NCBI GenBank assembly: GCA_030525245.1
Contig: JAUNFB010000002.1
Coordinates: forward strand, 48,759 to 84,915
Origin: Erysipelotrichia bacterium
Lineage (GTDB): Bacteria > Bacillota_I > Bacilli_A > Erysipelotrichales > Erysipelotrichaceae
Direction of reading: 5' to 3'
Length of the DNA: 36,157 nt
Positions within the stretch are counted from its first letter, which is position 1. Each line of letters starts with the position of its first letter. This document shows positions 1 to 36,157 of this stretch, in pieces. Position numbers and translations under genes: made by a program. Below the pieces are notes generated by a model that was not told the DNA's origin, ran no database searches, and saw nothing but the letters and a program-made list of their open reading frames with translations.

Positions 1-2
1 AA

Positions 3-326
3 TATAAAATTAATAACCTAACGGAGTTTCGCAGTGAAGTGGATGAAATTATGTTGTCGATAGGTTATGGACAAATATTGACCTATGGTGATATAGCGCA
101 AAGAATTGCTGAAAAGAGAAAAATTAAAAAAATGTCTGCTCAAGCAGTTGGGAATGCCGTGGGAGCTAATCCGCTGTGTATAATTATTCCTTGTCATCGA
201 GTTGTAGGAACAAAAGGCAACTTAACAGGTTATGGCGGTGGTTTAAAAAACAAAATCGCTTTATTGAAACATGAAGGTTTAGATGTGGATAGATTTTATA
301 TTCCGGTAAGGGGTAATAAATTATGA
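3..326 (+). CDS. ogt: Methylated-DNA--protein-cysteine S-methyltransferase, C-terminal part (cut by window edge)
   Basis: This protein repairs O6-alkylguanine by irreversible transfer of the alkyl group to its own cysteine. The acceptor motif PCHRV is present (Cys codon at 192-194), followed by the family-typical glycine-rich stretch GNLTGYGGG and then LLKHEG. A GTG at 39 could be read as a start, but the frame stays open to the window edge. The extra upstream residues (LTEFRSEV before DEIMLSIGYG) match the usual start of the DNA-binding domain, so the gene very probably begins outside the window. The last codons overlap the start of the tag gene (ATGA), implying translational coupling with a second alkylation-repair enzyme. 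An alkyltransferase-like protein without activity is unlikely because the Cys is kept. Confidence 0.88.
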   Translation, partial: YKINNLTEFRSEVDEIMLSIGYGQILTYGDIAQRIAEKRKIKKMSAQAVGNAVGANPLCIIIPCHRVVGTKGNLTGYGGGLKNKIALLKHEGLDVDRFYIPVRGNKL

Positions 327-892
327 ACAGATGTCGATGGTGCAATTTAAATAACCCTTTATATATAGATTATCACGATAATCAATGGGGAAAACTGAAT
401 CTGGATGAACACTATTTATACGAAATGTTAATATTGGAAACATTTCAAGCCGGATTGTCTTGGGAATGTGTTTTGAACAAGAGAGAAGCATTTCAAAAAG
501 CTTTTGATAATTTTGCCATAGAAAAAATTATGCTCTATGATGATAAAAAAATAACGGAATTGCTGAATAATGCGGGAATTATCAGAAATCGTTTGAAAAT
601 AAAGGCTGCAGTAACCAACAGTATTATTTTTGCTCAAATAAGTAAAAAATATGGTTCATTCGGCGAATATTTAAAATCCTTTAGCGGCAACAAAGTGATT
701 TATGAAATCGGCAAAACTACCAATAAATTATCAGATGATATTTCAGCTGATATGAGGAAAAGAGGAATGAAATTTGTCGGAAGCACTATTGTTTATTCTT
801 ATTTGCAAGCAATCGGATTGATCTATTCTCATGAAAAAGATTGCTTCTTATATAAAATGCATGGACTTAATGAAGAAAGAGGAAACTTATGA
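323..892 (+). CDS. tag: DNA-3-methyladenine glycosylase I
   Basis: This enzyme removes 3-methyladenine from alkylated DNA and starts base excision repair. The 189-aa length is normal for Tag. The zinc-snap residues are visible: Cys4 and His18 at the N-terminus and a His170-x3-Cys174 pair near the C-terminus. The motif LETFQAGLSW (from about residue 38) carries Glu39, equivalent to the base-recognition Glu38 of the E. coli enzyme. An AAGGGG ribosome site lies just upstream, and the start overlaps the ogt stop by 4 nt. The gene lies between ogt and a C45-family hydrolase, apparently in one transcription unit. Family assignment is firm; activity is inferred from intact motifs. Confidence 0.95.
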   Translation: MNRCRWCNLNNPLYIDYHDNQWGKLNLDEHYLYEMLILETFQAGLSWECVLNKREAFQKAFDNFAIEKIMLYDDKKITELLNNAGIIRNRLKIKAAVTNSIIFAQISKKYGSFGEYLKSFSGNKVIYEIGKTTNKLSDDISADMRKRGMKFVGSTIVYSYLQAIGLIYSHEKDCFLYKMHGLNEERGNL

Positions 893-1914
893 AAACAACT
901 ATTTTAAATCTACACGGATCATCTTATGATAATGGTTATAAATCGGGACAGTTTTTCAAAAACAATACAGAGATTAATTTGGAAACAGTTAAAAATATTA
1001 TAGAGCATGATGATACAAAGAGGAAAATGATTGAGGATAATTGGCAAAAATTAGAAAAAGAATATATTAGTTTCTATCAGGAAACGATAGGTAAAGCAGA
1101 TGGATTAGGTATCGACAGATTTGTTTATTTTGCTTCTTTATGTCCGGAGATATTAAATTACAAAAATGATAGCTGTAGCACAATAGTTTGTAAAAACGCG
1201 AATGGAAAGTATATTCTTTCGCATAATGAGGATGACATTTATATAACCGGAAATTTTTGTTTGAGTAAAGTTTGGGATGGTAATCGGCAATGGTTTGTAA
1301 CTAACGATATGTTTAATATGCCTTTCGGAAATGGTATCAGTTGGAACAATTACGGTATTGTTAAAACGATTAATTATTGTCATGAGGAGAATATTAATAC
1401 GCAATACCTTCCACGGTATTTTTCTCAGAGGTTAATATCATCAGCCAACTCTATTGAAGATATGATCAGCAGATGTAAAAGCATGAAAATTGCTTCCGGC
1501 TATCATGTAAATGTCATTGATACAAATAAAAATGTAGCAGCTTCTATTGAAGTTCATAATGATAATGTTGATGTTGAATTTATAAAAGATGAGTATGTGC
1601 ATACCAATCATTATATTCATGGCAAGTACTCAGAACATCAGGTTGCCGATAATAAAAGTAATAGTATTTTTCGTTTAAACGAAGCAAAGAGACAATTAAA
1701 AGATTTGAAGAACAGAGATTTATTTGGTATAAGAAAAATTTTGAGTTATCGCTCAAAAGAAGATGAATTCAGTAATTCAATTCTGCAATTGAGAAAAGAT
1801 CCGAATGAAACACTGTTTAATTTTAGTTATGATTGTTCTGATGCAGACAATATATATTTAAATGTGTATGTTAATGGTGAAGAATTGAGTTTAAAATATG
1901 ACCAAGATTTATAA
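889..1914 (+). CDS. C45-family (acyltransferase/peptidase) Ntn-hydrolase-like protein
   Basis: A 341-aa protein resembling the C45 family (isopenicillin-N acyltransferase, carcinine hydrolase and many uncharacterised amidohydrolases), which cleave or transfer acyl groups on small amides. A candidate N-terminal nucleophile is Cys96 in NDSCSTIV, preceded by about 95 residues that would be removed by self-cleavage. It is followed by SHNEDD (111-116), the aromatic/Gly-rich FGNGISWNNYGI (146-157) and HTNHY (238-242), all in the family order. There is no signal peptide, so a cytoplasmic site is likely. It overlaps tag by 4 nt and the next gene by 17 nt. The substrate cannot be predicted, and its place between DNA-repair genes gives no obvious link. 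Confidence 0.75.
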   Translation: MKTTILNLHGSSYDNGYKSGQFFKNNTEINLETVKNIIEHDDTKRKMIEDNWQKLEKEYISFYQETIGKADGLGIDRFVYFASLCPEILNYKNDSCSTIVCKNANGKYILSHNEDDIYITGNFCLSKVWDGNRQWFVTNDMFNMPFGNGISWNNYGIVKTINYCHEENINTQYLPRYFSQRLISSANSIEDMISRCKSMKIASGYHVNVIDTNKNVAASIEVHNDNVDVEFIKDEYVHTNHYIHGKYSEHQVADNKSNSIFRLNEAKRQLKDLKNRDLFGIRKILSYRSKEDEFSNSILQLRKDPNETLFNFSYDCSDADNIYLNVYVNGEELSLKYDQDL

Positions 1915-2227
1915 TAAATTAGTTAGAGATAAAATTCCGCAAATCATTGAACAGGATAATAAATCGGCATTAACTGAAATATTATCTGTTGATGAATACA
2001 AAACAGAATTGTTAAAGAAGTTGATAGAAGAAAGTACGGAAGCAGCATCTGCCGCTGATAAGCGAGAATTAATTGCTGAATTAGCCGATGTTTTGGAGGT
2101 ATTTAAAGCTATAATGGTTGCTGAGGATATTTCTTGGAAGGAAGTCAACGATATTGCGGAAAAGAAAAGAGAACTTCGTGGTGGTTTTGAAAAAAGAATA
2201 TTTCTGTTAAAAACTTGGGAAAAGTAA
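1898..2227 (+). CDS. Phosphoribosyl-ATP pyrophosphohydrolase-like NTP pyrophosphatase
   Basis: A 109-aa protein of the all-alpha NTP pyrophosphohydrolase group (the COG4997-like set related to HisE/MazG). The opening motif YNKLVRDKIPQII is highly typical. The metal-binding acidic helices are visible as KLIEESTEAASA and ELIAELADVLEVFKAI. Such proteins are thought to hydrolyse unusual or damaged nucleoside triphosphates, which would fit with the alkylation-repair genes upstream. No his operon is nearby, so a role in histidine synthesis is unlikely. It starts inside the end of the C45 gene (17-nt overlap) and is the last gene of this set. The actual substrate is unknown. Confidence 0.8.
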   Translation: MTKIYNKLVRDKIPQIIEQDNKSALTEILSVDEYKTELLKKLIEESTEAASAADKRELIAELADVLEVFKAIMVAEDISWKEVNDIAEKKRELRGGFEKRIFLLKTWEK

Positions 2228-2329
2228 GCAGGATAATTATTCTTTCTAAAATATGTTTACAAAAATGATGGGAATATACTGATTAAAATGGATGTCAAGA
2301 CAGAAAAGAAGATGATAAATGTTTTATTA

Positions 2330-2358
2330 TTAGCTCTGTGTAAAAAATGTTATATAAT
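2330..2358 (+). promoter_or_regulatory. Candidate promoter for rbgA-rnhB
   Basis: A -10 of TATAAT (2353-2358) lies 17 nt downstream of a weak -35 TTAGCT (2330-2335). It sits in the 239-nt gap between the NTP-pyrophosphatase gene and rbgA, leaving a leader of about 100 nt. No riboswitch or terminator was recognised in that gap. The -35 matches consensus at only three positions. Confidence 0.4.
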
Positions 2359-2466
2359 TTATTTTTTCGGCAGTGGTAGTTGTTTTATATTTAAAACATA
2401 TAAATATTGTTTGCAGTTTAATCGGAACTTTTGTGATTATCAGCTCAAAATGAAAGGATGAAAGTA

Positions 2467-3330
2467 ATGAATAACGATAACAAAGTAAATATTAATTGGT
2501 ATCCCGGACATATGGCAAAAGCTAAAAGGGAAATTCAAGAAAAAATTAAACTCGTTGATATGGTAATCGAAATCAGAGATGCCAGAATACCTTTAAGCAG
2601 TGAAAATCCGTTGCTGAAGGAAATCATTAACAACAAGCCCACTCTTGTTGTCTTGAGCAAAGCCGATAGAGCGGAAAAGGAAATCACTAAAAATTGGATT
2701 ACTTATTTTCAACAACAAGGAAAAGAAGTTTTGGCTTTAAACTTATTAGCTGATAATGTATCAACAATTATTTCTAATGCTTGTACCAAAATGATGGAGA
2801 ACAAAATTAATCGTTTGAAATCTAAAGGATTAATAAATGTAGAAATAAAGGCAATGGTTTTAGGTATCCCTAATGTTGGAAAATCGACTTTAATTAATTC
2901 TGTAAGTAAGAGAAAAATCGCTAAAATTGCCGATAAACCGGGAGTTACCAGGAATTTGCAATGGATTAAAATATCTAAAGAAGTATCTTTATTGGATACA
3001 CCGGGAGTTTTGTGGCCAAAGTTAGAAAATCAAGACAGTGCCTATTTACTGGCAATAACCGGAGCGATTAATGATAATATTTTGCCTATTGAGGATGTTG
3101 TCGTTTATGCGATTAATTTTTTAATTCAAAATCATGCCGATAAGTTGCGCAGACGCTATGATATTGAAGTAAGTGATGATGTTCATGAGACATTAAAAAA
3201 TATTGCGATCAGTCGAAAATGCTTTTTGAAAGAAAACGAAATTGATGAAAAGAGAGTGTACGCTCTAATTCTTAAGGATATAAGAAATAATCAATTGGGA
3301 GCAATTAGTTGGGAAAAATATGAAAACTGA
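2467..3330 (+). CDS. rbgA: Ribosome biogenesis GTPase RbgA (YlqF)
   Basis: RbgA is a circularly permuted GTPase that acts late in assembly of the 50S subunit. The family signature WYPGHMAKA is at the N-terminus. The permuted order is clear: G4-like SKAD comes first, then G1 GIPNVGKST, then G3 DTPG, followed by a C-terminal helical domain. An in-frame ATG at 2458 exists, but the SD sequence AAAGG (2453-2457) directly abuts it and is ideally spaced (9 nt) for ATG 2467, so 2467 is preferred (287 aa). The 3' end overlaps rnhB by 11 nt, the usual Bacillota pairing. Confidence 0.95.
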   Translation: MNNDNKVNINWYPGHMAKAKREIQEKIKLVDMVIEIRDARIPLSSENPLLKEIINNKPTLVVLSKADRAEKEITKNWITYFQQQGKEVLALNLLADNVSTIISNACTKMMENKINRLKSKGLINVEIKAMVLGIPNVGKSTLINSVSKRKIAKIADKPGVTRNLQWIKISKEVSLLDTPGVLWPKLENQDSAYLLAITGAINDNILPIEDVVVYAINFLIQNHADKLRRRYDIEVSDDVHETLKNIAISRKCFLKENEIDEKRVYALILKDIRNNQLGAISWEKYEN

Positions 3331-3928
3331 AAATTTATACGAAGAAAAATATTGGTCTGAAAACAAATTGATCATCGGTATAGATGAAGCGGGTAGAGGA
3401 CCGTTAGCCGGTCCGCTAGTAGTAGCAGGAGTTATATTTCCATTCAATTATGATACCAAAGACATTTATGACTCTAAAAAGCTGTCCGCTAAAAAAAGAG
3501 AGGAATTGTTTCAAATTATTTTACACGATGCTCTGTATTATAATATTCAAATTGTTGATGAAAAAACCATTGATGAATTAAATATTTTAGGGGCTACAAA
3601 AATGGCAACCGCTAAAATTGCTTTGGATGCTCCTTGCAATATTGTTTTGACCGATGCTGTCAAACTGAATATAAATAAAGAGGTAATTGATTTAGTGAAA
3701 GGTGATCAAAAGTCAGGTAGTATTGCTGCTGGATCCATTTTGGCAAAAGTTACCAGAGATCATTTGATGGATGAGTTGGATTTGCTATATCCGCAATATA
3801 ATTTCAAGAAAAACAAAGGATATCCCACTGCCGAACATTTGGCGGCATTGAAGAAATATGGGATTACAAACATTCATCGTCATAGCTATCGTCCGGTAGC
3901 AGAAGCGGCACAATTGAGCTTATTTTAG
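3320..3928 (+). CDS. rnhB: Ribonuclease HII
   Basis: This enzyme cleaves RNA in RNA/DNA hybrids, including single ribonucleotides misincorporated into DNA. The active-site start motif GIDEAGRGPLAGP carries the Asp-Glu pair. Further motifs are DSKKLSAKKRE, an Asp in LTDAVKL, and GSIAAGSILAKVTRD leading to the family motif YPQYNFKKNKGYPT. The length of 202 aa is standard. It overlaps the end of rbgA by 11 nt, suggesting coupled translation, and is followed 45 nt later by dprA. Confidence 0.96.
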   Translation: MKTENLYEEKYWSENKLIIGIDEAGRGPLAGPLVVAGVIFPFNYDTKDIYDSKKLSAKKREELFQIILHDALYYNIQIVDEKTIDELNILGATKMATAKIALDAPCNIVLTDAVKLNINKEVIDLVKGDQKSGSIAAGSILAKVTRDHLMDELDLLYPQYNFKKNKGYPTAEHLAALKKYGITNIHRHSYRPVAEAAQLSLF

Positions 3929-3973
3929 GAAATATCGATTTTGATTTCTACTATTTAATAGGAGGAAGTCGGA

Positions 3974-4705
3974 ATGCGTAATTATTTGATTCAATTAGCA
4001 ATTAAATACAGAGGAGACTATTTTCAAATAAAAAAAGCAATAGAACGAAAAGAAGTAATCAGAGAAAATATTGCTTTGCAGGAGGCTATAACCATTCTCG
4101 ATGATGATTATCCGCCGGAGCTGTTGGAGTTGAAAGAGCCTCCTTTTGTTTTGTTCTATTGCGGCAATAAGCAACTTTTGCAAGGCGATAAAATATCTGT
4201 AGTAGGATCACGGGAAATTACTGACTATGGCAAGAGAATGACTGAACATGTTGTCGGAATGCTGAGCAAATATACGATAATTTCCGGTTTGGCAAAAGGA
4301 ATTGACAGTATAGCTCATTATAATGCTAAAAAAACTATCGCGGTAATCGGAAACGGGTTAAATGTCTATTACCCATATGAGAATCGCCAATTATACGAAA
4401 TGTTATTTGAAAAACAGTTGGTTTTAAGTGAATATCCTCTTGATGTGACTCCTCTAAAAAGACATTTCCCTTTTCGCAATCGCATTATAGCTGCTTTAGG
4501 ACAGGCGGTCATAGTCACCCAGGCAAAAGAAAAGAGCGGAACAATGTTGACCGTAAATGAAGCGATAAACTTGAATAGAGAAGTTTACTGCATTCCTTAT
4601 AGTTATGATGATGAGAGTGGAATAGGTTGTAATTTATTGATTCAGCAAGGAGCTAATATGATAATTCAAAACAATCTAAACGATATATTTGACAAAAACG
4701 CTTGA
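3974..4705 (+). CDS. dprA: DNA-processing protein DprA, short form
   Basis: DprA loads RecA on incoming single-stranded DNA during natural transformation. The Rossmann-fold core is clear: SVVGSREITDYG, IISGLAKGIDSIAH, TIAVIGNGLNVYYP, HFPFRNRIIAAL and SGTMLTVNEA. At 243 aa it is shorter than typical forms. About 65 residues precede the core, the segment between SIAH and TIAVIG is several residues shorter than usual, and there is no C-terminal winged-helix domain. A good SD (AGGAGGAAG) precedes the ATG. It sits in the conserved rnhB-dprA-topA order. Competence is not implied, since dprA is also kept by bacteria not known to transform. Confidence 0.92.
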   Translation: MRNYLIQLAIKYRGDYFQIKKAIERKEVIRENIALQEAITILDDDYPPELLELKEPPFVLFYCGNKQLLQGDKISVVGSREITDYGKRMTEHVVGMLSKYTIISGLAKGIDSIAHYNAKKTIAVIGNGLNVYYPYENRQLYEMLFEKQLVLSEYPLDVTPLKRHFPFRNRIIAALGQAVIVTQAKEKSGTMLTVNEAINLNREVYCIPYSYDDESGIGCNLLIQQGANMIIQNNLNDIFDKNA

Positions 4706-4718
4706 TTTTGCTTACCAT
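4689..4718 (+). promoter_or_regulatory. Candidate promoter for topA
   Basis: A perfect -35 TTGACA (4689-4694) inside the end of dprA is followed after 18 nt by TACCAT (4713-4718, four of six matches to TATAAT). It would give a leader of about 35 nt before topA. Long spacing and a weak -10 limit confidence. Confidence 0.4.
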
Positions 4719-4760
4719 ATATAAGGCTATCAAGAAAATAGGGTTAAAGAGGTTATATAA

Positions 4761-6914
4761 ATGAAAAAGAAGGAAAATATTAAGAATTTGGTAATTGTCG
4801 AATCACCTTCAAAGGCTTCAACAATTGAAAAATATTTAGGAAAAGACTATGTGGTAACAGCTTCTAAAGGTCATATTTGTGATTTGGCAACCAGCGGTAA
4901 AGGTCGTTTAGGAATTGATGTGGACAATGATTTTAAGCCGACATATGTTATTTCCAAAGATAAGAAAGCAGTAGTTAAAGAATTAAAAGAAAAGGTAAAG
5001 GATGCAGATAATGTGTTATTGGCTACAGACCCGGATAGAGAAGGGGAAGCAATAGCTTATCATTTAGCAAAAAATTTAGATATTGATCTTAATGAAAAAA
5101 ATCGAATAGTTTTTCATGAGGTTACCAAACCGGCAGTTACGCAGGCCATATCTCAACCACGGAAAGTGGATATGAATTTGGTTAATTCTCAAGAAACCAG
5201 AAGAATATTGGATCGGATTATCGGTTTTAAACTAAGCGGACTTTTAAACAGCAAAATAAAATCACGCAGTGCCGGTAGAGTACAATCGGTTGCTCTAAAA
5301 CTTATTGTTGACCGGGAAGAAGAAATAAACAGATTTGTTCCTCAAGAATATTGGACAATAAATGCCGAATTTAGCAAAGAGAAAACAGATTTTTCTGCTG
5401 ATTTAACAAAAATTAATAATGAAAAAGCTAAAGTTGAAAATCAACAACAAGCCCAGGAGATTGTTGATGAATGTACAGGTAAGGAGTTTACTGTTAAACA
5501 AGTCAATAAGGAAATTAAAGCCAAAAAGCCTAAATTAGCTTATACCACTTCTACTTTGCAACAAGATGCGGCCAATAAATTGTATTTTACTTCTAAGAAA
5601 ACTATGACAATTGCACAAAAATTATATGAAGGTATTAATATCGGTACAACAACTACCGGTTTGATAACTTATATGCGTACTGATTCTACGCGTCTATCAC
5701 CGGTATTTATTGAACAAGGTAAAAAATATATTTTAGATAATTTTGGACAAAAGTATGTAGGGAATTATCATCAAAAAATCGGCAAAAATTCACAAGATGC
5801 GCATGAAGCAATTCGAGTTACCGATATTAATAATGAACCGGACAAGATAAAAAATTATTTAACTAATGATGAGTTGAAATTATACCGATTAATTTATAAT
5901 CGCACATTGGCGGCTATGATGGCAGATGCTCTCTATGATAGTATGACCGTATTGTTAAATTATCAACAATATGAATTTACTGCCAATGGGAAAACACGCA
6001 TATTTGATGGCTATTTAAAAGTTTATCCGGAGGTTGATGATGATAAAATTTTACCGGTTTTGACTGAAAAGGAACAAATTTCCCCATTGGAAATTATCAG
6101 TAAGCAACATTTTACCGAACCACCATCAAGATATACCGAAGCAAAATTAATAAAAACAATGGAAGAAAACGGAATCGGTCGTCCATCAACTTACGCCACA
6201 ATAATTGATACGATAATTAAGAGAAACTATGTTTCATTAGAAAAACAGAGTTCAGGCAGCAAAACAAAAGTGTTTATTCCTACCGAACAAGGTATATTAA
6301 CAACGAATAAACTTGATGAATTTTTCAAGGATATCATTAATGTTAAATATACAGCAAATATGGAAAAACAATTGGATGAAATAGCTGAAGGTGAATTGGA
6401 CAAAGTCAAATCTCTTCACGATTTTTATGAACAATTTATAAAATTGTTGGATAATGCCAAAGAGAATATGGAAAAAATTCAACCGGTGAAAACCGGCAGA
6501 ACCTGTCCGCAATGCGGCAATGAATTAGTTATTCGCAAAGGAAGATATGGCGAGTTTATTTCCTGCAGCAATTATCCGGAATGTAAGTATCATGAGAGTA
6601 TCGGAGAAGAAAATAGTGATAATGATTTCGGCGTATGTTCGCAATGCGGCAGTAAATTGGTGGAAAAAATGGGTCGCTTCGGCAAGTTTGTTGCTTGCAG
6701 CAATTATCCTCAATGTAAATATATTGTTAAAAAGGAAAAAGAAGCACCGGTGGAAGTGGGCAGAACTTGTCCGCAATGCGGCAGTGCTTTAGTGGAAAGA
6801 GTTTCTCGGTATGGAACAAAATTCATTGGATGTAGTAATTATCCGAAATGTCATTATATTGAAGCTACGAATAAGAAAAGTGCTTCAGCAAAAAAGGTAA
6901 AAAAGAATGGATAA
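4761..6914 (+). CDS. topA: DNA topoisomerase I (type IA)
   Basis: This enzyme relaxes negative supercoils through a transient 5'-phosphotyrosine link. The Toprim domain begins at [18 protein letters not shown] and includes [15 protein letters not shown]. The nucleophile is Tyr304 in TYMRTDSTR. Three C-terminal zinc ribbons follow, starting at about Cys582, Cys626 and Cys670, each with CxxCG...CSNYPxC. The protein ends in a lysine-rich tail. The 717-aa length is normal for Bacillota. An AAAGAGGT ribosome site precedes the start, and the 3' end overlaps trmFO by 8 nt. Confidence 0.98.
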
Positions 6915-8196
6915 AGTAAATGTAATCGGAGCCGGTTTAGCCGGATGTGAGGCAACTTATCAGTTAATACGTAAGGGAATAGAAGTAAATTTGTATGAAA
7001 TGCGTCCGCAAAAAAATACAGGCGCACATCACACGGATAAATTCAGCGAGCTTGTTTGTTCAAATTCGCTAAGAAGTAATTCATTATCTAATGCTGTCGG
7101 TCTTTTGAAAGAGGAAATGCGCTTATTGGATTCGCTGATAATGAGATTTGCTGATAAGAATGCCTTGCCTGCGGGAAGTGCGCTAGCTGTTGATCGGGAA
7201 CATTTTGCTCAAGGAATAACTGATTACATAAAAAATAATCCCTTGGTAAATGTAATCAATGAGGAAATAACGATTATTCCTGACGGGCCGACAATCATTG
7301 CGACCGGACCATTGACATCGGATAAGTTTTCTGAAAGTATTCGTCAATTTTTACATCAAGATTCTTTACATTTTTATGATGCCGCAGCACCTATTGTCAC
7401 CAAAGAATCGGTCAATATGGATGTTGCTTATTATAAAAGTCGCTATGATAAAGGTGAGGCAGATTATCTGAATTGTCCGATGAACAAAGAACAATTTGAT
7501 CGCTTTTATTATGAACTTGTTAATGCGGAAACTGCTGAATTGCATGATATTGATAAAGATGAAACATATTTTGAAGGTTGTATGCCGATTGAAGTAATGG
7601 CTAAAAGGGGTCCGCAAACTTTGACTTTCGGTCCATTAAAACCTGTTGGTCTGGACAAAGATGGACAAAGGTTTTATGCTGTCGTCCAGCTCAGACAAGA
7701 TAATGCTGTAAATACATTGTATAATTTGGTAGGCTTTCAAACCCATTTGAAATGGAAAGAACAAAAAAGGGTGTTTTCTTTGATTCCGGGATTGGAAAAT
7801 TGTGAAATTGTCCGCTATGGTGTAATGCATAGAAATACTTATTTAAAATCACCATTGATATTGAAACCAACATATCAATGTAAAAAACGCGATGATTTGT
7901 TTTTTGCCGGGCAGATGACCGGTGTGGAGGGCTATGTTGAATCGGCTGCCAGTGGGCTTCTTGCCGGACATAATATGGCTTTATATTTAAGTGGCAATCA
8001 ACCTTTGGTATTGCCCAATACAACTATGATTGGAGCTATGGCTCATTATATTACGGAGGCCGCAGAAAATTTTCAACCGATGAATGCTAATTTTGGAATT
8101 TTCAATTTAACTATTCCAACGAAAAAGAATGAAAAAAAGCAAGCTTATAGTCTGCAGTCTTTACCGATAATTAAAGAGTACAGTAAAGAGTGGTAA
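6907..8196 (+). CDS. trmFO: Folate/FAD-dependent tRNA (uracil-54 C5) methyltransferase TrmFO
   Basis: TrmFO makes ribothymidine at position 54 of tRNA using methylenetetrahydrofolate and FAD. The FAD-binding motif [11 protein letters not shown] is at the N-terminus, followed by YEMRP and [13 protein letters not shown] (Cys51). The catalytic Cys is Cys225 in [13 protein letters not shown], matching Cys226 of the B. subtilis enzyme. The C-terminal [20 protein letters not shown] is also typical. The length of 429 aa is standard. The gene overlaps topA by 8 nt and lies 2 nt before xerC, the classic Bacillota order. It draws on the same folate pool as thyA and dfrA further along the window. Confidence 0.97.
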
Positions 8197-8198
8197 AA

Positions 8199-9101
8199 AT
8201 GGATGAGTATTTAAATAAGTTTTTAGACTATATTTATTTAAGCAACAGTTCCAGTGAAAATACGATTGATGCATATCGAAGGGATATTCGAAGATATTTG
8301 GATTATCTTTTTGCTCAAAATATTGTTTCTTTAGAGCAAGTTAATCGCACAGTAGTTTTAGACTATTTGAATTATTTGCGAACAGCAGATGAGACCAAGC
8401 AACTGTCAAATCGCAGCATTGCCAGAAATTTGAGCAGTTTACGTTCTTTTTATCGCTATTTAAATGATGTCGGTTTATTTTCCGGTAATCCATTTTTATC
8501 TGTGAAGGTTACTAATAATCAAAAAAGATTGCCTGATTATTTATTTGCGGATGAAATTGATTTATTATTAAGTTGTTTTGATGTTAACGATGACCGTGGT
8601 TTAAGAGATCGAACGATGTTTGAAGTTATGTACGGTTGCGGTTTACGTTTATCGGAAACGGTAAACTTAAAAATAAGCGATATCGATTTTAATAATCGTT
8701 TGCTGTATATTGTAGGTAAAGGAAATAAACAAAGAATCGTTCCTTTTTATGAAGTGATTGAAAAATTATTGAAACAGTATTTAAATACAGTAAGAGTTAA
8801 ATATGTCAAGGATGATGTGGAATATGTTTTTATTAATAGCAGAGGAGAAAAATTAACTTCCAGAGGAATTCAATATATTTTAGATAGAGCCGTTTTGGAA
8901 AATAATTTGCCTTTTAAAATTCATCCGCATACATTAAGGCATTCTTTTGCCACTCATCTTTTGGATGCCGGTGTTGACATAAGATTTGTTCAACAATTAT
9001 TGGGACACAGCAGTTTGAGCACTACGCAAATATATACGCATATAACTATTGGGCATTTACGGGAAAGTTATGATAAAGCTTTTGAAAAAAACAAAAGTTG
9101 A
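8199..9101 (+). CDS. xerC: Tyrosine recombinase XerC
   Basis: XerC resolves chromosome dimers at dif together with XerD. The N-terminal SAM-like DNA-binding domain is followed by the catalytic domain. Numbering from ATG 8199, the catalytic residues are Arg150 (GCGLRLSE), the lysine region GKGNKQR, His244 and Arg247 (HTLRH), His270 (LLGHSS) and the nucleophile Tyr279. An in-frame GTG at 8190 is possible, but ATG 8199 has better SD placement (AAAGAGTGG) and leaves a 2-nt gap after trmFO; the protein is then 300 aa. The topA-trmFO-xerC context favours XerC over XerD. Confidence 0.93.
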   Translation: MDEYLNKFLDYIYLSNSSSENTIDAYRRDIRRYLDYLFAQNIVSLEQVNRTVVLDYLNYLRTADETKQLSNRSIARNLSSLRSFYRYLNDVGLFSGNPFLSVKVTNNQKRLPDYLFADEIDLLLSCFDVNDDRGLRDRTMFEVMYGCGLRLSETVNLKISDIDFNNRLLYIVGKGNKQRIVPFYEVIEKLLKQYLNTVRVKYVKDDVEYVFINSRGEKLTSRGIQYILDRAVLENNLPFKIHPHTLRHSFATHLLDAGVDIRFVQQLLGHSSLSTTQIYTHITIGHLRESYDKAFEKNKS

Positions 9102-9125
9102 ATTATATTAGGAAAAGGTGATTTT

Positions 9126-10454
9126 ATGTTTTTTTATTTAGGATTATGGGCAAGCAAAATTTATTATCGTTTTTTCGAAAAAAATAAAGAAGCTGACAGG
9201 ATGGGGATTGTCGCCCTGAAATTTGATGATAAATTTCTTTATCATATAGCTAAACCTAAATTGGTTATTGCGGTAACAGGTACAAACGGGAAAACAACTA
9301 CTTGCAATATATTAGCAGATTTGTTTCGTAAGGAAGGTTATAGAGTCGCGTTTAATCAAGATGGCTGTAATTTGCGCCCGGGTTTAAGCAAAGCCTTGAT
9401 ATTAAATACTTCTGTTTTTGGTAAAAGCCAAGCCGATGTAGCTATTTTGGAATTTGATGAATTATCGACCAAAGATTTATTAGCCGCCGTAAAACCTGAT
9501 TATGTTATTTGCACCAATTTATTTATGGATACGATGGGGCGTAATGGTCACACCGATTATGTGTTTAATAAAATCAATGAAGGTTTACCGCAAGAGTCTA
9601 CTTTGATTTTAAACAGTGATGATTTAATTTCATCGCAATTAGGTAAAAAAAATAAAAGAATATTTTTCAGCATTGCTCAACAGAAAAATGAAAAAAGCAA
9701 AAATATTTCCAAGAATTGCGATATTAAAATATGTCCCAATTGTGGCAATAAATTAGTGTTTGATTTTATTCGTTATCACCATATTGGCAGAGCTCATTGT
9801 CCGGTTTGTTCTTTTCAAAATGAAAAAGCTCAATATGTTGTTACGGATTATGACGATTATTCAATGACTGTGAACGGAGAAAAATTTAAATTATTAAATA
9901 ACTCCTTGTTTAATATTTATAATCAATTGAGTGCACTTGTTGTTGCGAAAGAATGCGGATTAAAACATATTGCTCATTCTTTTGAAAGTATGGAAATAGT
10001 TCATTCACGCTTTTTTAATGAGAAGATCGGTGATGTGAGGGTGGTATTTCAAATGACTAAGGGGCAAAATCCTGTTTCACTGTCCAGAGCAATGGATTAT
10101 GTAAGTAATCTTCCGGGAAAGAAAAATATAATTATCATAATTGATGATTTGTTTGACATGCGTTCACAAGAAAGAAGCGAAGTTATCTCTTATATTTATG
10201 ATACCGATTATGAATGCTTGAACAAAGAAGATATTGACAGAGTAATCGTTGCGGGAGTGCGTTATGCCGATTATAAAGTAAGATTGTTATTGGCTAAGAT
10301 ACCATCGGAAAAGATAGTTGCCATAAAGGATGAAACTAAATGCGTTGATTTTGTACAAGATGGTGTGGATACCGTGGCGGTTGTGCATGATATATATCAA
10401 TATCGTAATGCCGATATTATCCTAAGAGAATTGCAGCAGAGGTTTGGAAAATGA
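9126..10454 (+). CDS. MurT-like Mur ligase (first copy)
   Basis: A 442-aa protein of the MurT family, whose known members use ATP to amidate the D-Glu of lipid II with ammonia passed from GatD. Seen here: P-loop GTNGKT (52-57), LEFDE (109-113), a zinc ribbon with Cys203/206 and Cys225/228, a NIYN motif, and the C-terminal MurT domain with SYIYDTDYE. The Asp that completes the GatD triad in the pneumococcal complex (Asp355) aligns with Val353. A hydrophobic N-terminal stretch could sit at the membrane. It follows xerC by 24 nt with an AAAGGTGAT ribosome site and overlaps its GatD-like partner by 4 nt. A paralogue lies at 17988-19355. Family is firm; the reaction is uncertain. Confidence 0.85.
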   Translation: MFFYLGLWASKIYYRFFEKNKEADRMGIVALKFDDKFLYHIAKPKLVIAVTGTNGKTTTCNILADLFRKEGYRVAFNQDGCNLRPGLSKALILNTSVFGKSQADVAILEFDELSTKDLLAAVKPDYVICTNLFMDTMGRNGHTDYVFNKINEGLPQESTLILNSDDLISSQLGKKNKRIFFSIAQQKNEKSKNISKNCDIKICPNCGNKLVFDFIRYHHIGRAHCPVCSFQNEKAQYVVTDYDDYSMTVNGEKFKLLNNSLFNIYNQLSALVVAKECGLKHIAHSFESMEIVHSRFFNEKIGDVRVVFQMTKGQNPVSLSRAMDYVSNLPGKKNIIIIIDDLFDMRSQERSEVISYIYDTDYECLNKEDIDRVIVAGVRYADYKVRLLLAKIPSEKIVAIKDETKCVDFVQDGVDTVAVVHDIYQYRNADIILRELQQRFGK

Positions 10455-11143
10455 TTATAGAATATTTATATAGTGATGTGGCTGATCTATACGGCGATAG
10501 CTTTAATGTTGAATATCTTGCCGAATGTTGTGAGAATACCGAGATTATTAGAACGGAATTTAATCAAGAACCATATTTTGTGAAACATCATGTGGATTTG
10601 ATTTATATGGGTTCAATGATGGAAAGGTACCAACAAAAAATTATCGAACAATTAAAACCATACAAGGAAAAATTACAAGAACTTATTGAAAATAATACTT
10701 TTTTCTTAATTACAGGTAATGCTTTGGAAATATTCGGAGAAAAAATTGATGATATCGAAGGCATAGGATTATTTGATTTTTATGCACAAAGAGATTTTAG
10801 CCATCATCATAATTCTTGTTTCTTAGGTAATTTTAACAATATAAAAATAGTTGGTTTTAAATCTTTGTTTTCCAATTCGAGCCCGTGTGATAAGTATTTT
10901 ATCAATGTGGAAAAGGGATACGGATTTAAAAACAGCGATCATGAAGGAATTAAATATCGTAATTTTTACGCTACTTATTTGATAGGTCCATTATTGATAT
11001 TGAATCCTTTGTTTACAGAATATTTACTGAAGGAAATGGGAGTTAATTATAATTTAAAATATCGAGAGGATTTAATAAATGCTTACGAAATAAGGCTAGA
11101 AGAATATATGTCTTACAAAGAATTCAAAGAATTTAAACATTAA
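10451..11143 (+). CDS. GatD-like subunit without catalytic Cys/His (first copy)
   Basis: A 230-aa relative of GatD, the glutaminase subunit of lipid II amidotransferase. Homology is seen in the N-terminal LYSDVADLYGD, the central GLFDFYAQRD, the VGF segment, EGIKYRNF and GPLLILNP. The nucleophile motif, normally ICGGxQxLG, reads ITGNALEIFG, placing Gly89 at the Cys94 position. The catalytic His of the YxHGP motif is Ile178. The GGGxD loop before the nucleophile and the ENHxGRT motif are also lost. The reading frame is intact, and the start overlaps the MurT-like gene by 4 nt, so the two are probably made as a complex. It cannot be expected to hydrolyse glutamine. It may be structural, or the enzyme may use free ammonia or another amine. 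Confidence 0.8.
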   Translation: MIIEYLYSDVADLYGDSFNVEYLAECCENTEIIRTEFNQEPYFVKHHVDLIYMGSMMERYQQKIIEQLKPYKEKLQELIENNTFFLITGNALEIFGEKIDDIEGIGLFDFYAQRDFSHHHNSCFLGNFNNIKIVGFKSLFSNSSPCDKYFINVEKGYGFKNSDHEGIKYRNFYATYLIGPLLILNPLFTEYLLKEMGVNYNLKYREDLINAYEIRLEEYMSYKEFKEFKH

Positions 11144-11146
11144 CTA

Positions 11147-11174
11147 TTGTTTTAGACTATATTTGTGATAAAAT
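11147..11174 (+). promoter_or_regulatory. Promoter of rpsB-tsf
   Basis: An extended -10 (TGA followed by TAAAAT, 11169-11174) lies 16 nt after TTGTTT (11147-11152). The remaining leader of about 110 nt before rpsB is long for this compact genome and could hold an S2 autoregulatory RNA element, but I did not recognise a known fold. Confidence 0.55.
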
Positions 11175-11292
11175 ATTATTTGGTGTTTTAGCGCACATTA
11201 CACACACTATGAATTCAATATTCCGTGCTTGTAAAAGTTAATATTGTCAGAAATAGTGGAGGAAAACAACGGAAAGAGAGGAAATTATATTT

Positions 11293-12231
11293 ATGTCAGT
11301 TGTTACAATGCGTAAGTTATTAGAAAGCGGTGTTCACTTTGGACATCAAACAAGAAGATGGGATCCAAGACAAAAATCTAACATCTATTGTGCAAAAAAT
11401 GGAGTTCACATTATCGATTTGGAAAAGACAATTACAGCTATTGATGAAGCATATGCTGCAATGAAAGCCATCGCTGAAAGAGGCGGACGTGTTTTATTTG
11501 TTGGAACAAAGAAACAGGCTCAAGCAATCGTTATGGAAGAAGCATTAAGAAGCGGATCATTCTATGTAAATCAAAGATGGTTGGGCGGAACATTGACAAA
11601 CTATCGTACAATTCAAAAGAGAATCAAGAGATTAGTTGAAATTGAACAGATGGAAGAAAAGGGAACTATCGCTAATTATCCTAAAAAAGAACAAGCTTTA
11701 ATTAAAAAAGAAGCTGAAAAGTTAGAAAACTTCTTAGGCGGAATCAAAGAAATGAAGAAATTACCTGATGCTTTATTTGTTGTTGATCCTAAAGAAGACT
11801 ATAATGCCGTATTGGAAGCAAGAAAATTAAATATTCCGGTTTTCGGTATTGCAGATACTAACTGTGATCCAGCTATTTTGGATTATGCTATTCCGGGAAA
11901 TGATGATGCTGTTAAAGCTATCAAATTATTGGTTGGCGTAATGAACGATGCAATCGTTGAAGCTAAAGGCGGATTATTGGAATTTGCTTATACAACCGAT
12001 GAATTACCGGAAGTTACAATGAGCGATGTAATCGTTGTTGTTCAGGAACAGGCTGCTGAGAACGAAAGAAGAAGAAGATCTAAAAACGAAGAAAGACGCC
12101 AACAAAATAACCGTCAGAATAACCAACATCGCAAATATGAAAGAAGAGAAAGAGTACAACCTGCTGCAGAAAATACTGTAACAGAAGCAAAAGAAACTGC
12201 TGAACAACCGGCAGAAAAGACAGAGGAGTAA
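11293..12231 (+). CDS. rpsB: 30S ribosomal protein S2 with charged C-terminal extension
   Basis: S2 binds late in 30S assembly and is needed to recruit S1 and mRNA. The family start [20 protein letters not shown], the [10 protein letters not shown] motif and [10 protein letters not shown] are all present. The conserved protein ends near residue 250. A further 60 residues form a low-complexity tail, first strongly basic and Gln/Asn-rich (about 258-287), then acidic with repeated Ala/Glu/Thr. A long promoter-bearing leader precedes it, and tsf starts 2 nt after the stop. The tail is part of the open frame and is not caused by a frameshift into another gene. Confidence 0.97.
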
Positions 12232-12233
12232 TT

Positions 12234-13118
12234 ATGGCTAACTTAGTAGAATTAGTTAAGGAATTAAGAGAAAAAACCGGTGCCGGAATGCTTGATTGCA
12301 AGAAGGCTTTGGAAGCAAGCGAATGCGATATGGCAAAAGCAGTAGACTGGTTAAGAGAAAAAGGTATCGCAAAATCACAAGCTAAACAGGGAAGAGTTGC
12401 TGCTGAAGGATTGGCATCAATTTTGGTTGAAGGTAACAAAGCTGTATTGGTAGAAGTAAATTCAGAAACAGATTTTACTGCTAGAACCGATAAATTTAAG
12501 AATATGGTAAAAGCAGTTGCTAAAGCTATTTTGGAAAATGAACCGAAAGATGTTGAGGAAGCATTAACTTTAAAAGCTGAAAACGGAACTGTAAACGAAG
12601 AAATTGCTGCTGTTTCATTCGCAACCGGCGAAAAAATGACTTTAAGAAGATTTACAATCGTTGAGAAAAATGATGACCAATTATTTGGCACATATGTTCA
12701 CCACGATGGAAAAACTGCTTGCATTGTTGTTTTAACAGGCAAAAATGAAGAAGTAGGCAAACATATTGCTATGCAAATTGCTTCAATGAAACCGCAATAT
12801 GTTGATAGAGACCATATGCCTCAAGAAATTGTTGAACATGAAACTGCAATTCAAAAAGAAATTGCCAAGAATGATCCGAAAAATGCCGGAAAGCCTGAAG
12901 GAATTATTGATAAAATGGTTGCCGGAAGAGTTTCAAAATCATTACAGGACTTGTGCTTGGTTGATCAAGCTTTTATCTTAGATGGTAATTTAAAGGTGTC
13001 TGCTTACTTAAAGAACAATGATTCTGCAGTTGAAAGTTTTGTTCTTTATGTTGTCGGTGAAGGAATCGAAAAGAAAAAAGACAATTGGGTTGAAGAAGTT
13101 GCTGCAGCATTAAAGTAA
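12234..13118 (+). CDS. tsf: Elongation factor Ts
   Basis: EF-Ts recycles EF-Tu by promoting GDP release. The N-terminal UBA-like domain (LVKELREKTGAGMLDCKKAL) and the core signature NSETDFTAR are present, and the 294-aa length fits the family. It starts 2 nt downstream of rpsB in the universal rpsB-tsf operon. A strong intrinsic terminator follows directly, so pyrH and frr, which often come next in Bacillota, are not part of this operon. Confidence 0.98.
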   Translation: MANLVELVKELREKTGAGMLDCKKALEASECDMAKAVDWLREKGIAKSQAKQGRVAAEGLASILVEGNKAVLVEVNSETDFTARTDKFKNMVKAVAKAILENEPKDVEEALTLKAENGTVNEEIAAVSFATGEKMTLRRFTIVEKNDDQLFGTYVHHDGKTACIVVLTGKNEEVGKHIAMQIASMKPQYVDRDHMPQEIVEHETAIQKEIAKNDPKNAGKPEGIIDKMVAGRVSKSLQDLCLVDQAFILDGNLKVSAYLKNNDSAVESFVLYVVGEGIEKKKDNWVEEVAAALK

Positions 13119-13124
13119 TAAATT

Positions 13125-13151
13125 AAAGACGAAGAAATTCGTCTTTTTTTT
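13125..13151 (+). terminator. Intrinsic terminator of rpsB-tsf
   Basis: A perfect 9-bp stem (13125-13133 with 13138-13146) closes a GAAA tetraloop and runs into a T-tract to 13151. Confidence 0.92.
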
Positions 13152-13166
13152 GCTCGATAAATATGC

Positions 13167-13172
13167 TAATAT
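13167..13172 (+). promoter_or_regulatory. Extended -10 of the fba promoter
   Basis: TAATAT preceded by TGC forms an extended -10 in the short gap between the tsf terminator and fba. No good -35 is visible; the T-tract of the terminator occupies that place. The strong SD GAAGGAGG follows at 13196-13203. Confidence 0.4.
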
Positions 13173-13209
13173 ATTTATGTAAACAAAAGCATTTTGAAGG
13201 AGGATTTTT

Positions 13210-14175
13210 ATGCCATTAGTTACATCTAAAGATATGTTTGAAAAAGCATATAATGGCGGATATGCAATCGGCGCTTTCAATGTTAATAACATGGAAATAA
13301 TTCAGGGTATTACTGAAGCAGCAAAAGAATGCAATTCACCGGTTATTTTACAAGTTTCTAAAGGTGCAAGAGCATATGCCAATAGAACTTACTTGGTTAA
13401 ATTGGTTGAGGCAGCAGTAATTGAAACAGGATTGCCAATCGTTTTACATTTGGATCATGGTGATTCTTTTGAAATATGTAAATCATGTATTGATGATGGT
13501 TTTACATCTGTCATGATCGATGCTTCAAGCAAATCATTCGAAGAAAATATTGCTTTAACAAAACAAGTTGTTGATTACGCTCATGCTCGCGGTGTAGTTG
13601 TTGAAGCTGAATTAGGAACACTAGCAGGTGTTGAAGATGATGTAAAAGTATCTGCTGAAGATTCATCATATACAAGACCTGAAGATGTTGAAGAATTCGT
13701 TAAGAGAACAGGTTGTGACTCATTAGCAATTGCTATCGGTACAAGTCATGGCGCATATAAGTTTAAGCCGGAACAATGTACACGCAATGAAAAAGGTATT
13801 TTAGTACCACCTCCATTACGTTTTGATATCTTGGACGAAGTATCTAAGAGATTACCTGGCTTCCCAATTGTATTACACGGTTCATCTTCAGTACCTCAAG
13901 AATATGTAAAGATGATCAATGATCACGGTGGACATATGCCGGATGCAGTAGGAGTTCCTGAAGAACAATTAAGACAAGCTGCTAAATTAGCTGTATGTAA
14001 GATCAATATTGATAGTGACTTACGTTTAGCTATGACCGGAACAATTCGTAAATACTTTGATGAACACCCTGCTGATTTCGATCCTCGTCAATATTTGAAA
14101 CCGGCAAGAGAAAACATCAAGAACCTTGTTAAGCACAAGATTATAGATGTTTTAGGATCAGAAAACAAAATTTAA
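13210..14175 (+). CDS. fba: Class II fructose-1,6-bisphosphate aldolase
   Basis: This zinc-dependent enzyme splits fructose-1,6-bisphosphate into dihydroxyacetone phosphate and glyceraldehyde-3-phosphate in glycolysis. Seen: GAFNVNNME near the N-terminus, the metal-binding LHLDHGDSFE, VVEAELGTLAGVEDD, AIGTSHGAYKF and the late LHGSSSVP. Later INIDSDLRLA is typical of the class II aldolase/tagatose aldolase family. The context is monocistronic, with its own upstream promoter-like element and a strong terminator. The protein is 321 aa. A tagatose-bisphosphate aldolase is possible, but the length and motifs favour FBA of the FbaA type. Confidence 0.93.
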   Translation: MPLVTSKDMFEKAYNGGYAIGAFNVNNMEIIQGITEAAKECNSPVILQVSKGARAYANRTYLVKLVEAAVIETGLPIVLHLDHGDSFEICKSCIDDGFTSVMIDASSKSFEENIALTKQVVDYAHARGVVVEAELGTLAGVEDDVKVSAEDSSYTRPEDVEEFVKRTGCDSLAIAIGTSHGAYKFKPEQCTRNEKGILVPPPLRFDILDEVSKRLPGFPIVLHGSSSVPQEYVKMINDHGGHMPDAVGVPEEQLRQAAKLAVCKINIDSDLRLAMTGTIRKYFDEHPADFDPRQYLKPARENIKNLVKHKIIDVLGSENKI

Positions 14176-14182
14176 TCAGTTT

Positions 14183-14210
14183 AAAAAGATGTCATATGAC
14201 ATCTTTTTTT
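14183..14210 (+). terminator. Intrinsic terminator of fba
   Basis: The stem AAAGATGTC/GACATCTTT around an ATAT loop (a fully palindromic core) is followed by a T-tract ending at 14210. Confidence 0.92.
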
Positions 14211-14260
14211 ATGCAAAGCACATTAAAGTTGCTCAAAAACATAAAAATGTAAATTTTTTT

Positions 14261-14307
14261 CAAGTTTTATAAAAAAAACTTGAAAAAATATCAATATATA
14301 GTAAAAT
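14261..14307 (+). promoter_or_regulatory. Promoter of glutamine synthetase with inverted repeat over the -35
   Basis: The -35 TTGAAA (14280-14285) and -10 TAAAAT (14302-14307) are separated by 16 nt. A perfect inverted repeat, CAAGTTTT (14261-14268) and AAAACTTG (14275-14282), overlaps the -35 and is a good candidate operator. An imperfect match to the GlnR/TnrA consensus (TGTnA-n7-TnACA, two mismatches) occurs at 14248-14264, but it is weak evidence in AT-rich DNA. Confidence 0.6.
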
Positions 14308-14333
14308 TAAACACATATTTGGAGGTATTGTTG

Positions 14334-16415
14334 ATGAAATATGATTTTGAAAATTTTGGATGTTTATTGTTCAATGATAAAGTAATGCAAAAACATCTTC
14401 CTTCACCCATATATGAAAAATTTAAAAAAGCAAAGAATCATGAAGTTCCGCTAGATAACGAATGTGCTGATGCAATTGCTCACGAGATGAAATGTTGGGC
14501 AATCGAACATGGTTGTACCCATTTTACGCACTGGTTTCATCCATTGACCGGATCTACTGCCGAAAAGCACAATTCGTTCATTGAAGAGAAGGATGGAACA
14601 GCTATTTGTCATTTTTCCGGCAAATCATTAATTAGAGACGAGCCGGATGCATCATCTTTTCCGTCAGGTGGTTTAAGAGCAACTTTTGAGGCACGTGGTT
14701 ATACTTATTGGGATGTAGAGTCTCCGGCATTTATTCGTGGACATGTTTTATATATTCCAACAGTTTTTATTTCTTATACAGGTGAATCATTGGATACTAA
14801 AGGTCCGCTTTTAAAATCAATCGAAGCTGTAAGTGAGGCAGCAAAAAAAATTGTTAATGCTTTTGGTGACAAGAATGTTCATCGGATAATTCCGTCTGTA
14901 GGATTAGAACAAGAATATTTTTTGGTAGATAAAGAATTGTTTTTAAAACGTCGGGATTTATATTTAACCGGTAAAACTTTAATCGGAGCTCTTCCTCCTA
15001 AAGGACAGGAACTGGAAAAACATTATTTTGGCTCTATACCAACAAGAGTGAATGATTTTATGGAAGAAGTTAATAAACAATTATGGGATTTAGGTATTTA
15101 TGCCAAAGCAGAACATAATGAGGTGGCACCGGGACAATTTGAAATATCTCCGTTATATAACAGCTTAAATATTGCGATAGATCAAAATATGTTGATGATG
15201 GATATTTTACAAAAAGTTGCTTTAAAACACGGATTGGTATGCTTATTGCATGAAAAACCATTTGATGGAGTTAATGGTTCGGGAAAACACAACAATTATT
15301 CGCTGATCACTGATGACGGTCAGAATTTGTTTGATCCCGGAACCGATCCGCATGACAATGTTCGTTTTCTTCTGTTTATTGTGGCTTTAATTAAGGCGGT
15401 AGATGAAAATGCGTCATTAATACGTTTAGCTTCTTCTGATGCCGGGAATGATTTCCGATTGGGTGGAAGTGAAGCACCACCGGCTATAGTTTCTATCTTT
15501 TTAGGTGATACGATTGAAAATATATTACAATCTATAACGGCAGGAAAACCGACATCTTATGTAAAATCGGGATTAAATGAATTCGGTATTGCGACAATAA
15601 AACACTTACCGAAGGATAATTCAGATCGTAATCGAACTTCACCTATTGCTTTTACCGGAAATAAATTCGAATTTAGAATGTTGGGATCATCACTTAATGC
15701 TTCACAATTAAATATTGTTATTAATACATCGCTGGCAAAAGCGTTGAATGAAATTGCTTCTGATTTAGATAATGCTAAATACAGACAGGATGTTCGAGAA
15801 AAATCTTTAAGTATTATTGCTGATTTATATGGCAAACACCAAAGAATTGTCTTTTCGGGAAATGGATACAGCGAACAGTGGCTTAAAGAAGCGAAAAAAC
15901 GCGGATTAAGTAACATACCTACTTTTGCGGAAGCAATCGGTGTGTTTTCTAAAGAAGAAAGCAAAAAATTATTTTTGGAATACCATATTTATACGGAGAA
16001 GGAAATATTGGCACGTACTGAGATTATGTATGAGTCATATGTTAATGTGCGCAGCATTGAATGTAAAACATTAACAGCAATGATTTATCAGAATGTTATT
16101 CCTTCGGCAATTAAGGAATTGAATTTCATTACTGCTGCCGGTATGGAATTTATTTCCGAATCGACAAAAATTAAAGCACATAAGTTGACCGAATTTATTG
16201 ATGAATGTTCTTTAAAAGCCGGTGAGGTTGAAGACAAAATTGTTGAAATGAATATGTTGAGCAATAATGAAGAAAAATGTTTATTTATTTTGCATAACAT
16301 TTTGCATTTAACAGAACAGTTACGTAAAATTGCCGATAAAATGGAACATTATATTTCTGTCGATAATCTTCCTTATCCTTCGTATGAAAAATTATTTTTT
16401 AGTTTGGACTATTAA
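14334..16415 (+). CDS. glnN: Glutamine synthetase type III (GlnN-like)
   Basis: This enzyme makes glutamine from glutamate, ammonia and ATP. The long GSIII form is recognised by THWFHPLTG, GLEQEYFLVD, AEHNEVAPGQFEISP, NGSGKHNNYS and RLASSDAGNDFRLGGSEAPPA. An upstream ATG at 14280 is in frame but lies inside the promoter; ATG 14334 follows GGAGG (14321-14325) with 8-nt spacing, giving 693 aa, normal for GSIII. It stands alone between two terminators. Regulation by an operator at its -35 is likely. No GlnR gene or ammonium transporter is in the window. Confidence 0.95.
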   Translation: MKYDFENFGCLLFNDKVMQKHLPSPIYEKFKKAKNHEVPLDNECADAIAHEMKCWAIEHGCTHFTHWFHPLTGSTAEKHNSFIEEKDGTAICHFSGKSLIRDEPDASSFPSGGLRATFEARGYTYWDVESPAFIRGHVLYIPTVFISYTGESLDTKGPLLKSIEAVSEAAKKIVNAFGDKNVHRIIPSVGLEQEYFLVDKELFLKRRDLYLTGKTLIGALPPKGQELEKHYFGSIPTRVNDFMEEVNKQLWDLGIYAKAEHNEVAPGQFEISPLYNSLNIAIDQNMLMMDILQKVALKHGLVCLLHEKPFDGVNGSGKHNNYSLITDDGQNLFDPGTDPHDNVRFLLFIVALIKAVDENASLIRLASSDAGNDFRLGGSEAPPAIVSIFLGDTIENILQSITAGKPTSYVKSGLNEFGIATIKHLPKDNSDRNRTSPIAFTGNKFEFRMLGSSLNASQLNIVINTSLAKALNEIASDLDNAKYRQDVREKSLSIIADLYGKHQRIVFSGNGYSEQWLKEAKKRGLSNIPTFAEAIGVFSKEESKKLFLEYHIYTEKEILARTEIMYESYVNVRSIECKTLTAMIYQNVIPSAIKELNFITAAGMEFISESTKIKAHKLTEFIDECSLKAGEVEDKIVEMNMLSNNEEKCLFILHNILHLTEQLRKIADKMEHYISVDNLPYPSYEKLFFSLDY

Positions 16416-16425
16416 AAGCAAAATA

Positions 16426-16452
16426 GAATCCTCCGTAAGTTGCGGAGGATTC
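16426..16452. terminator. Bidirectional hairpin between glutamine synthetase and the SSB-like gene
   Basis: A perfect 10-bp GC-containing stem (16426-16435 with 16443-16452) lies between convergent genes. The T-tract is poor on the + side. The - strand reading out of the stem has T-rich sequence, so termination may be better for the SSB-like gene. Confidence 0.7.
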
Positions 16453-16466
16453 ACTGTTTAGTACAG

Positions 16467-16745
16467 TTAATTAATGAAAGTAAATTTTTCGGCGATGATT
16501 ATATTTTTCTCACCTTTTGATTGAAGTCGTCCTTTAATCGCCACAGTGGAATTTAATGGCAAATTATCATTAATCATTTCTGATAAGCCACGCCACAGCT
16601 CAACCTGAAAATAATCATTTTCAGTTTCTCCATTACTGTTAGCAAAAGGTCGCGGTACTTCAATTATTATGGTTCTGGTCAATATATTATCATCATCGTT
16701 TTTGACAAACGAAATCAACTTTCCCACTATTAAAATGATGTTCAT
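16467..16745 (-). CDS. Small single-stranded DNA-binding (OB-fold) protein-like
   Basis: A 92-aa protein that looks like a minimal SSB or PriB-type OB fold. It opens with MNIILIVGKL, then has an NDYFQVELWRGLSEM strand and helix, TVAIKGRLQSKG, and ends AEKFTFIN, all in the order seen in SSB N-terminal domains. There is no C-terminal linker or acidic tip, so it would not recruit partners as the main SSB does. A strong SD (AAAGGAGGTG, read on the - strand at 16751-16760) precedes the start. It is a single-gene unit divergent from the M20 gene. It may be a specialised or accessory SSB; function is inferred from the fold only. Confidence 0.72.
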   Translation of the reverse strand: MNIILIVGKLISFVKNDDDNILTRTIIIEVPRPFANSNGETENDYFQVELWRGLSEMINDNLPLNSTVAIKGRLQSKGEKNIIIAEKFTFIN

Positions 16746-16813
16746 GGTGACACCTCCTTTCTACTATAATTTTATTCAGCGTAATGAATATGTCCTAAAA
16801 ATACTTGGAAAAT

Positions 16814-16841
16814 TTGACTATTTAATTAAAAGAAATAAAAT
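16814..16841 (+). promoter_or_regulatory. Promoter of the M20-murT-gatD-M42-thyA-dfrA operon
   Basis: The -35 TTGACT (16814-16819) and -10 TAAAAT (16836-16841) are 16 nt apart. Transcription should start near 16848, only a few nt before the SD (AAAGAGG, 16851-16857). This excludes a GTG at 16847 as the start of the first gene. Confidence 0.7.
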
Positions 16842-16864
16842 AGATAGTGAAAAGAGGCTTAAAG

Positions 16865-17950
16865 ATGACAACTGTTAATAATATTTACGAATTACGAAAG
16901 AACTTACATAATATTCCGGAAAAAAGTTTTGAGGAATTGAAAACAATGAATCTGTTAATTGAGTTTATTGCCAAAAACACGACGTTTACGATTGTAAAAA
17001 AAGATAAATGGTTTTATGCATATAAAAAGAGTACAAGACCTTTAAAAAAGCCGATAGCATTAAGATGCGATATGGATGGAATTACTTTATCCGATGGTGA
17101 TACCGGTCATTATTGCGGGCATGATGGACATTGCGCAATTATTTGTTATGTGGCAGTGTTACTTTCTAGGATGAATGTTTATAGAGATGTATATTTGATT
17201 TTTCAACCGGCAGAAGAAATTGGACAGGGGGCTAAGTTGTGTTGCCAATTGCTTGAAGAAAAAGAAATATCCGAAGTTTACGGTTTACATAACATTCCGG
17301 GATTTCCTCTTGGGAGCATTTTATTAAGAAAGAAAACATTCGCTTGTGGATCTACGGGATTAAAAATAAGTTATACTGGAAAGCCGACACATGCTGCCTA
17401 TCCGGAAAACGGAATAAATCCTACAGATGCTTTTGTAGAACTAATCAATAACATAAAAAAAATTACTTCCGTTTATAAAGAAAATGGCAGAATATTGTTG
17501 GCAACGGTTATCGGGTTGAATTTGGGCAGTGAACAATTTGGTATGTCTGCTCATTCAGGTAATTTGAATTTGACAATCAGAGCAGATGAGCAAAATATAT
17601 TTGTCAATTATCTTTCTGCTATTAAAAATGAAGCTCGACAATTAGCGAAAAAATACAATTTAAAGTGTAGTATTGAGGAAACGGATTATTTTCCGGTGAC
17701 AGAAAACAGAGAAAATTGTGTTCAAAAACTGGAAGATATATGTCAAAAAAACGCTTGGGAATATATTTATTTGACAGAGCCGATGCGGTGGTCGGAAGAT
17801 TTCGGTTATTATCTACAAAAAACACCAGGAGCATTTTTCGGTATCGGCGATGGTGAGAATTACGCACAATTGCATACAAAAGACTATCAGTTTCCCGATG
17901 ACATAATAGAAAAGGCTGCCAAAATGTTTACGGAAATCATTTTATTGTAG
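16865..17950 (+). CDS. M20-family metallo-amidohydrolase
   Basis: A 361-aa zinc hydrolase of the M20D group (N-acyl-amino-acid amidohydrolase, hippurate hydrolase and relatives), which removes acyl or amino-acid groups from small amides. Metal-site motifs are in order: RCDMDGI, the CGHDGH box, QPAEE, a HN motif in GLHNIPG, a lid domain with THAAYPENGINP, and the late LHTKDYQFPDD. It begins with no signal peptide, so it should be cytoplasmic. Start ATG 16865 is chosen for its SD and for the position of the promoter. It is first in an operon with a MurT/GatD-like pair and an M42 aminopeptidase, which might mean a role in amide or peptide turnover; the substrate is not known. Confidence 0.88.
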   Translation: MTTVNNIYELRKNLHNIPEKSFEELKTMNLLIEFIAKNTTFTIVKKDKWFYAYKKSTRPLKKPIALRCDMDGITLSDGDTGHYCGHDGHCAIICYVAVLLSRMNVYRDVYLIFQPAEEIGQGAKLCCQLLEEKEISEVYGLHNIPGFPLGSILLRKKTFACGSTGLKISYTGKPTHAAYPENGINPTDAFVELINNIKKITSVYKENGRILLATVIGLNLGSEQFGMSAHSGNLNLTIRADEQNIFVNYLSAIKNEARQLAKKYNLKCSIEETDYFPVTENRENCVQKLEDICQKNAWEYIYLTEPMRWSEDFGYYLQKTPGAFFGIGDGENYAQLHTKDYQFPDDIIEKAAKMFTEIILL

Positions 17951-17987
17951 GTAAAAATAATTTATAATTATACAAGAGGAAAAATAT

Positions 17988-19355
17988 ATGAAAAGATTTC
18001 GTTTTAAATTTACTTTATGGATAACTAAACTTATCATCCGGTTTATGAAATTATTGGGCTTTAATGCCACTAATATACCGGGTGAGATTGCTTTAAAATT
18101 ATATCCGGATATATTAAAAATGATAACCCCTCCCAAATGCGTTATTGCGACTACCGGTACTAACGGTAAAACCAGTACTAATAATATGCTATCCCAAACA
18201 TTGAGAAATTGCGGTTATACGGTTTTCGATAATGGCTTTGGCAGTAATATAATCAGTGGTATTGTTTCCTGCTTAATAACAAACTGCGATTTAAATGGAG
18301 TATGTCATCAGGAATTTGCCTGCTTAGAAATAGATGAGCGCAGTAGCATTCGCGTTTATAAATATTTACATCCAAATTATTTGTTATGCACTAATTTGCA
18401 GCGAGATTCAATGATGCGCAATGCCAATGTACAATTTATTTTTAATATAATTGATGAAAATTTGCCTCAAAGTACTAAATTGGTTTTAAACGGCGATGAT
18501 TTAATCAGTTCTCAATTGGGTAAGGGCAGAAATAAAAACAGAATATTTTTCAAAGTATTATTGCAGAAAAATGAAATTTGTCGAGATAATCTTATAAAAG
18601 ATATTGTCGTTTGTCCGCAATGCGGCAATAAGATCGAATGGGACTTTGTTCGCAATCATTCTCTCGGTCAAGGACATTGTCCGAATTGCGATTTTGCATC
18701 ACCTGAGTGTAAGTACATTTTAAAAGAAGTGAAAGACGGAAATATAATTGTCAGCAGCAACGGCAGCGATTATTCTTATCCTTTAGTCGGTTACAGAACT
18801 GTTGATTATTACAATGAAACAGCTGTTATATCTTTATTGAGTGAAGTGGGACTTAAACCGCAAGAAATAGCCCGCGGATTGAAAAATGTCCATATTCCGA
18901 CAAGCCGCTTTACAGCGGAGAAGGTAAACGGTATTGAAATTTTATCGATCTTATCTAAAGGCATGAATTCGGTTGCTATAAGCAGCAGTTGTGATGTGAT
19001 TAATAAAGATCCCCGCCCAAAAGCAGTTATTCTGAACTTGGATGATAGTCATGATGCGAAAAAATCTTCGGAAATGATTTCCTATATTTATGATGTAGAT
19101 TTCGAATTTTTCAAAGATGCTGGTATAAAACAAATTATGATTGGCGGTAAACGATCGCAAGATTACTTAGTTAGGATGTTATATGCCGGAATTGATGAAA
19201 ATATTATCAGCACTTCGTTTGATCCGGCTCATTCCGCTGATAAATTACAAGTCGACGGTTTGGAGGTTATCTATATTTTATTCGATATGTATGATATTCC
19301 TAACTATAAAAAAATTAAAGAAAAAGTTATTGAACTTTGTCGGGGGAAGAAATAA
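17988..19355 (+). CDS. MurT-like Mur ligase (second copy)
   Basis: A 455-aa paralogue of the ligase at 9126-10454. Seen: hydrophobic N-terminal segment (about residues 10-25), P-loop GTNGKT (57-62), LEIDE (113-117), TNLQRD, a shared segment DDLISSQLG, zinc ribbon Cys209/212 and Cys231/234, and C-terminal SYIYDVDFE. The triad-completing Asp of known MurT aligns with Met363. The substrate-site motif NIYN of typical MurT and of copy 1 is changed to DYYN. The gene has an AGAGG ribosome site and ends one base into the start of its GatD-like partner. ATP-dependent ligation is likely; the acceptor and amine donor are unknown. Confidence 0.85.
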   Translation: MKRFRFKFTLWITKLIIRFMKLLGFNATNIPGEIALKLYPDILKMITPPKCVIATTGTNGKTSTNNMLSQTLRNCGYTVFDNGFGSNIISGIVSCLITNCDLNGVCHQEFACLEIDERSSIRVYKYLHPNYLLCTNLQRDSMMRNANVQFIFNIIDENLPQSTKLVLNGDDLISSQLGKGRNKNRIFFKVLLQKNEICRDNLIKDIVVCPQCGNKIEWDFVRNHSLGQGHCPNCDFASPECKYILKEVKDGNIIVSSNGSDYSYPLVGYRTVDYYNETAVISLLSEVGLKPQEIARGLKNVHIPTSRFTAEKVNGIEILSILSKGMNSVAISSSCDVINKDPRPKAVILNLDDSHDAKKSSEMISYIYDVDFEFFKDAGIKQIMIGGKRSQDYLVRMLYAGIDENIISTSFDPAHSADKLQVDGLEVIYILFDMYDIPNYKKIKEKVIELCRGKK

Positions 19356-20059
19356 TGGTTATAGAAATATTATATTCGGAAGTAGCTAACCTTTTCGGGG
19401 ATAGAGGGAATTATTGGTTATTGAAAAAAAATCTTCCCGATTGTCAATTTATACTTACATCTATAAATGATAAACCGTATTTTGTTGATAATGAAGTAAA
19501 TATGATTTACTTAGGTCCAACTGACGAAAAGATGCAACTAATGATTATTGAACGTTTAAGACCGTATCAAAAAAAATTGTCTCAATTAATTGATGAGGGA
19601 ACATTTTTCCTCTTTACCGGTAATGCCTATGAAATATTAGGTAAGCAAATCGTAGACAAAAAAGGAAAAACCACCGAAGGCTTGAATATTTTTGATATTA
19701 TTGCTCAAAGAGATATGTTAAATCGCCAAAACAGTTTATTTATGGGAACTTATGAACAATTACAGATTGTCGGTTTCCAATCACAATTTGATTTTTTCAC
19801 CGGACAAGTACCACCGTTGTTTAAAGTAGAGTATGGCTTTGGACAAAATATTAAAGGTCTCGGAGAAGGAATTAGAGTAAATAATTTTTTTGCTACAACA
19901 TTGTTGGGACCTTTATTAGTTTTGAACCCTTGGTTTGCGAAAGAGTATTTGCGTTTGTTGGGATGCGAAATAGATGAATTGAAGTATGAAAAAGAAATGA
20001 TTGAAGCTTACAATTTGAGAGTAGAAGACTTTAAACATGTTATTAAAAAGGAGCATTGA
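19355..20059 (+). CDS. GatD-like subunit without catalytic Cys/His (second copy)
   Basis: A 234-aa paralogue of the protein at 10451-11143. ATG 19355 (overlapping the previous stop as TAATG, SD CGGGGG upstream) is preferred to a TTG at 19337 because the first residues then match copy 1 (IEILYSEVANLFGD). The nucleophile motif reads FTGNAYEILG, with Gly89 at the Cys94 position of GatD, and the catalytic His is replaced by Leu184 in TTLLGPLLVLNP. The GGG loop is LGPTDEK and the ENHxGRT motif is absent. Conserved family features remain (GLNIFDIIAQRD, VGFQSQF, EGIRVNNFF). It is probably a partner subunit of the MurT-like ligase rather than a glutaminase. Confidence 0.8.
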   Translation: MVIEILYSEVANLFGDRGNYWLLKKNLPDCQFILTSINDKPYFVDNEVNMIYLGPTDEKMQLMIIERLRPYQKKLSQLIDEGTFFLFTGNAYEILGKQIVDKKGKTTEGLNIFDIIAQRDMLNRQNSLFMGTYEQLQIVGFQSQFDFFTGQVPPLFKVEYGFGQNIKGLGEGIRVNNFFATTLLGPLLVLNPWFAKEYLRLLGCEIDELKYEKEMIEAYNLRVEDFKHVIKKEH

Positions 20060-20060
20060 A

Positions 20061-21110
20061 ATGAACAATGATTTTTTATGGGATTTACTAGCTACATCTT
20101 CTCCCAGCGGTAACGAAATACAATTACAGAAAAAAGTTTACAATTATGCTTTGGGATATGCCGATGAAGTGAGTAATGATTATGCCGGTAATGTTTATGC
20201 TTGCCTTAATCCGCAAAATAGATATACGGTAATGCTGGCTGCCCACAGTGATGAAATTTGTTTGCGGGTTATATCAATCGATGAAAGAGGCTTTTTAAAG
20301 GTGATTAATACCGGCGGAGTTAATTATAATATGTATCTTGGCCATCAAGTTCGGATATTTAATGGTAAGGATAGTATTTACGGCGCGGTTGTTGCTAATA
20401 ATAATTTGTATTCTGCCAATATAAAAGCGGAAGAATTGTATATTGATATCGGAGCAAAAAACAAAGAAGATGCTCAAAAGTATGTAAAACATGGTGATTG
20501 GGTGTTGTTTAATGACAGTGTATGCCAACTTCAAAATGACTGTATAATGGGCAAAGCTTTGGATGATAAACTGGGTGTATTTGTCATTTTTGAAGCATTA
20601 AAAAAGGCTAAAGAGTTAAGCTGTCAGACGAAGGTTTATGCAGTCAGTACAACGAATGAAGAGACGACATCTAAAGGAGCATATTATGCGGCCATGAAGG
20701 TAAAACCGGATATAGCGATTGCTGTTGATGTAACTTTTGCTTCCGATTTTCCGGGAAGTGCAATAGGTAAAACAGGAAAAGTTGTATTATCCGGCGGACC
20801 GGTTATAGATAACGGCTCAACCTTAAATCGCTTATTAAATAAAAAAATCATTGAAACAGCAAAAAAATATGATATAGATGTTCAGTATGAACTCAGTAAT
20901 GGTAATACCGGTACAGATGAAAGACGCATTCAATATGCCGATAAAGGTATTCCGTGTGCATTAATATCGATTCCTTTGAGGAATATGCATTCGCCATCTG
21001 AAGTAGCTGATTTGCATGACTTAAAGGCTTGCATTGATTTGATTGCCCATTTCTTGAATGAGATCGAATACAATGGGTTAGATTTAAATCCGTTTAATGA
21101 GGTGTTCTAA
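20061..21110 (+). CDS. M42-family aminopeptidase
   Basis: A 349-aa metallo-aminopeptidase of the M42 family (PepA glutamyl aminopeptidase, FrvX, YsdC types), cytoplasmic enzymes that trim N-terminal residues from short peptides. Metal and catalytic residues are visible: AAHSDE (His62, Asp64), ALDDKLG, NEETTSKGA, AVDVTFASD and NMHSP. ATG 20061 is chosen because AAAAAGGAG ends 7 nt before it; the gene follows gatD by 1 nt. Membership of the MurT-GatD operon is notable, but the family is common and its substrate here is unknown. Confidence 0.9.
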   Translation: MNNDFLWDLLATSSPSGNEIQLQKKVYNYALGYADEVSNDYAGNVYACLNPQNRYTVMLAAHSDEICLRVISIDERGFLKVINTGGVNYNMYLGHQVRIFNGKDSIYGAVVANNNLYSANIKAEELYIDIGAKNKEDAQKYVKHGDWVLFNDSVCQLQNDCIMGKALDDKLGVFVIFEALKKAKELSCQTKVYAVSTTNEETTSKGAYYAAMKVKPDIAIAVDVTFASDFPGSAIGKTGKVVLSGGPVIDNGSTLNRLLNKKIIETAKKYDIDVQYELSNGNTGTDERRIQYADKGIPCALISIPLRNMHSPSEVADLHDLKACIDLIAHFLNEIEYNGLDLNPFNEVF

Positions 21111-21529
21111 TGATTAACGAAAGTATAAATCGTGTTTTGAATTCGGGAATCGAAGCGCAAAATTCATTGAATGAGGCATTGTTCTATTTAGAACAATCTA
21201 AAGATTTAGGAGTTATGGACTTGACCGGGGGGAAAATGTTGGTTTCAATGGCCAAGTTCGGATCAATAGATAAGGCAAACGAACATATCGATGATTTTTG
21301 TCGTAAAACAAGAAAATTTGCTAAAGAGTTGTTTTCGATACGTGTACCGAAAAATTTTCGGATTGAAATTGATGGTTTTTTGCGCTTTACCGATATTGTT
21401 TTAGATCAAATGATCAGTGACGGAATTGTGCAGAAAAAAATTGTTGATTCCTTGAATGTAGCAAAACAATTGAAACCGAAAATTGACGAGTTGGTTGAAA
21501 CGTTAAAAAAATATAGGGAAGGTAAATAA
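21110..21529 (+). CDS. Uncharacterised 139-aa helical protein
   Basis: I do not recognise a named family. The sequence looks mostly alpha-helical, with no signal peptide, membrane segment or Cys cluster. A central motif [20 protein letters not shown] and the following [11 protein letters not shown] resemble a group of short conserved proteins I recall from Bacillota, but this could not be checked. The C-terminus ([14 protein letters not shown]) could form a coiled coil. It overlaps the M42 stop by one base (TAATG), has GAGGTG upstream and precedes thyA by 1 nt, so it is a real, coupled gene. No function is proposed. Confidence 0.7.
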
Positions 21530-21530
21530 A

Positions 21531-22403
21531 ATGAAACAATACCTTGATATGTGCCGTTATGTTTTGGAAAACGGTCAAAAAAGAGATGATAGGACAAAAA
21601 CGGGAACAATTTCCGTATTTGGCTATCAAACAAGATATAATTTGAATGATGGATTTCCGTTATTGACAACTAAAAAAGTTTATTTAAAAGCTGTCATTTA
21701 TGAGCTTTTATGGTTTATCAGCGGTTCAACAAATATTCAACCTTTAGTGAAAAATAAAGTGCGTATTTGGAATGAATGGCCGTTTTCTAAATACCAAAAG
21801 AGTGACTGTTATCAAAATGAAACAATAGAGGAATTTGTGGAAAAAATTATCAACAATGATGAGTTTGCTCAAAAATGGGGTGATTTGGGACCGGTATACG
21901 GTAAGCAATGGCGTGATTTTATGGGAGTTGATCAACTGTCTGAAGTTATCGAAAGCATTAAAACCAATCCTTTTTCTCGTCGTCATATAATGGTTGCCTA
22001 TAATCCTGCCGAGGTAGATCAAATGGCTTTGCCTCCTTGTCATGCTTTTGTGCAATTTTATGTCAGTGCAGATAATAAGAAATTGTCTTTACAATTATAT
22101 CAAAGAAGTGCGGACTTATTTTTAGGTGTTCCGTTCAATATCGCTTCTTACAGCTTATTATTGATGATGGTAGCTCAGGTATGTGGTTTACAACCATATG
22201 AAATGGTTCATACTTTCGGTGATTTACATATTTATAACGATCATATAGATTTAATTAAGCAACAATTAGAAAGGGAACCGCGACCTTTACCTAAGGTGAT
22301 AATCAATCCTGAAATAAAAAATATTGATGATTTTTGTTATGATGACTTCAAGATAGTTGGTTATGATCCATATCCTGCAATTAAAGGAAAGGTTAGTGTA
22401 TAA
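21531..22403 (+). CDS. thyA: Thymidylate synthase
   Basis: ThyA makes dTMP from dUMP with methylenetetrahydrofolate, which is oxidised to dihydrofolate. Motifs: RDDRTKTGT near the N-terminus, [21 protein letters not shown], the phosphate loop SRRH, catalytic Cys in [24 protein letters not shown] and HIYNDHI. The 290-aa length is that of the longer ThyA class. It sits 9 nt upstream of dfrA, which regenerates its cofactor, and downstream of the MurT/GatD/peptidase genes in what seems to be one operon. Confidence 0.98.
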
Positions 22404-22412
22404 GTACAAACA

Positions 22413-22877
22413 ATGATTTCGTTTAGTGTGGCATTCGATAAAAATAAGGGCATTGGGATTGATGGACATTTACCTTGGCATATTAAAGAGGAACTGCAAT
22501 TATTTAAAAAAAATACGTTCCATAAAAACATTATCATGGGTCAAACAACTTATCAAAATTTACCGCAAAAACTTAAAGAGCGGAAAATATATCTTGTTAC
22601 ACGAGAAAAAAACAAGGTGTTTGATGATGTAATTGTTATAGATAATTTAGAAGAATTTTTGTTAAAACATCAAAATGAACAAGAAGAATATATTGTTTGT
22701 GGAGGAGCATCTATTTACCGACAAGCTTATTCTTATTGTCAGGTTGCCTATGTCAGTGTGGTTAATGGGGAATACAATGTGGATACATATTTTGATGCAT
22801 TTGATTTTCGTGATTGGATGATCAAAGAAAAAGAAGTATTCGAAAAATTTACTTATTATAAATTAGAGCGAAAATAA
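22413..22877 (+). CDS. dfrA: Dihydrofolate reductase
   Basis: This enzyme reduces dihydrofolate to tetrahydrofolate with NADPH. The 154-aa protein starts MISFSVAFDKNKGIGIDGHLPWH, with the Trp in LPWH and Glu in KEEL. IIMGQTTYQNLP and VCGGASIYRQ are typical. No clear SD precedes the ATG, so translation may depend on coupling with thyA 9 nt upstream. Its stop codon lies inside the shared terminator with pyrG. Confidence 0.96.
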   Translation: MISFSVAFDKNKGIGIDGHLPWHIKEELQLFKKNTFHKNIIMGQTTYQNLPQKLKERKIYLVTREKNKVFDDVIVIDNLEEFLLKHQNEQEEYIVCGGASIYRQAYSYCQVAYVSVVNGEYNVDTYFDAFDFRDWMIKEKEVFEKFTYYKLERK

Positions 22878-22899
22878 AAAGCGGATTTCGCTTTTTATT
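22873..22899. terminator. Bidirectional terminator shared by dfrA and pyrG
   Basis: An 11-bp perfect stem (22873-22883 with 22889-22899, loop GATTT) has A-tracts and T-tracts suitable for termination in both directions. It contains the stop codons of both convergent genes (dfrA stop 22875-22877; pyrG stop 22895-22897). Confidence 0.88.
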
Positions 22900-24499
22900 T
22901 GTTTTGGTTATGCTGATGAAGAGAAGCTTTAATAAATTCTCGGAAAATAGGATGAGCTTTGTTAGGACGACTTTTAAATTCGGGATGATATTGAACACCT
23001 ATGAAAAAATCACAGTTGGTATTTTCAATCGCTTCTACTAAACGATTATCTTCGGATGAACCGTCTACTTCTAAACCATGAGCATTGAATTCTTGACGAT
23101 ATTCGTTATTGAATTCATAGCGGTGTCTATGTCTTTCGAAGACTAAGTTTTCTTTATAACATTTCCACAAGATGGAATCTTTTTTGACTGCGCAGGGATA
23201 AGCACCTAAACGCATTGTCCCGCCTTTATTAATTTGGTCATTTTGTTGTGACATGTAATCAATAATTTTATGCTTGCTTGTTGGATCAAATTCGTTGGAA
23301 TTAGCATCGCTGTATTTAAGTACATTGCGTCCAAATTCAATTGCTGCTATCTGCATTCCTAAGCAAATGCCGAAATACGGAATATTTTTTTCTCGGGCAT
23401 ATTTTGCGGTAATGATCATTCCCTCAATCCCTCGATTTCCGAATCCGCCCGGAATAATTATTCCATCAACATTTTTCATCAATAAATCAATATTTTCCGG
23501 AGAGATGTCTTCGGATTCAAGCCATTTAATGTTGATCTTACAATTATTTTCATATCCTCCGTGTTTTAAAGCCTCTATTACTGAAAGATAAGCATCGTGT
23601 AGGCGAACATATTTGCCAACTAAAGCAATCGTAACTTCCTTTTGGAGATTGTGAATTCGATAGATCAGTTCTTCCCAAGAACTTAAATCAATTTTGTTTA
23701 TTTCCAAATTTAATTCTCTTAAAACGATGGAAGAAAAATTCTGCTTTTCTAACATTAATGGGACTTCATATAAGTCGGATACAGTTGTATTTTCAATTAC
23801 ACAGTCTTTTTTTACATTACAGAAAAGAGAAATCTTGGAAATGATGTCTTCAGGTAATTTTCCGTCACTGCGGGCAATTATGATGTTTGGGCGTACACCG
23901 GATACCTGTAATTCTTTTACTGAGTGTTGTGTCGGCTTTGATTTGTATTCATCTGAACCGGCAATATAAGGAATCAAAGTAACATGAATGAAACATACAT
24001 CATTTGGCTGTTCTATAGATATTTGTCTGATTGCTTCTATAAAAGGTTGTGATTCGATATCTCCGACTGTTCCTCCTATTTCGGTTATGACAATATCCGC
24101 TTCCGCTTTATTTCCTACAGAGTATATGAAACGCTTTATTTCATTAGTTATATGAGGAATTATTTGAACTGTTTCGCCTAAATATTCTCCCTTTCTTTCT
24201 TTTTGCAGTACATTCCAATATACTTTACCGGTTGTTAAATTAGAATATTTGTTTAAATTCTCGTTAATAAATCTTTCGTAATGTCCTAAGTCCAAGTCGG
24301 TTTCAGCACCGTCTTCGGTTACGAAAACTTCACCGTGTTGGTAGGGAGACATTGTTCCCGGATCGACATTGATATAGGGGTCTAATTTTTGAGATATAAC
24401 TTTATAACCTCGCTGTTTTAATAATCTTCCTAAAGATGCGGCAGTAATACCTTTTCCCAAGCCGGAAACAACTCCTCCGGTAACAAAAATAAACTTCAT
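22895..24499 (-). CDS. pyrG: CTP synthase
   Basis: PyrG converts UTP to CTP using glutamine-derived ammonia. The synthetase domain starts [22 protein letters not shown] and carries [12 protein letters not shown]. The C-terminal class I glutamine amidotransferase domain has PGGFGNRG, the nucleophile motif FGICLGMQ, and the His/Glu motif [10 protein letters not shown]. At 534 aa it is standard. An SD (AGGAG on the - strand, 24508-24512) is spaced 8 nt from the ATG. A structured leader upstream suggests control by transcription attenuation. Confidence 0.98.
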
Positions 24500-24518
24500 A
24501 TTCTTTTCTCCTATTCCT

Positions 24519-24583
24519 GAAATAAAAAAAGAGGGCTACTAAATCCAACGACAATCGTCGTCGTTTTTTTTATTTCCCTCTTT
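24519..24583 (-). promoter_or_regulatory. Attenuator-like leader of pyrG
   Basis: In the pyrG transcript, AAAGAGGG (24583-24576) can pair with CCCTCTTT (24535-24528) and is followed by a U-rich run, forming an intrinsic terminator upstream of the start codon. The adjacent GAAATAAAAAAA (24576-24565) is a perfect 12-nt complement of TTTTTTTATTTC (24530-24519). That pairing would tie up the U-run and part of the terminator arm, so the two structures exclude each other. A smaller hairpin (AACGAC/GTCGTT, within 24565-24547) lies in the loop. B. subtilis pyrG is known to be attenuated in response to CTP, but the initiation-slippage sequence of that system is not seen here. Confidence 0.72.
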
Positions 24584-24594
24584 CAACGTTGAAA
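24581..24594. repeat. 14-bp perfect palindrome at the pyrG transcription start
   Basis: TTTCAACGTTGAAA begins directly after the -10 and covers the expected start site. It may be an operator. It also overlaps the first arm of the leader terminator. Confidence 0.5.
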
Positions 24595-24623
24595 ATTATA
24601 ATATAATCATCAAAAATCTGCAA
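24595..24623 (-). promoter_or_regulatory. Promoter of pyrG
   Basis: Read on the - strand, -35 TTGCAG (24623-24618) and a perfect -10 TATAAT (24600-24595) are separated by exactly 17 nt. The transcript should start at about 24590-24587. Confidence 0.82.
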
Positions 24624-24701
24624 CAGGAAATTTTATAAAATTTATTTGCGGTCTAAGGGGATAAAAGGGGAGATTTTATAGTAATGAAAAAGGAAAAAAT
24701 G

Positions 24702-24707
24702 TATAAT
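24702..24707 (+). promoter_or_regulatory. Possible -10 for the fmt operon
   Basis: TATAAT lies 16 nt before the preferred fmt start, giving a very short leader. No convincing -35 is found 16-18 nt upstream. The 24624-24701 stretch otherwise shows nothing recognisable. Confidence 0.35.
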
Positions 24708-24723
24708 ATTTAGGGTGATGAAA

Positions 24724-25650
24724 ATGAAAAAGACGAAGATTGTATTTATGGGAACGCCTATATTTGGAAGAGAAATACTGCGTTGTTTAACGGAAAACGG
24801 TTATGATGTCGTTGCGGCAGTGTGTCAGCCGGATAAAGCGGTAGGAAGAAAACAGGTGATAACCTATTGTCCGGTTAAGCAATACGCAATAGAGAAAAAC
24901 ATTGATGTTATTCAGCCGATTAAAATTAAAAATGAATATCAAACAATTTTGGATTATCATCCTGACCTGATTATTACTTGTGCATACGGTCAGATAATTC
25001 CGACGGCACTATTAGATAATGTTCATTGTATAAATGTTCATGCTTCCTTATTGCCGAAGCTCAGAGGAGGAGCACCGATTCAACATTCGATAATTGATGG
25101 TTATGATAAAACAGGCATCACCATTATGGAAATGGCGAAGAAAATGGACAGTGGTGATATTATCAGTCAATGCGAAGTGGCTATTGATATTCGAGACACT
25201 TATAAGAGTTTGCACGATAAATTGATTGCGGCTGCTGTTGAACTGTTGTTAAAAACATTGCCGAATATAATTGAAAGAAATTATGTAGCGGTTAAGCAAA
25301 ATGAAGAAGAAGTAACATTTGGATACAACATCAGTAAGGAAGAGGAACATTTGAATTTAAGCAAGAATTACAGACAGGTATATGATCAAATCAGAGGATT
25401 ATCCGATAATCCAGGTTGTTATGGTTTGATCGATAATAAAAAAATTAAATTATATCAGGTAGAAATGACCGATGATACCTGTCAAGCAGTAAATGGGACT
25501 ATTGTTTTTAAAGGAAAAGAATTTGGTATAATTGTCGATAACCGCCTACTTTTGATAAAACAATTACAAATGGAAGGTAAATCAGTTATGTCCAGTAAGG
25601 ATTTTCGTAACGGAACCGGAAGAAATTGGGAAGGTAAAGTGATGTGTTGA
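24724..25650 (+). CDS. fmt: Methionyl-tRNA formyltransferase
   Basis: Fmt formylates the initiator Met-tRNA with 10-formyl-tetrahydrofolate. The start IVFMGTPIFG, catalytic region AYGQIIP, and NVHASLLPKLRGGAPI followed by GITIMEMAKKMDSGDI define the family. Several nearby starts (GTG 24715, ATG 24718) are in frame; ATG 24724 is chosen because AGGGTG ends 6 nt upstream, giving 308 aa. The 3' end overlaps the ECF S-component gene by 7 nt. It is the first gene of fmt-S-lepA-mazG-hemW. No def (deformylase) gene is in the window. Confidence 0.96.
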   Translation: MKKTKIVFMGTPIFGREILRCLTENGYDVVAAVCQPDKAVGRKQVITYCPVKQYAIEKNIDVIQPIKIKNEYQTILDYHPDLIITCAYGQIIPTALLDNVHCINVHASLLPKLRGGAPIQHSIIDGYDKTGITIMEMAKKMDSGDIISQCEVAIDIRDTYKSLHDKLIAAAVELLLKTLPNIIERNYVAVKQNEEEVTFGYNISKEEEHLNLSKNYRQVYDQIRGLSDNPGCYGLIDNKKIKLYQVEMTDDTCQAVNGTIVFKGKEFGIIVDNRLLLIKQLQMEGKSVMSSKDFRNGTGRNWEGKVMC

Positions 25651-26114
25651 AAAAAGTTTTTTATGCTTTAATATTGATGCTTGCGATATTTATTGTCGGA
25701 TACAGCGTTAATTACAATATGGGTAATTTGGGATATATCAGTTTAGCTGGAGCCTTTATAATGCTTTTCAGTCGATATTTTGCTCCTTCATATGCAATGT
25801 TGATAGCGGCAATTCCTTGTGTAATATGTGATTTCCTTTTAGGGGCTAAACAATATGTTTTGTATACTTTTATTCTAAGGGCTGCTGAGGGGTATTTCTT
25901 GAGTCATTTTTTAAGCAAAAAAAAGAATTTTGCGGCAACTACTTTTCTTGTTAGCTTAATAATGACCTTATTAGCGGTTTGTGTAGATATATATTTATAT
26001 GGCATAACTGTTTTGAGTGTTTCATTGATAAAAAATATCGTTCAAATGTTATTAGTATTTGTATTTGCGAATGTAAGCAATTATTTTTTGGATAAAATTA
26101 GAAAAAAGGTGTAA
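25644..26114 (+). CDS. ECF transporter S component (substrate-binding membrane subunit)
   Basis: A 156-aa, highly hydrophobic protein with about five to six membrane segments. The stretch [20 protein letters not shown] followed by a Gly/Ala-rich helix and [20 protein letters not shown] is typical of S components of energy-coupling factor vitamin transporters. Specificity cannot be assigned; related S subunits carry various vitamins such as pyridoxine or thiamine precursors. The start is GTG 25644 or TTG 25647, overlapping fmt. The shared ECF energising subunits (two ATPases and EcfT) are not in the window and would be encoded elsewhere. lepA starts 1 nt after. Confidence 0.75.
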
Positions 26115-26115
26115 T

Positions 26116-27924
26116 ATGGAACAAAAATATATACGAAATTTTTCAATCATTGCGCATATAGATCATGGTAAGTCTACTTTGGCAGATAGAATTTTGGAAC
26201 AGACGGAAACTGTTAAATCAAGAGAAATGGTGGATCAAATTCTGGATGATTTGGATTTGGAAAAAGAAAGAGGCATAACAATCAAATTGAATGCGGTCAG
26301 TTTGAATTATCACAGTGATGATGGCAATGATTACCTTTTTCATTTGATTGATACACCGGGTCATGTTGATTTCAGTTATGAAGTTTCTCGCAGTTTGGCT
26401 GCTTGTGAGGGAGCTGTGTTGGTTGTGGATGCAACTCAAGGAGTAGAGGCTCAGACCTTGGCTAATGTTTATCTGGCTATTGACAATGATTTAACGGTTA
26501 TTCCGGTAATTAATAAAGTTGATTTGCCGAGTGCAATGCCGGAAGTTGTTCGCCAGGAAATTGAAAATGATATTGGCCTAGATGCTTCCAATGCGCCGTT
26601 GATCAGTGCGAAAACCGGTTTGAATGTGCATCAGGTTTTGGAAAATATTGTTCAATATATTCCTGCGCCCAACGGAGACCCTAATGCTCCATTACAAGCT
26701 TTAATATTTGATAGTTATTATGATTCTTATAGAGGAGTTATCGTGGCTATACGAATCAAAAATGGTATTTTGAAGACCGGTGACAGTATTGTGTTTATGT
26801 CTAATGGTAGCAGTTATACAGTTACGGAAGTCGGTATCAGGTCGCCTAAGGAAATAACTAAGGATAAATTGGAATGCGGTGAAGTAGGTTGGTTTGCTGC
26901 TTCCATAAAATCAGTTAAAGATGTTCGGGTCGGTGACACGGTAACGGTTGCCGATAATCCTTGTTCTAAGCCGCTTGCGGGTTATAAGCAGTTACAGCCG
27001 ATGGTTTATTGCGGATTATATCCGACAGACAATGCTCGATATAATGATTTGCGCGATGCTTTGGAGAAATTGCAATTGAATGATGCTTCTTTAATTTTTG
27101 AAGCCGAAACATCTCAAGCTTTGGGATTTGGTTTCCGTTGCGGATTTTTAGGCTTATTGCACATGGATGTGGTTCAAGAGAGATTAGAGAGGGAATATAA
27201 TCTTAATTTAATTGCTACTGCTCCATCGGTAATCTATGAAGTAACATTAAATGATGGTTCGATATTAAAAATAGATAACCCGGCTTTAGTTCCGCCGACA
27301 CAGGAAATAAGCAAAATCTCTGAGCCCTATGTTCGGGCTTCAATAATGGCTCCGAAGGATTATATTGGTCCGATAATGGAGTTGTGCCAGAATAAGCGGG
27401 GAACATATAAGGATATCATTTATATGGATGAAAGTCGGGTAACGGTTATATATGAATTGCCTCTAGCTGAAATTATTTTTGATTTTTTTGATAAATTGAA
27501 ATCATGTACTAAAGGATATGCTTCTTTAGATTATGAATTAATCGAATATCGCAGTTCTTCTTTAGCGAGAATGGATATTTTAATTAACGGACAAGTTATC
27601 GATGCTTTAGCCAGCATTGTTCATACCGATTTTGCATATCAAAGGGGAAGTAATATTACTCGTCGCTTAAAAGAACTTATTCCGTCACAGCTATTTGAAA
27701 TTCCCGTACAGGCAGCTATTAACGGCAGAGTAATTGCCCGTACAAATATCAAAGCATATCGTAAAAACGTCTTGGCAAAATGTTATGGCGGAGATGTTTC
27801 ACGAAAGAAAAAACTGTTAGAAAAACAAAAAGAAGGTAAAAAACGGATGAAAGCAGTCGGAGAAGTTGAAATACCTCAAGAGGCTTTTATGGCTTTATTG
27901 TCAATGGATGAAGAAATTAAGTAG
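26116..27924 (+). CDS. lepA: Elongation factor 4 (LepA)
   Basis: LepA is a ribosome-binding translational GTPase linked to initiation and 30S assembly. G motifs are complete: [13 protein letters not shown], switch [21 protein letters not shown] and SAKTG. The LepA-specific C-terminal domain is present ([22 protein letters not shown]). The 602-aa length is typical. It lies upstream of hemW, as in many Bacillota, with a small MazG-like gene between them. Confidence 0.98.
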
Positions 27925-27932
27925 GTGATTAT

Positions 27933-28220
27933 ATGGATAAAATATTGAATATTATTCAAGATATGCGCGTTAATTGCGGATGGGATAAAACCGATGATTT
28001 ACCGACTTTAATTAAATCGGTATCTGTAGAATCTGCCGAACTGTTGGAAACAATTCAATGGGATGAGAAAAACCCCGATTTGCTTGCGGTTAAAGCCGAA
28101 CTTGCCGATGTTTTAATGTATGCTTTAAGTATTGCGATTGATCAAAAATGGGATGTTGAACAACTTATCAGCGAGAAAATAAAAGATGTATACAAAAGAT
28201 ATCCGAAGAAAAATGATTAA
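27933..28220 (+). CDS. MazG-like nucleotide pyrophosphohydrolase
   Basis: A 95-aa all-alpha NTP pyrophosphohydrolase. It has the WDKTDDLPTLIKSVSVESAELLE helix pair with the EExxE-type metal motif (here ESAELLE) and the second acidic helix ELADVLMYALSIA. Members remove non-standard or excess (d)NTPs; the substrate here is unknown. It lies 8 nt after lepA and overlaps hemW by 8 nt. It is the second protein of this superfamily in the window, the other being at 1898-2227. Confidence 0.87.
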   Translation: MDKILNIIQDMRVNCGWDKTDDLPTLIKSVSVESAELLETIQWDEKNPDLLAVKAELADVLMYALSIAIDQKWDVEQLISEKIKDVYKRYPKKND

Positions 28221-29298
28221 AGGTCTATATGTCCACATTCCTTTTTGTCGACATATTTGTTATTATTGTGATTTCAGTCGCTGTATTTATGACAAATCTT
28301 TAAGTGATCGTTATTTACAACATTTAAGAAGAGAAATTGAAATGATTGATCAGAATAGTTTTGAAACTATCTATATAGGAGGCGGTACTCCGACTTCGTT
28401 AGATAAAGAACAATTGATTTATTTGTTGGAAAGTTTAGCACGATTCAAAAATGTCAAAGAATACACTGTAGAAATTAATCCTGAATCCTTTGATTTGGAA
28501 AAAGCACAATTATTAAAAAAATACGGCGTTAACCGTGTATCCATCGGTGTACAGACTTTTAATGAAAATTTATTAACAAGAATCGGTCGCAAACATAATA
28601 ACATTGATGTGCTAAATACATTAGAATATTTAACGATTGTCGGGATAAAAAATCGTTCAATTGATTTAATGTTCGGTTTTAAAGAACAAACTCTAAAAGA
28701 TGTTCTCAATGATTTACATAAAAGTGTGATGTTAGATATTCAACATATATCTATTTATGATTTGGAGATATACCCTCGCAGTAAATTTGGCTTACAGAAA
28801 TATCAAAAAGCCGATGAAGAGTTGACATTTATGATGTATCAAACGATTATTGAGTTTTTAAATCAACATAGTTATGGGCAGTATGAAATAAGCAATTTTG
28901 CTCTGCCGACTTTTCAGTCGCAACACAATAAAATTTATTGGTACTATCAAGACTATGCCGGTGTCGGGTTGTCTGCTTGCGGAAAAATAGGTAAATTGCG
29001 ATATGAAAATACAGAAAATTTTGTTAAGTATTTGAGCGATAATTATCGTTCAAAGGAAATTAATTTGAGCAATGATGATATTAGATTTGAGGCCTTGATG
29101 ATGAATTTGAGATTGAATGAAGGTATTGATATCAGGCAATTTGACAGAAGATTTCAATGCAATATCTTAGAGGATTATCATCAAGCGGTTGAAAAAAATA
29201 TTCAATCTGGCTTGTTGGAAATAAAGGATAGTCATTTGAAAACAACCGCAAAAGGAATATTTGTTTTAAATGATATTTTAATTGATTTTATGAATTGA
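28213..29298 (+). CDS. hemW: Radical SAM protein HemW (heme chaperone-like)
   Basis: A relative of oxygen-independent coproporphyrinogen oxidase that is now viewed as a heme chaperone. It begins MIKGLYVHIPFC with the radical SAM cluster motif CRHICYYCDF, then IGGGTPTSL, VEINPES, RVSIGVQTF and the C-terminal MMNLRLNEGIDI. ATG 28213 is preferred over 28186 because HemW normally starts just before the first strand; the protein is then 361 aa. It overlaps the MazG-like gene by 8 nt. The lepA-hemW association supports HemW rather than HemN. No heme genes are near. Confidence 0.93.
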   Translation: MIKGLYVHIPFCRHICYYCDFSRCIYDKSLSDRYLQHLRREIEMIDQNSFETIYIGGGTPTSLDKEQLIYLLESLARFKNVKEYTVEINPESFDLEKAQLLKKYGVNRVSIGVQTFNENLLTRIGRKHNNIDVLNTLEYLTIVGIKNRSIDLMFGFKEQTLKDVLNDLHKSVMLDIQHISIYDLEIYPRSKFGLQKYQKADEELTFMMYQTIIEFLNQHSYGQYEISNFALPTFQSQHNKIYWYYQDYAGVGLSACGKIGKLRYENTENFVKYLSDNYRSKEINLSNDDIRFEALMMNLRLNEGIDIRQFDRRFQCNILEDYHQAVEKNIQSGLLEIKDSHLKTTAKGIFVLNDILIDFMN

Positions 29299-29310
29299 TA
29301 ATGGTATCAT
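29282..29310 (+). promoter_or_regulatory. Promoter of rpsO
   Basis: TTGATT (29282-29287) and the extended -10 TGG-TATCAT (29305-29310) are 17 nt apart, at the very end of hemW. Confidence 0.65.
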
Positions 29311-29325
29311 TTTATTGCTTAATAA

Positions 29326-29360
29326 CTGAGTTTTATTGTTCCTCAGCATTATTACTCGGT
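29326..29360 (+). promoter_or_regulatory. Possible S15 autoregulatory leader
   Basis: In the rpsO leader, CTGAG (29326-29330) can pair with CTCAG (29342-29346), or, extended as ACTGAG, with CTCGGT (29355-29360, one G-U pair). Such alternative pairings resemble S15 leader RNAs, which vary in shape between phyla. I did not match a specific known fold. Confidence 0.35.
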
Positions 29361-29394
29361 TTTTAAGGGCTTTTGTTTTATAGGAGGAAGAAAA

Positions 29395-29661
29395 ATGATT
29401 TCTAAAGAAGAAAAACAAAGTATTATCAAAGATTATGCTCGCTTTGAAGGTGACACCGGTTCTCCGGAAGTTCAAATTGCTGTTTTGACAGTTACTATTA
29501 ACCGTTTGACAGAACATTTGAAAGTTCACAAAAAAGACCATCATTCTTATCGCGGTTTGATGAAGATGATTGGTAAAAGACGTAATATGTTGAATTATTT
29601 ACGTGAAAAAGATATCAATCGTTACAGAGTGTTAATCGAACGTTTAGGATTACGTAAGTAG
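29395..29661 (+). CDS. rpsO: 30S ribosomal protein S15
   Basis: S15 binds 16S rRNA early in 30S platform assembly. The 88-aa protein shows the standard HxxD/RNA-binding core [27 protein letters not shown] and the C-terminal [16 protein letters not shown]. It has its own promoter and a structured leader, a strong SD (TAGGAGGAAG), and a terminator right after the stop. In other bacteria S15 represses its own mRNA; this is plausible here but not shown. Confidence 0.98.
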
Positions 29662-29662
29662 T

Positions 29663-29690
29663 AAAAAAATGCTGGCATCAGCATTTTTTT
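29663..29690. terminator. Bidirectional terminator between rpsO and the phosphodiesterase gene
   Basis: A 12-bp stem (AAAAAAATGCTG with CAGCATTTTTTT, GCAT loop) with a T-tract in both directions. It overlaps the stop codon of the convergent gene (29689-29691). Confidence 0.92.
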
Positions 29691-30231
29691 ATATCTTTAA
29701 ACTGTCTCTTACGGTTCCGGTTTCATCTAACCAGTAGAATGTATTGTTATCTAAGAGCATATAGCCATGATAACTGTCTTCTTTTGGTAAAGCAATACTG
29801 CCTGGATTTAGATAAGTATGGGTTGGATACAATTCTTTTCTTTGCACATGGGTGTGTCCATGAACGAGAATATCTTCGCAGTTAAGAGGTGGTAAATTGT
29901 CATTGTTAAATTTATCACCGTGAGTAAAATAGATGTTTCTGTTGTTTACTTCCATCACTAAATAGGGAGCAAGGATGGGGAAATTCAAAACCATTTGATC
30001 AACATCGGCATCACAATTACCTTTGACACAAATGATGTCTTTATGATGCTGATTTAATAATTTAATCAGTTCTTTAGGATTATAATCTTTAGGTAAATTA
30101 TTACGTGGACCATGATAGAGGATATCACCCAGAAGAATTAATTTACCGGCTTTTTCAGCAATAAAACTATCAATGACGATTTTTCCATAGTAGTATGAAC
30201 CATGTATATCCGAAGCTATTAAATATTTCAT
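29689..30231 (-). CDS. YfcE-family metallophosphodiesterase
   Basis: A 180-aa calcineurin-like phosphoesterase with the two-metal site spread over SDIHG, LLGDIL, KGNCDADVD, THGD and HGHTHV. Length and order match the YfcE/MJ0936 group, which hydrolyses phosphodiesters in vitro; the physiological substrate is not known. A strong SD (TAAGGAGG on the - strand) precedes the start. It is a single-gene unit, divergent from punA and convergent with rpsO. Confidence 0.9.
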   Translation of the reverse strand: MKYLIASDIHGSYYYGKIVIDSFIAEKAGKLILLGDILYHGPRNNLPKDYNPKELIKLLNQHHKDIICVKGNCDADVDQMVLNFPILAPYLVMEVNNRNIYFTHGDKFNNDNLPPLNCEDILVHGHTHVQRKELYPTHTYLNPGSIALPKEDSYHGYMLLDNNTFYWLDETGTVRDSLKI

Positions 30232-30240
30232 AAAACCTCC

Positions 30241-30270
30241 TTAACTTATATTTTAACAAATGTTAAAATA
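30241..30270. promoter_or_regulatory. Divergent control region of punA and the phosphodiesterase gene, with palindrome
   Basis: A + strand promoter is formed by TTAACT (30241-30246) and TAAAAT (30264-30269) with 17-nt spacing. A perfect inverted repeat, TATTTTAAC (30249-30257) and GTTAAAATA (30262-30270) around AAAT, places a -10-like TAAAAT on both strands, so it could serve divergent transcription or bind a dimeric regulator. No good -35 was found for the - strand. Confidence 0.55.
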
Positions 30271-30288
30271 AATAAAAGAGGTTTAATT

Positions 30289-31134
30289 ATGGAAGAGTTT
30301 GCGAGAATACAAAAATATGTTGAATTAATCAGAGAAAAGACGGATTTTGTTCCGGAAATTGCGATTGTTTTAGGTAGTGGTTTAAATGAATTTGCTGATA
30401 AGATTGATGTTGTAACAACAGTAAAATATGCCGACTTACCTGGTTTTCCTACTTGCAGTGCACAAGGACACATCGGACAATTTGTTTTTGGCTATATTGA
30501 AAATATAAAGGTTGTTATAATGCAAGGAAGAATACATTATTATGAAGGATACAAAATGTCGGACGTGGTTTTACCTTTAAGAATAATGAAATTTTTAGGT
30601 GCCGAAAATGTTATTTTTACTAATGCGGCGGGAAGTATGCGCGTTGATTATAAGCCGTCTTCATTCATGGCTTTTACTGACCAAATTGCTTTATTCGTTC
30701 CTTCTCCTTTAATCGGAGAAAACATACCGCAATTGGGAGCTCGTTTTCCGGATACAACAGCGATGTTTGATAAGAATATCCGTGATGAGTTAATTTTAAT
30801 TGCTAGAGAAAATAATATTGATGTCAATTGCGGTGTATATGTTCAAGCTGCCGGTCCGCAATATGAATCTCCGGCGGAGATGTTGGCGTTTAAATTATTG
30901 GGTGCCGATGCTGTCGGAATGAGTACAGCTTGTGAGTGCATTGCTGCACTGCAGATGAATATGAAAATATGCGCGATCAGTTGCATAACCAATTATGAAT
31001 CAGGACTTAATATTGATTGCCCGCCACTAAGCCACCAACAAGTTCAAGAAATGGCTAATAAGTGTGTCCAAGATATGGAAGTCCTGTTAAAGAATTTGAT
31101 AATAAGATGTAAGCAAAAAAAATTATTTAATTGA
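30289..31134 (+). CDS. punA: Purine nucleoside phosphorylase (trimeric type)
   Basis: This enzyme phosphorolyses inosine and guanosine to the base and (deoxy)ribose-1-phosphate for salvage. Motifs: VLGSGLNEFAD (phosphate loop), QGHIGQFVFG, MQGRIHYYEGY, TNAAGSM, and AAGPQYESPAEM. The last is followed by VGMSTACECIAA, where the usual family motif has MSTVPE-type residues. The late SCITNYESGL contains the base-recognising Asn. At 281 aa it has normal length for the PunA/XapA type. It has its own promoter and terminator. Confidence 0.94.
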   Translation: MEEFARIQKYVELIREKTDFVPEIAIVLGSGLNEFADKIDVVTTVKYADLPGFPTCSAQGHIGQFVFGYIENIKVVIMQGRIHYYEGYKMSDVVLPLRIMKFLGAENVIFTNAAGSMRVDYKPSSFMAFTDQIALFVPSPLIGENIPQLGARFPDTTAMFDKNIRDELILIARENNIDVNCGVYVQAAGPQYESPAEMLAFKLLGADAVGMSTACECIAALQMNMKICAISCITNYESGLNIDCPPLSHQQVQEMANKCVQDMEVLLKNLIIRCKQKKLFN

Positions 31135-31155
31135 AGGTGAAAGCCTTCTTTTTTT
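31133..31155 (+). terminator. Intrinsic terminator of punA
   Basis: A 5-6 bp stem GAAGG(T)/(G)CCTTC is followed by seven T to 31155. The next promoter -35 begins 2 nt later. Confidence 0.8.
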
Positions 31156-31156
31156 G

Positions 31157-31185
31157 TTGACAAGTATAAAGTATATAATTATAAT
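31157..31185 (+). promoter_or_regulatory. Consensus promoter of the MarR-ABC operon
   Basis: A perfect TTGACA (31157-31162) and perfect TATAAT (31180-31185) are separated by 17 nt. This is the strongest promoter in the window and is therefore likely to be repressed. Confidence 0.9.
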
Positions 31186-31218
31186 TTTAGATGTTCTAAT
31201 ATTAGAACATCTAAAATT
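31183..31218. promoter_or_regulatory. 36-bp perfect palindromic operator for the MarR regulator
   Basis: The sequence reads as a perfect 18+18 bp palindrome centred between 31200 and 31201, each half containing TTAGATGTTCTAAT or its complement. It overlaps the last bases of the -10 and covers the start site, ending next to the SD of marR. This is the usual place for MarR autorepression. The binding protein is inferred from adjacency. Confidence 0.85.
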
Positions 31219-31228
31219 GGAGGTTATG

Positions 31229-31684
31229 ATGACAGAATTGAATTTTACAACTGCCAAATTATTCAGCGCGGCAAATAAAATTATTGAAGCATATCATAAA
31301 GTTTTAATGCCTTTATGCAAGGAGACAGGTTTGCCACCGGTAGCAATTGATATACTAATGTTTATTGCTAATAATCCGGAAAATAATACGGCTAATAATA
31401 TTTGTCGAAATCGAGGATTAAAGAGTGGAATTGTTTCCGTTCATGTCGATCGCTTGGTTAACGAAGGTTATTTGGTTAGAGAAAATTTACCTAATGATCG
31501 GCGAAAGACCTTGCTTGTTTGTACAGAAAAGTCTCAAGAGATTGTGGATAGGGGTAGAAAATTACAGAAAATTTTCTCGCAAAAGATTTGTGAAAATCTA
31601 AAAGATGACGATCTAAAAGCATTTCATCAATGTATGGAAAAAATAGATGAAAATATTGAAATTATTCGTAAAGTCGGAATATAA
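31229..31684 (+). CDS. MarR-family transcriptional regulator
   Basis: A 151-aa winged-helix regulator, expected to bind DNA as a dimer and release it on ligand binding or oxidation. The helix-turn-helix lies around NNICRNRGLKSGIVSVHVDRLVNEGYLVRE, followed by the wing NDRRKTLLVCT. ATG 31229 is preferred because GGAGG (31219-31223) is 5 nt upstream; ATG 31226 is too near and upstream frames lie in the promoter. It is followed 10 nt later by two ABC exporter genes, an arrangement like rcrRPQ of streptococci. It probably represses its own operon through the palindrome at its promoter. Confidence 0.92.
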   Translation: MTELNFTTAKLFSAANKIIEAYHKVLMPLCKETGLPPVAIDILMFIANNPENNTANNICRNRGLKSGIVSVHVDRLVNEGYLVRENLPNDRRKTLLVCTEKSQEIVDRGRKLQKIFSQKICENLKDDDLKAFHQCMEKIDENIEIIRKVGI

Positions 31685-31694
31685 GAGGTGTCAA

Positions 31695-33449
31695 ATGTTT
31701 GAATTATTAAAGAATTTGCGTGGTAAAGAAAAGAAAAATATTTTTTGTTGTTTTATATTGGTAATTGGACAAATTTATTTTGATTTACGATTACCTGATT
31801 ATATGACGGAATTGACTAAATTGATCAATTCGACCGGCACAACACAGGAAATTTTTAAAGTAGGAATAAGAATGTTGGGATGTGCCATTATCAGTGCTGC
31901 ATTAGCTATTATTTGCGGGTATTTATCAGCTAAAGCTGCTTCCGGTTTTAGTTTTTCATTGAGAGAAAAATTATTTTATCACATAATGGATTTGAGTAAA
32001 GGAGAAGTACAGAAATTTTCAGTTGCTTCTCTCATTACTAGAACAACAAATGATGTTACTCAAATTCAAATGTTGATTTCAATGGGATTACAGATGCTGA
32101 TAAAAGCGCCGATTATGGCAATTTGGGCGATAATAAAGATTTTGAACAAGAGTTGGCAATTATCAATTGTCACAGCTTGCTTTGTGGTTGCCTTAGTTGT
32201 TTGTTTAGTATTAATTATGGGAAGTTGTATTCCTCGGTTCCGTTTAGTACAAAAAATTACCGATAAAATTAACCGTATTGCTAGAGAAAACTTAAACGGA
32301 ATCAATGTAGTGCATGCTTTTAATGCCGAAGATTATCAGAACAGGAAATTTAATGAGGCTAGTAAAGAAATGATGACACTGCAAATGAAAAACCAAAAAT
32401 TATTTGCTTTGATGCAACCAATGATGTCTTTAGGGATGAACGGATTATCGCTGACAATTTATTGGCTTGGTTCGGCATTGTTAAACAATATAGCGGCAGC
32501 AGATACTGCACAAAGATTAGCACTGTTCAGCGATATTCTGGTATTCAGTACTTATGCAACTTATATAGTAATGTCCTTTATGATGCTGGCAATGATTTTT
32601 ATGTTTTTACCGCAAGCACAAGTTTCGGCAGAGCGTATTAATGAAGTGTTGGATTGTACTCCGACAATTATTTCCGGAAATTGTGCCGAGTCAAAAGAAA
32701 AGGGAACTGTTGAATTTCAAAATGTCTCTTTTTGTTATCCTGATGCGGCAGAAAATGAACTTGATAATATCAATTTCAAGATTAATCAAGGAGAAACGTT
32801 GGCTATTATCGGTGCGACAGGCAGCGGTAAAACAACATTGGTTAATTTGATTGCACGCTTTTATGATGCTACCGAAGGAAAAGTGTTAATTGATGGAATT
32901 AATATTAAAGATTATGATTTAAATACTTTATACGATAAATTGAGTTATATTCCTCAAAAAGCCATATTATTTTCCGGTAGCATTAAAGATAACATATTTT
33001 TCGGGGAGAGTAATAATACCTGGAATGACAATTGCTTAAATGAAACAATTAAAATCGCTCAAGCCAAAGAATTTGTAGATAAATACTCCGATGGATATGA
33101 TCATCATATTGCCCAAATGGGAAGAAATGTGTCCGGTGGACAAAAGCAACGTTTATCAATTGCCCGTGCAATAGCTAGAAAACCGGAAATATTGATATTT
33201 GATGATTCGTTTTCTGCTTTGGATTATAAGACTGATGCTTTGTTGAGAGAAAGTTTAGACACAGAATTAAAAGATGTAACAAAGGTAATTGTTGCTCAAA
33301 GAATCAGTACGATTCGTCACGCCGATAAAATAATAGTATTAGACCAAGGAAAAATGGTTGGTTACGGAACGCATCAGCAATTGATGAAAGACTGTACAGT
33401 TTACAAACAGATTGCCACTTCACAACTCAGCGTTTCAGAATTGGCCTAA
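31695..33449 (+). CDS. ABC exporter half-subunit with degenerate ATP site
   Basis: A 584-aa type IV ABC half-exporter: about six membrane helices, then a nucleotide-binding domain. Walker A is GATGSGKTT, the signature VSGGQKQRL is intact, but Walker B reads LIFDDS with Asp in place of the catalytic Glu, and the switch His is Gln (VAQRIST). This is the known pattern of the non-hydrolysing partner in heterodimeric exporters such as TM287/288. ATG 31695 is preferred (SD AGAGGTG) over the in-frame 31647, which lies inside marR. The partner follows 13 nt later. The substrate may be a drug, lipid or peptide. Confidence 0.92.
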   Translation: MFELLKNLRGKEKKNIFCCFILVIGQIYFDLRLPDYMTELTKLINSTGTTQEIFKVGIRMLGCAIISAALAIICGYLSAKAASGFSFSLREKLFYHIMDLSKGEVQKFSVASLITRTTNDVTQIQMLISMGLQMLIKAPIMAIWAIIKILNKSWQLSIVTACFVVALVVCLVLIMGSCIPRFRLVQKITDKINRIARENLNGINVVHAFNAEDYQNRKFNEASKEMMTLQMKNQKLFALMQPMMSLGMNGLSLTIYWLGSALLNNIAAADTAQRLALFSDILVFSTYATYIVMSFMMLAMIFMFLPQAQVSAERINEVLDCTPTIISGNCAESKEKGTVEFQNVSFCYPDAAENELDNINFKINQGETLAIIGATGSGKTTLVNLIARFYDATEGKVLIDGINIKDYDLNTLYDKLSYIPQKAILFSGSIKDNIFFGESNNTWNDNCLNETIKIAQAKEFVDKYSDGYDHHIAQMGRNVSGGQKQRLSIARAIARKPEILIFDDSFSALDYKTDALLRESLDTELKDVTKVIVAQRISTIRHADKIIVLDQGKMVGYGTHQQLMKDCTVYKQIATSQLSVSELA

Positions 33450-33462
33450 GGAGAGTTTGATT

Positions 33463-35226
33463 ATGAAAGAAAAAAACAATAACATATTTCCAGCTTTAAA
33501 AAAGATCGCTGTTTATATGAATTCAAATTTAAAAATAATTATTTTTGCTTTAATTTTGGCAATAGTTTCTGCGATAATTACAATTATTGGACCGGATAAA
33601 ATAGGAGAAATAGCAACTTTAATGTCGTCAGGATTGATGGGACAAATTGATTTAGATGCTATTTCTAAAATTGGTATTTCCTTAGTTGTTTTGTATTTGG
33701 TGGGAAGTCTATGTAATTTTATTCAACATTATGTTATGTCATCGGTAACTTTAAAAATGTCTTATAAGATGCGTGATGAATTATCGCAAAAGATTAATAA
33801 AGTGCCACAAAAGTTCTTTAATGCTAATTCAGCCGGTGATATTTTGAGCCGCATAACCAATGATGTATCGACTTTGCAACAGGGGTTAACAAATAGCTTG
33901 CCAACAATTATCAGTGCCGGAACTCAATTTATCGGTTGCTTAATTATGATGATGTCTACCGAATATCATTTGGCTCTAATTGTTGTCGGAGTAACTTTAA
34001 TTGGAATGGTATTGATAGTTATCATCATGTCTAAATCGCAAAAATATTTTATGAATAAGCAAAAAAGCTTAGGCTTATTGAATGGCTTTATTGAGGAAAT
34101 GTATTCTGGTCATGAGATAGTTAAAATTAGTAGGGCGGAAAGGAATACGATAGCTAAATTTGATAAAATTAATGAGGATGTCTATGATGCAAATTGGAAA
34201 TCACAATTTTTATCCGGCATCATGCAGCCATTAATGAATATTACTGGTAATATAGCCTATGTATCTGTTTGTGTTTTCGGGTCTATATTGGCGATAAACG
34301 GAACAATTGAGTTTGGAGTAATTGTATCATTTATATTATATGTGCGTTTATTTACATCACCTTTAACTCAAATTGCTCAAGGTATTACTAATTTGCAGAC
34401 AGCAACTGCCGGTGCGATTAGGATATTTACTTTTTTAGCTGCAGAAGAGATGAGTGATGAAAGTAATAAGAGTGCTCAGTTAAACGATGTTAAAGGTGAA
34501 GTCAGTTTTGAACATGTTAAATTTAGTTATCCGGATAATCCTGATAAAATTATAATTAAAGATTTTTCTGCAGAAGTTAAGCCGGGTAAAAAAGTGGCTA
34601 TTGTCGGGCCTACCGGAGCTGGTAAAACTACGATGGTTAATCTTTTGATGCGTTTCTTTGAAATTAACAGCGGTGATATTAAAATTGATAATACTTCTAT
34701 CAATGATTTGAAAAGAGAAAATGTTCATCGTTTATTCGGCATGGTATTACAAGATACATGGTTGTTTGAGGGAACGGTAAGAGAAAACTTGGTATATAAT
34801 ATGGTAGGTATAAGTGATGAACAATTGGATAAAGTATGCGAAATCTGCGGTTTAGATAAATTTGTTCATTCTCTCCCGCAAGGTTATGATACGGTTTTAT
34901 CGGAGAGTGCTAATATATCTGCAGGGCAAAAACAATTATTGACTATTGCCAGAGCTATGCTTCAAAATGCACCGATGCTTATATTAGATGAAGCAACTTC
35001 TTCTGTTGATACCAGGACAGAATTGCTGATTCAAAATGCGATGGATGATTTAATGAAAGGACGCACAAGTTTTGTCATTGCTCATCGTCTTTCTACAATC
35101 AAAAATGCTGATCTAATATTGGTTATGCGCGATGGTGATGTTGTCGAAAGCGGAAATCATGATTATTTAATGAAATTGAATGGCTTTTATGCTCAGTTAT
35201 ATAACAGTCAATTTGAACAAGTGTAA
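33463..35226 (+). CDS. ABC exporter half-subunit with canonical ATP site
   Basis: A 587-aa half-exporter, partner of the previous gene. Membrane helices fill roughly the first 310 residues. The nucleotide-binding domain has Walker A GPTGAGKTT, Walker B LILDEATSSVD with the catalytic Glu, and the switch His in IAHRLST. Its signature is SAGQKQ, slightly altered from SGGQ, as expected for the subunit whose signature faces the degenerate site. ATG 33463 is chosen for its AAGGAG ribosome site (33448-33453), which overlaps the end of the first subunit. A strong terminator follows. Confidence 0.93.
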   Translation: MKEKNNNIFPALKKIAVYMNSNLKIIIFALILAIVSAIITIIGPDKIGEIATLMSSGLMGQIDLDAISKIGISLVVLYLVGSLCNFIQHYVMSSVTLKMSYKMRDELSQKINKVPQKFFNANSAGDILSRITNDVSTLQQGLTNSLPTIISAGTQFIGCLIMMMSTEYHLALIVVGVTLIGMVLIVIIMSKSQKYFMNKQKSLGLLNGFIEEMYSGHEIVKISRAERNTIAKFDKINEDVYDANWKSQFLSGIMQPLMNITGNIAYVSVCVFGSILAINGTIEFGVIVSFILYVRLFTSPLTQIAQGITNLQTATAGAIRIFTFLAAEEMSDESNKSAQLNDVKGEVSFEHVKFSYPDNPDKIIIKDFSAEVKPGKKVAIVGPTGAGKTTMVNLLMRFFEINSGDIKIDNTSINDLKRENVHRLFGMVLQDTWLFEGTVRENLVYNMVGISDEQLDKVCEICGLDKFVHSLPQGYDTVLSESANISAGQKQLLTIARAMLQNAPMLILDEATSSVDTRTELLIQNAMDDLMKGRTSFVIAHRLSTIKNADLILVMRDGDVVESGNHDYLMKLNGFYAQLYNSQFEQV

Positions 35227-35229
35227 TTT

Positions 35230-35265
35230 AAAGAGTCGATAATATATATCATATCGACTCTTTTT
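35230..35265 (+). terminator. Terminator of the MarR-ABC operon
   Basis: A perfect 12-bp stem (35230-35241 with 35252-35263) closes a 10-nt loop and runs into a T-tract. Confidence 0.9.
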
Positions 35266-35304
35266 GTCTTATAATATATTGTAAACTATAGAGGTGATAA
35301 AACG

Positions 35305-36087
35305 ATGAATATTAATGTGCTTTGGGGATTGATGATACCATTTATCGGAACATGCTTAGGGTCTGCCTGCGTTTTCTTTATGCAAAAAAATTTAAATGAA
35401 AAAATTCAAAAAAATTTGATTGGTTTTGCTGCCGGTGTTATGACAGCTGCTTCAATTTGGAGCTTATTAATTCCGGCAATCGAACAGGAAAGCAGTAAAG
35501 GAAGATTAGCTATAATACCGGCTTTTATCGGTTTTTGGTTGGGAATATTGTTTTTGCTATTAATTGATAATGTTATTCCACATTTGCATCAATTCAGTAA
35601 AGAGGTAGAAGGCTCTAAAAAGAATATAAGTAACACAGCAATGATGCTATTGGCTGTAACTATTCACAATATTCCGGAAGGCATGACTGTAGGAGTTGTC
35701 TATGCCGGTTATTTAGCAGGGAATAGCACGATTACTTTTGCCGGTGCATTAGCTTTATCATTGGGAATTGCAATCCAAAATTTTCCTGAAGGAGCAATTA
35801 TATCAATGCCTTTGCATTCCGAAGGATTAAGCAAAAGAAAATCATTTGTCAACGGGGCATTATCGGGAATTGTTGAACCGATAGGTGCTTTATTAACGAT
35901 ATTATTGTCCAAATTTATTGTTCCTGCGTTACCTTACTTATTGAGCTTTGCTGCCGGAGCAATGATTTATGTAATTGTTGAAGAACTAATTCCTGAAATG
36001 TCATCCGGCAAGCATTCCAATGCATCAACCGTTTTTTATGCTATTGGTTTCAGTATAATGATGCTATTGGATGTAATGCTGGGATAA
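35305..36087 (+). CDS. ZIP-family divalent metal transporter
   Basis: A 260-aa membrane protein of the ZIP family (ZupT/GufA type), which brings zinc or other divalent metals into the cytoplasm. About eight membrane segments are visible. The two metal-binding helices carry the motifs HNIPEGMTVG and QNFPEGAIISMP, and a third helix has EELIPE. A short His-containing loop (VIPHLHQF) lies between helices 3 and 4. GAGGTGAT precedes the ATG, and a possible -10 TATAAT lies at 35270-35275. The 70 nt after its stop up to the window end show no gene or terminator. Confidence 0.92.
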   Translation: MNINVLWGLMIPFIGTCLGSACVFFMQKNLNEKIQKNLIGFAAGVMTAASIWSLLIPAIEQESSKGRLAIIPAFIGFWLGILFLLLIDNVIPHLHQFSKEVEGSKKNISNTAMMLLAVTIHNIPEGMTVGVVYAGYLAGNSTITFAGALALSLGIAIQNFPEGAIISMPLHSEGLSKRKSFVNGALSGIVEPIGALLTILLSKFIVPALPYLLSFAAGAMIYVIVEELIPEMSSGKHSNASTVFYAIGFSIMMLLDVMLG

Positions 36088-36157
36088 AATTTACATTTTT
36101 GCATATTATTCAATCATTTGAAACATCATCTTATAAAAATAACTTGGTCGAAAGATT

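Follow-up and report, generated by a model that had tools for sequence, protein, structure and literature searches.

The lipid II isoglutaminyl synthase MurT/GatD, known from Staphylococcus aureus (SA1708/SA1707), Streptococcus pneumoniae and S. pyogenes, is encoded by an overlapping two-gene operon and is composed of a zinc-ribbon Mur ligase and a class-I glutamine amidotransferase subunit. Residues C94 and H189 of GatD, together with D349 of MurT, form a putative catalytic triad, and importance for catalysis has been reported for GatD-C94 and MurT-D349 (Noeldeke et al., PMC6113224). The exchange of C94 for glycine in S. aureus GatD abolishes the use of glutamine but not NH3-dependent ligation, which persists at pH 8.5; S. 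aureus MurT requires GatD under every condition (Muench et al., PMC3266927). AslA (Aslfm), an ATP-grasp D-aspartate ligase, adds D-Asp at position 3 of the stem peptide (PMC4155827), and the wall of Erysipelothrix rhusiopathiae is of type B1delta, with a D-Glu-Gly-L-Lys bridge (PMC4062643). The Fem enzymes (FemX, FemAB, MurM), which build interpeptide bridges on lipid II, have a fold unrelated to that of MurT, use aminoacyl-tRNA as the donor and have position 3 as the acceptor. In Micrococcus luteus, the ATP-dependent addition of glycine to the α-carboxyl of D-Glu was reported as an activity in the 1960s. To our knowledge this activity has never been assigned to a gene, and no genes are assigned either to the enzymes by which the D-Glu carboxyl receives amino acids in walls of group B and related types.

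The window analyzed here, a stretch of 36,157 nucleotides from an Erysipelotrichia bacterium of the Erysipelotrichaceae, contains two overlapping gene pairs of the MurT/GatD type, all on the plus strand: MurT1 (9126-10454), a Mur-type ligase, with GatD1 (10451-11143), and MurT2 (17988-19355) with GatD2 (19355-20059). MurT2, a Mur-type ligase of 455 amino acids in which the ATP/Mg site is intact and the zinc-ribbon cysteines and the acceptor-site Asn are present, scores 68.9 bits for MurT_C and 28.9 bits for Mur_ligase_M, and both it and MurT1 (73.1 bits) exceed the curated MurT_C cut-off of 25 bits. The open reading frame of GatD2 was called from a TTG, at 19337-20059; the ATG at 19355, behind GGGGGAAG, is the likelier start and overlaps the MurT2 stop codon (TAATG), both frames being intact and coupled. 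The initial annotation had placed Gly at the Cys position and Leu184 at the His position of GatD2, a reading that is the same from this ATG. Gly89 and Leu184 of GatD2, like Gly89 and Ile178 of GatD1, align to C94 and H189 of S. aureus GatD, and the Asp349 position of the triad is lost as well, SSEMISYIYD in MurT2 replacing ADGRDTSWIYD. The loss extends to two stretches of GatD, GGGxDxEQ and GFENHGG, and to the MurT loop DGxDTSW, in which Asp349 lies.

When the window proteins were compared with solved structures by phmmer, the closest were clearly MurT/GatD. An AlphaFold2 model of GatD2, built from an alignment with 41 relatives (pLDDT 95.5), had S. aureus GatD chains as its top Foldseek matches, with TM scores of 0.82-0.87 (E 1.8e-19 to 5n9m; TM 0.87 to 6h5e). 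The model indicates that GatD2 retains the class-I glutamine amidotransferase fold, its glutaminase chemistry being gone. Unlike the characterized synthases, the proteins fall far under the NCBIfam equivalog cut-offs (GatD2, 64 versus 450 bits; MurT2, 169 versus 800 bits); at 288 bits, however, the MurT of an ordinary Erysipelotrichales pair (L010) falls short as well. The CTP synthase encoded in the window retains its Cys and His (ICLGMQ, HPE), which eliminates poor sequence quality and a general loss of glutamine chemistry as explanations for GatD. Nor are the two loci assembly artefacts, a possibility that the initial annotation had raised, since flanking gene order is kept elsewhere in the genus: xerC-trmFO-topA-dprA-rnhB-ylqF at pair 1 in a second genome and thyA-dfr-orf139 at pair 2 in a third. 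An M20 amidohydrolase (16847-17950) and an M42 aminopeptidase (20037-21110) were rejected as partners of pair 2 because in neither G005 nor G241 are they conserved next to it. A 139-amino-acid protein (21110-21529, plus strand), which gave no Pfam match and lies near pair 2 also in a relative (54% identity), is a possible but weak candidate for an accessory of that pair. Elsewhere in the window, an acyl-CoA:6-aminopenicillanic acid acyltransferase-like protein (PF03417) is encoded among housekeeping genes at 889-1914.

Forty relatives divided cleanly. When 84,980 species genomes were scanned with the patterns [FIL]TGNAxE[IV][FL]G and [LV][LI]GP[LI]L[VI]LNP, 321 places matched, of which 296 were confirmed; both residues are missing from all 82 GatD proteins of the 80 loci kept, a count that is not independent because the pattern selects the new signature. 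We compared 106 non-redundant Cys/His-less pairs of Erysipelotrichales and Clostridia, hereafter dead pairs. The C94 position is Gly and the H189 position Ile, Leu or Thr in all 106, and D349 of MurT is lost in 102, with Asn in 73 and Asp in four. A new GatD signature, TGNAxE, is common to these pairs and conserved in them. The MurT Walker loop (GTNGKT, with Thr or Ser at one position), GAN, EIDE, TN, N267, R304 and the zinc-binding cysteines persist throughout the 106 or with few exceptions. The elements that activate the acceptor carboxyl are retained and those for ammonia production have disappeared. The body of GatD persists, in keeping with a MurT that continues to depend on it. Dead-glutaminase MurT/GatD is a real and large subfamily, present in a few hundred bacterial genomes, often with two to three pairs per genome; Neglectibacter timonensis SN17 (L123) was the only carrier found that is in culture. 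We found no description of a Cys-less GatD in the open-licence literature, and likewise no paper on the ATP-grasp ligase ATPgrasp_ST discussed below.

The gene neighbors of dead pairs set them further apart from the ordinary synthase. A MOP-family flippase (Polysacc_synt/MurJ, MurJ/SpoVB-like) adjoins dead pairs in several lineages of both Clostridia and Erysipelotrichales, scoring highest as the Polysacc_synt/SpoVB type rather than as a bona fide MurJ, and at L110:990-4004 a flippase is naturally fused to a dead-type MurT in a single 1004-amino-acid protein. ATPgrasp_ST adjoins a dead pair in Erysipelotrichaceae genera g3, g37, g46 and g60 and in Clostridia (L083/L089, L130), among them loci L051-L054 and genomes G123, which belongs to the genus Erysipelothrix, G131, G178, G206, G287 and G210. 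In the window genome, ATPgrasp_ST lies directly upstream of genes that on inspection of their sequence are ftsA- and ftsZ-like. A diaminobutyrate-2-oxoglutarate transaminase adjoins the dead pair at L097, L099, L127 and L128 (561-611 bits; cut-off 438) and occurs in 8/20 Clostridia dead-pair genomes and in none of 60 Erysipelotrichales tested. Two Oscillospiraceae MAGs carry operon-like arrays of the dead type, transaminase-GatD-MurT-MurT-GatD at L127:2701-8258 and three MurT with two GatD at L126:450-6910, and in L200 (G121) a class-A PBP, a three-domain Mur ligase and a flippase share one region with a dead pair.

Tests of association were limited to Erysipelotrichales in which GatD had been read at the sequence level, 64 genomes with dead pairs and 19 with ordinary GatD; classing by score had proved wrong in one of 15 cases checked (G114, which is dead), and the final tests therefore used sequence-verified genomes only. 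ATPgrasp_ST exceeded its cut-off in 52/64 dead-pair and 0/19 ordinary genomes (p 5.5e-11) and, counted by genus, in 11/16 and 0/11 (p 3.5e-4), p-values that are only indicative because the genomes are related and many are incomplete MAGs. Strong FemAB matches showed the opposite distribution, 17/64 versus 18/19, with partial FemAB-like matches (E 1e-5 to 1e-13, mainly genus g3) scored as absent. All 17 of the FemAB-bearing dead-pair genomes are among the 47 with a single dead pair; among the 17 genomes examined with at least two, FemAB never occurs. Within genus g37, two-pair genomes are without FemAB, which is found in the one-pair genome G139 and the no-pair genome G046. The window genome has both dead pairs, one ATPgrasp_ST and no FemAB. 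Its MurE (L202:538-1989) has SEDNHWENP in place of DNPR, the DAP-binding motif (PMC3829189), which suggests that position 3 of the stem peptide is not DAP; the third residue in this lineage may be lysine or something unusual.

We propose, giving the idea an even chance of being right, that a dead pair is a Mur-type ligase through which the carboxyl of D-Glu in lipid II acquires an amino acid instead of ammonia, in replacement of FemAB bridges. The residue losses, their conservation, the single clade, the gene neighbors and the FemAB and ATPgrasp_ST statistics are observations; substrate, nucleophile, bond position and bridge are what we infer from them and from homology to MurT, which points to position 2 as the site. 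MurT would phosphorylate a carboxyl of the lipid-linked peptidoglycan precursor, most likely the α-carboxyl of D-Glu, as ordinary MurT does, while the catalytically dead GatD, making no ammonia, would stay as its obligatory structural partner. The amino group of an amino acid, in some Clostridia perhaps a diamino acid such as diaminobutyrate, would then attack the acyl phosphate and give a branch on position 2, which ATPgrasp_ST may extend or complete. The pair, ATPgrasp_ST and a MurJ-like flippase would thus constitute a tRNA-independent, group-B-like 2-4 bridge system in place of FemAB, and two pairs in one genome would perform two ligations or use two amino acids. Extra copies, missing FemAB, an adjacent ATP-grasp ligase and a diamino-acid gene fit amino-acid ligation better than amidation with ammonia. 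On the other side stand the phylogenetic clustering of the associations, the 17 dead-pair genomes that keep FemAB and two genomes of the window's genus, G003 and G004, that are without the whole system. Diaminobutyrate as the general nucleophile is rejected for Erysipelotrichales, where the absence of the transaminase from every genome tested argues that it is not made by the cells themselves; for the window's lineage, diaminobutyrate produced by this transaminase is excluded. More tentative is the broader suggestion that dead GatD/MurT and ATPgrasp_ST form an unrecognised tRNA-independent pathway for position-2 (group-B) cross-bridges in much of the gut Erysipelotrichales and Clostridia, the former glutaminase now serving as a non-catalytic, perhaps amino-acid-binding, subunit.

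The proposed role, the building of interpeptide bridges on lipid II, is shared with the Fem enzymes, whose fold, donor and acceptor are different. Like the AslA reaction, the proposed one would add an amino acid to the stem peptide with the use of ATP and without tRNA; AslA differs from MurT in fold, however, and it is the incoming amino acid that AslA activates, its site of action being Lys at position 3. With the ATPgrasp_ST neighbors AslA can be compared by superfamily only. The predicted chemistry is the same as that reported for M. luteus, at the α-carboxyl of D-Glu, at the lipid stage and without tRNA.

Erysipelothrix offers a comparison with a described group-B wall. Genus g46 is Erysipelothrix, the rumA of G084 being 96% identical to the rumA that ends the record of E. 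rhusiopathiae phage phi1605. In typical Erysipelothrix species two ATPgrasp_ST genes (in L213, G084:C1, at 6071-7069 and 12189-13226), no FemAB and no MurT were found in 4/4 genomes; a dead pair is present in another two Erysipelothrix genomes, G123 and G239. Since typical Erysipelothrix has a group-B wall and no MurT, dead MurT/GatD is dispensable for a 2-4 bridge, and its candidacy as the group-B ligase is weakened. ATPgrasp_ST is itself a candidate for building the group-B bridge.

Several alternatives to amino-acid ligation must be weighed. The pair might still form D-isoglutamine, drawing on the free ammonium of the anaerobic gut instead of glutamine. Many hosts of dead pairs are gut anaerobes, and S. 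aureus C94G, the same exchange as in dead pairs, retains NH3-dependent amidation at pH 8.5 with GatD as a scaffold; at pH 7.5, however, S. aureus was inactive with ammonia (PMC3266927). Use of ammonium would also leave unexplained why a genome has two to three divergent pairs, why the D349 loop has been replaced, why ATPgrasp_ST goes with dead pairs, why multi-pair genomes have no FemAB and why some pairs have a diaminobutyrate transaminase as neighbor, and we regard it as unlikely.

Alternatively, an amino acid or amine could be ligated onto another lipid-linked surface polymer, such as a capsule or a secondary wall glycan, that is flipped by the adjacent polysaccharide flippase. The assignment of these flippases to the Polysacc_synt/SpoVB type would suit such a role, as would the name of ATPgrasp_ST, given after an association with sugar transfer (Pfam description). 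Against it, the MurT residues for the acceptor and for Mg have stayed unchanged in all 106 dead pairs, no glycosyltransferase cluster recurs across the 80 loci, and peptidoglycan is indicated both by the anti-correlation with FemAB and by neighborhoods with ftsA-ftsZ, a Mur ligase or a PBP, making a different polymer quite improbable.

A closer variant keeps peptidoglycan as the substrate and has the dead pair do no more than cap the carboxyl of D-Glu, with glycine for instance, as is seen in Micrococcus walls, and ATPgrasp_ST make the cross-bridge at position 3. By analogy with AslA, itself an ATP-grasp enzyme making D-Asp bridges at that position (PMC4155827), ATPgrasp_ST could indeed add an amino acid there, and the frequent coexistence of single dead pairs with FemAB fits capping. 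The exclusion of FemAB from genomes with more pairs looks instead as if the extra pairs take over bridge building, and Erysipelothrix, whose bridge is at position 2, has ATPgrasp_ST; we therefore consider a mere cap distinctly doubtful.

The evolution of dead pairs bears on how the catalytic residues were lost and on whether the proteins still function. In a tree of MurT and GatD that included nine ordinary pairs, all dead pairs stood apart from ordinary pairs with support near 1. The initial annotation had treated the two loci as independent cases of one double loss; since the dead pairs form a single clade, the loss of Cys and His is best read from the tree as one old ancestral event that covers both pairs of the window. 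Pair 1 groups with G002, G131, G178 and two Oscillospiraceae MAGs, and pair 2 with G005 and G241 in a separate supported subclade, so that the window loci are best read as old paralogues or transfers representing two old lineages. Different substrates for the two pairs, as the annotation had suggested, are plausible given these separate subclades; its argument from DYYN in place of NIYN in the second ligase is not supported. NIYN corresponds to S. aureus N264-N267 and S. pneumoniae N270-N273, which published structures place at the ATP site; it is thus not a substrate motif, and DYYN, with the Asp found at its first position in 14/106 dead pairs, says little about substrates.

Both subunits of dead pairs are under strong purifying selection, with dN/dS of 0.03-0.19, where measurable, in 27 close pairs. 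Together with the conservation of the altered signature in 106 pairs, this selection excludes sequencing error and random decay, which had at first been judged unlikely. Absence from close relatives, which had been thought to count against a function, does occur: MurT is missing from G003 and G004, both of the window's genus (94% and 91% complete), which indicates that the pairs are patchy and replaceable. The same two genomes are also without FemAB and ATPgrasp_ST. That dead pairs are non-functional relics decaying toward loss, as the missing catalytic residues and the patchy distribution within the genus might imply, is scarcely credible, being contradicted by the selection data, the conserved new signature, the intact coupled frames and the single ancient clade spanning many species.

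In a large set of Firmicutes these proteins are probably misannotated when they are called lipid II isoglutaminyl synthase; dead pairs probably attach an amino acid and may help to build a type of wall cross-bridge. If this is true, they are a clean case of an amidotransferase turned into an amino-acid ligase through loss of its glutaminase. The subfamily offers concrete candidates for the enzymes that attach amino acids to D-Glu, namely the altered MurT and GatD, ATPgrasp_ST and the flippase, and predicts which gut bacteria carry unusual walls. The D-Glu carboxyl belongs to the muropeptides sensed by NOD2, and a branch at this position could alter the recognition of these common gut bacteria.
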